From the NCBI RefSeq assembly GCF_016859285.1, contig NC_053407.1, positions 18,266,632 through 18,330,631 on the forward strand: a DNA stretch of 64,000 nucleotides. Direction: 5' to 3'. The notes beneath the pieces were generated by a model. The model saw nothing but the letters and a program-made list of their open reading frames with translations. It was not told where the DNA came from and made no database searches. The DNA comes from Xiphias gladius (Eukaryota > Chordata > Actinopteri > Istiophoriformes > Xiphiidae). This document shows positions 1-64,000 of this stretch, in pieces. The position numbers were made by a program, and so were the translations under genes. Position 1 is the stretch's first letter. Each line of letters starts with the position of its first letter.

Positions 1-3000
1 GTTGGTTTTCATCATGACCGTTTAAACCCAGCAAGCTGAGCCCGTGCCTGGAAACCGCAGTCTGTGCAGGGGAATGTCGATTCATGCGGAGCTGGAGAAG
101 ACCTCGCTGCTGAAGACGAATGCTACTTCATTGTCCTGAGCCAATTATTCCAGTGACAAGTGTAACATCGTCCCCCATCTTTGAACAGAGCTTTGAACAG
201 TATTGAGTGGCTCAAGGTTGCCATCTGATGTGACTTTAAATTGGCTTGAAACCCCGCTATGAAAAGCGGCTGCTGCACATACAGCAGTGTGTGCTGTGAA
301 ATTACCTGTTGCTTAGGAACCAGCGTGACTTGACGCATGAGAGCAGACTTTGCCAAGGTCTTTATACACAAGAATTTTTCGACACTCTTGTGTTGAGTCA
401 AATCTTAATTATTGATATTTCCTTTATAACGTATATGCTAAACACCATTGACTCCAATTACAAACTGACCATCTTACCCTCTTCTCGTGCTGCTGGAGAG
501 TTCTTTATTTTCATTATTTTTCACACACTTTAAAAGACTTTGCACATTTTGAAATGGCCTCTTTGAACTGTAACTCTCAAGACAGGATAAATCTCTTGTT
601 TTGCTCATATGAACATACTTGCGAATGATAATGTCATAATCAGCATGTTTCTATGGTGTTACTCATCCACGCCGTAGCCGATCGTTTTTAGAATTCCCTA
701 TATTTGCACATTTCACAACCGTCCAAAGGGACGTGTGAAAATATCTTTTCCAGGTTACTGGGGATCTGAGGGAAGGAGAGATGTCGGGAGAAGACGGCCA
801 CATGTTCAGAGATTATTGTCGCATGGTGATTAAATCTTCCTGCGCTGAATGAAAGATGTAAGACATCCAAAATCTCAGTAAAGAACAACATGAACAATGT
901 GTGCAACATCTGGAAATTGTCAATAAAAAATTAGAAAAAAACCATGATGTTGTTTTTCAAAAGTAATGTTTTAAAAATGTGTGCATAATCACAAAAAATC
1001 CTTAGTGACGTTGCGATGTTTAGGTTGATCCCCTTTTTACTTGTTGCTTCGTTTTGTATTTGTTAATGGCATTTCATTGGGAAATGCACTAAAATGCCAC
1101 TTTTTCCATAAGTGAATTTGGATATTTTATGGAAAAGAAACAAACAAACCCTGGAAGTAGAAAATGTATTTTGTTCTTATGTTATTTTTGTGAAGAAAGA
1201 CAAATTTAACTGGAAGTTAATGGGAAATGTACAGAGTGACTCTTTAGTACAAATCCTGCCATTTTTGATGGTCAGGCTGCTGTGACAGTGTTGGAAAACT
1301 GTGTAATATGTGTACTGTTAAAGAATTTCTGCAAAAATTGGCCTTTCATATAATGTATTACAGAGTGAAATAGATGTAACTCAATTAAAATGCTGATTAT
1401 ACACCAGAGAGGGTCTTGAGTGGCATAGGAGGGTAATCCTCAATAATTTATACATAATATGTAATTTATACACTGTAATGAAAGGGGATACTGCAAGTGA
1501 ATATAACCTTTTACAGCTAAGAGTATAAGGTCCAACATCACATCTGTATAATATGACCGGCAACATTTTTCTAGTATGATTATTGTCCAAAAATGAGCTA
1601 GAGCATAATGCAGACAGATTGCTGTACTGTGAGGGAAAGTGTGGGGGCGAGTTTACATTCTGTGGCTTTTAAAAGCAGCCTATCAATGTCTTATTGCACA
1701 CAGCCAAGAGAAATCTGCCCTTGATTAGTGAATAATAGTAAAGTGGTGTAAAGCCACGGACACCGTCCCACCCTCTCTCCCTGATTTGCACTCCCACTGT
1801 GAGGAAAAGCGCCGGTCAAATAAAGACGGCAGACACAGTTGCCATCAGTGGGGGCTGCATCAGAGGAACAGCAGCACTTCAAATGGAATGTGAGGTTTTC
1901 AAGGCATACAGTCATAAATTTTTCATCTGCAGCCGCCTTTGAGGCAGGAGAGGGGGGCAGGCCAGCCGGGCTCCAGTTGAAGGCTTCTAACAACAAACCA
2001 GGGCTTTCAGAGACAAAAGGTAGACGGGGGAAGGGCACTTGAAATGAGAAACAACAAAAATCCTTTGTTTACAAGAGATGAGCAAAGAGCTGTAAACAAA
2101 GTCAACGTTCAGCCGCCGTAGCCAAGAAAATCTGCCAGCAGGAGTGGCAAATATCTCGACAGCAATCAAAAAGATAATAGCAGCGCAAGAATCGGGAATA
2201 CTGTGTGCCTCAGAATAATGGCTGCCACAACGACCAACCCGAAGAGATTCATACATTTCAAGATGATTTGTTCTACAGTCACCATTTTTCTAGTGTCTAT
2301 AGTATGAACGCTGAAAGAAAGGGAGAAAGATTAAAGACCAAGCTTTGTCTATAAGGAATTGCGCTAATGTTTTTAGGAACAAAAAATCCTACAAACACTA
2401 GTCGTTGTCGCACAGACTTTCACACAGTAGTTCATTGATTTTCATCGAATAATTTTGTCGAAAATGACAGCCTTATAATGGCACATTTCATGCGCATGTA
2501 AACAGGTTCTTAAAACCTATAATAAGTTGAACACCCCTTATTGACAATTATAAACCAATATGAAACCAAGGGCTACGCATGACCTACAGGCTTATGCATA
2601 TGTTTAGCGCAGTCCTTTTTTAGTAGCTGGTAACGAATTAGTATGCTGTAAATATTGAACGGGCACTTTCAAGACGCTGCTGTTCATCTGCTGACATCCC
2701 ATCTCTTCCACAGTTTAGAAATAAAAATATAATCCATATCTTTTTACAACTAAACTTCAACAGGAAAAAAAAAAAAAAAAACCTGGGCCTTTGTGTCATA
2801 CGTTACAGGCGTCTCTTTATCTGTGAGGTGAATCAGAAATATGAGCCAGCGCTGTGGTGAAAGCATTCTGGCCGTAAAACGCTGTCCCTCATCCCATGAG
2901 CAGACGGTGGAGCTCTGCAGAATGGCTGCAAATTTGATGACTAATTTTCCCGGCACCGCTGACTCCTCTGGGTGCAGAGTCTGTCTGGATGCTAATGCAG

Positions 3001-4681
3001 CCTGACATCTCCATCCTTGTTTAAACAACCCACGTTATCCTGAATGGGCTACTGCAACGGCAAATTAATGGCAACTTTAATACGGAGATCCATCCGAACA
3101 CTACTGCTCTACTTTCTCAGTACACTCAGATCCCAGCCTGGTCTGATTTGATCCTGAAAATATTGTGTAGGCAGTTTGTGGAGTCAGATGGCAGCACTGT
3201 GCTCTTTTGAACACAAAATACAAGATTCATTTTAGATGCTTGATTTAATGAAAAAAGTTTTTATGTGTGCAGCTTTTGGATACATAATTTAACATGTCAA
3301 ATACAATTAAGTCTAGTTAGATGCTTCATACAAAATTTATCCTCATACATTTCACATACATACATTCATCCTCTCAACTGAAAGCAGTGACACAAGCCCG
3401 GTGGAAATTCTGAGAAACTGCATCAGTGATATACCTGCTTTCAGAGGACTGGTGTTAACACCCTGTAAATCATACACAGCTCTAGTGTCCAGTTTGTCCC
3501 TATCATCCCTGGATAATCTTGCCACTTTGGATTTGAAGAGAAGTGGGAAAAGTTTTATCGTCACCGTGACAGTTACCTGTCACTCTCACCACATCTGTCT
3601 GGAGACTGAGCATTTTATGGGATTAAAACAGATTGAATCAGGAAAGATGTCTTTTGACCAGGGCAGATGACTCGTGTGTATGGGGACAGAATAGCGGTCA
3701 GTTTAGCTTCATTCCAGCATATTTATTATGTTTGATGGAGTTTAATCAATACAATAATAATATATAAGGAAGGCGTGAGGTTCCTCGGTTCCTCCTCTCA
3801 ATATTTGGCCTACGTAACAAAAGCACTCATGGACATTTTTGGCCAGAATCCCTTAATCCCATTCAGCAAACTAATTCAAATGATTGTGAGTGTGGTTAGT
3901 GGTGGAAGGAATACATATTTTTGCCTGCAGTGGTGAATCCAGATCCGGCAGTGGCACCTAGATGAAGCTATGCATTTCTGCACGAGATTAAGGGCAGGCT
4001 GGTGTCACAAGGGCAGTCAGGCATCGAGCTGTATAACTGGAAGCAGGTGGCACGTTTCTTACGTTCTCGCTAAGAGGGATTAGGCCTCCGAAGGGAGAGG
4101 GAGCATATTTGATTAGCCAGGCATTTTGAGCTGCAGTCCTGATTTGTCTGGAAGTGTGTTTTATAACATCTTGCGAAAGACAACAGTGTAATTTCAGTGG
4201 AGGAGACCGCTTGGCTCGGTTTCCTCTGGAAAGTAAAAAAGCTGGCCAGACTCTGTTGTATGTATGTGTATATATATATATAAAAAAAATCAATACTGGA
4301 GAATTCTTTTTTCTTTTTTAGATTTGATTCATTCATTAAATAATTTTGATAATGAGGAGAGTAAGTGGCATTATTGGTTTTTACATATACTTTGGTTGGG
4401 GGATGCAGTTTTTATCACGATACTTTGAATAGCTTTCAAATCCAAGAGTTGTGTTTCTAAAAGCTTAATCTGTGTTCGTAACATTAAAATGAAGTGTCTG
4501 TGCTGATATGTGCAAAAGACAACATTTCAGAAAACACCATGACAAAATGAATCTCAGTGGTGTAATTTACATTTTGGGGAGAGAGTTCCTCAGAAAAACC
4601 AAATGGCGTCATTAGAACAAAACAAATCCCGTGCATGTTATTTCCTCAATATATCAAATATGTTTGCATCTCTGCATTTAC

Positions 4682-4811
4682 AGGCAGAGTGGAGTGGATG
4701 AGTCCTGTGGGCGGAGGAGTCAGGAGGTTACCCACAAGCCCACACACAGGCCCCCTCCCGGGAGGAGAGGCTCTCCACTGAGCTCCAGGAGCTGCAGACC
4801 TACAGGGAGGG
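4682..4811 (+). other. Possible coding exon, unassigned
   Basis: A pyrimidine-rich tract ending in tttacag is followed by about 130 GC-rich bases and a good donor (GAGG|gtgagc). One frame gives a charged, coiled-coil-like stretch (REERLSTELQELQTYRE) but has a TGA near its start unless the acceptor lies further in. Another frame is open but unlike anything I recognise. Orientation and position would suit an upstream ccdc33 exon, yet I could not align it to the CCDC33 protein I remember or link it in phase to 13,666. It may be a chance splice-like pattern. Confidence 0.2.
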
Positions 4812-7800
4812 TGAGCAGCCAACGAGCACAGCAACACCAAATAGGATGAAGTTACTGGGTAATGTTGTGTGGGCTCGGCTTCAGATTGTACATTACAGTA
4901 CAAAGAGCTAAGAGCACGGTGCAAGGACTAACAGAAAATGAGGTCAAGTTTTCCAATTTGTTGTGCCTCATTTCATTAGGAACGTGATGGGAAGATTTTT
5001 GGCAAATCCCTTTTCAATTTGAATTATTAGTGTGTGACACGCTAAAAGCCCTAAATAGTTTCGGGCCGTCCTGCTGTATCTGATGCTCAAGAACAGATTG
5101 GTTTTTTAATCCTGTAATTGAGTGTGGAATAGAAGAAACAGGAAGGCGAGATCTGTCAGTGTTTATGGTTAAAGATGTATTAAACTGTTCTAGATGCAGA
5201 GCTCTGGTGTGTAGTGTTGTTAGCATCCCTGCATGTTGTTAATGCCGTAGTTTGAAAAGAGTTATCAGCACAGGACAAATACTGTGGAAAAAGAGGAGAT
5301 AGGACGGAATCTATAAATGATATGAGCTGTGTTTTTCATCTTGAATCAAAGTGAAATACATATTTCTGTCAAGGTTTAATGATGCAAATTAGTCTTCAGA
5401 CTATTCACAAAGCATTCAGGAAATCTCGGGGATGCTTCATAAAATCCCATCACTGCATCCACCGATACAGCTAACCTTTCAAGTACTGACTGAACCCCAA
5501 CATGAAGAGAAGAAAAACGTGTTGATCCGCATGTGTCTCTGAAGTCTCCCTGCCACTGAGGATGAACATTCGTTTCAGGAAGAACTGCAAAATGTATATG
5601 TGTGTAAAATCACTTTGCCTTGATCTGCCCGGCGGGCCAGAGAAAGACTTCAGTGTTGATGATAATTGTCGACCGTGGGTCCGCACACTCATGGAGCATG
5701 TTGTCTGCCTGTTAAGTGACAGAATAATTACATACAAGCCCAAATAGCGCTCTCAACGAGTGTGGGGACTGATGGCAGTGGATGTGGAGGGAATACTGAT
5801 GGTCCAACAGAGGCAATGTAATGTTTCTGAAGCCTCCTCCCTTTGTTCGAGTCTCTGCTTTATTTGCCTACGGCTGCCTCCTCCCCTTTGCGGCGAAGCG
5901 AGCTCATTGGTGGGCAGCCATGTCACGGGTTGACGATCAGGTCCGCAGCATGAAGGATTGTAACTGTTGCTAAGGTATTTTAACTGGTTAGTTGACCGTT
6001 ATACAACTTCATTTGCTATCCATCTTCACCTGCTGAATGCTGGGAGATGGCATGGAATGTGTTGAAAGTGTGAAATCTCAGGATTACCCAGTTTCTCATC
6101 AGTGAGCCAGACAGTCTACACTATCGCTCGCTGTCTGGGTTGTGGATGGCTTCGGGCAACATTTGTTATTGAGATTTGACCCACATCGTGTTGGATTTCT
6201 CCACATTGAACATCTTTTAAATCCTCTGCCAAGAGAAATTTGGCAAAGACTCAAGCTGTCTACGGATAGGCCTCTTATAAATGGAGTTGGAAAAAAGCTC
6301 AGGTTCACCCTCGGTTCAGAGCTCATGCAGAGGGAAAGCTATTTCAGTGGTGCAGACTGAGCATCATTGAAGGCAAGAGCCAGAGGAGCTTTCTTTAAAC
6401 CCAGTTATCTCTGCATTTGTTCACTTAGATACTGTATGTGTTCAGTTATGTAGTTTTAGCCTCTGAATTGCTGTATTTCTGGGAAATAATGGGAATTTTT
6501 CTCTTTCTCTTTTTTTCCCATTTTCTCTTTAATTTCTAAATGTATGTAGTATTAAAAAGACAAACCAGTGAAGTGATCTCTAATTTATTATAGGTTCCAC
6601 GGCAGATTAATTTGCTTTGTATCCATATTCACTACATATTGTTTTTTTTATTTAACCTAATTAACCAAGAAAACCTAACTGAGATCAGAAATCTCTTTTT
6701 CAAGAGTCCCATTATAGGCAGCAAGAACAATCAGTTACGTACACACAACATACAAGTAACACAAAATATTCCAAAAGTCAGAATGAACGAGAAAAAACAT
6801 AAATAAAATGTTGAATACATCTGTCTGCAGTGCGGGTACTTAAAGTGGCTGAGAGTCAGAGCTTCACTACCTTCCCGCCTTGACACCCCTGCAGCCTTTC
6901 CATTGCTACCATTTGGAGCTGACCCAGTTGAGCTCACCTACTGTATCCACACAAAGACAAACTCCAGTCTTGTTCTGGGTAGCAAACTGGTGCAGAGAAA
7001 TATGTCCAGCACATGTTACTGCACTCTACTGAAGGGGACAATGTCTCTGCGTACCTGGCACCAGCTCTCTGCACCTCCACCTGTCAGCTGATTGGCCTGA
7101 CAGACTATTGCGCTCCGTCCATGTTACTTCCTCTCCTTCGGTTAAACCAAAATGAGCTCAGTCAAACGCCGTCAGCACTTGTCTCCCACTACGTCTCTGC
7201 TCTACCACCCTCCTCTCGATACTGTAGTTTAACTTTAGGTTCACCTCAGACCACACACCATCATTACGCCTGACTATAGCGGGGAGATGAGAGCCACTGG
7301 CCCTGTCTCTGATTCTGGGAAACTCATCATCCCGGCTGTGCGGAGCAGCATGAGGCTGAGCTGCCTGGGACTGTTGGTATTGAGCAGGGAGGAGCGCCCC
7401 GGGCACAATCCATCAAAAAGGAGCTGTTTGCACTGTGGGAATAGCCATGAATAATCCATGCTTTCTTTACCCTTTCCTGTGTAACTATGCATATCCCCTC
7501 ACATTCTCTTTTGCCTTTTCTTCAAATATCCAACCGCAGTATTTGTATTAAACATTTTTTTAAATTAATATTGATGTTAAAATATCTGGGCCTTATCTAC
7601 AAATTTATAACTGGGACATTTAATGTATTGTGTACAGTAAACTTAAAAGTATATCCCTGAAACGAACAGAGATGATCTGTTGCCTAGATATATTTATTGA
7701 TAGTTGGTAATACCTTTTGCAATGAAAGCTGTTGGGATATACTGTATGGCATGTCCCAAAATTACTGAGATCACCACCAGTATGATACTAAAATCAATCC

Positions 7801-9699
7801 CCCCATTTTTAATGTATACCACAAGAACTGCTACTATTAAAAGGAAAGTAAGTCAAGGTGAACAGTCACGCAGGGTAGAGGACAACAATCGTATGTGTTA
7901 TGGGTTGAATGCCCCTGAGGTTAACCTTGCACTGTTTCCTGTGGGCAGGACTCATTTTACCACTTCTGTTCAAACACTACAGAGACTATTTTTTGAACAT
8001 ACAGACAATGCAGACTGTACTTCATTATTATGTAGATGAACAGCATTGAAAAAAGCAACGGAGAGCATCCTATAGCCACTTCACTTGCTTCATCACTCCC
8101 CACAGACTTGGCCCGTTCTCCTCTATATTCTGCTTCAAGCAGTAGTTGTGAATATCTCAGTGAAGCTCATTATATGTCACAGGATCAAGATCTGTGGACA
8201 ATAATACCAGCACTTCTCTGTTCTTCACCCGTTCTTGGGACTGAACCGCAGGGTCAGTTATAGAAGGGCGTTCAAGCACTAATGGACCGGTTTTAGGTTA
8301 AATCAGCTGGTTGAAAATGGTGCGTAAAGAACGGATTTTATGGATGAATCGGGCTTCGGGGGCTTTCTAGTTCACAGGTTTTTTTTATGATGGTCATAAA
8401 CATTGATTTGTGCTGCGTTGTTAATGGAAGACCCTCTTGAGATCTCTGAGCAATAATCACTGTTTCTGAAATCTATTGGTTGTTGTTTTTTTTTAATTCT
8501 CAAAAGACTGATGCTATAGCCCTACTAACCATCAACACTATTTCTTACCAGGTGAAAAATGCAGTGAATGCTGCTGTGAAGATATTTCATTCTACGTTCT
8601 CTGGATTATAGTTTAATAGACTACTGCCCCACTGTGGCAGTAATAATGCTGTGGCCAAGTGCCACATTGTACCTTTTCTCCTTCCTTTTAAAACTCTGTT
8701 CCAGCTGAGGTCTCTTGTGATCAGGAAAGTCCATATCCTTCCTCAGTAGCCCCAACTCTCCTACCCTTGTTTTGAGGTGAGCTTGCTTTTCTCCATCCAG
8801 CATGAGTTAGTTTATATATTTATTATCATCCCCATATTTTCCTCTGGTTGGTTGATAAATGGATTAAATCCTCTGGCAGTGTTAAATATCCAGTGGGACG
8901 TGAAGGAAGGTTTACAGGCTCTGGATTCAAGCAATTATAATATCAACAAATCATTTTGCTTTAATTGGATCTTGGAATATCTGATAAAATCCCCAATCTC
9001 AGTTTTCCATCTTCACAGCTCTGTGCCAGCCAGATGAAAAGATTGTAGCTTAATCAAGCAAAGTGAGAATTTGATATTAAATGAATCTTTCATTTGATCT
9101 TCTGCCCACCAGGTGGTATTGCATAGAATGAGTTTAAACGTCTGCATGTGATACTGCATAACTTAAACTGACCAGCAGAGATGTGCCATGTTTGCAGATT
9201 AGACAGTCTGAGGGATTTGTGGTGTGCATGCTCTCTCCCTCCCTCCCTCTCTTTCCTCTGCTGCTGAATAAATAAGTCTTGCTTTAAGGTGCTCCTCCTG
9301 TAGCCAACATTGTCCCTAACTAGCACTCAAACAGGTCAGTCAGAAAAAATATCCCTCTCCTTTTATTCTGCCTCCATGAGCAGTATAATCAATATGCTCT
9401 GGCTGTATTGTGCATCTGGTGGGCGAGGCCGGGTGCTTCTTGCAGGGAGGGCAAATGCACACCAGCATGGGCACATCCTGTCACACACTAATGCACCTCA
9501 GGGCTCCGGCATCAATGAAGACAGACAATGGACAAGTGTCCTGTGCATTGCAAGCTAAAAACACTGCTTACAGCTGCAATGTGTGGCTCAAATGCGGGTG
9601 TGTTTATGTGGTGAAAGGAACCGTGATTACAGATTAGACCTCTGATGAAGTGACATTTTGTCCACCATCTTTAACCCTCGGTCATTTTTCCATCATCTT

Positions 9700-10165
9700 T
9701 TTGAAGGAATAGATTAACATTTCGGGTAAAAGTGCTTTCTTGCCGACAGTTAGATGAAAAGAGTGATGCTGCCATCATGTCTGTGTGCTAAATATGAAGC
9801 TACAGCTAGCAGCTGGCTAGCTCTGCTTAGCATAAAGACTGGAAACAGGGGGAAACAGTTAGTTGAGGGACTTTTCTCGGCCGGGAGCAGTGGCTCATTC
9901 CTTACCCAGCCAAGAAGAAGTCTGACACGTAACACCACGTAAAACCACAACACGTTTTTTTGCACAGATCAAACAAACGAAATATAACCTGTTAATTAGT
10001 GAGCTTCAAGCAGAGCCAGGCTGTTTCCCTCTGATTTCAGTCTGTACGCTGAACCAAACTAACTTGCTGCATCATATTAATTGTACAGATATGAGAGTGA
10101 CATCGATCTTCCCGATTCTCCTCTAGGCAAGAAAGCAAACAAGTGTATTTCCTTAAACATCATAC
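9700..10165. repeat. TIR-bounded interspersed repeat (percomorph-type)
   Basis: The left end (about 9,705-9,742, containing gctttcttgcc) reappears inverted at the right end (10,125-10,165, starting ggcaagaaagc), giving imperfect terminal inverted repeats about 40 bp long. The interior contains the stretch around 9,795-9,850 (gaagctacagctagcagc, then cataaagactggaaacaggg) that I recognise as a very common middle-repetitive sequence of percomorph genomes. No coding capacity is visible, so a non-autonomous DNA transposon is the simplest reading. Confidence 0.65.
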
Positions 10166-13100
10166 TATTTCTTTAATGGCAATACTGTTCTTCCCCACAG
10201 AGTCATCTCAAAAGGAGGAGATTTATTTCAATTGATTTGTTTTAGAATGTTCTGTACTAGATGTTTGTTATTGTTTTACGTTAATAAATCTATTTTTTCC
10301 TCACTCTTCTGATGTCTGATAATAATAATTGATGAAATGTGAGTATAGAGCCTCTGGCCTCACAATATCATTTGAGATTCTGGCCTGTCTGGGCACCATT
10401 GGAGCTTTTCTGTCTCTGTCTCTCCTGCACCTACCAGTCTTCTAATAATAGTAAAGCTGTTGCCAAGGTGCAAATGGTGCGACATTGCATCGAGGGACCT
10501 CAATGTTTTATTTATTTTTTCGCACAAATGGATTTCCAAGCTGAATGTCAGAACCTTAATCTGTTGCAGGGATTGCAGTCGACACCCACATCATGTTTTC
10601 ATTTATGCCTTTTGTGAATGGGGGTGGCCATTTCAAATTCTTATTATTCTGGAAATCGGGGAGCAATTCTCTACGTTTCCACGGACGCCATGTTTCCATC
10701 ACTCAATTTAATGTAAATGGTGTATTTGGGCTAGTGACAACTGAACATTTCCTCTGTTATATTTTGTTTTATTAAAAAAATTTTGTCATAGTAGAACGGT
10801 TAATAATGAATTATTGTTGTTAATAATAAAGTAATGTTGGAATAAAAATGTTCTAATATTTCATTTTGATTTGAAAGGATGTTGAGATGCTTTCCACTCC
10901 GCAAGCAGCAGGACTGGCTGTGACCATAAAATATTTTCCACCCTTCTGCTTCCACTCTCAACCCCTCACTGCACAGGGCTGACTTCAGGTATTCTTGTCG
11001 TGCTTTTCTTCCCATTTTAATTGGGTTTCCCCCTGAAAAACTTCCAGAAAGACGGCGGGATGATGTATCCAAAAGCCTCCAGATCAAATCAAAAGCCCTG
11101 TGTTTCTCTTGATGGCTGTAACTGAGCGAGGGTGGGCAGGGCATGGCTGACATCCCAGAGTCATGGCGGGGAGAGCTCTGTTTGTCGCTCCCTATCACCG
11201 TCTGTCACGCCGCAGCGCGCCGTGGCCACACATTCTCCTCTCATGGATCTTTCCATACTGACCATCAGGGCACAGCCCTCCCTCACCTACTCAACATCTC
11301 AAAGGGGAAACATGGCATCCTTCTCTCCTCACATAGTGCTAAAAAGGCCCCAATCCCCCCAAGGGACCTCTTCTCTTCCTCTGCCGATTGATCTGCTGAA
11401 CCCTTGCCTTCATTCATCTACCCGTCTATCCGTCTTCCTGTCTTTACACCTTGCCATTTGTCTCCAGTCTTTACTGTACACGTCTGTACGCTCACTGAAG
11501 AAATCTCAATAGCTTTTGTTAGTAATCAATAAGTATCTCTGTTTAGAGTATAAATAATGAATATTAGAGGTTTTAATGTGGAACCAAAAAGCTGGACATC
11601 CTTCAACCGGTGTGGATTCACATCACACATTGAGTGAAATCCCTCCCACTGATTTAAACCTCTCACTTTGTAATGTATGCCGCCTGTTTGGATTTTGCTT
11701 TCCTATGCAGTTCTCTCTTCCAACTCTTCTGTAGATTGCCTTTTCCTCTGCATCCAACCCCCACGCGAGCTGTATTGATCGTTGGAGTGCACTAATTATC
11801 CTTCTTAGCCTTGGATCTCTCTGTGAACTGCAGTCAGCAGTTTGATCGACATGTCTGGATGTTTACAAAAAGGGGGAGGGAACAGTTTTGATTAAAAAAT
11901 TAAGAGTATGTTGGGTGTTGACTTCTGATCTTTTTAAAACAAGCGTGACGCCCTCTTAAATGACCAGTCTGTCTATCTGCAGCCACTTCCTGTGCCATAG
12001 AGTGAGCTCTTGACTTGGCTGATCAGCTCCTATGTGTGGGTGTGTATGTATGAGGGGCAGTATTTACATATGCATCCATGCATATGTGATTATTCTGAAT
12101 GTATGTGTGTGTTTGCGTGTGAGTGTGTATGTGTGCATGCGCACGTGCATGTGGGCAAAATTACAGGTCGGTACATCCTGCTCTGCCGCCATCTGTGCTC
12201 AGGCAGGCAACAGGCCACTTTATACACTCTCAGCCTCTCCATACAGCCACATAGCTCTATTTTTGTTTTTTGGTTTTTTTTTTGCTTGTTTTAAATATGA
12301 AAATATATTCAGTTCTAATTAACAAATATGCTCTACCATAGACCCTAGACTCTAAAAATGATTGTGAAAGCCAGTCTCAGTGATTGCTTAGTTACTTAAC
12401 AGTTGCACGTGGCCTATGCTCGCTGCCTGAGCTACTGTATGCACAACCTTTTTTTTCTTCAAGTAGGTGCAGAGACAAAACCAAAAAATACATTAGGTGT
12501 GCAGCACCAAGCTATTTTAGCCATATCACGTCTCCTTTATGTGAAGTGATATTTGTACATCAACATTTAAAATTTCTCTTGAATTGAACTTTAAATTTTG
12601 ATTTTGATAGCAGTTGTTCAACATTAACATTAAAAGTGTTAATATTATCATTAAATCACAGTACATGTTGATGCAACAGTGGGAAAAGTGTCCCACCGAC
12701 ACATAGAGGAACACCTGATCTTAGATTGAATTATACATGTATTGGCACTAAATTACAATTCCAGATGCATCCTCACACTGAATTTATTTCCATGATTAGA
12801 ATTTCAGTTTCATCTGTAATTGCCAGGCATAATGGAGGTAGATTGGGAATCAATGAGGAGCTCTGGAACCAGTGTCAATGGTGACCTTTGTGTGCGCTCA
12901 GAGGAGCCTCAGCCAATGACATTTTAAGCTCAAAGGTCCCCATGGATAAGCACTCATAAGGCGGTGTGTAAATGACACTCTTGGCAATTTCTGTGTGTTT
13001 CTAAACAGTGCTCATTCTGGCAGAACACACAGATGCACCGAAGAAGCCTGAAGTGTGTGTTCAACATGAGCTGCAACCATACATGGTAGCACAGAGCCAG

Positions 13101-13279
13101 AAAACAATACAAAAGGTTTGGAGGTAGTTTACAGAAAGGTGCAGACATTGCAGAAATAAATAATTCAGTTGTAAAGCATGCAGACCAGTGTTATAAACCC
13201 TAATGAGCTGAAACATCTGTCTGCCTGGGGCAGACTGTGACCCGTCTCCAGCCCAGTCCATTGGAGTCCCTTTTGCCAA

Positions 13280-13294
13280 CCCCCCCCCCCCCCC
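13280..13294 (+). repeat. Poly-C tract (15 C)
   Basis: Uninterrupted run of about 15 C. Similar tracts occur at 20,713-20,731, 29,619-29,640 and 57,022-57,034. Such runs are length-polymorphic and prone to sequencing error. Confidence 0.9.
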
Positions 13295-13665
13295 GTTTGG
13301 CACTGCCTCCTCTCCTCACCTGCGGGCGCCCTCCCTCTTTGCACACCCCAGCGTCAGTGCCATCTGCCAGCTCCCCTCAGGGCACCAGCCAGGTGCTGGG
13401 CACGCTCTCACCCCAGCTATGCCACAACAGCACTGCCTGCTGGGATCAGCCTCGCTGTGCCAACTGTTGATCGTCATGTCCCCTCAATCCCGCCCAGAAA
13501 CTCTCTTATTAACCCAGGGACAAGCTGTGCTTAATATAGATTCACAGTAGACAAAAGACGGATTCAGCGTATATGTTTTAATTATTGATGAATGCAGATA
13601 ATTTCCTGAACCCACATTGAGTCTTTGTTGTGTGTTGCTGTGCTCCTCCCCTGCGTTTGCTGCAG

Positions 13666-16600
13666 GTCTCCCAGGTTAATTCCCTCGAGACGCAGCCTGT
13701 GCGGAGCCACAGCTTTCGGTTTCTGGAACAAGACTGTGCCACCATGTTTACTGGAGCTGCTTCTCTGACCTTGGAGTACTTCATAACCACTGGTAACATT
13801 GAGACAAAGTCAAACATGTAAAGGGAGAAAATGTGAAACTAAACTGTTGCTAAATTGGGAATGATTAAACAGTTCTGAATGTGCTCTGATTCCTTCCAGC
13901 AGAGTTGAGTGTTGCTGTTCTCTGTAAGTTGGTGCTGTACTCACATGGCTCCTCCACCAGGAGCTGCACAGGAAGCTTATATCAGAAATGGGGCAGAAGG
14001 GGATGAAGGTGAAAAAGCTTCCCCTAAGGGTGAGTTATTCGCTTAATTGCTTATGCTTAACTTGTAAGAGTCACTTTTTCACAGCTATACTGCGCTACAG
14101 AACAAGGTTTTAAGATGCCATTACAACAGCCATTCTCTGTGTTTCTGTCAGAAACACATCCACATACTGTATATGTGAATTGTTGAGCCACTAAATACTG
14201 TAACTCTCCCTCCATTAAGAATGGTTTTGGTTTTTGGTCATTTTCCCTGCATCTCACAATTTCAATCATTTTAAGAAAATTGTAGTATATCACATGCTTC
14301 TTACCTGTATGATAGAAAGATTTACATCATCTTAAAAAAACATGGGCACTGAATTACACTGAATTTAATCCCCACTATTTTCCTCCATGGACACTTGATT
14401 TTTACACTCCATACTGGCCAATTTAGGGGCTCATTTTATCCTCAGGAGCCACAACGATTTTAAGCTCAGTCACGGACCTTGAATCCAATTAAAAACCAGA
14501 TAAGCTAACACCCAACTAAAACAAAGAAAATATTCACGCCAACTTTGTCATGTTGATGCACCAGTGCATCAACATGTACGGCTGTCTGGGGGTCCCCCCC
14601 ATACAGCTGTGGGGCCTCACTTCCCAGCTCAGTTACTAAAAAAATATGTGCACCACTTGCCTGGAGAGGGTACTAAACATACTTTATTTCTCTTAAATAA
14701 TTGCTTTTCTACATTATTATCTTAACGCAGCCTCTTTTATGTGATCTGGGAAAATACCATTTACTCTTGGGAGCGGAGAGTGGCAACCTTGGATGTGATG
14801 TATCTCTTCACCTATGTCCCTGCTCTGCCACTCTCCTGCTGTTCGGCTCCTTTATGAGTCCTGATTCATTGGCAGCCATATGATATTAATAGATCTCTGT
14901 GCAGCCAGGATGGCTCTCTTGTGTGCTATGCTAGTAAGTATTATGTTCCCGGACAATGATTTTCAAAAAGGTATTCCCCAGACTGTCTCCTCAACTGTTT
15001 ATTGCATATGTGTACAGAATTTGTCACTGAGAGCCTCAGTACGCTGTTAGACTGTAGAAAATCAAGAGTTCTTGGTGTTACAATCCAAACTTGGCCTTGT
15101 GCTCAAGGTCACAGTGTATAGCTGCATAGAAAGGGATCTCATACATAATGTATACAATATAGCATTCATCGCTAATTAGCACTAACAGGAAAGGATGCCC
15201 CCTGATTTCCCCTGATTTTAGTCTCATTTGCATAAATATAATGGGACACAAGAGAGCGTAGAGCCCAATGTCTGTCCTCCCCAAGGGGAGGGGGAGAGGT
15301 GTTACTGGGATCTGGGTGCACAAGTGATAATTGTTAGAGCTGTTATTCTGACACCCAAACCATAAACTAGACAGTGTGAAGTGAACAAAGAAACAGTGGC
15401 TGCATCATAAACCTGATACTGACTTTCAACACTTCGCTAGATTTTTTTTTTAAATGTGTAGATCAATTAGCTTTTGGGCAGAGAACTACTTCACTTTGGC
15501 CATTTTTTTTAGTTTGACAGATGGACATTTTCCATAGCATTTAATTGGGAGACAGTGAATAAATGCTTCTTTCAGACAAATGTAATAATAGCACAAGGTA
15601 AATGGTGACACTCACAAGAACAGATTGAGATCAAACACCAGTGATTTTATCTTTTTGTATAAATGTAAAAAGGCTTTGATGGGGAAAACTGAGAGTCATA
15701 AAAAGGGGGCTTGAAAAAGGGGATGCGGTTGGGTGGAACGGTGATACATTATTCACAGGGGTGGGGGCCTTAAGTGCCAAATTAATTTGTTTTTTCTTTC
15801 CAGTTGGACGGCAGAATAAATGGGCGCTGTCAGGTTTGCAGTAAAGTGGCGTGCATTCATCTAGACAAGTGTTATTGCTGCACTGGAGCAATATGGTTTT
15901 AGCGAAGCGGGCCAGCTTGGTGGGTGGAAGCTGTGTAATTATCTCTGGATCCTATGATGGCAATGATTGCTAAAACAGCCAAGTGGTCCCAGAGCACAGC
16001 AGGTGTGACTGTCAGACGGCAGGTTGGTGGGCCTGTCAGTGGATGTGAACACACACGAGCAGTCGTGGCTGTGGCTGAGCAGACTGGTACATAGGTTTGT
16101 TTTTTGTCGTCTATGATGAAAATGGCACACTGGTAGTTGCTTGTGCAAATCACTAGAATTGGATTAAAAGGAAATAGCTTGGGTTTGATTTATTGCATGT
16201 TGGTTAATGTAGCCATGACAACTAAAAGTCTCTGAGGGATCAAACACCATATATCACACTGTGGTCCGATCCGAACACTTTCAACCTCATATCTGGCCTG
16301 TACTACCTATTCCTACACAATCAATCAAAGAATTAACATGTTTTTTCAGTTTGCCATTTTTCACTTTGCTTTATAATGATCTTGAAAATACTTTGAATAG
16401 ATTGGTGTTGTCAGATCTACTGTGGCACTGATTAAAGCAGACCAAGCAGATGTTTACATTTTTTTTTTCTCCTTTAATATTCCTCCATTGCTTCTAAGCG
16501 ACTCTGACAATGTGCAAATGCAGAAACACAGACATCTGCTGTGTTTCAAAGGACCAGCAGAACGGAAAATGAATACTAATGTCGGTGGACTGCATTTATC

Positions 16601-19600
16601 TATCTGGCATTCAAAAGATCTAAATGCTCTGCTTATTTACTGTGATGCACAGGAAACTTTGAAACATGCAGGACTTTCAGTGGTGCGAGTCAGATAATGG
16701 ATATGACAGATGTTTGCCAAGAGATACGGTTTTTATTGATGCTCTCGCACAGCTTGGACCGACAGAGATATTGCAACTGGTGTATTTTCTCATTTTGAGT
16801 TTCTGTATCAATGTCTGTCTGTGCTGCTGTGGCTCAACTAGTATGGACAGACAGAAGCACATGATAACTTTTACAGAAAAGTAATTTTAACTAGTAATCA
16901 TAGCATGGAACATGAAATATAGAGTATACATAAAATGCGCATAGTAATGGTTTTGCCCTCTTCAGTTGGTAAGTCTCTGCGGTGCAAATACTCACCAGTG
17001 CAATGGAAACCCAAGCAAGAGTATTTTTTTTTGTTTAGTTTTTTTTGTTTTTTTAAATCTATCATATTTGCCTCACTTCAGCCTGACGGAGAGTCAGGAA
17101 AAGATCTGTTCCTCCTCTTACTGTTGTGTGGTGAGAACACTGTTTGAGATGATCAACACTTACTCGGCTGACTAATGAGGTGGATTCATTTGGGGCAAAG
17201 GGGTGGGCTGAACGTCTTTGTTAGACAGGCCTGCAGCCCCCTTCTTTGCAGCCTGCTCCCAGGGGAGGCCTCACAGACTGCCTAATTGAATCAAGTACAC
17301 ATGGTGCCTCCCCCTTCACAGTTCGGCCCCTCCCCGTATGAGAGGAGCGAGGAGGAGAGCTCTGGCTTTGATGCTTTTGTTCTCCTCAGAACCATGGACA
17401 GCGCCAGGGGGCTTTGCTGCAACTAGTTGCCTGCTGCCGGTTGTAGAGGTACATCATCACTACAGCACTCTGACAGTCGCCATCTCTGCAGCTGTTCTCA
17501 TTACACTCTTGTGCTGAGGCTGAAGATTGATGCGTTAGACTGTAAAACACCATAAATTACCAGAAAGATCGAAAGATTCAATAGCCCATTTCATCTGTAT
17601 TATATAGAACACAGAGTAACATCCCGACAGCATAATTCATGTGTCAGTGGGCAGGTGGGCCAGACAGGCAGAACAAACGAATGTTAGGAAGACAAAGACA
17701 GGACGGTGTGACTGTGCATAGCTTAGTGCCTTATAATTTCTCCGCTTTATTCCTCAAACACGCCCAGACACAGACCACACATCCTCAGCGCCCCTCGCAG
17801 CTCAGCACCCTCATTTCAGAGAGACAGACTGGAGTTGTGCTTCACGGAAAGCTCCGCTTACTAGATGACCTCCAGATGCCAGGTTAATGAAGGATCCATT
17901 TGTGAGCCAGGGATTCAAATTGCAAGATGCAGAGCAGAGCCTGGCTAGTCTGTCTCTGAGAAGCATGCAGCCTCATCCTGTGGGCTGATCTGATTTCTCT
18001 AAATGTCATGTAGTATGTGTGTCTTTGCTCCAGTTGAACTTTCAAACTTTGATCTGGTACTAACATTTCAACAAAGCATTTCTATGCTGCTTGAAATTCA
18101 AGAATAAAGTTATTTTTGTGTTGTATTTCACACACTCTAGTTACAAGTGTTTTACTAGCTCAATATGTGGTGAGAAAAATACAACTGTTCAAAGAGGAGA
18201 AATTATTTTATACTACTATACATTAGGTGATATGTAGAGCTATTAACAATTGTCAAGGATTTAAAACCATTTTCTACATTCTAGAAAGTTCTCATTTGAA
18301 TCTGAGCTCTTGCTAATGTAAATATTTAGTATGTGTTCTTTGACCTGATTATCTGGTATCAGGTACCAGATACGGCTGGTAGACATAGGCTGCTGCCATC
18401 CTAAGGTCTTTCTTAATAAAAAAAATTACAACTTAGATCAGACCAGCGATTAGATGATAAATCACTGACTGGATCCACAGAAAATTTAATCGGCCACTAT
18501 CTTGATAATCGATCAATCGTTCTAGTCATTTGTCAAGCAAAAATTCTAAACATTCACTAGTTCAAGCTTCTCAAATGTGAAGATTTGCCGCTTTCATTTG
18601 TCACATATGGCTTTAAACTGAATGTATTTGGGTTTTGGACTGTTCGCCTAATAAAACAAGCCATTTAATACATCTCCTTGAACTGCGGGAAATTATTCCA
18701 GGCATTTTTCACTATTTTCTGAAGTTTTATCGACCAAGCGATTCTTCAATTAATCGAGTGAACAATCTGTTCAGAATATAATTTTATGGAGATTAAAATA
18801 GCCATAAAATTGAGCTGAATATGAATGATACTCATAAGTACTTTTACTAGACTCGCTCTCTGGCCAGTAACTCAATCATTACATACTGCCCGGAAAGCAC
18901 TATTGCAATGAACTTGGGCCAGATATGTCTAAGAGGCTAAAATGTAATTGTGGGGAACAGCTGGATTAGTCCAGGCGATGTATATCCGCTCCTAATGATG
19001 TTAGATAGGAGTCTGGAGAATACCTTCCAGCACACAGCTCTCATTTTGATGAGCCAGAGGAAGACTGGACAGGGATAATTTCAACCTCACATGATGCAGG
19101 CTCTGTCTACTAGACTGCTATGTTCAGTCAATCCTGAATCTCTATTGACTGCTCCGTGCAATCTCCTAGGCACTGTCCCGTCTCTCCTTTTTGAGGCAGA
19201 CCAGGAGGAGGGGTCGGTAACTCATGCTGTCCGTCCCAGGCAAGAGCACCACGCCCAGCGCAGCTCTCTGCTTGAGTCTCAGTGCTATTGTATGTGTAGT
19301 CTACATTTTGTCCGATTAACTTGAAAGCGACAGCATCATCACGCTAAGTTATTTTAAAATAAATGGAATAATGGTGTTGATATTACTTACATGCATTCTC
19401 CTTGACGTTAGATTTATAACAGTAGAGTTATGTGTTTTAAACTACATATTGATTGTAAATCTACTAGGGCTTTCAAAAGTCTTTTGAATGAGACTGATCA
19501 ATACTCACTTTGAGTACAAATTTCAAATTCATCAGGCCTCCTTATATAGTATTGATTTTGTGCAATGGCTGCCCTGAAAAGAATCTGATTACTTTTTTCC

Positions 19601-21480
19601 CCCCATCGGTCAGAACAAACACAGGCCTGATAGCAGCAGTCAGGTAGAGCTGCTGCACATTAATACTTCCACTGTGCCTTTTTGTGTTATATGATTGAAT
19701 TGTATAGATGTGAATGTAAAAGAGGGAAGGAGAGAGAGGAATATGATGAGGAGTATCGCTATAATTTGTGTGTTTTTGTCAGTCTTGTTACGTGTGATCT
19801 CTCTGCGTTTAATCATCTATTGCCACATCTGTTGCTGGCCATAGTGAAATTAACCTCGCACATGATATCAGTCAGCATTGTCTCAAAATTTACCTGCATT
19901 TGATTGTCAAACTGTTCTCCCGGCATCATCACCACTGCAATTGTTTCAACAATAACAGTAAGCATGTGTGAAATGCTTCGCGTATTATTATTATTTTTTT
20001 TTTATGGGCAGGGCTGTGTTACTCCCTACAGGCAGGACCCCAGGTTCAGATGCAGCATAATATATGCAGTCCTACTGCAGCAGAGCTGCAGTGTACAGTA
20101 ATTTCCGAGCCCCCCGCCGCCGGGCACAGTTGTGGTTTGAGAGTATTGCAGACAGAAGGAAAGGGAAGAGTGGAAGTGGTCCTGAATAGTAATAGCTTTA
20201 CAGACACTTTTCACACATTGCGGCTGCAGCTGTGCAGTTTAGACACAGTAGTGTGAGTATACAGAGGCGTTTTCCTAGTACTTCTCTCACACAGGGGTTA
20301 GTGTCTGTCGATCAGCTGACAGGATATGAAATGGGGCCACAGTGACATCTAGTGGCTCTGCCTTGTCACTATAAGGTGTCATGTGGATTTTGATCATCTG
20401 ATTCTGTCTTGATTATTTTGACCACTAGAAATAAATTAAAAGTGAGTGAGTTTAATTTTCGGAGTAAATTGTGTTTTCTAGTTAAGACAACAGTGTCGGG
20501 ACACCAGTTGGTAAAAGAATTTGGGTTAAAGCTGGCTATTTCAACTGCTTTAAGTGAAACTATTCAAAGCTTTTCATATGTCAAATGTATTCATCTTATA
20601 ATAATGACTCCAACCTTGACTGTCTCTCTTTTCTCATTAAAAATCTTTCTGCCCTACTGTTGTGATTTTCCATCTCTGTGTTGTGTCTGTGCTGGAATGC
20701 AGACACGATGATCCCCCCCCCCCCCCCCCCCATTATTTAATTTGTCCCAGTAACTGAAGACATGCTGAAATGTTGGCCGAAGTGATTTGATATAAGCTGG
20801 CCTTGATGGACAAAAGCAGAAAGAGAGGCTCTGGAGCAAACCAGGCTTGTGTGGGAGGGGGTATCAGGAATGTGGGTGGTTCAGTCTGACTCCAGATACA
20901 AGAGCTGAGAGCTTTAGAGACCTTGAACAATGAGGGTCATCATAAGCCAAGGTTCTGACAGCCGCTATATGGAAGAGCCCCAAGCACGTGGTTATTATTA
21001 TCATCACTTGGAGTGAGCAAGAAAAAAACATTTCGAAAACATCTAATCAGTGTTTCTAATACATGATCTGGCACCAAAACATAAGAAATATATAAATTTC
21101 CAGTTTCACTTAGCTCATGGGCATTCCTGGGAACTGTATTGACCAAACCCTGCATAAAGTACTCCATGACTCTACATTTAACAGAAAGCACAGTCATTAA
21201 AACAGCTCTTACCAGGCTTATTTACAGCTAATTCCTCAGTTGTTTACCTCATTCTCCTGTTGTTCTCTGATAAGGGCGGACTGGGGATGCAGGGAGCTCC
21301 TTGGCTCCTGTCTGGTGTGCAGGTTGGGCTGGGCTGCTCTGTTTGAAGTGCCATATGGAGGCCTGTATCTACACTCCACAGCTGCAGCAGACCGTGTAGA
21401 AGAGAGTTAAAGCTGTTTTGCTATTCCCACCTCAGCTAAATGTCTAACCTCACAGTCACCTCTGAATACAGATGCGCTGC

Positions 21481-21514
<34 letters not shown>

Positions 21515-24500
21515 TCACAATGAAGCCGTTCCAGCAGTGTCAGCTATTGTCTAGCTTGTCTTGCATCAGCGCAGCTCCAGCTAATGGCCTATCATCTGTC
21601 CATCTTTGCAAGGCTGTCCATCATGAAACCCTACTGAATAGCCCAGCCAGGTCATTAAAGATTGGAGCATTGTTCCGCACAAAAAAGGGTTGAAGGGTTA
21701 ACTTCTCTATTCCACTGTCTTATCTGATTATAGAAATGTAAATGATGCACCGAGACTGCAAACTATCCCGTCAGCCCCCTGCGCCTTCACTCTCCGTGGT
21801 CGATATGAAGCTAATGTGAGTCTTTAACCCTTTGATGGACCCCCGGCTAATGCCATTAATTCCTCTCTACACCCGATAAATAGTCTTTTCCAAGGTTGCA
21901 TGGAACCTATGACCGATGAATGCATAGATGAAACAGCACTGTAAATAGCCATCTTCTCCACAGTAATGTACACTGGAATGGGGGTAATTTATATGATCAT
22001 AATTTGGATCCATTGACCCTTTCTTCTTTGGCAGTTACTCCACTGACCTATTCTCTCATACTGGAATAATCAGGATGCAGGTCATTGGCTTTCGGACACA
22101 AAATGCTCTCAAGATATCCATCTCCTGACAGGATCTGGGGTGGAAGTTGGTGTTCCCCGCTAAGCTTTGTGATTACATCAGTTGACTGACCTCAGCCCCG
22201 TGGTTTCGGGAAGGGGTGTGTGAGTGGGTGTTGACATCATTGCATCACTTGTCTGCCCTCTGATGTAAATTCAATCCCGGTGACAGTCCTGCCAAAATAG
22301 GAATGATGTATTACACAACAGGCACGCCTACCATCCTCTCATCAATCATCATGCCCTTTTCACAGCCTCAGACAGGATGTGGCATGCTTTTAATTTTAAA
22401 CACATAAGCCGTTGGATCATTTCTGCAAAACTTATTGAAAACTTTGTTGTTAAAGTTTATTTCAGATACTGATACACTATGCTAAGTTTCATACATATCT
22501 CCCTACCGTTCACTCTTTGGGGTTGGGGTCCCTTTTGTATACAAGCAACATTAGCGTTTTGATGTTTCTCTGAACTATTCGACGGCAAGCTGGCTTCGCT
22601 AAATGTCAAATGGTGTGTTAGTCATTAGGCTTGGGTTGCAAAGCATTTTGGAAAGGTCACGTTGCGCCAGCAGGGAAAAGCACTCACTGATACATGCTGT
22701 GCTGTGGCTGAGTGTGGCCTGGATGCCAGCCCACTGTTGGCTTTAGGGCTGGTTTAGATTGCTTCATTGCCCCCAGGGGCTTAGTTATACTACCTATGCA
22801 TGTTGGAACATTGAATTCACAGAAAAAACACAGGATTTACAGAACAGCAAAGATTATAAATGTAAAGGCCTCCACATGTAATGTCATGGATTTGGTTTGC
22901 TGTTTTGTTTTCCTTTAAAACAAAGCAATCCCCAAAGATCTGGAAAGATTTCAAGGGGGTTAAGCTCCAACTGTTTCAACAGTTGCCATCAAGAATGACA
23001 GTCATAAAACTGTCACACTTGTCACACTGACGCTTCCAGGACGTGGCGCTAAGAATAAACTCAATGACAGAGGTCAGCGAAGGTTCAGGGGTGCCAATAA
23101 ATTCAACCATGACTGTAGTTGTTGCTTCTTGTCACATTTCCTATGTCTATGAATTGTTGAGCAGTTCCACCAAAGATTAGAGAAAGGTCTGAAAAATCAA
23201 TCCGGGACATTGTAATATGCTGCAGTTGTGGCTGTAGGTAGGTACCCCTGCTCTTTATTTTACACTGAGGCCTCCAGGATTTATCTCTTTTTTTTTTTTT
23301 TTTTGGACCAACTTAGCTGAAGATAGACATGATATTAGATGCTACATGAGCTCTTGTTTGGCTCTGATTACAGTTAGAAGAAGCTTTTAATGTGTTAATT
23401 CAATGTCACAAGGTTTTCAGTGTTACCAGTTTGTGTTGTGAAAATATGATCTATTCAAGAGATTCAAACAATTCAATAAAACTCAATATTTTTGCTTTAT
23501 TTTCACTGCCCCACTGTTGTATCTGAGCTGTGTGTGTTTGGATGCACTCATCGGTCGCACTGTTCATTATTCTCAGGGCTGACCCTGCTTTTACATGTCC
23601 GCTCTGGAACGTTGTGGTTTCATGGCAGCATAACCGTAATTGACAGATGTTGATTTACTGATAATCTTTGGCTTTGCTCTCACCTCGAAGGAAATGGTAT
23701 TGGCTCTCAGCCTCACACGTCCTTGAGTCAAAGCTGCTTGATGCCCTTGAACCCCCCCACCCTGCTCTCTCTCTCTCTCTCTATTGCCATATTTTAAAAT
23801 CCTTTATACTCACAGTCCAGTAACGGCTCACTGCAGATGTGATTTTATTTTGCTGACAGGGCACAGATGTGATTACATACAGAGCAAAATGTCATTTTCT
23901 CAGGGGAGCCCAGTAATTAAATTTTTTGGTGCCATAAGACACATTGTAGTCACAGCTCGTTGAAACAACAATTAGCTGAAACTCAATTATACACATTTGA
24001 ATGTTATTGCATGTATAGCCTAAATGCAGATCAATTATTACCAATTTGGCAGACTTAGGATTTGAATGGGAGTTTCCCCAGATATAATTCAGTGCTGCAA
24101 TTAATGAAGGCTTTTATTGTTTTGTGCATGAGAATTATGCAGATTAGGTTAGTATAATAATCAGTCAGTCTTGACTATATCAATAATATATAACTATTAA
24201 ATATGCACAATGTATAGTTATAATCCTATGTAGCATGATCAATGTCTATACTGGATATCAATATTAATGAGCAGGCTTAGCAGAAATAAAACCATCTGTA
24301 TTCACATCTCCACCTCCAATCACAAGGTGAACACAGGGTATAATTATGAGTGTTCACAACTGCTTCAAAAATGCCTTCTTGTTAAAGATAAGTAGGACAA
24401 TGTAACTATTGCTTCTCTCTTCTAATCCTATTATTCCTTGATTAAGATCTGCCACTGGAGCAGCACAGACATAAAACCGGAACCAGACAGCCCACACTGC

Positions 24501-26698
24501 TATGCTGAATTCCTGTGGTGATTGAGAGATCATCTTTGTAAACCACTACATCTTCTTTTCTCCGTATTTTTTTTCTTTCTGCTTCGATTGCCATCAGTTC
24601 TCCAGCATCCCTTTCACCCCTGTGTCCATTAGCACACTACAAGTATTTCTGCTCGGCTTGTCACGTGTAGATGGCGCGTGGGAGGGTTGAGGAAGCAGGA
24701 TGAACGGGGAGGATGCTGAGGCCAAATGTGGGAAAAGAGGAAAAAGAGTGAAGTCTGGGTCAGAGGGAGGGTTGAACCAAAGAAAAGGTGGAATATGTGG
24801 AGGGAGGGAGGAAGAGGAAGCTCCTGGGAGCTGCCTTGCCCTGGCAGGCTAATTGAAGCTCTGTGTGGCAGCAGACTCAGAGCTGTCACTCCCATGAAGA
24901 GCCCATTTGCTGCATTTTGCAGGATGTGTGCTGAATTCTGATTACGTTACGGAAAGTTCCAGCCACAGACCGAGACCCGAGGGGGACACCCCCTCTCCTG
25001 TGTGGGGATACACAGAACACATCCCATTCCCCTCCCCAGCTCTTCACAGATTATATGTAAACAGGGTGGGAGACATTCTGAACACGAGCAGCAACAGGAA
25101 AGCACAACATGTGAATATGAATTATTTTGCTCAGAGGATTCTGTAAATTTGTCGGGCAATTTGACACAAGACATTGTGATGTTAGACTCTGCGGGAAGTG
25201 TTTTCAGTTGTACAGTTTTCCCTTGTTGGATTACAAGAGATTATGTCTTCTTCTAGCAGAGCACATAGCTGCAAGCATCCAGTGAATTATTTATCACCAA
25301 TTAAAGTAGTCAGCTATGAAAATATTTATCTAAAAACTGAAAAGAGTAGGATTTTTATATGGTAAGATGCAGCAAAGAGCGCCACACACATGTTTATTAG
25401 TAGAAAATTTGTCATGCATGAGTATGAAATTTAACCTAATTCATTTTGGATTAGGATATATGGCACATGTTTTGACATGTACATGTATGATTAATAGAAA
25501 AAAATAGTTGGGCTGGGTTTTTTTTTTCTTTTTTCTTTTTTCGCATAGCCATTTTGCTAAGGTAATCTGTGTCCAACACAATTGAACTGAAAACAAAAGC
25601 AAAAGGCTAGCACATTTTGCTAACTGCACTGCATTGCTGTAAGAAGTTCACTGTTTACCTCTAAAATGTATTCTACAAAACAACGGACCAAATAGTTTGC
25701 ACAACGCAAACTATTTGGTCCGTTGTTTTGTTTTCTATAAAAATTGCAGATTTAGTAGTTATGGAGATTGGGAAGTGAGTATGTTTGGCGAAGCGCAGTG
25801 TTTTACATCTTTGATGTAAAAGTTCCTCCCTGCCCCCAAATTTGATCATTTAGTCTCAATCAGATCTTGTGCCGTCAATGACTGCCCCCCCCAGACTTCA
25901 CCGCTAATGAGCAGCCTAGGCAGAAGAGTTATTGATCAGCAATCGAGGGTTTCACATACAATTGCATATAAGCATGTGTACATACACACTTTAAGCAAAT
26001 TAAACTTTACTGTTTATATGAACACATTACAAAGCACATGCACGTGACATTCATAATGACTAAAATGTCAGCTTTTTACGTTTTGTCACTGTCCTGTAGA
26101 AACCATGTATCACTAAAGCATCAACTTTTCATGAGCTAATAAAAACAGCCCTGTTTGTTTAAAATTTTGATTATACATGGTTTTCACTTGACAGTGACAA
26201 TTTGTTTATATTTCGTTTTGATTTTCCAAAAACTTATTTTACAGTTTAAATTCAACTCTTACTGAACCGAAATATTTGTTTTACACAGCACTAGTGATTT
26301 GACATCAGAACCTCACTGGGTTGAGTGAAGTTGGGAATAAATGCTCAGGGGTTGCCACAGGTGCTGCACAGCATGTCACATAGAAATCATTAGTCAGTCC
26401 CCATCAATCTGCTTATCCAGGCTAAAACAGAATTCATCCGGGGGCTGGTATTTACTGAGCAGGAACCTCCCTTTGATTCCATTGATTTTTACACGCTGCT
26501 TCCAGGCATAAAGATAAGGTTTGAGTTACTCTTACAGATAAAAGTATATTAATAATCTGGATCTGACGAAAAAAAGATACAATAATAATACATTGTTTAT
26601 GGGAAAGTCAAAGAGAGAATTTTTGTAAAGTCACTCTTCTGAATGATTTAGAAGCCATTAATACATATGATATAATACATACATATTATATTATAATA

Positions 26699-26774
<76 letters not shown>

Positions 26775-29700
26775 CTTGTATATATCCTGAATCTGCAAAG
26801 TATCAAGTGACTAAACCTGTTAAACAAATGTAGAGGAGTAAAAATTATGTGCCTCCAAAATGTAGTGGAATTGAAGTACAAGGCAGCATAAAATGGAATT
26901 ACTTGAAGTACAAGTACCTTAAAATAGTATTCAAGTACAGAACTTGAGTAAATGTACTTTTCATCATTGCAAAAGATGGATTTTAAAATACCAAATGCAA
27001 ATAGATTGTATATCATCATTTTGAACTATTGAACATGACACATGATACCACCTTGTTTTGTACACGACAGGAATCCTTCTCATTGGCCTGAAAATGCTGC
27101 TAAGGCTTGTGTTGTGGTTACGGGTCGATTGTTCTAACTCGATGACAGAGCTCAAACTCTCACATCCACCATCGGTAATGTGTTTTTTTTTCTTCTGATG
27201 AGCACTCTGGCATTTTCTGTTGGATGAAGGCCTCAAAAAAGACAAGATCAACCAGCAGCCCTGCAGCTCTAAAGGTGGGCTCTGACAGTGTGGAGGTATT
27301 TGTGTTGGAGGGAGAGCCTGTAGGAAGATGACGGATAATGACTATTTCATGTCAGTTCTTCTCAATTCGTGCTACCTGGCAACCGCGACCATTGATAGTG
27401 TACATTGTATATGCAAGGCTCATACTTGAAGGACTTTAGGGCTACGGACTAAGAGCTGTGGGTACTGTGTGCATAGTGATGTAACAGCATTTATACTCAA
27501 GAGATGAATAGGAAGAACAGGCCACATTCACGCACGGTGAGTATTGAGAGGTCATAGCTACAACGGTTTTTTTTGGATAAAAGCTCTCACTTTCTGTAAA
27601 AACAGGACTGGTAGATTTAATGTTACCATTGCGTAGGACATTTAGTCCTCCCACATTTTTATGTGAGATTGTTTAGCATTTTTGCTTGTTCTTTACAACT
27701 AACAGCCGATGGTTAATGCTCTTTGCTTGTGGCTTCTGTTGTGTAGTTAACCCTTGTGTTTTGTTGAAACTGGCTTTACTTCCTGCTGTATGTGTAATAA
27801 TAATAATAATAATAATAATAATGATTCCAAAATTAATCAGTTTTTTTTTCCTTTATATATTTTCCTTTATATCTAGGAAAGTATTGAAGTGATAATGCTT
27901 CCCTGTGCCACAAACTGGCCTTGTAGATTTCATGTAGGTGATTAGTTTTAAACCCTAAGAGACTACTTTGGGATTTGGAAGGGATAGCGCTGCGTAAAAA
28001 CTATGGTCACCAACACCAATCACAGATATAGAGCCTATGAAAATCTATTGTATTTAACCATATTTTACCGCTGGGGTCTGTGAGACCCCAAACAGAAGTA
28101 ATGCATTTCTGTAGTGGACATCTGAAACATGCCATCAGTTCAAAATTATAGTTACAAGCAATTGTAATTAAAATTTGGAAAAGTCAAGAAGTATCAGCCT
28201 GATTAAACATGGTAAAGTATGTTTTTGGAGTGGTTAAAAAAGAGGGCCTCCAGGACCCCAGACAGAACATTAGGGGTAAAAAAAAAAGTTGATTGCCATG
28301 AGCTGTTCCTGAGACATTTATCTAGAGTGGAGATAGATTTTGTCACTGAATATAATTCCTCTAGAGCTTCCGGAGGATGGATACGACCTCCCATCTTGTG
28401 ATGCCCTGGCACAGATCCTACCAGATAACCGGTACCTCCTCAACGAAGCGAAGACTGAAGCTGCAAAAGGCAACCTATCAGGAGCAGAATCTACACAGGC
28501 CAACAAACCCAACATAAACCACACATATCAAGTACACCAGCCACATAAACGGTAAAACAGATGTGTGAAACGTGGATTTACTATGAGTATCATTGAATAG
28601 GGAATATTTCAGTTAGACTAAAACAAAGATTTTATGAATTAATTTCTCTAATGACTAATTTTTATTAAATGTGTCCACCCTTCAGACTCCCTCTGCATGA
28701 CTTTGAGGATGATCCCAACATGGCAGAGATCACAGACCTCCAAACTAAGGTGGCTGGACGTAATCAATGCGTAAACTCTAGGATCAATCAGTGAGGCAAT
28801 CCCCACTGTCACATTTAGTTACTGAACAGTGACATGGGGAGGCCTGTGAGATGGGACACTATACTGAAGCAGAAACTCAGCTGGGAGACAAAATGCCACA
28901 AGTAGATTAGGGTTAACATTTCTCAGGCTGATTGAACTGAAGGAGGATCAAGCTGGTGAGGTCTAAACTTGTGCTAAGGTCTGAGGATGTCATACAGTAT
29001 ATGCATAGCTTGACATTTTCTCCTGTTGCTGTGAGCTTTTCTTCATAATTTTATTTACTTATTGAAATTCTGTGGACTGACTGAAATTATATATGTTTAT
29101 TCATCTAGATTTTATGCGGATTCATATAGATTTTAACTTATTATGTGAAAGCTAGGCAGATATCTAGGGATTAATTGGATGATTTCACAGTGACAGTGCA
29201 TACATTAGTGCTTACATGCAAAATGGTAATGGTGACGGATCAGAAAAACCAAATTAAACATCACATCCTGATGCCTCAATCCACCTGCCTTCTTTCTTTG
29301 GTACAATTGTCTCTGAGTGACAGTGCGTATGACAGCAAGACCGATTTAATGTCGTCAAATCATAGAGAGGGGAGGGAACCTCCAGTATTCACCGACAGAA
29401 ACAGAGACTCCCATTTTTGACACATGAAAGGACTTTCCAGACTCATCATGGGGAGCCATCCTTCTCATCATGCCCGTGGGCCCCCCAACAGAGACACCAT
29501 CTCATCTCCAGTCATGATTGTCACCACCTCCCTGCCCTTTCAATTAGATGCTCAATTTCGCCCTCATGTCTCAAGGGAGTCACAACCACACCATCGGAGA
29601 TTGGAATCCCCCTAATCACCCCCCCCCCCCCCCCCCCCCCACATGCAGCTGGACCCTGCTCTCAGTCTCCATTCAATTCCATCTATTCAGCTTGATGGAG

Positions 29701-32700
29701 GAACATGTGACAAAGCAGAGAACAATGCTGACAGACAACAGGCAGATGCCTAACACCGAGAAATGCCTTGATATTAGGCCTCAGCAACGATACCTGGAAA
29801 GCAGCTCTGATTGCTTTCCAGGAAGCTTGAGACAGTGACAAATTTTTTATTTTTTCAAAGAAGGGCAGCAACAATCTGAAAAAATGAAAAAAAAAAAAAA
29901 AAAAGAATTTTTAAAGATTTTTGTATAATCCAATCTTGTTATTTTAGTCTGTTTCACTGAAATACTCTCAAGAATTTGGCATGAGTTTTGCCTCTAAAGT
30001 GCAGCAAATGGGCTTTCACAGTAGGACGCTCCGTGAATGCACCGCTAGGATTTATCCAAACTCCTCGATTAAAGCTCCTGTGACAAGAGACCTTGGAAGG
30101 ATAGGGTGTTATTGTCCCTCTGGATTTGAGGAGCTGGGGTCTGAATACATTGTAATCCAGCCTTAAACAATCAATTACAGGAAAATCACACTTTTCTGCA
30201 TAATTTTCTTTTTTGGCTCAGCTGTGTCCTGTTAATGATTTGTCATGTTATTTGCTTATCTGAAACCAGGAGAAATAAATTATTTATCGAGACACTGAAT
30301 CGTATGACGAACTGTACATACAATATGTATTTCCCGCTGGGATGTTTTTAAATTCTCTTAGTGTACAGAAATGTCCTGTTGACTATATCCTGGAGGACTC
30401 AATTAAAAGATGGAGTTGAAGAGACATCTAGATGTGGTAAGCAAATAGAACCAAACAAAAATTTCAAGAACAAAACCTGTTTTGTTCTTGAAATTTGTAG
30501 AAAAAAAGAAGATATGTGACTGGCTGGCAGAGAAAAAAACAGTTGATTTTTCCGGCTGTTTGATTACAAATGACCTCGAGGTATTCCACTGCGGGGAAAC
30601 AGTTTTCAGTCATTTTTGCACTTCACACCGACTTTGATTGTACTCGTGCAACTCAAACTCAAACACAGTTTTACTTAAAATGTTTTTTTTTAAACGGCAT
30701 TAAATTACTCTTGTTAACAAACTATAACAACTATACCCCTTCAAGCTCCTACTGTTAGATTGACTGGCAACAGCTCTCCATAAGGAGCTGGAAAACTATC
30801 GTTCGTTCATGAGTAAAATGGCAGAAGACATCATAGCGCTGAGGACACAGGTGGTGTCGTTGGAGGCAGAAAACAGCCAGCTCCACAGTGATCTGTCTCT
30901 GCACCAGGACCTTGGCCAGGATCGGCTGGATGATACAGTCACTGACGTCATGACCAAGGCTGAGATTGCTGACTTTATAGGTAAACCACAGTAGAACACT
31001 ATGGTTAATTTCTCAGCCATATATTATCCATCCTGGTATCCTGTTTTTAAATGAACCTGAACCCAAACCAAATGCAAAAACAACATTTGAAAATTGTTCA
31101 TCTTCATTATTCTCAGAGAGTTTTCTACCCAGCCAGCAGGTGTTGAACCTTGACTCCATGTTGTTGTGGATTTAAGGGCTCACAAAGATTGTTAATCTTT
31201 GTGAGTGTCTCTTCCCAAGCAGACTGTGCCATTTTGTGATAAGGCAGCTAATTTAGGCCACAGACCCCGTTAAGCTCTGTGGGTAGTACATCCCTTATCT
31301 CCTGAGGGACAGTTTGTGACCCTCAGCGAAAGGATGTTCCTGAAGGTCTCTCTGCTGGCATCAAAGCGAAGGAACTAGATTTAAGTCCAATCCAAATGAA
31401 AATCCAGTGGATTTCAAAGGACTAATTGACGAGTGTTTCGATTACTATTGTTGAAATGTCCGAGCCTCAGACTTAACATGTTCATCATTCTAAATTGGAA
31501 ATAGTTTCAGAGTTTACATATCAAATGCTAATTCTCATCTTAGAAATAATTAGCTGTCAACTTAAAAGTTAATCTTTAAACTTAAAATCGGCACATTCCT
31601 AAACTTATAATAACAGGATCCAACAGCTGCAGAATGAGCTGATCAAGGTTAGACGATACAATAAACAAACATTACACAAATGAAACTTAAACAATTCGTG
31701 TCAATGTATTTTAAAAGTGTATGTAGTTTTCTACTCTGTTTTCTTACCGTGTGTGTTGTGCAGAAGAATTACAGTGAAGAGGAGCTGCTAAAACTTCAGA
31801 AAGTCCAGAAGCAGCAGCCAGAGGACCTGCAGAGTCACCAGAGTCGCTTGGCAAAGATGGCAACTTTGAAGGCCACAGTCAGACAGCAGGAAAAGGTAAA
31901 CAGTGATTAACACTGTCCACTCTGCACTAATTGAATACCTATCCAATTTCTCAACAGGGAATGCTTCTGTCTATAAAATGCATATGTTAGGATAATCTCT
32001 ATACTTGTGCTAGCCCATTTTATAGGTTGGGCTAGCACAAGAATAGTATTTTAGGTTTTAAGGTCTTTGAGAAGATGGAGAAATCATTTGATAACAAACT
32101 AAGAGAGAAGAATAGACAAAGTGGTAAAGAAAGTCTGGCGTTGAAAAAGCACAGAGGTGAGTGGACTACGTGAGGCGAAAATATACACTCATTGAGCACT
32201 GTATTAGGAACACCATGCTAATACTGGGTAGGGCCTCACTTTGCTCTCAAAACAGCTTCAGTTATTTGTGGCATGGATTCCACAAGATGTTGGAAACATG
32301 TTGACATGATTGCATCAAATTATTTCTGCAGATTTGACAGCTGCACATTCATGCTACCAGTCTCCTGTTCTACCACATCCCAAAGGTGTTCTACTGGATT
32401 CAGTTCTGCTGTTTGGGGAGGCCACTGAAGTACACTGAACTCATTGTCATGTGTATGAAACCAGTTTGAGGCAACTTTTGTTTAGTGACATGATGCATTA
32501 TCAAGCTGGAAGTAGCCATTATAAGATGGCAAATCGATTTTGGCAGTAAAAGGGAAGCATGTGGTCAGCAACAATACTAATATAGGCTGTGGCATTTAAA
32601 CAATGATTCAGTGGCATTAAGGGGCCCAAAGTGCCAAAAGTTTGGCAAGAAAACATTCCCCACATCATTACACCACCAGCTTGGGGTGTAGACACAAGGC

Positions 32701-33618
32701 AGGTTGGGTCCCTGGATTCTTGCTGTTGACGCCAGATTCTGACCTTACCAGCTGCATGTCTCAGCAGAAATCCAGATTCATCAGACCAGGCTACGTTTTT
32801 CCAGTCTTCAACTCTCCAGTTTTCGTGAGCCTGTGCCCACTGCAGCCTTAGATTGGTCCTCTGCTGTTGTAGCCCATCCACCTCAAGGTTGGACGTGTTG
32901 TGCATTCTGAGATGCTTTTCTGCATACCACAGTTGTGAAGAGCGAGTTACCTGTAGCCTTTCTGTCAGCTCCAACCAGTCTGACCAATTCTCCCCTGACC
33001 CCTCTCCTCAATCAGGCGTTTCCGTCCACAAAAACATATGTGGCCGAGACACTAGGCCTGTCTCCGTGCTGTGTAGGTAAGACTGACCGCAGAACAGAAG
33101 AGATAGAGTCAGCCCTGGCAGCAGAAAACGCTCGTCTCAGAGAAGAGCTGGACAGGATTCGTAGGCAGCCCGCCCCCGTCATTATACAGCCGTCAGCACA
33201 GGTACTCCCACAAATTCATGCCAGCAAACAAACACGGTGATATGACAGTGGTGTAACACTTTCATCAAATTAAAGGGATAAGAATTAACTACAGCCCAGC
33301 ATCAAGATTAGTACATTTGGTCCAGTAGAATATATTACAATACCCAAATTTTGTCTTGCAGTTACTGAAATCTATCATGTCCCCCTCAGACAAAAGAGGT
33401 ACTACCACTCAAGGGGAGACCGAGTTTACTAAATACACTGGAGAAAGCTGAGGCAAGAGTCCAAACACTGGGGGCTCAGGTAAAAAAAAAAGATACTCTT
33501 GTACTGCAAATGTCTCATAAAATTATTAAGGTCACTGATCACTTTTTCCTTCATGGTCGATTATATGTTTTGCCAGTGTTTGCATCTATTACAGCTGGAA
33601 GAGAACTCTAAATTGTAG
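13666..33618 (+). CDS. ccdc33: Coiled-coil domain-containing protein 33 (partial, 5' exons not found)
   Basis: Exons placed by splice sites and phase: 13666-13792, 13900-13931, 13961-14029, 17789-17882, 28365-28551, 28686-28790, 28927-28955 (a 29-nt microexon), 30774-30980, 31617-31647, 31764-31895, 32063-32156, 33016-33201, 33390-33479 and 33595-33618 (ends LEENSKL, stop TAG). The first four exons give the end of a C2-like domain (TLEYFITT; SVAVLCKLELHRKLISEMG; LRLLDDLQMP). The later ones give a coiled coil whose blocks match human CCDC33 as I recall it: SFMSKMAEDIIALR, IQQLQNELIKKN, ATVRQQEKVFEKME, ALAAENARLREELD. The first seven introns close in phase, using the weak donor gtgctg at 13,932. 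The junctions 30980/31617 and 32156/33016 do not, so an exon is probably missing at the first. Human CCDC33 is reported as testis-enriched; its molecular role is unclear. Tail-to-tail with cyp11a1. Confidence 0.88.
14030..17788 (+). other. ccdc33 intron
   Basis: It lies between the exons ending KVKKLPLR and starting RPSQLSTL, which join in phase. It contains a short-loop inverted repeat at 14,549-14,576. No other gene is seen. Confidence 0.6.
14549..14576. repeat. Perfect short-loop inverted repeat (13-nt arms, 2-nt loop)
   Basis: The arms 14,549-14,561 and 14,564-14,576 (catgttgatgcac and its exact complement) are separated by two bases. It lies in a ccdc33 intron and is one of several similar hairpins in the window. 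Confidence 0.85.
18465..18780. repeat. Degenerate percomorph-type interspersed repeat
   Basis: It starts with the motif gataatcgatcaatcg and ends with attaatcgagtgaacaat, with agcttctcaaatgtgaagat and gtatttgggttttggact between. I recognise this order from an abundant percomorph repeat with TTAATCGA-rich ends. The copy is diverged and no reading frame is seen. Confidence 0.6.
20713..20731 (+). repeat. Poly-C tract (about 19 C)
   Basis: Uninterrupted C run inside a ccdc33 intron, with possible length error. Its complement is G-rich and could form intermolecular G-quadruplexes. Confidence 0.9.
21480..21512 (+). repeat. CTG trinucleotide run
   Basis: About ten CTG/CTT units (tgcttctgctgctgctg and onward) in a ccdc33 intron. 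CTG tracts can form hairpins and change in length. Confidence 0.85.
22925..23120 (+). mobile_element. Tc1-like transposon remnant
   Basis: The segment ends ggggtgccaataaattcaac then catgactgta, close to the terminal inverted repeat typical of teleost Tc1-like elements. Just upstream a frame reads TLPGRGAKNKLNDRGQRR, similar to the DNA-binding N-terminal part of Tc1 transposases. Only this fragment remains; there is no catalytic region and no opposite terminus. Confidence 0.5.
25675..25731. repeat. Perfect 26-nt inverted repeat with 5-nt loop
   Basis: The arms 25,675-25,700 and 25,706-25,731 are exact reverse complements (the inner part is ggaccaaatagtttgc) around the loop acaac. The arms are longer and better matched than chance allows. 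It lies in a ccdc33 intron and there is no sign of a larger transposon around it. A fold-back transcript or a template-switch mutation are both possible. Confidence 0.9.
26706..26772 (+). repeat. AT dinucleotide microsatellite
   Basis: About 33 uninterrupted TA units in a ccdc33 intron. Confidence 0.95.
27797..27823 (+). repeat. TAA trinucleotide microsatellite
   Basis: About nine TAA units (taataataataa and onward) in a ccdc33 intron. Confidence 0.9.
29619..29640 (+). repeat. Poly-C tract (about 22 C)
   Basis: The longest C run in the window, in the ccdc33 intron between 28,955 and 30,774. Its length is uncertain in any assembly. Confidence 0.9.
29793..29822. repeat. Short-loop inverted repeat (11-nt arms)
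   Basis: Arms cctggaaagca at 29,793-29,803 and its exact complement at 29,812-29,822, with an 8-nt loop, in a ccdc33 intron. Confidence 0.8.
30453..30500. repeat. Short-loop inverted repeat (18-nt arms)
   Basis: The arm aaatttcaagaacaaaac is followed after two bases by its exact reverse complement. It lies in the ccdc33 intron before the exon at 30,774. The perfect arms and near-zero loop resemble the 25,675 hairpin. Confidence 0.85.
31179..31205. repeat. Short-loop inverted repeat (12-nt arms)
   Basis: Arms ctcacaaagatt (31,179-31,190) and its complement (31,194-31,205) with a 3-nt loop. It lies in the ccdc33 intron where an exon appears to be missing (30,980-31,617). Confidence 0.8.
32004..32041. 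repeat. Inverted repeat (14-nt arms, 10-nt loop)
   Basis: Arms cttgtgctagccca (32,004-32,017) and its exact complement (32,028-32,041), ending about 20 bp before the ccdc33 exon at 32,063. In the transcript the hairpin would cover the region of the branch point. Confidence 0.8.
32184..33005 (-). mobile_element. Decayed Tc1-like DNA transposon in a ccdc33 intron
   Basis: On the minus strand the sequence reads as a Tc1-type transposase: NVAWSDESGFLLRH (which includes the first catalytic Asp), then VSTPQAGGVMMWGMFS, LNATAYISIVADHM, QLDNASCH in another frame (second Asp) and NPVEHLW (catalytic Glu). Stops and frameshifts break it, for example right after the open stretch that ends near 32,519. 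The end near 32,184 (acactcattgagcactgta) resembles the terminal inverted repeat of this family. The 5' part of the transposase and the opposite terminus are missing; homology stops about 10 bp before the ccdc33 acceptor at 33,015. The element cannot be active. Confidence 0.88.
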
Positions 33619-33958
33619 GTAGGCTTTGTCCGAACGTCCACCACAATCCTTCATAATGTTTCTTCCGTCAGTCAAGTGCAGTTAGTCTTCTTTTTACATA
33701 CTGTGCTACATTTTATAAGGTATTTAACATGGAATGATGCGCTCCACGGTTTTTATATCAGATTCCTTACATCAGCGAAGCAAACAGAGGAAGCAGAAAC
33801 CTGAAAAATGACCTGCAAATGAACTACTGCACTAAGAAATAGGTTTAGGCATTAAAATATGTAATAAAATAACATCTTACTAGACATATTGTAAGTTGTA
33901 TTGTTTTATTCATTTGTTTAGAGAGTTATTTTTTAATATTTGTGCAATTTACACATGG

Positions 33959-33964
33959 AATAAA
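33959..33964 (+). terminator. ccdc33: Likely ccdc33 polyadenylation signal
   Basis: AATAAA about 340 bp after the ccdc33 stop codon, on the coding strand. cyp11a1 transcripts converge from the other side (see 34,110), so the two 3' ends lie very close or overlap. Confidence 0.5.
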
Positions 33965-34109
33965 GGTACTGACATGGTTTGTCATTATATTGTACACACA
34001 CAGACTACACATTTCCATTATTATTCACTAAGTAATATACCTTACATATAATTACTTTGTTCACTATTAGGAAAGAAAAAGGCTTTTTGTCATTAGGAAG
34101 TTGGAAGAT

Positions 34110-34115
34110 TTTATT
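34110..34115 (-). terminator. cyp11a1: Likely cyp11a1 polyadenylation signal
   Basis: AATAAA on the minus strand (tttatt on the plus strand), about 105 bp after the cyp11a1 stop codon. This gives a short 3' UTR and leaves about 145 bp to the convergent ccdc33 signal. Confidence 0.55.
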
Positions 34116-34219
34116 CAGTATTTATATTGTCTTGCTTTGTGAAGCCCTTTACAATAATGTGTTATAAATTACTACAAAAATGTGCCTCACCTATCACCTA
34201 TTTTCTTTCAAATATGGTG

Positions 34220-37128
34220 TTACCAACTAGTTTGTAGAGGTTTCAAAGTCAAAATTACAGGCCTGTCCGGTAAGAGAATGAGCTCAAAGATGCTCTGCAC
34301 TTCCAGATGCCGCTGTTTCTCCACTCTGAAGTTCTCAAGCATCTGCAAATTCCAAAAATAATGCACACAGTTAATAAGATGTGTAAATGTGCCACAAATT
34401 ATGGTGAAACTGCTCTTTATTCTTTGTATATCTTACATGGATAAGGAAGATTTGCATCTCTGTCTCAGCTATTCTGCGTCCTAAACATTGACGGGGGCCA
34501 AAGCCAAAGCCGAGGCTTCTGAAGTAGTTCGTCTGTGTCCTCAGCCAGCGGGAAGGCTGATACTGCCCCGGATGACTAAACACCCTGGGGTCTCTTCCCA
34601 TTGCATATAGTCCTAACTGAACCAAAGTCTAAACACAAACAAAAAATGATGACCATTGGCCCTGAGACTGCACAGTTTCTTTTCCAAAAAAAAAAAAAAA
34701 AGAAAAAAAAAAGAAGCTCAAATACAAAAACATGATTAGAAGATTTATAATTTTAACTGCCTCTTACCCCAGCTGGGATGTGGTAGTTTTGAATAATGAT
34801 ATCTTCTGCTATGTATCTTTGCAAGCTCACTGCAACCGGGTGTAACCTGAGGATTGAAGGTGAAAATTCTGTATTAAAGGAGACTTATTAATTTTGTGGT
34901 AGTAGATGGTAAAATTGAGACAATTACAAATGGTCATTATCAGAGAAGCCGCACTAGGTGTTAGTGGAAAATGTATTATTACAATTGTGAAAGAGAAACT
35001 GTTTGAAAAAATTATTAGCATGTCTTTTATTAGATTAGTTCTAACACAAGGTGCAATTTGTCCTTTAGAGTGCATCAGAAGAAATTAAAGTCATTTAGTG
35101 CACCTATAATCTACTGCCTTCCATCTCTGCTGTATCATTGCTAGCATTACATATGCTGTGCAACCATTTCTGTCACCTCAGGGTTTCCTTCAGAGCTCCT
35201 TTAACCAAGGGAATCCGCTTCAGCAACTCCATTATGTCTCCCTGGCTTTCAGCCCGAGCAACAGCCACCTCCGCCCTCAGCTCCTCCTGGAGGCTTGGGT
35301 TCTTGGCTAGTTCATACAATGTCCACAGCAGTGTTATAGAAGTCTGAAACACACAAGCAGAATTAAGCGGTCTTAAAAAACCAAAAAAAAGAAGTCACAA
35401 TCTGGAAAGAAATTATTTATTTCTTACTGTATCTACTCCTCCAGCCATCAGTTCAGTGACACTGGCCTTGATGTCTTCAATGGATAGCTTGTCCAGCATG
35501 AGCAGGCTGGCTAGGACTCCTGGGTATTTCTTTGGAGTGCCAGTCTCCTGACGCAACTGTCTGTAGATGTTCTGAATACAGCGGTCCGCTGACGCAACAA
35601 AAGGATATAAATGTTATAAGAAACTGCACCATATACAATACAAACGTAACTATGGAAGAGTGGTTTCAATTGAAAGAACTAAAATCTCAACTTAGTGTTC
35701 TGCTGATACATCTTGAAAACATCATGACATCAAAACTATAATGTAAATGTTCACCCTGGTTGTCCTCTGAGTCCTACCATGGTTGAAGATCCCATCCCAA
35801 GCCTCCACATGGTTCCGCCACACCGCCATTCCAGTCTTTCTCATCAGAGCAGGAGGTATGTACAGCATGGGAGAGGTAGTCTTGAACATGAGGGTGATGC
35901 AGTCAATGAAATGTTGAGCTTCAGGATCAATGAAGTCATGCATCAAACCCAGACGCTCGCCATACAGGACTGAGCTCACCGCTGTGTAGGACAGAGTAAG
36001 CAATATGAGAGGAAAACACTGGCCTACACGGTGAGAATAATAGATATCAAGAGAGAGAAAAGTCAGTCTTACATTCTAGTGCATATTTAAAGAGTTCTTG
36101 AGAAAGGTCAGTAGTCCATTTCTTCTGGCCACTTCGCTCTATCTTTTTGTGAAGTCTGGCCACAAAATCCTGGCCTACTTCGTCCAGCAAAGGCACAAAG
36201 TTTTCCAGCACTTTCGGGGAAATCACCTCCTTGTTGAGAATCACCCGGTTTGATCTCCAGTCTTCTCCATTCCTGTGGGGAGATTGAATGTTATATTTAT
36301 AACTAGCCAGGCAACTAGTAGGCACAGCCTTGTAGCACCTGTGGTTCCAACAAAGTGTCACAATATTAGTAAAACAGAAATTATACAGGTAGAAGCAGAT
36401 AATAAAACCACATACTTTAGTAAAACTCCATATTTGCGATTCCTGTAGTCTCTGTATGCTGTCCACGGAGCCACATTCAGCCTTTTAGGATAATGGCCCT
36501 CTGCTTTGAACAGGATGGCAGCATCCTCAGGATTGATGATATTTACACTCTCATAGTAACCTATTTTTTCTCTGACATACACAAAATAAGAGAATAGAAA
36601 GGGTGAAAATGCCATATCAGCTCCTTGTTTTTAGAAAACATGACCTTGTAGATTATTGGTCATTTCATGAACAAAAAATGTTTATATTTGGACTAGAAAA
36701 GAGCTTCAGACTAGTGATGTAAATCAAAGCCATGAATGTTTTGTCTACTTACGTAGTTTTAGTTTATTACTTAAGATAGACAGTGGACGAGTACCATTAT
36801 GCAGTTATTTTACAGTTTTATTTAAAGATTTATGGAAACTACCTTATCCTCCATACCTGTAGATGGGTCCAAAAGTGTTGAAGTTCTGCAACATAATGCG
36901 GTGAAGGTTTCTGAAGCCATCCAGTTTCCAGAAATTGTACAAGTTGACCAACCCATTCTTCCACAGTCCAGGAATCTCACTGAAAGGCCTGACAATATTG
37001 CTGCTTTCTGAGAGCGGCTTTTTGACCACTGGCATACTACTGCTGCAGCGCACACCTGATGTGGTCCACCTCTCTATCCAGGACAGGGACAGTGCCACAG
37101 GGTTGCGCCACACGCTACTCCTGGCCAT
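34220..37128 (-). CDS. cyp11a1: Cholesterol side-chain cleavage enzyme, mitochondrial (P450scc)
   Basis: CYP11A1 cleaves the cholesterol side chain to give pregnenolone, the first step of steroid synthesis, in the mitochondrial inner membrane with electrons from adrenodoxin. Coding exons in order: 36857-37128, 36416-36571, 36073-36272, 35778-35981, 35428-35588, 35177-35343, 34768-34846, 34437-34628, 34220-34342. All GT-AG junctions close in phase and give 517 residues (human 521). An Arg-rich presequence ([20 protein letters not shown]) leads to PFSEIPG and FGPIYR. The oxygen-binding helix AGGVDTTS spans the exon 5/6 junction; KETLR is the ExxR motif; [12 protein letters not shown] is the haem Cys loop. 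All key residues are present, so the gene looks functional. The open frame extends seven codons upstream without an ATG, so the start is the ATG at 37,128. ccdc33 follows tail-to-tail, and stoml1 lies upstream on the same strand. Confidence 0.97.
36641..36649 (-). promoter_or_regulatory. Possible SF-1/Nr5a-type site in cyp11a1 intron 1
   Basis: The minus strand reads ACAAGGTCA here, matching the CAAGGTCA core bound by SF-1 (NR5A1) and ERR-type receptors. SF-1 is a known activator of CYP11A1 in mammals. One short motif in an intron is weak evidence. A related CAAGGCCA lies at 37,441-37,448, about 310 bp upstream of the start codon. Confidence 0.25.
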
Positions 37129-37558
37129 CCCGCCAACAAAAATGCTCACTTTGCTCTACCTTCAGCAGCTACTCTTGCTCTCCCAGGGACAACTGCAAAA
37201 GGAGGCTGGTCTAGTAGCACCCCCCCCCAAACACACACCCAGTATTATTTTTAGTATGGCATGGTTTAGCTGCATTATTAAGTTAATATTTTATTTTGTG
37301 ACATAACATCCTTCAATCATCTTTCTGTAGAAAGTGTGTCAGAAACTATCTAGACTGTGCCAACTAATATTAGGCCTGATGACTTTCAAAAAGTCTGTTG
37401 TTTTTGTAAACAAGCAATTTTTTTATTTGCAAAAAAAAGACAAGGCCATTACAGAAATTCTGTTTATAACAAATGTAATCAGTGCATACATGAAAAACCT
37501 CTGCTTTACACTTAAAATTAAGGATTTAATAAATAGATATACAAATTTTACATGACCA
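37129..37558 (-). promoter_or_regulatory. cyp11a1 upstream region / stoml1 3' flank
   Basis: About 430 bp separates the stoml1 stop codon from the cyp11a1 start codon. It must hold the stoml1 3' UTR (minus-strand AATAAA at 37,422-37,427) and at least part of the cyp11a1 promoter and 5' UTR. An A/T-rich TATA-like stretch on the minus strand (taaaaata, near 37,245-37,255) and a CAAGGCCA (37,441-37,448) are visible. Both functional assignments are inferences. Confidence 0.45.
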
Positions 37559-40500
37559 CTATTTCTTAAGTAGCTTTATGAGTTCCTCCAGCTTCATGGC
37601 AGTCTTAATGTCTCCCTGCATTTTAAGTCTGCCACTGGTGTATGCAGCAAATGGTCGTAGCCCGCCCTGGAACATGGCCAGAAGGTCACTGTCACTCATA
37701 CTCAGTGTCACATCAGCCTCTCGGCACAAGGACCCTGCTCCAACTGCGCCGCTGCCTTCAAAACACACACACACACACACACACACAGTAACTAATTTAA
37801 CTTTACTTTTGCTTTTATGTTTCAAATAACACTTGAACAATATCTTATAATTGCTGTATATTTACAGGAATACATGAACCATTACCTTGGCTTAAATCCA
37901 CATAATAACTTTGATTTTGTCCATCTCCCGAGCTGATGTCAAACTGGAAACAGGCCCCAACCTGTTTAACCAAAGTTTCAGAAAGCAGGACCTTGACCCT
38001 GCCAAGCAGCTCTTCAACAGAACCTGGTGTGGCCACAACAGCCTGGGGGACACTGCTGAGCTCATTTGTAAAGGTTATGCTGTCTTCTGGGGAGTAAAGG
38101 CATATGTTTATTTTACAACATAATCATAATGGGTACATGTTGTACAGAACCAGTTGTGAGTGTGGGGCCATACCTTGTTGAGGCTGTGAACTGCCACTGT
38201 GGCTTAGAAAGTGCATGGCCAACTGCTGAATGGGGCCAGTGATGCCTTCCAGTCCATGCACAGAGGGAGGTATGATGAGGGGCCCAGAGGGGGCTTCTTC
38301 TGGAGCTTTCAGGAGAGAGCCCAGGGTAAGCTCTACCCTGTCCACCTCCAACCCCCAGGGCTGAGTCATCTCATTAATGTCCATCTGTAGACAGCAAGAA
38401 AGGATGTAAGTCTGAGCTGAACCAGTGAAAAGCCAGCAGAGAGTAGCTCCAATGCAGTCTCACCCTGAGATATTCTCCCAGTTTAACCCTCTCAGTTTGC
38501 ACCTCCCGGACAGTCTTCTTGGCCAGGCTGTGGGTCAAAGCATTCTGTGCTGTCATCCTGGTTGAGGCGTTCAGGTCCTGGACTGATACTACTGACATGA
38601 CGGGGTTCCAGATCCTGAACTGGATGTCTGCTCCCACTGACAACACACCGCCATCCCGAGTGGTCACCTGCAATAGCAAAATAACATTTTATATCTAACA
38701 TGAATTCTGAATTTAATTGGACCTAATACTTTACAACTTGCCACAATTTAAAGAATATGGAAACATTACCACTTCATTCTTACAGCAGGTATAGACTAAG
38801 CAATATTCACCGGTTAATACTGAATATACACTGCTCAGAAGTAAGGTCTTGGTATCATCAAAAAACAACAAAAAATTAATAAAGCACACAAAAACATTTT
38901 AACGCAACTAAACTTTGCTGCCGACATGAAAGCATTTTCAAATAAACTGCTGGCAGGATGAGTTTACAACTTTGAAGTATCACACACCAACGAGAGCTCT
39001 CCCAGTATCTGATTACACTCTTCACCATCACACTGAACAGTGTACCAACAACGCCATCTTTAGGACAAAGTAAAATATACAGAACTAACAGAAACGATTT
39101 AACTCCATACGTTTGAGGAGCAACGAAGACTCCTCAGCTTAAGTGTGTAGTGCAAGACTCACATATTCAACATGTTACATGGTGACACAAGACACTGTGC
39201 TTGAATCTGTCTGCCTGTGATTAAAACAAAAATATCTTTGTGTTGAAAGCACAGGTATTTTCGTACATAAATTATAATTTTGTACATAAATTATTGTTAT
39301 TGCATGTTATTTGGAGTACTGTATGAATGAGTTACATTGCCATTGTTCTCTGTGCAGCTGAAAGACCCACTCTATGTTTCTTGTAAGCTGAATGATCAAC
39401 CTCTAAGCATCTTAATCAATATCTATCTTCATTTCACCTGTTTGAAATGTTACTTCTTTTTTCCCAGCCTATGCAATTTTAATGTTTCAGTGCTTAATGA
39501 CTTCAACAAGTCGCCCATAACAACGGCTGACTAATGATGAATGGAGTATGGTGGTTTACCTGGCAAGGAGGGATGTTAAAAGCACGTGTGCGCAGGTCCA
39601 CTCTCTGCCACTGGTCAATGAGGGGAAGCAGAAGGACAATACCGGGGCCCTTCGGAGGACAAACTCGCCCCAGACGAAACACTGCTATCCTCTGGTAGTT
39701 AGGAACCGTCTGCATACAAAATGAGTCGAAGTTGACTGTTTTTATTATCAGCAAGTGAGTGGAGATGCTGTGGGAGTAACTGATGAGATCACTTCAGCTT
39801 ACTTTCAGTACAAACCATCCTGTTATAGGGAAGGTTATGAAGGTGCACATGTAGACGAGAAAGATGACAACTAGGTTGCAAATCCAGGACAGCCATCCCT
39901 GGGAGGTATCTTAAAGAAAAGAAACAATCAAACAAAGGAATATTTGTTTTTAAGGGCATTTTCAGTAAACCAGTCATAAGGAGAATAACTCAGCCTGAAT
40001 AAAACTGTCGTATGATGTTGTCTGTGGCTTTGAGGGGAGCTTTCTGAGAAAATGACTCAAATGACATCACTTGCGCGATCTTGACTTGGCCTTGGAGACT
40101 CCAAATTTTTCATGGTTTTGCCAGGCAGGAAGGGTCGTGTGAAAACATTACACTACTGAACTGCATTATGAGAAAAGTGAGACCCTGTGTTTTTGGAGCC
40201 TCACTCCCCATCGGGGCTAAATTTCAGGACCTCCCTTTTTCTCATTATGCCCATGTTGGGTTTTTGTTATTTTTAAGTCTGTCACATACAAGTCCTCAAG
40301 CTTATATTAAGTGCATTACTATGTAAATTGTCTGGTGTCATTTGGGAAACATTGTACGTATTTTCTGTGCGTGTGTACTGTGTCACCTGGCTGCAAAATA
40401 AAGTTCAAGGTGACTTTGAAACAAATACTATGGAATGCGCAATAGTAATACCTTAAACGGTCATAAATGGAAGAACACTCATGTTTAACCAGTAAAGGGA

Positions 40501-40773
40501 AATATTCCTATTTTATTCGATTGTTTGACGCAGGCTTGTTTAACTCAAGTCCGCTGTCATTTAATACAATAGTGAAAAAAAACGGCCCAAAACATACTAT
40601 CGTTAATGTTACCTACCGGTGAAGTCGTTTTGAGAAACATTGGGGATGTAGTCAAATGAAAGTCCTTTGTGGTAGCGGGGCTGTGAGAAGCTGTCAGTGT
40701 CCACAAACAGGCCAGAAGTCCTCGGAGCGGTGGTGTCCCTCTGAGGGAGCAGCTGATACGACCTGCTAAACAT
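37559..40773 (-). CDS. stoml1: Stomatin-like protein 1 (SPFH/stomatin + SCP2 domain)
   Basis: STOML1 is a late-endosomal/lysosomal membrane protein combining a stomatin (SPFH) domain with a C-terminal sterol-carrier SCP2 domain; a role in cholesterol handling and in modulating acid-sensing channels has been proposed. Coding exons in order: 40617-40773, 39803-39909, 39560-39709, 38464-38667, 38174-38384, 37886-38086, 37559-37755. They close in phase to 408 residues (human 398). Visible parts: an N-terminal cytosolic tail; a hydrophobic hairpin (VVIFLVYMCTFITFPITGWF, about residues 64-83); the SPFH region (YQRIAVFRLGR, RVDLRTRAFNIPPCQ, LSVGADIQFRIW, NASTRMTAQNAL, PWGLEVDRVEL); then SCP2 (LVKQVGACFQFDIS, FAAYTSGRLKMQGD). 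A (TG)12 tract precedes the last acceptor. It is head-to-tail with nr2e3 and cyp11a1. Confidence 0.95.
37763..37786 (-). repeat. (TG)12 tract next to the last stoml1 acceptor
   Basis: On the coding (minus) strand twelve TG units are followed by ttttgaag and then the last exon. The repeat replaces most of the usual polypyrimidine tract. A UG tract ahead of a weak acceptor is the arrangement known from CFTR exon 9, where its length alters splicing. Confidence 0.85.
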
Positions 40774-42463
40774 TGTTATGTAATATAGCCGCTGTTTTTT
40801 TTTTTTTTTTAAAGCAAATTCATATTATTTGAAAGTCTCCGCCCCAGCTGTCAGCAAACACGGCCTGGTTGAAGTGAACAAAGTCGTTATGTTACTAGAC
40901 CGCAGGATGCTCTTTCTCATTACGCTAACTTGCTAGCGTAAAGTTGTTCCGTGTTTTGCTGCTGCTCTTCCTCTTGGTATTTTTACATGACTCATCAGTA
41001 AATGAGCTCATTATCGCCACCTAATGTTAATGTAGCCAAACTGAAGTTTCCACTCCAGGACAGGACTGGGCCCAAAGCTGATCTTCCATCCATGGTTTCC
41101 CAGTTTCAGGTATGTTTGCTGTCAAATGTTACTGTTGGCTTCCGCAGTCAAATGTAATTGTTTATTTTTTTACTGTTCGGGGTGATGAAAAGTTGCCCAA
41201 GGGGGCCACAGGACCCCTGTTTCGAAAGAAAACAGCTGATCCTGTCTTTTAGCAAGCTCTGTAGCCACTGTAAAGATTCTCCTACTGGACGGCAGACAAT
41301 TCGTCCTAGATACTGATTGATACTGGATTTTTCAGGCCACCAAAGAGATTTCATTGTGTTTTTAAAAACTCAATGCATTTTTAATACTGTTTTTTTAATA
41401 GATGACATAAACATTTTTGATAAATATCATGTATATTGTGTGATTAAATAATTGTGAACAATATATGTATGGAGTGAGACAGTGAACTGTTGAAAAATAA
41501 ACTTATCAGAGCTCACCGGTGGACAAACTACGTAGGTGACAAAGTTTCTAATACCTCAAACATATCTTTATCATTCCTATGGTGAATTTCTTGTTACATC
41601 TTGGCTGACATATACAGCGACACTGATATACAGTACTTGTAATAGGCTATAATTGTACAAAAATATCAACCATACCGATGTATCAGTCAGGTTGTAAATC
41701 ATATAAATGAAAATGACCTGAACTATACTGTATATATTTATAATGTTTTTCTATAGTGCATGTTCTTTGAAGCATCTTTTTGTAACATATCTTGTGTTAT
41801 ATATTCTGTTTTATTTCTGCTGACCCAATAAATAAAGGGCAGAAATTGCCACAAATGAACATATTTGTCAAATAAAGCAAATACAAAATTTATTTAGGAC
41901 AAAAACTTAAATTCAAACACATATTTTCATTTTCATGTACTGTACTAAAAATGCTTTTCCTTGCAACTCAGTACCTACACAAAATGATTTGCTATGTCTG
42001 TGGTTAACAAAACTGTAAAAATTTACAAAGTAAACGGTGTTAATCTCTGAACAAAAACTGTATGTTTTTTTTTTAATTAGAATGCCATTAACCTTAACAG
42101 GTTTTTTCTGACATTTTGACTCATTGTAGGAAAAGCACAGGTATTACAAATGATTTAACGATGGCTTAGTTCTACTCAAGTGTCCCAGTAAGTTATGACA
42201 ACTTGACAATGAGCCAGCATGCACAGTACCAGGACCCTGACACTGAAGCCGCTGGAAGGAATTCAGCCGTTGTTAATTTTATTACTTACAACCGTGCTTT
42301 TCCTACTGGGACATGTCAAAAAGTTGTCTGTGAAAATGTCTATTATGTTGAATTTTAAAGGAATCAAAACGAGAATATTTGAACTATGAGGTAAGGAAAT
42401 TTGTATTTTGAGGGTTGGTTTATTGTCCCGTCCTAGTAGAGTTCAGCTCCTCTTGATGCTTGT
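40774..42463. other. Intergenic: stoml1 5' flank and nr2e3 3' flank
   Basis: No exon is recognised. It should contain the stoml1 promoter (just above 40,773, with a T run at 40,796-40,810 close to the start codon) and the nr2e3 3' UTR. Minus-strand AATAAA at 42,278-42,283 lies about 180 bp after the nr2e3 stop codon. The middle is A/T-rich with no recognisable repeat. Confidence 0.5.
42278..42283 (-). terminator. nr2e3: Likely nr2e3 polyadenylation signal
   Basis: AATAAA on the minus strand about 180 bp downstream of the nr2e3 stop codon. Confidence 0.5.
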
Positions 42464-44796
42464 TTAGTTTTTGAACATGTCACACAGCAGCTTCTCCATG
42501 GGTGTGCTGCCAATGGTCCTATGAAAGAACAGCTGCTCTATTTTCTCAGAGCTCACAAAGCGGAGGGACGGCAGCAGAAGTAACAGTCTCCCAAACCTTG
42601 ATGGACAAGAACAAAGTAGAATGAACTTAATGTTTCTATACTTCCAGTTAACATGACTAACGGGGTTAGACATACCCCATCTCATTATGTTTGAAAATCT
42701 TTGTATTCTGTCAGAAAATAAAGATGCAGCAGGGTCACCTGGCACTCTGGCTGGGGTACATTGAATGGACATGCTGCCCCAGCAACACCTGCGACTGGTC
42801 CTGCAGATTCTCCACCTGCTCTGGGTCTTTGAGGCTGCATGTCTCTGCTCCAGGGAGTAAAAAAGCGGACATTAGTTAGACTGTCCATTCAAAATTGAAC
42901 ACCAATCGCTGGATAAATAACTCCTTACCTGGCTTGAACAGTACAGTGGCCTTCAGGCAAGCAAACTCAGTAGGGTCCACAGCCAGGGCCTTGAAGCGAT
43001 TGAAAACCTCTTCCAGGATGCGCAGGTCAGCTGTGGGGAGGCTGATCTTGGCCTGCTGTGTAGGGGAAAGATCTGGCAGAGACAGAAGAGGACAGCTGTC
43101 CATGGGCAGGGACCACTGGATGGCACAAAGGAGGAACATCTCACTCCAAGCTTCTTCAAGGAGAATCACCTGAGGATATCAGAGAAATACAGTATATGTG
43201 TTGTAAGTCTCAGCCATGATTCAGGTTTGTTTAAATCGCTTCAGTAAATATACAAAAAAGTTATGCCGATCAATCTCACCTGGTCTCGAAATGGCAGGTG
43301 AGCAAAAACAGGCAAATTTTTTGCCCACTTTACAGACATGAAGAGGAGTCGTGCCGATGTCTCGTATACATTCTCTGAACAGTTGGAGGTGTACGGGGAC
43401 ATGCGAAAGTCAGAGGGAGTCCGATCTCTCTCTGAATCGTTTGTTGTCACATCAATATTCTCCTCCACTGTACATTAGAGAAAGAGGGTCACTCAAATTT
43501 TCAGGGCTTCTGGGAGTACAATATTATTCTGTTAAAAGGCATTACAATCAAGACAAGTTTTTGTTACTCAGAGGAAAACCCTATTGTTTATCACCTAGGT
43601 AGGCAAAAAGAAATCATAAAGTGTTTTTTAAAAATGATTTGTCCCATGTCTGACTACATACTTGTTGTGACCAGATCCATCAAAATGTATCATCCTTCAT
43701 ATGATCTCACCATCCTCAGGTTCCAGTTTTGCACAAGTCTCAGCAGTCAGCAGGCTGACCATAAAGCGGTGGCTGTTATTGGGGTTGCTGCAGGGCTGTG
43801 TGGTGGCGGAGGTGGCGACAGACGAGGTGACCAGAGGTCTGCAGACGGCCGATGAGTAAGCGGCAGAGGAGATGAGTTCCCGTGTGGTGGCCAGGTGCTC
43901 CTTTTTAGTTTCCGCACTTACGGAGTCTAGACTGACATGGGCTCTGCTTCGGGGCTGTCGCTCATTCTGCACAGCTGCCAAGGGGACAGGTAAATAATAT
44001 ATTGTGTCGGAACAGTCTAGGCTATACAGGATTTGTGTTGGACGTTGCTAGAAAGGATGTATACACAGAGAGTATACTCTACAGTCAACTTATTCAGAGT
44101 TTTCTCACCATCTTTGTTCATGCCTGCTTGGAGACATTTCTTTAGTCGACAAGCTTGGCACTGGTTCCGGTGAGCCTTGTCAACAGGGCAGCTGCCAGTT
44201 CCAGCCTGACACCTATAAAAAACAATTCCAAATGAAGACAAGTACGTTAAAATGCGAACAGTTAATTGCCATATTAGTTTTATTTTCTTTTATTTACATG
44301 TATCAAATCCAGTCTGCGTCTTGCTCACCTATAGATGAGTTTTCGTCTTACACTGCGCTTGAAGAAGCCACTGCAGCCGTTGCAGGCATAGATGCCATAG
44401 TGTTTACCACTGCTTGAATCAGAGCACACTTTACAAAGCAGGCTTTGGCCAAGTGCTTTACCTGGGACTGAATTTTTTTCTGTAGAGAACAGATAGAAGC
44501 AATGAATATTTCACATAATTTCACACTCGTTTAAGGATAAATGGAGGACTTAATTGTACAGATAGGTTTTTCATGAAATTATTTATTTACTAGTTTTGTC
44601 TTCATATTCTGTTCCGTTCTATTGAATACACAATACATAAAAAGAATATCATGGGCATCATTAATCTGTCCACATCTTTTTCTGTACAGAGAATATATAT
44701 TACAATATTTGGTGGCTCACCTGACAGAGTTCCATCTGTGCAGTCGTCAGAGACATCTGAAGAAAACAAGTTCATTTTGGTCATGTGGTCCTCCAT
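42464..44796 (-). CDS. nr2e3: Photoreceptor-specific nuclear receptor (PNR, NR2E3)
   Basis: NR2E3 is an orphan nuclear receptor of photoreceptor nuclei that, with CRX and NRL, promotes rod genes and represses cone genes. Coding exons in order: 44721-44796, 44329-44479, 44109-44212, 43711-43974, 43280-43467, 42929-43169, 42739-42844, 42464-42596. They close in phase to 420 residues (human 410). The DNA-binding domain starts at [18 protein letters not shown], with P-box [11 protein letters not shown] and second zinc finger [20 protein letters not shown] variable hinge follows. The ligand-binding domain has [29 protein letters not shown], the helix 3-5 signature [12 protein letters not shown], and the AF-2 end [11 protein letters not shown], which matches the human C-terminus. 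The start is the ATG at 44,796; there is no further in-frame coding upstream. No disabling change was seen. Confidence 0.96.
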
Positions 44797-47700
44797 TTTG
44801 AGATGTGTTCTAATATCTGGAATTCACTTGATAATTTGTTTTTAGACAATCATAAGTTTACTCCCAAAAGCATTTCTTCTCTTTTTTTTTTTTTTTTGGG
44901 TGTATTTTCCTGGCTGGATCAAAGCATTGTACCATGTGAAGTACTGACACATGCAATGACCAAAAAACAAAAAAGATGTAGAATTTCCACTAGAGCATAG
45001 CGTTCAGATGAAATTTTTTCAGAGATCGTCAGAGAGAAACTCCAGGAATGCTCAATGATCCAGTGCTGTCATCCTTTTTCTGCTGTTTCTGATGTAATGC
45101 GGGGTCAGTGGAGTTACTACTTGTCTTCTTGTTTCTTTCTCTGTGTTAGAATGAGTGTGTGAGCCTGAGTCGTCTGGGGGCTTTCTGGAGGAAGACAAGG
45201 AGATTAGTAACAGGCGCTGTGTAAGCAAATGCTGATTTGTCATCCTCTTAATCTTTACTGTCTATAAGGGTGAATCAATCAGTCACATCGCCTACAGACA
45301 TAACCATATCCAACAAATGTGAACAATGGAAAAGAAAAGGAAGATAATATCTCTTTTTTCTTCTTACTTTCACTGCGACCAAAGAGTGACATCTCCCTAT
45401 TATAACTATAATCAGAACTGTTGTTGTTATTCACGGTTCAGTCTTCATTTATCATTATTTCCATGTGTTTCATGTAGAGTGGCCTCACTCAGGTTTATCG
45501 CGCTTATGATTACATCCTATCCAAACTGCAACTTAATACCAGAAGAGTTTTTAATTATTACAAGTTGAGTGTGTCTGTGACACTTTACCACCATCAATGT
45601 AGAATAAATAAAACTCGAGACTGCTGATTTTACCAGTCAAATACTTTCTGACAAATGAAACTGGCTATCAGTGAACCAGTTATGTTACCAAAAGCTGCAA
45701 AAAAAACACTAGTCTGCAAAGAACTTCTTTTTAACACAAATGCAACTGCTCCAGTGGCATTTTGTTGGGTTAGGAAATGTGTGGGTCTCTCCTTAGGTGG
45801 GTGAATAATTATTTTGTATTAATAATTATTATTATTGAAAAAAAAAAAGTGAGGAAAGATATATGTATAGGAAAATATGCTTCACTTGTTATCTAGCCTA
45901 TTGCAAATCTGGTCATGCTTGCTAAAACCATGCATGCGTAGTCCACTACTGCTACTGCTGCTTCCTGCTAATAGCGTTACCCTTACACAAGACATTCCCC
46001 TCTGAGCCATATTGGCCCTGTCAATGACACTAAGGGCCTCAGGGGAATACCGCCACCCCAAATCAGCAAAGTAGCTTAACCTTCAATGAAATGTGGTCTT
46101 CCTCTCGGAGGGGGGGCACGAAAGGGGGTGATGAGAAGAAAAACAATTAGTGCAGAGATTGAAAGACCAGCAAAGAGTTGACCCTTAATTCCATTCTTCT
46201 GCCATATGGTGGCGGCTCTCTGGAGCCTCAGTCTGCCTAATTAGTGACCCAAGTGCAATTTACTGTTAATAAGCCTCCTATAATCACTGATGTTCTCTCT
46301 TTTCTTTACGTTAAGGTAATAAACAGCAGGTAGCCACAAGGAAATGTCAGAAACATCAACACCCGTGCTTGCTATTTTCTGTATCCATCTAACAAGCAAC
46401 AATTATGGCTGAAGTCATGATTGAATACAGCTAATAACATCTAGTTCAGCTCTTTATGCAGATCAACGACAAAGACACTAGAAATACTGAAGTGACTGTC
46501 TGCTCCGTCCACAGATTGATTTCTATCATGACTGTAATCCCTATTAAGTCACTCTTGATTTTAGGAGGACAACTTAGTGATGAAAACAGAGCTCTTTCTG
46601 TTGACCTAAACTGGTGTATAAAAGGATTACAGACTACAGGGGTTGAGCACACAGAATCATTTGAGCTCAGAACTTGTCTGAATTATAATCCTGGAACAGG
46701 GACACTTTAGATTTGGTATATCAGGGGCCTAAATAGTTGCAATGGTGTAAGTACATACATATAATAATTGTTAGCCTAAAGGTTTGTGTATATTTTTTAT
46801 GTTGCTAACTGGCTTTGTGTTATGTTCCTAATTACCAGTTTTCCATAGCCTTTGACTGATTAAATTTTAAAGAAATATCTTACTGCACTGTATTCCTTGC
46901 CTATTCATTTATATCTTATTTTTTGTATTCAGTGTTCTTTAATTTTATTCTACTTTAATTGATTTTATTCAAATCGTTGCATTTGTATTTTTTTTTATGT
47001 TGTTCGAATGCATGTCTTTGTTTTATTTAAGGCTCTTTAAATTGCTTCTGTGCTTTAAGGAGATATACAAACTCAGTCAAATTAACCTGCCTGAGTTTAT
47101 ACGTACGGTGTATACACAATGTACATGCCCCTAGGCCAAAAGGGTTGGTATCATGGCCTGTAGTATCTTGTATCCAGACTGGGTGTAAAACCATTTAAAA
47201 CAGTTAAACAGAGTTTTTAAAAGTTCAAATCAAAACGTCTCCAATGTACCTTTAACCGAACTACTCATAATCTGATTTCTCAGCTAATTTTGTCTGTGGT
47301 AAACTGTAAATATCTGAAACAAAAATGCATGTTCACACAGCTAGCGATGAGAGACGTGGCATAATAAATATAGTTCGTAGGTTTATGCATGCTAGACAGA
47401 CAGTTGTGAGGGAAATTCTTATATTCACTGTGTGACTTACATTTATTCAAAATTAAAGTAATGTGTTATGCTTAAACAATTATCTTGCACACTGTGTGAC
47501 TTTCATGTATCTAAGTTTGCTGACACTGCAAGTGGCAAATGTTAGCCTCATGTGAATTTTCCTCCCCTAAATCATTATTTGTTACCTGCACAGAAATTTA
47601 TCATTTGTTATTTATTAGCTGGCCAAGGCCAGACTTTGATGGACCATGGGACGACTTTGTGCTTTTGTAACTCTTCAGAATACCAGCTCAGACCAGTACG

Positions 47701-50700
47701 TTATAGATGTGTGAGGCTGACCTACTGCCTTAGCTTTCTCCGTCTTGCACCTCACTCTGTCACTCGACACCGCGCTCCATATGCAGATGTAACTTGTACA
47801 GTAAACGCTCTGAGAATGAAGTGATATTGTGTATTCTTGGCATCTGGGGCCCATTAACACCCGACTAGCAGACTGATTTTCAGCAGGAATTTCCACAACA
47901 CAGTCTTTCACTGTGTTCCAGGAAGACATTCGCATTTACACTACACGTTTGGTTGCAGTATAAATTCACACTCAAAACACCATCTAAACCTACTCTGTGG
48001 ATAAGCCTAAATACATTTTCATACTGACCTAAGCTGTACTGTTTATAGTAATCTGGAGTTCCATGTCAGATTACATAACACAGGTGTTACTCACATGTCA
48101 GGAGGAGCTTCACACTAGCAGACAGGAAATGTACATGTAAGGTGTATTCTCAAACGTCCTCTTTGAGGAAAATAAATGGGTTGGATGTTTCAGACCATTT
48201 CAAATGTGATAGTTCGTCAAGTTTGTTTCTGATCACTGATAATACCTTTAGACTAATGATAGACTTATGTTTGGCATCTAAATAGGTCACACAAAGTGTA
48301 ACTTGAAAGATTTCCATAATAGTGAAACTTGTAAGAGTCCTGCCTGTCTCTTCTTGCATGCCTCACCTTCCAGTTGTCGGCACAAGTAAGATGCTGCTGC
48401 CATCAGCAAAGTGCTGCTTTGAGGTTTTGCCCGGCAGGGATAACTGTCACATTTCTTCACTCCTCAGCCCTGTGATTGTTGTACAGATGCAGCCAATCTT
48501 TAGCAGCCCGCTGCCATGAGCCACCTGGATTATTCTGTATTTAGAGGAAACATTTGTGATGACGGAGCCCTGCAGGTGATTGAACGCACGTCACTGGTAA
48601 AACCCTTGCTCAGTTGCTTGGCAGATCAGACAGATCGGCTGCTCATTAGTTTAAGAGTGCCGTTACCTTTCTAGATATTAGGACTATAAAATACTTACTC
48701 ACTGTGATCATTTGCAGTTCAAAAAACATTGGATGTACATGCACTGCAGCAGGCGAACATGTGCAAGACAGTTTTTATTGTCCTTTAGATGATGCCCTTG
48801 AATGCTAGTTCAATATTTGCACCAGTCTAAGCAGCTTTTTGATATAATCTCTTTGAATGTCAGATATTGTCAAAGAGTGAGATTAACTTTTAAAGTTGTT
48901 GTTTTTTCTCTTTACGCACAGGGAGTAGGTGTCTCAAGCTGCTAAGGCATAAAATATATCATAGTTGATGTACGAATGTTTATATTTAGACAAATTTTGG
49001 AATTATAAAACAGACTAAATTAATGAATTAAATGAAATTCTCATCAGAACGAACTTTTATAACTGTTTTTGCAAAAAAGTTCAAATTTAAAGTTAACAAT
49101 TTCAAATGTATAAAGGCCATAAAATGTTCCAGCAGGATAATCTCATTCCTGCCCTATTATCATGGCATAAGCTTCTATTACACTGCACTCAGCACTTCTA
49201 TGTGATTCCAAGTAGCTGCAGAGAGTGGTTAACCAAGTTCCCTTGATTAGGCTTTGTTAGGTTCAGTTCAGCGCTTCCTGTGCAACCCCCAAGTCAGATG
49301 AAGTAGAAGGATTGAGGTGTCAGCACTATGGCTACCAGGGATTGCCCCGCTTTGCCATCTGCTGCCACTACTGTAATCCGCACAATGAGAAAATCAGTTG
49401 TCTCAGTCCATATCAAAGTCATGTCAACTCAATTCAACAGGTAAATTAACATCAGCGAGACTTCCTGTAAAATCCATGTTACTGCTGACAAAGGAATCGC
49501 AAAGCTTATTTGGTTTTGTCCTCTAAATAAAAGCTCATGCTCTTTGGCGTAGATGAAACAGAACGTTACAAATAATTTACCAGAAATTTAATTGTAAATT
49601 AACACTCATTGTTTGAAAGATTGTTTCAAGCCTGAAATGATTAACTTTTCTTATAGCTGAATGGAGGACACATTTATCCATTCACTTTGTCTTTGGTGTT
49701 GGCTTATAATGTTATGACTGAATATTAAAAAGAAGGCCCAGCATGCTCTTAAACTTTACTACAGCAAAATTATAAGTTTGAAATAATGTACTGTACCATA
49801 TACAGGTTCCGCCCAGTTTGGTGGGGCCTATAGGAAGCTTCACGTAGCCATTCACAAATTAATAAAGTAAGACATTAACTTTCTGGCCTTTGTGACAATC
49901 AGTGGTCAGAGCTTTCTCCTTTAAGCTGTCCTTGTCTTCAACAGCGTTGTCAGTCCCGGGTTAGCCTCTAGAGGGAGACAGACGCCCCCCTACTGTGTCA
50001 CAAAAGTGTTGTCAAAGGCAATGTAGCTGATTGGAGCTGAGTAAACCCACAGCTGATGAGTCAGGGATGCTGTCTGAGACTGCAACATTTATAGGATTAC
50101 ATGAAACAGTACAGTTACAGTAATAAGATCATCTGGGTCACATCCATCTTAATTTTAAACCCAGTGTGGTTTCCCTGACATTTGCGCAAAACAGTGTCAG
50201 GGTAAAAAAAAATAGATCAATATGTCTCTTTATATATCCAAGAAAAGCTGAGAGTTGGAGGAGATTTGAATAGTTTAAAGCTTCAACAAATTTCCCGAAC
50301 TTGATGTTTGACCTGGTCTCCATGATGAAAACTACTGACCACAGCACTATTATTTTTACAAAGGCTTATTGTTTTTCTCATTTATACCAATGAAATCAAA
50401 CTGAAAGTGAGATTTCCTGTAAAAACAAGATGGAAAAGTGGGCCATGACATGATGTGAAAAGTGTAATCCAGTGAGATATCAGAAAGAATCATTACTTAT
50501 TATCTTAATTGTTATTATTATTATTATTTGTAGTTGTATTTTTAACTGGCAAGGGATGAAAAACAAAAACTACGATTGACTACTAATTCTGGAAGTTGAG
50601 CATACTGTGGGATTGCAACATCCGAATACCGAAGGAATGTGTAAGGAAATTTCCTAAAACCACTGCAGATTTAATTTATTTGATTACAAAACAGTTTAAA

Positions 50701-50806
50701 CCATCCATGGTATGTCACAGAAAAAAGGGAAAAAAGAGGAGACCAAAACATAAAGGTGCAGTAGATCTATTCACATATTGGTTGATTTAAAAATTGATCA
50801 CAGGTA
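44797..50806. other. Intergenic, nr2e3 5' flank and beyond
   Basis: About 6 kb with no recognisable exon on either strand. The nr2e3 promoter must lie at its left edge, but I saw no CRX-type TAATCC or GGATTA in the first few hundred bases. The rest is A/T-rich single-copy-looking DNA without clear repeats. Confidence 0.45.
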
Positions 50807-51060
50807 CAGTGGCAAGAAAAAGTAAGTGATCCTTTTGGAATTACCTACATTTATGTATAAATTTGTCTTAAAATATAGTCAGATCACAATTTACTTTCAT
50901 TAGTAACAAACAAATCATTGAATACATAATTCAAACATTCACAGTGTAGGTTGGAAAAAGCATGTGAACAACTCAGTCAGGTTTTTTTTTTATTGCTAAC
51001 AAGCATTGGTCAAAACTGAAGTCACATTGTTAATACTCCTCACACCATGAAACAGAAGTC

Positions 51061-51087
51061 TATGTGGACCAAACTATGGTCCACATA
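51061..51087. repeat. Short-loop inverted repeat (11-nt arms)
   Basis: tatgtggacca at 51,061-51,071 and its complement at 51,077-51,087, inside the TIR-bounded element. Confidence 0.8.
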
Positions 51088-51763
51088 TTATAATCATTTT
51101 TCATTGCTTTCACACAAAATGCCTTCAATGACCACATTGTCCAAAATCCATGAACTTCTTTCTCATTCATACTCCAGCACCTGCAAAACACTATATATTT
51201 GCAACAAATTTTTCAAATGCTAACACTGTTAAAAACATATTTAAACAGTATAATGGCAAATTTCATGCATTTCTGCAGTAACCATATTTAAATATATAGA
51301 AAATCTTTGTAAATATTTACAAGAAACTTAAATAATAATCGTTCCAAACACAGCTTGATTTGCAATTTCACTTGAAAGCCTACCAAGGTGCCCTGTGTTT
51401 AGGTTCGTTACCAAACAGACAAAAGGGATTGGCTTCAGAATGATTTTGTGTGGAAACACGGATCAAGGAAGACACATTGGTGGGGAAAGAAGAGTGGCAG
51501 GGAGAGGGACTATGTGTGGAGGACAAAGGAGCGGCGGTCTCTGATGGGATAAGGGCCACAGTTATTGACCATATCGTAAACTGGGTCTCTCTTTGAGAAA
51601 GGCCAGTTTACGGGTGCAACCAAATCCGCAGGATTCAACAGCTGTATCGATAATACTAACAACAGGTGAGATGTACATCCTTCAATGATACCCTGAACTA
51701 CATATTACAGTACAATACAGTATGTTTACATTTTCACATGTACTGACATTTTTAAATGTGTTG

Positions 51764-51767
<4 letters not shown>

Positions 51768-51806
<39 letters not shown>
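51768..51806 (+). repeat. GT dinucleotide microsatellite
   Basis: About 19 GT units inside the TIR-bounded element. Confidence 0.95.
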
Positions 51807-51809
<3 letters not shown>

Positions 51810-52310
51810 TACAGTAGGATCCAAAAGTTGCTGCATTTCTGACTCATTTTTGCTACATATACTTTAGTACAGTCAATAAAGTGAATGGGTAGCATTTGAA
51901 ATTGAACTGTAGTAAGTGTAAGTATAGAAAAAATGTGCCTAAGCTAATAGCATACACACAAACTTCTGTGTCTATACAGAAAAAAGCCATCAAACATTCA
52001 CAGTGCTGTTGAAAAAGTAGGTGAACCCTTGGATTTACAGTTTTTTGCAATCACTAACAAGCATCGTTCAATACTGAAGCCACTTTTTTCAAAACTCTTC
52101 ATACAGTCTGCATTACCAACATGCATCTTGGCCAAACAGTTAATCTCACCTCCAAAACTCTCTCAAACCAGAAAACCAGGTCATTCCAAAGTGTTCGTAC
52201 TATTTCTTGCCATTGTATATTCTGAAAATTAACATATAACTATAGTTCTTAAATAAAAGTAGTACTGTAAGACTCAGTATTATTATGATTAAAAACTGCA
52301 ATGGGAAAAA

Positions 52311-52312
<2 letters not shown>

Positions 52313-52362
<50 letters not shown>

Positions 52363-52592
52363 CTTATTATATCCCGGTGGGGACTTTAACCTGAATGCAC
52401 TTTAACCCCTTGTGGACCCGTATCAATTTGGGGACAAAAATTGAGGTGCCCATGGGTAGAGAGTGCTTTCTAAGGGTCAAAACTTGGTTTTAGGTTTAGG
52501 GTAAGAGTGCGGTTAGGCATTCAGCTGTGGTGGTAAGGGGCTAGGGAATGCATCATCTCAATGACGGGTCCCCACGTGTGTGTTTGTGTGTG
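52313..52592. repeat. GT-flanked middle-repetitive element
   Basis: A long TG run (52,313-52,359) leads into a roughly 200-bp block that includes gtggggactttaacctgaat, ctagggaatgcatcatctca and atgacgggtccccacgtg, and it ends in a second short GT-rich run. I recognise this arrangement (GT repeat, ggttagg-type core, atgacgggtccccac, GT repeat) as an abundant percomorph repeat. No coding frame is seen. Confidence 0.65.
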
Positions 52593-53979
52593 TCAGAATT
52601 CTGTGATCTCATTGTTACGTGTCATTCGGAAGTTCTGCTCATTGTGTCGCGTCAAAGTCACTTTAGAAATGTATCCCTCCACATACTGGACAAACCTGGC
52701 AGACTCACAGTGGATCTATTTGGATTGGAGATACATTTCATAGTTTTTCCTCATTATTGAAGTTTTTCTTAACTTTCTGACAGCCGTGGCTTCTCAAGAA
52801 ACACGGAAACATTTCCATCGTTTGTGGGGGAAAAATGCGCCTCTTTTCACGTTATGACTCATTTCATGACTGCCAGGATATGGCTAATGTTGATTGGTTT
52901 TTAGGTTTTGCAAATCAGATTGGTAAAGTCTTGCAGAGGTGGGTTTTGTGTTTCTGCAGTGGTCTCTGTTTTCTTATCTTGACACTCTTTCCTTTCTTAT
53001 CATCTCTCTTTGTGTCTAACCCACTGTATCTGTCTCTCTTCAACTCTGTGAACATTATTGAAGCATCAGATGTTTTTTTCTTTTTAGGGTTTGACATTCA
53101 ATGATCATTTGCTCACATTTAAGAAATGTGATGCGCTCTAAATTGCACATTTTCCTTCTTTCTCTGTATCTCTCTCTCTCTGCTCAGAGGCCACTGTTTC
53201 TTTGTGTATATCCTAATCCAAAGCTTTTGCATGGCATAGCTTTTCTCGGGTCGTTCTCCTTTTTTTTCGTTCTTGTTTTTTTTTTTTTTTTTTTTTTTCC
53301 TAAATTGTATCACATTAGAAAGTTTTTGGGAGTTTTTGTTTGGTCACTGGAGGGGGGCGCTGAAATTTGTTTTAGTTACACTGGTAACAAAGTAATAATC
53401 ATTTGTGTTGTTACTGTCAAGACACCTTCAAGTGCTGAAACACTATGGAGCAATTTTTTTTCTGAACAACTTTTGTGCTTTTTTTGTTCTTCGCATTTAG
53501 TTTTGCATTCCCTTGGATCCATAAAGAGAGGCTGAGATGTATTATGTATTACAATATCAGTAGCAGACAGCCGCTGGTTGTGACCGCAGCACAAGTCTAC
53601 GCAGACTTAGTTGTGAATGGCTCAGGGTCAAGTCCGTACCATTGCAGCTATATACATAACTAGCAGAGCTAGTCAATAGAGCTACTTAACCCAGCTCTCT
53701 ACACGGTGTTATCATAACCGGCTTTAAATTGGGTGTGACACATGTAGGAGTCATATGGATGCAGGGAATTGACGTCGTTGTGCTGGCTGATCGTTGTAGT
53801 GGAGCAACCGTGTTTCTGTTTGCTGTGGTGTCTTGGTAAAATAACTGTCATATCTAATGAAAGAACTGCTCCTTCACATCCTGTGTGACTTAATGATGCT
53901 TCCTTGGCTAATGTTAATAGAGGCAGTTGAGAGCAGTTACAATACAGCTAACATAACCATATTGATAGCATTCTGGGTT
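52593..53979. other. Intergenic, no gene seen
   Basis: T-rich plus-strand DNA with a T run at 53,278-53,298. The longest open frame (144 residues on the plus strand, 53,101-53,535) is Phe/Leu/Ser-rich because of the T bias and shows no family motif. Confidence 0.5.
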
Positions 53980-55459
53980 CAACAACAACTGTAGCACAAC
54001 CCTGGAGGAGGGCCCCTCCTGTGTATTTAACCCAAGAATTTCTCCTATCTGACCTAAAGGGTTTTCTGGGGTTCGTTCTTGCTGATGTGAAATTGGTGTC
54101 AAAATCATTTTTCACCTCTTTTATTATTCAAATGATAGTCATACATTGTCTTTTTGATACTGTCAAGACACCTTAAAACCTTGGAAGACTGCCCCTCTTG
54201 CATATTAATTCTCGAGGATTTATCCAATCTGATCTAAAAGGTTATCTGGGGTTTGTTCTTGCTCACTGTCGAGACACCTTCATGTCTTAAAAGACCGCCC
54301 CAAATGTATATTTTTTCCCAGGGATTTCTTTGATTTTAACTAAAAGGTTATCTGGGGTTCATTCTAGCTCACTGTCAAAACACCTTCACATTTTTAAAGA
54401 TGGGCCTTTCTTGTGTATTTCTTCATTCAGACCTAAAAGGTTTTCTGGGGTAGTTTCTTACAGACTGTTAAGATACCTTCATGCCTTGGAAGAGGGCCCC
54501 TCTTGTGTATTTCTTCCCAAGGATTTCAACAATCTAACCTAGAAGGTTTTTTGGAGCTTTTTTTGCACACTTGGGCTTGGGTTTTCTGGGGTTGGTTCTT
54601 GCTCTCTGTCGAGACGCCTTCACGTCTTGGAATAAGGCCCCTCTTGTGTATTTCTTTCCAGTGATTTCTCCAAACTGAGCTAAAGTGTTTTCTACATGTT
54701 CTAGTTGCTCACTTGTGGGTGTTCTCGAAAAAGTGTCTTTTTAATTCCTTTGAAGAGGGCCCCTCTTGTGTATTTTTTTTTCCCAAGGATTTCTCCGATC
54801 TGAACTAAATGGTTTTCTGGGGTTTTCTTCTCGCTCACTGTCAATAAACCTTCACGCCTTTTGACAAAGGCCCCTCTTATGTATTTCTTCTCAATAATTT
54901 CTCCGATCTGATCTAGAAGTTTTTCTGGGGTTCGTTCTTGCTCACTTGAGTGTTGTGTTTGAAACATTTTTCTTTTTTTCCCCTTCATTTATTGCATAAA
55001 CATCGGTCATCATTTGCCTCATTGTTACTTTCAAGACATCGTCAAACCTTGGAAAAGGGCCCCTTTTAGTTCTTGCCCACTTGGGTTTGAGTTTGAGCTT
55101 ATGGTTGAGCTCCATGTTTACAGTTGACAACTGAATCTAAGTAGAATTTACATTAAGAAAAATAGAAATACATCTATATGTTTCTGTGTATCATAAAAAT
55201 ATAAAACTAAACATAACTATGTACACACATACCCATACATTCCATAGTCATACATAAACATTTGCAAACACAACTTTACAGTTACATGCAAACACTTTAA
55301 ATTCGAGGGTGGTGTTGAAACAGTTGTATTGCGTAAATATTAGTAATGATTTGCATTGAGGTTACTCTCAAGACACTTTGGATTAAGGCCCCTCTTGTGT
55401 ATTTCTTAAGGATTTCTCCAATCTGACCTAAAAGATATTCAGGGGTTTGGTCTTGCTCA

Positions 55460-55804
55460 TGTCGTTTATTCTATGGCGATGATGATGTGAAGAGGATGAA
55501 GGAGACTCCGCTGACACCGTCTTGATTGCATATAAAGGTTTATTACAAAGAAGTACAGCGTAGGATCAAGCACCCGCAGATCTGCTCGTGAGAGGGTGTG
55601 AAGCCAATGAACCACTCTGAAAATCAGAGTCACTGACTCTTAAATAGGGTAGTTGTTTTCCTGAAAAACGTCACTAACACATGGCTTTAGCATTACCTCA
55701 CTTCTCAGACTGCCAAGCACCTTCTGATGACCTTTGACCTAGGGCCTTTGACCCATGCCTCTATTTAAACATGGCTTCAGTTGTACATATGACCATACAC
55801 CTCA
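55460..55804 (-). mobile_element. Solo LTR with 4-bp target-site duplication
   Basis: A 345-bp block starts TG and ends CA and is flanked on both sides by ctca (55,456-55,459 and 55,805-55,808). In minus orientation it holds a TATA-like ctatttaagagtc, then an AATAAA (minus strand, in ttgtaataaaccttt), then its 3' end. Array sequence continues unbroken on both sides (cttgctca / cttgag), so it inserted into the array. No internal retroelement sequence or second LTR is present, so this is the product of LTR-LTR recombination. Retroelement family unknown. Confidence 0.75.
55728..55740 (-). promoter_or_regulatory. Perfect DR1 nuclear receptor motif within the solo LTR
   Basis: The minus strand reads AGGTCAAAGGTCA, an exact direct repeat with 1-bp spacing, the type bound by RXR heterodimers, HNF4 and TR2/TR4. 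A weaker copy (GGGTCAAAGGCCC) is next to it at 55,742-55,754. Confidence 0.45.
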
Positions 55805-55904
55805 CTCACTTGAGAATGTGTCAAAAAAACAGTTTAATTATTTTCCTTCTTTTCTTGCCTAAAAGTTAGTCATTAATTTCATTTGTTGTTACAGTCAACT
55901 TCAC

Positions 55905-56330
55905 GTCTTAGAACGTGTTTTGACAGTAGTTTGAGGGATAAACTGATTTAGTATTTGGTGGTCAAAGGTCAAGGTCACTGTAACCTCACAAAACACGTTT
56001 TCGGCCACAACTCAAGAATTCGTACGCTACTTATGACACAATTACACGCAAATGTCTGATAGGATTAAACAATGAAGTGATGACAGTTTATATCCAATAG
56101 GTCAAAGGTCAACTTCACAGTGAAATATCATAATGTTCTGCAAAAACACTTTTCTGGCCATTATACAACACCATGACTCGGAACAGACAGTGAGATTGTG
56201 ACCATATTTGCTGCAACTTGACTGGTTGGCAGAGGCATACAACACCATGAAACACAGTGAGATTTGTAGACATATTTTTTGCAACTTGACTGGTTGGCAG
56301 AGGCATACAACCGCAAGGCGGTAATTCTAC
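55905..56330 (+). repeat. Percomorph-type interspersed repeat with DR1 motifs
   Basis: Blocks such as ggtcaaggtcactgtaacct, cacaactcaagaattcgtac, tgttctgcaaaaacactttt and gcagaggcatacaaccgcaa are in the order I recall from an abundant percomorph repeat. A segment of about 70 bp (gcaacttgactggttggcag onward) occurs twice, near 56,213 and 56,280. It splits the tandem array. It carries ggtcaaaggtcaaggtca (55,960-55,977) and a perfect DR1. Confidence 0.65.
56099..56111 (+). promoter_or_regulatory. Perfect DR1 nuclear receptor motif in repeat DNA
   Basis: AGGTCAAAGGTCA on the plus strand, within the interspersed repeat. With 55,728-55,740 and 55,960-55,977 it makes a cluster of DR1-type sites in under 400 bp, all inside transposon-like sequence about 11 kb upstream of nr2e3. 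Confidence 0.4.
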
Positions 56331-57430
56331 TTTTTCTTTGTTTTATTGCATAAATAGTAATCATCATTTGCATTGTTGTTACTGTCAAGACACCTTCACG
56401 CAAAACAAGGAGTGTTTTCTTGCTCATTTGAGGGTTGTGTCAAAACCCTGGTATTTTTTTGGTTTCATTGTTGACATAGTACTCATCACTTGATCTGTAG
56501 TTTCTTTAATGACACCTTCAAGACTTGGAAGAGGGGCAACCACTATGTATGTCTTTCCAAGGAATTCTCCAATCTTACCTATAAGGTTTTCTGGAGTTTC
56601 TTCTTGCTCAGTAGAGGGTGTTGAAACAGTTTCTCTTTTTTTTTTTTTTTCTTGTATCATCAGTAAATAGTAATCATCATGTACGCTGTTTTTACTATCA
56701 GGACACCTTCAAGCCTTGGAAGAGTGCCACCTTGTGTATTTCTTTGCAAGGAATTCTTAAAATTTACAAAAAACGTGTTTTGGAGTCTTTTCTTGCTCCG
56801 TAGAGGGTGGTGTCTAAACAGTTTATTTTTTTCCTTGTTTTTTGAATAAACAGTAATCATGAGTTGTCATTACTGTCACGACACCTTAAGGCCTTTGAAT
56901 CACCCTATTGTGAGATTTTTCCAAGGGAATTAGCCATTTTTACCTTGAAGGTTTTTTTTTCTTGCTCATTAGATGCTGTTGTCAAAACTTTTTTTTTTTT
57001 TTTTTTTTTTGTTTTTCTAATCCCCCCCCCCCCCGTTTCCCCTTCTCTCTTTTGCCACAAAATTCCTTTGGTTTACTTCGTCTTTCTGTGCTTCATCCAT
57101 TTACCTCTAATGCAGGTCTTCATATTCAAGACCCCGGTTTGTCTTTATTTATATATGGTCTTGCATTGTGTTATCTGTGATTCAATGAATAACGTTAATG
57201 CCTCTTTTCTCTTCTGCTTTTGTGTGAATGGTATGCTTGAGTTTTAACTTGTGTGGGAATGTGCAGTCTGTCTTTCTTCCAGGTCTCTGAGGTACAATGG
57301 AAGTTTTGTGCACATGTTCCTATCAGTTCTTGTGGCATCTGGAAGTTACTCTGCATCTTCTTACTGATCATCTTTTTATCCCAAACTGTTTTGCTCTTTT
57401 CCTGACACTAAATTTTTTTTACACTTAATA

Positions 57431-57434
57431 GTGG

Positions 57435-57478
<44 letters not shown>

Positions 57479-57479
57479 G
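57431..57479 (+). repeat. GTT trinucleotide microsatellite
   Basis: About 16 GTT units. The open frame across it (poly-Val) is an artefact of the repeat. Confidence 0.95.
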
Positions 57480-58063
57480 ATGTTACGTATGGTGGCCCTA
57501 TTGGTCAAAAGACATTTCACAAAACACAACAACATTTCAGAAGACAAGTCAGATTAAGGAAACATGGGAAGGGACTTCTTGTGTGTGATTGGATGGAATC
57601 CAAGTCCCTCACTACAGTTCTATGTCATTTTCTGTTTCTATTGTGTACTACTCTCAGCAGTGCCCTTAAATGAATTTTTAACTCAGTTTGAAAGGCTGGA
57701 AGAGGGGAATATTTTAACAACGGACATTCATATGATGTAATTTCTCAATATGCTTTCAGTATAGCAGGAGATTAAAATGTCCCCTGGACCCAGAGCATCA
57801 TCAGTTGCCTGACAGCAGACAAGCAATCACAGCAGTGTAAAGTTTAGAGTGTCCCTCCAGCTGATCCAATTTAGCACCAACCCACCTTAACACATCCACT
57901 GACTAAACTCTGAATTGACTCGGGTTCTGTCCAATCACATGTAAGAAGTTTTGTCCCGCCCTTTTAATAATCTGAAATATTGTTGCGGTTTTTGTAATGT
58001 TTTGTGTTTTTTGAAATGTTGTGTTTTGTGAAATATTGGGTTTTCACCCTCAGGGCCACCGTG

Positions 58064-58115
<52 letters not shown>
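58064..58115 (+). repeat. ATT trinucleotide microsatellite
   Basis: About 17 TTA/ATT units with interruptions toward the right end. Open frames on both strands (poly-Ile) are artefacts. Confidence 0.95.
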
Positions 58116-59779
58116 TTTTTATTTTAACTTTTCTATTCCTGCAATTTGGAGCTAAGATTCCTGATGTTCCTCGCATTTTTTCCCAGTTAGAGGGTTTTTA
58201 TGTGGAGTTCTTTATTTGGACCAAATTTCTTAGCGTCATAGAGTGTCATATGTTGATAGTCCTCCAAGACATTTTTTTTGTTTCGTATATAAATAAAATA
58301 AATTAGACATTAATTTCTGTGTGAAGTCTTGCTACATGTTATTGCCATGGCTGCTGTTTTTTTTTTTTTTTTCTGGGTGCTCATTTCTTCCTTAGAGACA
58401 TGCAGGTTGGACAAGCTGGAAAAGCTAAACTGTCAATATGTGCAAAAATAGCTGTCAATGTATTTATTTTTCTGTTTTTGTTAGCTTTGTGATGGCAAGC
58501 TAATTTTCCTCAGTTTTGTGAAGAAGAAAAAAAAAAAAAAAAAAAAAAAATCAGGGTGACAATGTCTGTACACCAACATAATTTTATTACATTTCATTCC
58601 AAGAACACAAGCTACAGCATACTGGCAATGTTAATATTTAAATTAAAAGTTTCCATTTTAAATTTTGCTGTCATCTTGCAGTCTTCAAGTGCAATTCATC
58701 ATGGCATTACAGTTTGGTACTTTGGTATCCTACAAGGAAGGTTTTTGTTAACATTTCTATTTTCTGACTGCAAAATACTCAAAATGTAGAATAAAAAGAC
58801 CATTACTCAAATAGCTTTTGCAAAAAATTTAAAAAAAAGAAAATGTAGGCATGTGATAAGTCCCTGAGAAAGCATTTGAGTTTGCACACACTGAAGACTG
58901 GAGGAACAAAATATTAAAGATTTTACACCACTTTACATGCCTCCACACAAGATGTTTTTCAGAATCAGCTACGAAGGCAACTCTGAACTTAAATAGTTCA
59001 AACACTCAGAAAAATCTCATAATGTTAGTCCATCCAGCATCCAGCTTTGAACGTCTTGTTACTCGTGTGTTTGCAGTGTCCAACAGAGAGAGGCTGTGCC
59101 TGGATGCCATGCCTTGAGAAGAAAGAGAAGCAGAAATATCAGTGTGTTATAAAGCTGACATTATGAGAAAGAGCTCATTGTTCTGTTTAAGTATGCCAGC
59201 ACTATGCTCTTCAAAGGTTACGGATAGGAAAAGCAAAGTTCCTCACAAGCTAGCAGCGAAAGTCCTCCAAACGAGGGATAGCCATGTCCACACTTGAGGT
59301 CTGCTTCTCATCACTCCACAGTCTCTCTGCTGCACTACTTGCCCTTGCCTGTGATTTTGGGTGCAATCGGTGATTATTTCGAATCATTTCATGGGATTGT
59401 TGCTACACTGGGGTGGGGATTTCAGGGGTCTTTTTAATGTAGCACCAAAGAGAGTGAGATTGGTGGCATCAACATATTCTCCCCACATCCAGATCTCACC
59501 CCCTATCACCAGCTTCTTCTGTTCCTCAGTACCTGTGAGGGGATGATAACAGAACAGGGTTTATTTAAGAATGAGCTGGTAATGAGTTTACTACTAATCC
59601 GAATTTTCACTTCAATATTAATGCACCACTTCAAGTCAAGCTCAGGGAGTCAATGTTTAAATGGGCCTCTATAATTGACAGTCCCCATTTGCAGGTGTCA
59701 TTGCCGGACAAGTACCATCACCAGCACCTAACTGAGGCAGGTTGTAATAGTGTGTGATATTACTTGGCCATGCACACAC

Positions 59780-59960
59780 CAGAAAAGTTCTGTGTCTGCA
59801 CACTGTAGTAGTTGCGTCAGTCCTGGCCGTAGGAAATGCGGGTAATGTACCACGGTGAAGCCAGCAGGACCCTCTTTCCAGCTTTGGTGATCCTGCTGAG
59901 CTCTGCCCGATCACTAGCCGGGAGGCCCTTCCAGATGTGCAGCGCTGTGTCCTTAGGAAT
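59780..59960 (-). pseudogene. Hexosaminidase exon 11, copy A (with nonsense codon)
   Basis: The acceptor tcctgctcag leads into IPKDTALHIWKGLP, ELSRITKAGKRVLLASPWYI, TRISYGQD, then TGA where family members have Trp, then RNYYSVQTQNFS and the donor gtgtgt. It is 181 nt, one codon shorter than human exon 11. It joins in phase to exon 12 (codon G|GT), so this copy belongs with exons 12-14. Confidence 0.85.
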
Positions 59961-59999
59961 CTGAGCAGGATGATAAAAACCACATTCTGTCTTGCCCTT

Positions 60000-61440
60000 C
60001 TGTGATAAATTGTTACTGACCTGTCTGCCTTCTGTATTTTTATATTTATTGATCTGCTTACATTTAGCATTTTATATTTCAGCAAACAGTCACATATAAA
60101 AATCCTTAATAAGCTCTTACCAACAAGGGTAAGCTTTAACCCAGACTAGGTTCACAGAAATGGTGCTCCTCCTATGGGGCAAAGCATCTGAACACCTTGG
60201 AACATGCTATGCACAGCACATCACGGTACTCTATCCAAGAAGAGTAGCGAACCAGGGAAACCGAATTGCATAAATCTATACTTGCAGTCATGTCCCTTGA
60301 CATACTGTAAAAACATTCTTTCTTAGGAAGCAAATTCTTATACAGCCTTTTAATTTCCATAATGCAGAGAGCATATTCATGTTAATTTTTAACTGACAAT
60401 TAGACTTTCATCCTTCTTATTGTCTGTATTCTTTGATTAATCTTTGTATTTAAATTTGCATTGAATATCTCCACATTTTTTCTACGTGAAATCACCAACA
60501 ATTATGTTGCAGTGAAATGTTAGGAAACAGCTGACTACATTTTTGCAACCAACAGAAATATCCATTAAGTTGCAAGTTGTTGCAGTTGTTTTAGCTGGAA
60601 TGTTTAGTAACTCATCATGATGACGTGGTTTATTGGTTGTTTATCTGATAAACATCTTTTCCTGGGCCTTTGCTTTTATAAATCTGTTTCAAGGAGCTTT
60701 GTAAAAAAGCTGCCAATAGAAACATTTTTATTCTTCTGTGTTTAGGGGAAACAGTGTGCATGTTAGCCATGGGGCTATACATTAGGCATTGTGAGTACAA
60801 ACCACAGCAATCACACCTCTCTGTAGCTGTGTCCCAATTCCATACTACATACTAATTCTAAATTGGGTATTCTTTGTGATGTGTTTACACTGGAAAATCC
60901 TGATCTGAGAAAACTGAGGAGCAGCAGACAGCTGGAAAGAGTTTTAAGCAAATTGCGGGTGGTGGTGACACAGCTTCAGGAAACCTAAGAAGAAAAAAAA
61001 AAAAAAAAAAAAAGAACTTCCAAATCATTGGAAAAACATGTTGCTGTCACTGTGAGGTTTGACTGACGTGCATCAGCACAAGTCTTATATCATTTCCTGT
61101 CAGCACAAAATTGTAAAGTACACTGATATCTATATCTTGAAATTTGTACACAGTACATTCTGTATACAATTAGTATACCATATAGAAATGGGACCCATAG
61201 TATGTCTGTAACATTAATGCATATACAGCAGTCTTCACTGCCACCTAGTGGTACAGCAACACACGTAACATTCTGTGTTGCATTAAAAGCCAAAAGGTTT
61301 CACCATCTATTTCCTGTAATTTACAGGAGACCAAGTTTTAATTATGTAAATTATAATTAGAGACATGAACCACAGCAGTTAATACTATTTAAACTAGCCA
61401 CAGCACACAGGTTGTTCTCTGACACTTGAAGGCAAGGGGC
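60000..61440. other. Interval between the two exon 11 copies
   Basis: No further hexosaminidase exon was found here on either strand. It contains an A run (60,990-61,012) and otherwise nondescript A/T-rich DNA. If the two copies came from two genes, their 3' and 5' parts have been lost here. Confidence 0.5.
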
Positions 61441-61444
61441 CACA

Positions 61445-61595
61445 CAGTGCAGTAGCAGGCCCAGTTGTGTATGGGTCCCTGCTGGTCCAGATATCACGGA
61501 GAGGCCAGAATCACCCTGATTCCGGCTTTAACCACCCTGCGTACCTCGCACAGGTAACAGCCCTCTCTCCATACCTCCACCACTGATAGAAAGCT
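61445..61595 (-). pseudogene. Hexosaminidase exon 11, copy B (divergent, with nonsense codon)
   Basis: Frame: VVEVWREGCYLCEVRR, VVKAGIRVILASP, TGA in place of the Trp codon, YLDQQGPIHNWACYCTVWPL, AFK. It aligns along its length with human exon 11 (VWRE, TKAGFRALLSAPWYL, EPLAF) but is clearly different from copy A. Copy B has lost part of the region before KAG. A gtgtca donor would leave it out of phase with exon 12. Confidence 0.75.
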
Positions 61596-64000
61596 GTGCT
61601 GCAACACAGTGCTATAGACTATCAGACTTACATGAGGTGGTTGTGTGATACGTAGCTTCGTGTTATCTGACAATTTACTGTTTAAAATAGCTGGTCAGTT
61701 GTTTCGAACCACTAAACTTGCTGACGTTAAAATTATATTGTTAGCAAAAAAAATATTTAAAATTGTAGGTGGATTATCAGCCTATGCTGAAATGTGGGAC
61801 AGAAAAGATCAGATTTCCTTCTCTAAGCATTTACAACAAAGATGTTTGAAAATATTATGTAAAAATAAATGCTACATGTTTTATATATTACATTTTAAAT
61901 ATCTCCTTAAGTGAATGCAGATACTTGGACACAGTTTAAAATAGCTGAAATAATAAAAAAAAAATAAAAAAAATAAAATAAAAAACAAACAACAGTTATA
62001 AGATTTTTTTTTTTAAATCTCTGTATCTGCACCATGCATCACATGCAATACTTAAACTTTACTTTAGACTAAACACATGATGGTGCTGCAATGACATGTC
62101 ATAATTTCAGTTATTGTGTAAATTACTACTTATCTGTTAAAGTCCATTTTATACGCATTTGCAGAAGAAATATTTCGAATCATCTTTTAAACGATGTCTA
62201 AAAGGTAGGTGAGTCTATATGAACGCCGCTGATAGAAATATGGATACAGTGTTATTTGTTGGGCTGTACTTCCTCTTTCATGGTCATCAAAAACATCCTG
62301 CCACATGATAGATGTCACTTCAGCTGAAGCTGAAGTAATATTCACAAAGCTGGAAATACAGACAATAATGACATTTGTAACATCGGTGTGTTGGACGGTG
62401 TATTTCCCCTCTACATTGTATGTTCCCCTTCACAACCTACTTCTCCATGTAGAATGCCTCCAGTTTGGTGAAATCTCCTCCAAATCCCATCTTCTGCATG
62501 AATGCAAGTACATCATGGTTGGATCTCCTATGGAACCAAGTCATTTAACTAAACATAATTGCACTGATTGTTTAAGTTCACTTTGAAAAAGCTTAAGCTT
62601 ACTTAAACCAAACTAAAGTTGTTCCCTTTTTATAATTATTATTATTTATAATAATAATAATTATAAGACATATACTTACAACAACCACCTGGGTCAAGAT
62701 ATAAACTTTGTTTTTTCTTGTTTCTAATTACTTGTATTTTTGAACAAACAAAACAGCAGCAGGCACAGGAAAGGTGACATACCTTCTGCTGACATTCCTT
62801 GCACTTTTTCGTTGCCAAAATCCGTAGCACTGTAAACAAACAATAGTGATCGAAACCAGGAAATCCTGGTTGAGATCAACAACTGTCAGGAGGCATTTAA
62901 ATGATCTGTTACATTTGAGCCTACCAGCAGGAAAAGTCAACCTCATCCCCTCCTACGTGGCTTTCGGAATCAGGAAACACTGATGACACTTCCTCACTCC
63001 ACTCTATAGTCTCGCCATAAACTGGCAGGTGGAGGGTAACTCTGGATTAACAGGGCCAGAAGTACCTGAAGGGGTTCCCCCTCTGTAGCAGGGAATAAAC
63101 AGGTCAGACTGCCCTGGGGAATAAATGGTAATCTATCAGATTTAGTTCAGAATTTAGTTTAAATACATTTCTCGCATTGTCTGTTGAGGACAGACATTTG
63201 ATCCCACTGATGTAGCCATAAGAGTCCTCCAGCTAAGAGATGAGTCTAGCTCAAAATTCAGTACATCTTGTTGCTGTTATTAGTTTAAAAATATCACGCA
63301 TAATAAAAGGCACTTTTTCTGAAGATCAAGGAGCTGAGATCATTTGGATAAAACTGTTGTTTTTCAGTAAATTTGGCTCATTTGGTCTTTGAATTTTACC
63401 TTTTCCCCACGATTTGATGTGGCTGGGCGAATCAAACTCAGGAAGGACTCTTATACCCTGCCGCCTGGCATATGAGATCACTCTTTCACATCTGACTTTA
63501 TGTAGATGTGAGTCATTGGATGGAAAGCCCCCTGAATCAGAGCCAGAAGCCTTTGTTCAGGGTGGATGCAACTTTTCAGCATTTTTTTCTACCTCATGAA
63601 TCCACATGCAGTTAGCCTGGTTAAAAATCTAAAATATGATAAATCTAGGATATAAAGTAGCCGAGTTTCATTTCATTAAAATCAAGATTCAAATATTTGC
63701 AAAGCAAATTATGATGAATATGCAGAGTCATGGTGCATATGATGGGAGCTTGCTTATTCTTCCTTATTCCTTAGTAGCTCTCTTCGTCAGCATGACACGC
63801 CCTTACTGAAAAGGTTTGGAAAGGTGCGGCTCCGGTAAGGGAATGAGGAGTCATCAACAATGTGCCAATGAAACACATTGAACTTACTGTAGGCCACTGC
63901 ATCCTAACAAGAAAACATATCTGTTAATACCATTGATGACAATTTGATCAATTGAACGGAAAGCTGAAGTTCAGATTATGTCATCTGATTATTACCAGAG

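Follow-up and report, generated by a model that had tools for sequence, protein, structure and literature searches.

The lysosomal hexosaminidases of humans are GH20 enzymes whose subunits come from two genes, HEXA and HEXB, Hex A being the alpha-beta and Hex B the beta-beta dimer. HEXA is the Tay-Sachs gene, and the way in which the two genes share the work underlies both Tay-Sachs and Sandhoff disease. Matsuoka is said to have described a modified HexB in 2011.

The 14-exon layout of the human gene follows PMC2492878. The main determinant of the use of charged substrates is one residue pair, N423-R424 as against D452-L453 (PMC3587417), and modHEXB, a candidate for one-gene therapy, is HEXB with the replacements DL452-453NR and RQNKLDS312-318GSEPSGT (PMC13198282). 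The PDB entry 5BRO is a HEXB chain with Asn-Arg and GSEP, which retains LDS after GSEP; judged by these residues, it is probably the structure of the modified HexB. Mutually exclusive tandem duplicated exons (PMC9741552) provide a further parallel, in so far as the exons considered here are likewise homologous and in tandem, their double inclusion disrupts the frame and they are predicted to be spliced in this manner; the word 'hexosaminidase' is absent from the main text of that paper. In Acanthochromis polyacanthus, hexb is one of 21 genes whose splicing differed between February and March, the 21 counts including 5 mutually exclusive exons and 14 of exon skipping (PMC8933327); the main text does not state the splice type of hexb. 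The genes described here have in common with human HEXA and HEXB the 14-exon layout, the catalytic motif, a comparable loop and the specificity residues. However, whereas in humans Asn-Arg is found in one gene and Asp-Leu in the other, hexb of this animal holds both on putative alternative exons, and its hexa gene is dead.

The window, that is, the whole stretch of 64,000 nucleotides of Xiphias gladius DNA that was analysed, contains at 59,025-63,903 on the minus strand a decayed hexa gene with exons 6-14 in order, while exons 2-5, together with what is left of exon 1, sit immediately beyond the window end. Introns are retained, the reading frame is disrupted by several lesions and, as in the intact hexb of the same genome, there are two tandem copies of exon 11, here called 11a and 11b. 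The features are as follows.

34371..36630, minus strand: CYP11A1-like P450 exons (Pfam p450 on two pieces, one slightly below the cut-off)
37559..39793, minus strand: STOML1-like gene (Band 7 and SCP2 pieces)
42876..44289, minus strand: nuclear receptor pieces (zf-C4 and Hormone_recep)
59025..59112, minus strand: hexa exon 14, stop codon present
59244..59348, minus strand: hexa exon 13, TAG at 59,252-59,250, donor GT changed to GA, borders by reading
59446..59532, minus strand: hexa exon 12, 4-bp deletion close to the 3' end
59780..59960, minus strand: hexa exon 11b, alpha-type copy with longer loop and TRISYG, TGA at 59,819-59,817
61426..61598, minus strand: hexa exon 11a, beta-type copy with short loop and YLD, TGA at 61,496-61,494
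62274..62349, minus strand: hexa exon 10, net +3, donor now GG instead of GT
62441..62527, minus strand: hexa exon 9, 87 nt, open, AG/GT borders
62925..63113, minus strand: hexa exon 8, 8-bp insertion at about 62,983-63,009, placement ambiguous
63400..63531, minus strand: hexa exon 7, 1-bp deletion near 63,485, placement ambiguous
63802..63903, minus strand: hexa exon 6, open, with GG in place of GT at the donor and the end therefore set by homology
63996..64000, minus strand: hexa exon 5, the last 5 bases, running to 64,107 past the window, net +1 frameshift
start 64,644, past the window end: hexa exon 3, by reading
past the window end: hexa exon 1 remnant, without in-frame ATG

Searching the window by tblastn with this genome's own hexb protein matched eight of the ten exon copies (6, 7, 8, 9, 11a, 11b, 12 and 13), with E-values from 1e-15 to 2e-4, some of them joint for linked pieces. 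Exons 10 and 14 were unmatched in this search and were placed by reading; their scores against HEXA, HEXB and hexb exceed those of 995-1000 of 1000 shuffles. Exons 1-3, similarly without a tblastn match, were also located by reading. No shuffle out of 1000 was as good for exon 1 against HEXA or for exon 3 against either human protein; exon 2 alone is not significant (36 to 216 of 1000 shuffles equally good), and exons 2 and 3 joined again gave 0/1000. Exon 1 (47 vs 36), exon 14 (59 vs 52) and the pieces of exon 8 score higher with HEXA than with HEXB, and exons 2+3, 4 and 10 score higher with HEXB. Exon 6 matches the human beta chain at E 1e-13 and the alpha chain at 4e-12 among PDB sequences. 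Exon lengths in pseudogene and hexb are, respectively, 102/102 nt (exon 6), 132/133 (7), 189/181 (8), 87/87 (9), 76/73 (10), 173/175 (11a), 181/181 (11b) and 87/91 (12), and identity over the exon alignment is 837/1385, an approximate figure, the gaps of exon 14 being doubtful.

The preliminary description had claimed exons 6-14 at this position, strand and order, and both tblastn and reading agree. The five lesions that it listed are likewise found: the single-base deletion in exon 7, the eight-base insertion in exon 8, the TAG of exon 13 and two changes of TGG to TGA, given there without places, which fit the TGA codons of the two homologous exon-11 copies. The two donors it held to be lost are those of exons 6 and 10, and the catalytic Asp-Glu that it saw in exon 8 is preserved in GGDEVDF, the loop reading YRGGTPSGT. 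It overlooked the altered donor of exon 13, the deletion in exon 12, the net frameshift of exon 5, the exon 1 remnant lacking an in-frame ATG, exons 2-5 past the window and the duplication of exon 11. Altogether there are ten lesions (stops, indels and lost donors). A working hexa whose lesions stem from faulty assembly is highly improbable, given their varied kind, their spread over exons 5-13 and a hexb that is clean in the same assembly.

Of the two exon-11 copies, 11b matches by tblastn at E 2e-14 and by phmmer best with 5BRO (8.0e-12), followed by human alpha (8.2e-12). Chance similarity as an explanation of the extra copy, 11a, was ruled out by its position between exons 10 and 12, an intact acceptor (tgttgcag), tblastn E-values of 2e-4 with hexb 11a and 6e-7 with HEXB, and a phmmer top match to human beta (2e-6).

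The neighbours bear on the identity of the locus. ARIH1 adjoins the pseudogene (E 1e-39), the P450 exons have CYP11A1 as top PDB match (E 2e-25), the gene with Band 7 and SCP2 is, to go by this domain pair, probably STOML1, and the nuclear receptor pieces we take to be NR2E3. The call of a hexa locus goes by the gene order around human HEXA, of which ARIH1, CYP11A1 and STOML1 are part. PKM and CELF6, also neighbours of human HEXA, gave no match in the 60 kb searched, which counts against the call. Because of the ARIH1, CYP11A1 and STOML1-like neighbours, we regard this as the hexa locus itself and, hence, as a unitary pseudogene of hexa. The preliminary reading, that a real, spliced hexa gene has decayed, is supported, and at the hexa locus; the duplicate hexa copy considered as a stand-in, for instance one from the genome duplication, was not found in the assembly.

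Indeed, among the best candidates scored across the 691-Mb assembly there is no intact hexa; a distant or unassembled copy may exist. Of 23 genome matches to the hexb protein, 22 fall in two loci, the hexa pseudogene and hexb; the sole match outside both, C18:3555944, was rejected as a second hexa (E 0.05, with stops), and another genome search for hexa copies returned four matches and no second hexa. The only other lysosomal-type hexosaminidase locus found is the intact hexb. A GM2A homologue is present as three stop-free exon pieces (E 1e-23 to 4e-10). A search with the GM2A-fold family matched only C10:12379524, which is distinct from the locus of that homologue.

The hexb gene, at C20:20128657-20134744, comprises 14 exons and an extra exon 11; each of the 28 internal borders is AG or GT, and isoforms of 548 and 550 aa are open. 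It is flanked by ENC1 and NSA2, part of HMGCR having no match within the 160 kb searched, and the 11a isoform is 62.8% identical to HEXB and 57.2% to HEXA; judged by synteny and by its best sequence match, to HEXB, this gene is the hexb orthologue. Its exons 11a (175 nt) and 11b (181 nt) are tandem homologues with the same phases, both open and both with AG/GT borders. Since both lengths are 3n+1, the frame is kept only with one exon at a time, and the frames with both copies or neither reach stops. Exon 11a encodes Asp-Leu, as human beta does, and 11b, in YLNRISYG, the Asn-Arg of human alpha (423-424), with a loop two residues longer. The loop of exon 8, GSKPSGT, is one residue apart from the alpha loop GSEPSGT, with K where alpha has E.

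An assembly duplication artefact was ruled out as the source of the pair, 66 of 174 aligned bases being different. Over 58 codons the differences at codon positions 1, 2 and 3 number 17, 12 and 37 (NG86 dN 0.33, dS outside the range of the method); this third-position excess argues for protein constraint, under which the two copies appear to have diverged long ago. Among PDB sequences 11b best matches 5BRO (72.1 bits; wild-type beta 67.8, alpha 61.4), 11a wild-type beta (82.1; 5BRO 75.5, alpha 53.2), and exons 8-9 human alpha (150.1; 5BRO 143.7, wild-type beta 134.6). At the 27 exon-11 sites distinguishing human HEXA and HEXB, 11b resembles HEXA at 5 and HEXB at 7, so its alpha-likeness is confined to the Asn-Arg pair and loop length. 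By eye, 11b appears to have a weaker 5' splice site (GTTTGT) than 11a (GTCAGT), and the acceptor tract of 11b is an AT/GT-rich repeat; a scan of the hexb introns for TGCATG gave nothing useful.

From the observed pseudogene with its lesions and synteny, and the intact hexb with its exon pair, frame logic and residues, we infer that hexb probably yields both beta-type and alpha-type subunits by means of a mutually exclusive exon 11, and that hexa, having become dispensable, decayed. With 11a, the product would be a beta-type subunit carrying Asp-Leu at the positions of human 452-453; with 11b, it would be an alpha-type subunit with Asn-Arg and the loop longer by two residues. Both isoforms would contain the alpha-like loop from exon 8, and including both copies or neither would shift the frame and truncate the protein. 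Provided that both copies are spliced in vivo, dimers among their products would let a single gene furnish Hex B-like, Hex A-like and modHexB-like enzymes, and it is because of these three dimer types that we propose hexa to have been dispensable. The exon pair may thus have permitted the loss of hexa, and hexb with its alpha-type alternative exon seems a better candidate for the role of hexa than a second hexa. If true, alternative exons that between them encode the two active-site types would make the HEXA/HEXB division of labour possible within one gene, account for the dispensability of hexa and provide an evolution-tested counterpart of the engineered therapy protein. Like modHEXB, the 11b form is a beta subunit with Asn-Arg and a loop close to the GSEP type, and 5BRO tops its PDB matches; unlike modHEXB, which is engineered and constitutive, it is natural, has GSKPSGT and carries a putatively switchable exon.

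The 11b product may hydrolyse GM2 or sulphated substrates. With changes of this kind, two human beta-alpha hybrids showed no human GM2AP-dependent hydrolysis of GM2 (PMC3587417), a result that counts against the proposal and conflicts with the modHEXB reports. Furthermore, Hexa-deficient mice have a bypass via a sialidase (PMC6772114), and compensation for the loss of hexa, therefore, need not be hexb. It is accordingly conceivable, if unlikely, that hexa merely decayed with such a bypass covering the loss, the second exon 11 being real but irrelevant, whether tissue-specific or little used; adult zebrafish hexb mutants are viable (PMC6772114), which fits this reading, yet 11a and 11b differ at precisely the residue pair that distinguishes alpha from beta, and in the same way, and the third-position excess speaks of constraint.

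The proposed switch within hexb bears on zebrafish as a model of GM2 disease. In mammals, loss of beta also abolishes Hex A, and a loss of activity in a hexb mutant is for this reason not decisive alone. This applies to zebrafish hexb mutants, in which more than 99% of the activity towards MU-GlcNAc, a neutral substrate, is lost with hexa untouched (PMC6772114).

The age of the exon pair is a separate matter. Tentatively, and with rather less confidence than in the switch itself, we consider that the pair may predate the split of hexa and hexb: splicing of an ancestral vertebrate gene would have selected either a beta-type or an alpha-type active site, the human lineage would have kept one exon per gene (Hex A, Hex B), and this animal, having kept both in hexb, could lose hexa. 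The hexb-11b product would then be a natural modHexB. Exon-11 trees were built from 63 columns. Of six specified topologies, the best places HEXA beside the two 11b copies and HEXB beside the two 11a copies (AU 0.69); the topology of independent duplication reaches 0.51, a third 0.48 and the remaining three 0.12. The best tree obtained without constraints has the grouping of the best topology, at supports of 36-42%.

Alternatively, hexa and hexb each acquired their exon pair independently, or one pair passed between the genes by conversion, and the contrast of Asn-Arg with Asp-Leu is convergent; this we hold to be somewhat unlikely. In the six-exon bootstrap consensus the two 11a copies fail to group together, hexa 11a standing apart at supports of 33-48%, the four-exon trees leave the hypotheses inseparable (AU p 0.64 for like with like, 0.46 for duplication within each gene, and 0.19), and a Fisher test of site sharing gives p 0.13, hexa 11b being neutral (4 vs 5), all of which leaves room for independent origin. 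Against it, at the 23 sites that differ hexa 11a agrees with hexb 11a in 8 cases and with hexb 11b in 1 (sign test p 0.039), and loop length separates 11a from 11b identically in hexa and hexb.

The hexosaminidase gene that the preliminary description had recognised as decayed is confirmed in exon order and strand: exons 6-14 follow one another on the minus strand at window positions 59,025-63,903, and the gene (hexa) continues past the window end. The assembly searched comprises 691 Mb in 1298 contigs, the window being C8:18266632-18330631. The genes recognised are those of a vertebrate, and the size and compactness of the genome would fit the teleost origin assumed in the preliminary description. 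In addition, exon 11 is present as two tandem copies, 11a and 11b.

Parts of hexa in window coordinates, extended in the same style beyond the window end
About 65,880-65,700, minus: exon 1 remnant, beyond the window
64,867-64,763, minus: exon 2, beyond the window
64,644-64,579, minus: exon 3, beyond the window
64,304-64,258, minus: exon 4, beyond the window
64,107-63,996, minus: exon 5, running past the window end
61,598-61,426, minus: pseudogene exon 11a, one TGA inside
59,960-59,780, minus: pseudogene exon 11b, one TGA inside

Exons 5-13 carry ten lesions, where at least five had been claimed: a net +1 in exon 5, -1 in exon 7, +8 in exon 8 and -4 in exon 12, TGA stops in both exon-11 copies, a TAG in exon 13, and lost donors at exons 6 and 10, as already suspected, and also at exon 13. 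The exon 1 remnant showed no ATG in frame, and the catalytic Asp-Glu is indeed intact in exon 8. As first given, the finding is correct but an ordinary unitary pseudogene.

Scored exon by exon, hexa is mixed, exons 1 and 14 scoring higher with HEXA and exons 2+3, 4 and 10 with HEXB; it is because of the flanking genes that we read the window locus as hexa and a second locus, on C20, as hexb. An Ariadne-domain exon (top PDB match ARIH1, E 1e-39) lies ~12 kb upstream of hexa exon 1, and the window itself holds CYP11A1-like P450 exons, Band 7 and SCP2 pieces in the STOML1 layout, and nuclear receptor pieces that we take to be NR2E3; in human, counterparts of these four genes accompany HEXA in 15q23-24. 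PKM and CELF6, likewise neighbours of human HEXA, gave no match in the 60 kb tested around hexa.

Features on other contigs
C20:20128657-20134744: second GH20 locus, hexb
C20:20114255-20116021: ENC1, flanking hexb, 90% over 589 aa
C20:20142531-20144692: NSA2, flanking hexb
C23:2676704-2680497: homologue of GM2A, the GM2 activator gene, three stop-free pieces

ENC1 and NSA2 are neighbours of human HEXB as well; HMGCR gave no match in the 160 kb tested around hexb. The hexb protein matched the whole genome 23 times, 22 of these at the two loci and one, weak, at C18:3555944-3556174 (E 0.05, two stops). This search found no intact hexa, leaving unsupported the suggestion of a further copy from genome duplication.

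Other observations at and near the window locus include a single open frame of 1098 aa (C8:18354284-18357577, minus) upstream of hexa and arih1, a 162-aa open frame that is transposase-like, of Tc1 type by eye, with no Pfam match at E 0.001 (window 32519-33007, minus), a 68-bp unit in ~1.9 copies (56187-56311), and, at 54291-54988, short open frames whose lookalikes recur nearby on both strands, possibly a diverged local repeat.

The tandem exon-11 pair is shared by hexb, in which 11a (175 nt) and 11b (181 nt) are both open with AG/GT borders. Both lengths are 3n+1 with the same flanking phases, such that the product has 548 residues via 11a or 550 via 11b, and the frame is broken if both copies, or neither, are used. 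Across 58 aligned codons the copies differ at 17 first, 12 second and 37 third positions, with dN 0.33 and dS above the NG86 range. This points to lasting protein-coding constraint on both.

Use of charged substrates (MUGS, GM2) by human Hex A depends mainly on alpha N423-R424 versus beta D452-L453; the alpha GSEP loop matters in GM2 activator binding, and such a role was not confirmed for a second alpha loop (IPV, missing from beta) (PMC3587417). The hexb 11a copy reads YLDLISY with a short loop as in human beta, whereas 11b has YLNRISYG and a loop that exceeds that of 11a by two residues and is one residue shorter than that of alpha. Exon 8, common to both isoforms, has YSGSKPSGTFGP, against YSGSEPSGTFGP in alpha and YSRQNKLDSFGP in beta. 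Tyr450, Ile454 and Tyr456 (human HEXB numbering), involved in substrate binding and dimer contact (PMC2492878), are kept in both isoforms. In the PDB, 11a scores highest with wild-type beta (82.1 bits, alpha giving 53.2), and 11b with 5BRO, a HEXB chain bearing both NR and GSEP (72.1 bits, ahead of wild-type beta at 67.8 and alpha at 61.4). Of 27 sites differing between human HEXA and HEXB, 11b sides with HEXA at 5 and with HEXB at 7, and 11a with HEXA at 2 and with HEXB at 12; outside NR and the loop, judged by sequence, 11b is no closer to HEXA.

Taken together, hexb alone could supply both beta-type subunits (via 11a) and alpha-type subunits (via 11b), whose pairing would yield dimers resembling Hex B, Hex A and modHexB. 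Exclusivity would be imposed by the reading frame at minimum, steric crowding being improbable because the intervening intron is 705 nt, and a splicing regulator of the choice is to be expected. With both active sites covered in this way, hexa would have been free to decay. The surviving gene would combine two known kinds, a GH20 lysosomal hexosaminidase and tandem mutually exclusive exons, in a new form with a switchable alpha/beta exon of putative use in vivo. The engineered human modHEXB, designed as a single gene clearing GM2, is beta with DL452-453 replaced by NR and RQNKLDS312-318 by GSEPSGT (PMC13198282); both features appear closely matched, naturally, in the predicted 11b product. A pair of human hybrids altered in a similar way did not carry out GM2 hydrolysis dependent on human GM2AP (PMC3587417). 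Zebrafish hexb mutants lose >99% of MU-GlcNAc activity (PMC6772114), which fits hexb bearing the load and would also be expected if alpha needs beta.

The age of the pair was approached through trees. For the four exons of this genome, grouping like with like is best, non-significantly (AU p 0.64, 0.46, 0.19); once human exons are included, the top-ranked tree among six set topologies joins HEXA with the 11b copies and HEXB with the 11a copies (AU 0.69), independent duplication reaching AU 0.51, and hexa 11a stands apart in the bootstrap consensus. At the 23 sites differing between hexb 11a and 11b, hexa 11a agrees with 11a at 8 and 11b at 1 (sign test 0.039), while for hexa 11b the respective counts are 4 and 5 (Fisher 0.13 on site sharing); loop length separates 11a from 11b identically in both genes. 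The alpha/beta gene duplication has been placed in a vertebrate ancestor, vertebrate genes being universally of 14 exons, a duplicated exon going unmentioned in the available part of that text, and its gene table lists two genes in zebrafish and one each in Fugu and Tetraodon (PMC2492878). The single-gene counts would fit, without proving, a wider loss of hexa.

The exon pair is undescribed in open-licence titles and abstract beginnings, among the matches listed for mutually exclusive exons, fish splicing, teleost gene loss, exon 11 in fish and exon duplication; automated fish genome annotation may well already list such isoforms. In a coral reef fish, hexb is among 21 genes differentially spliced between February and March, a set with 5 mutually exclusive exon and 14 exon skipping events, the type for hexb being absent from the main text (PMC8933327). 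A separate feature of hexb is exon 2 (C20:20129083-20129240), which includes the Arg/Gln-rich stretch GGAKRQRQGQSKSRR and spans 158 nt, its equivalent in the hexa pseudogene measuring 105 nt.
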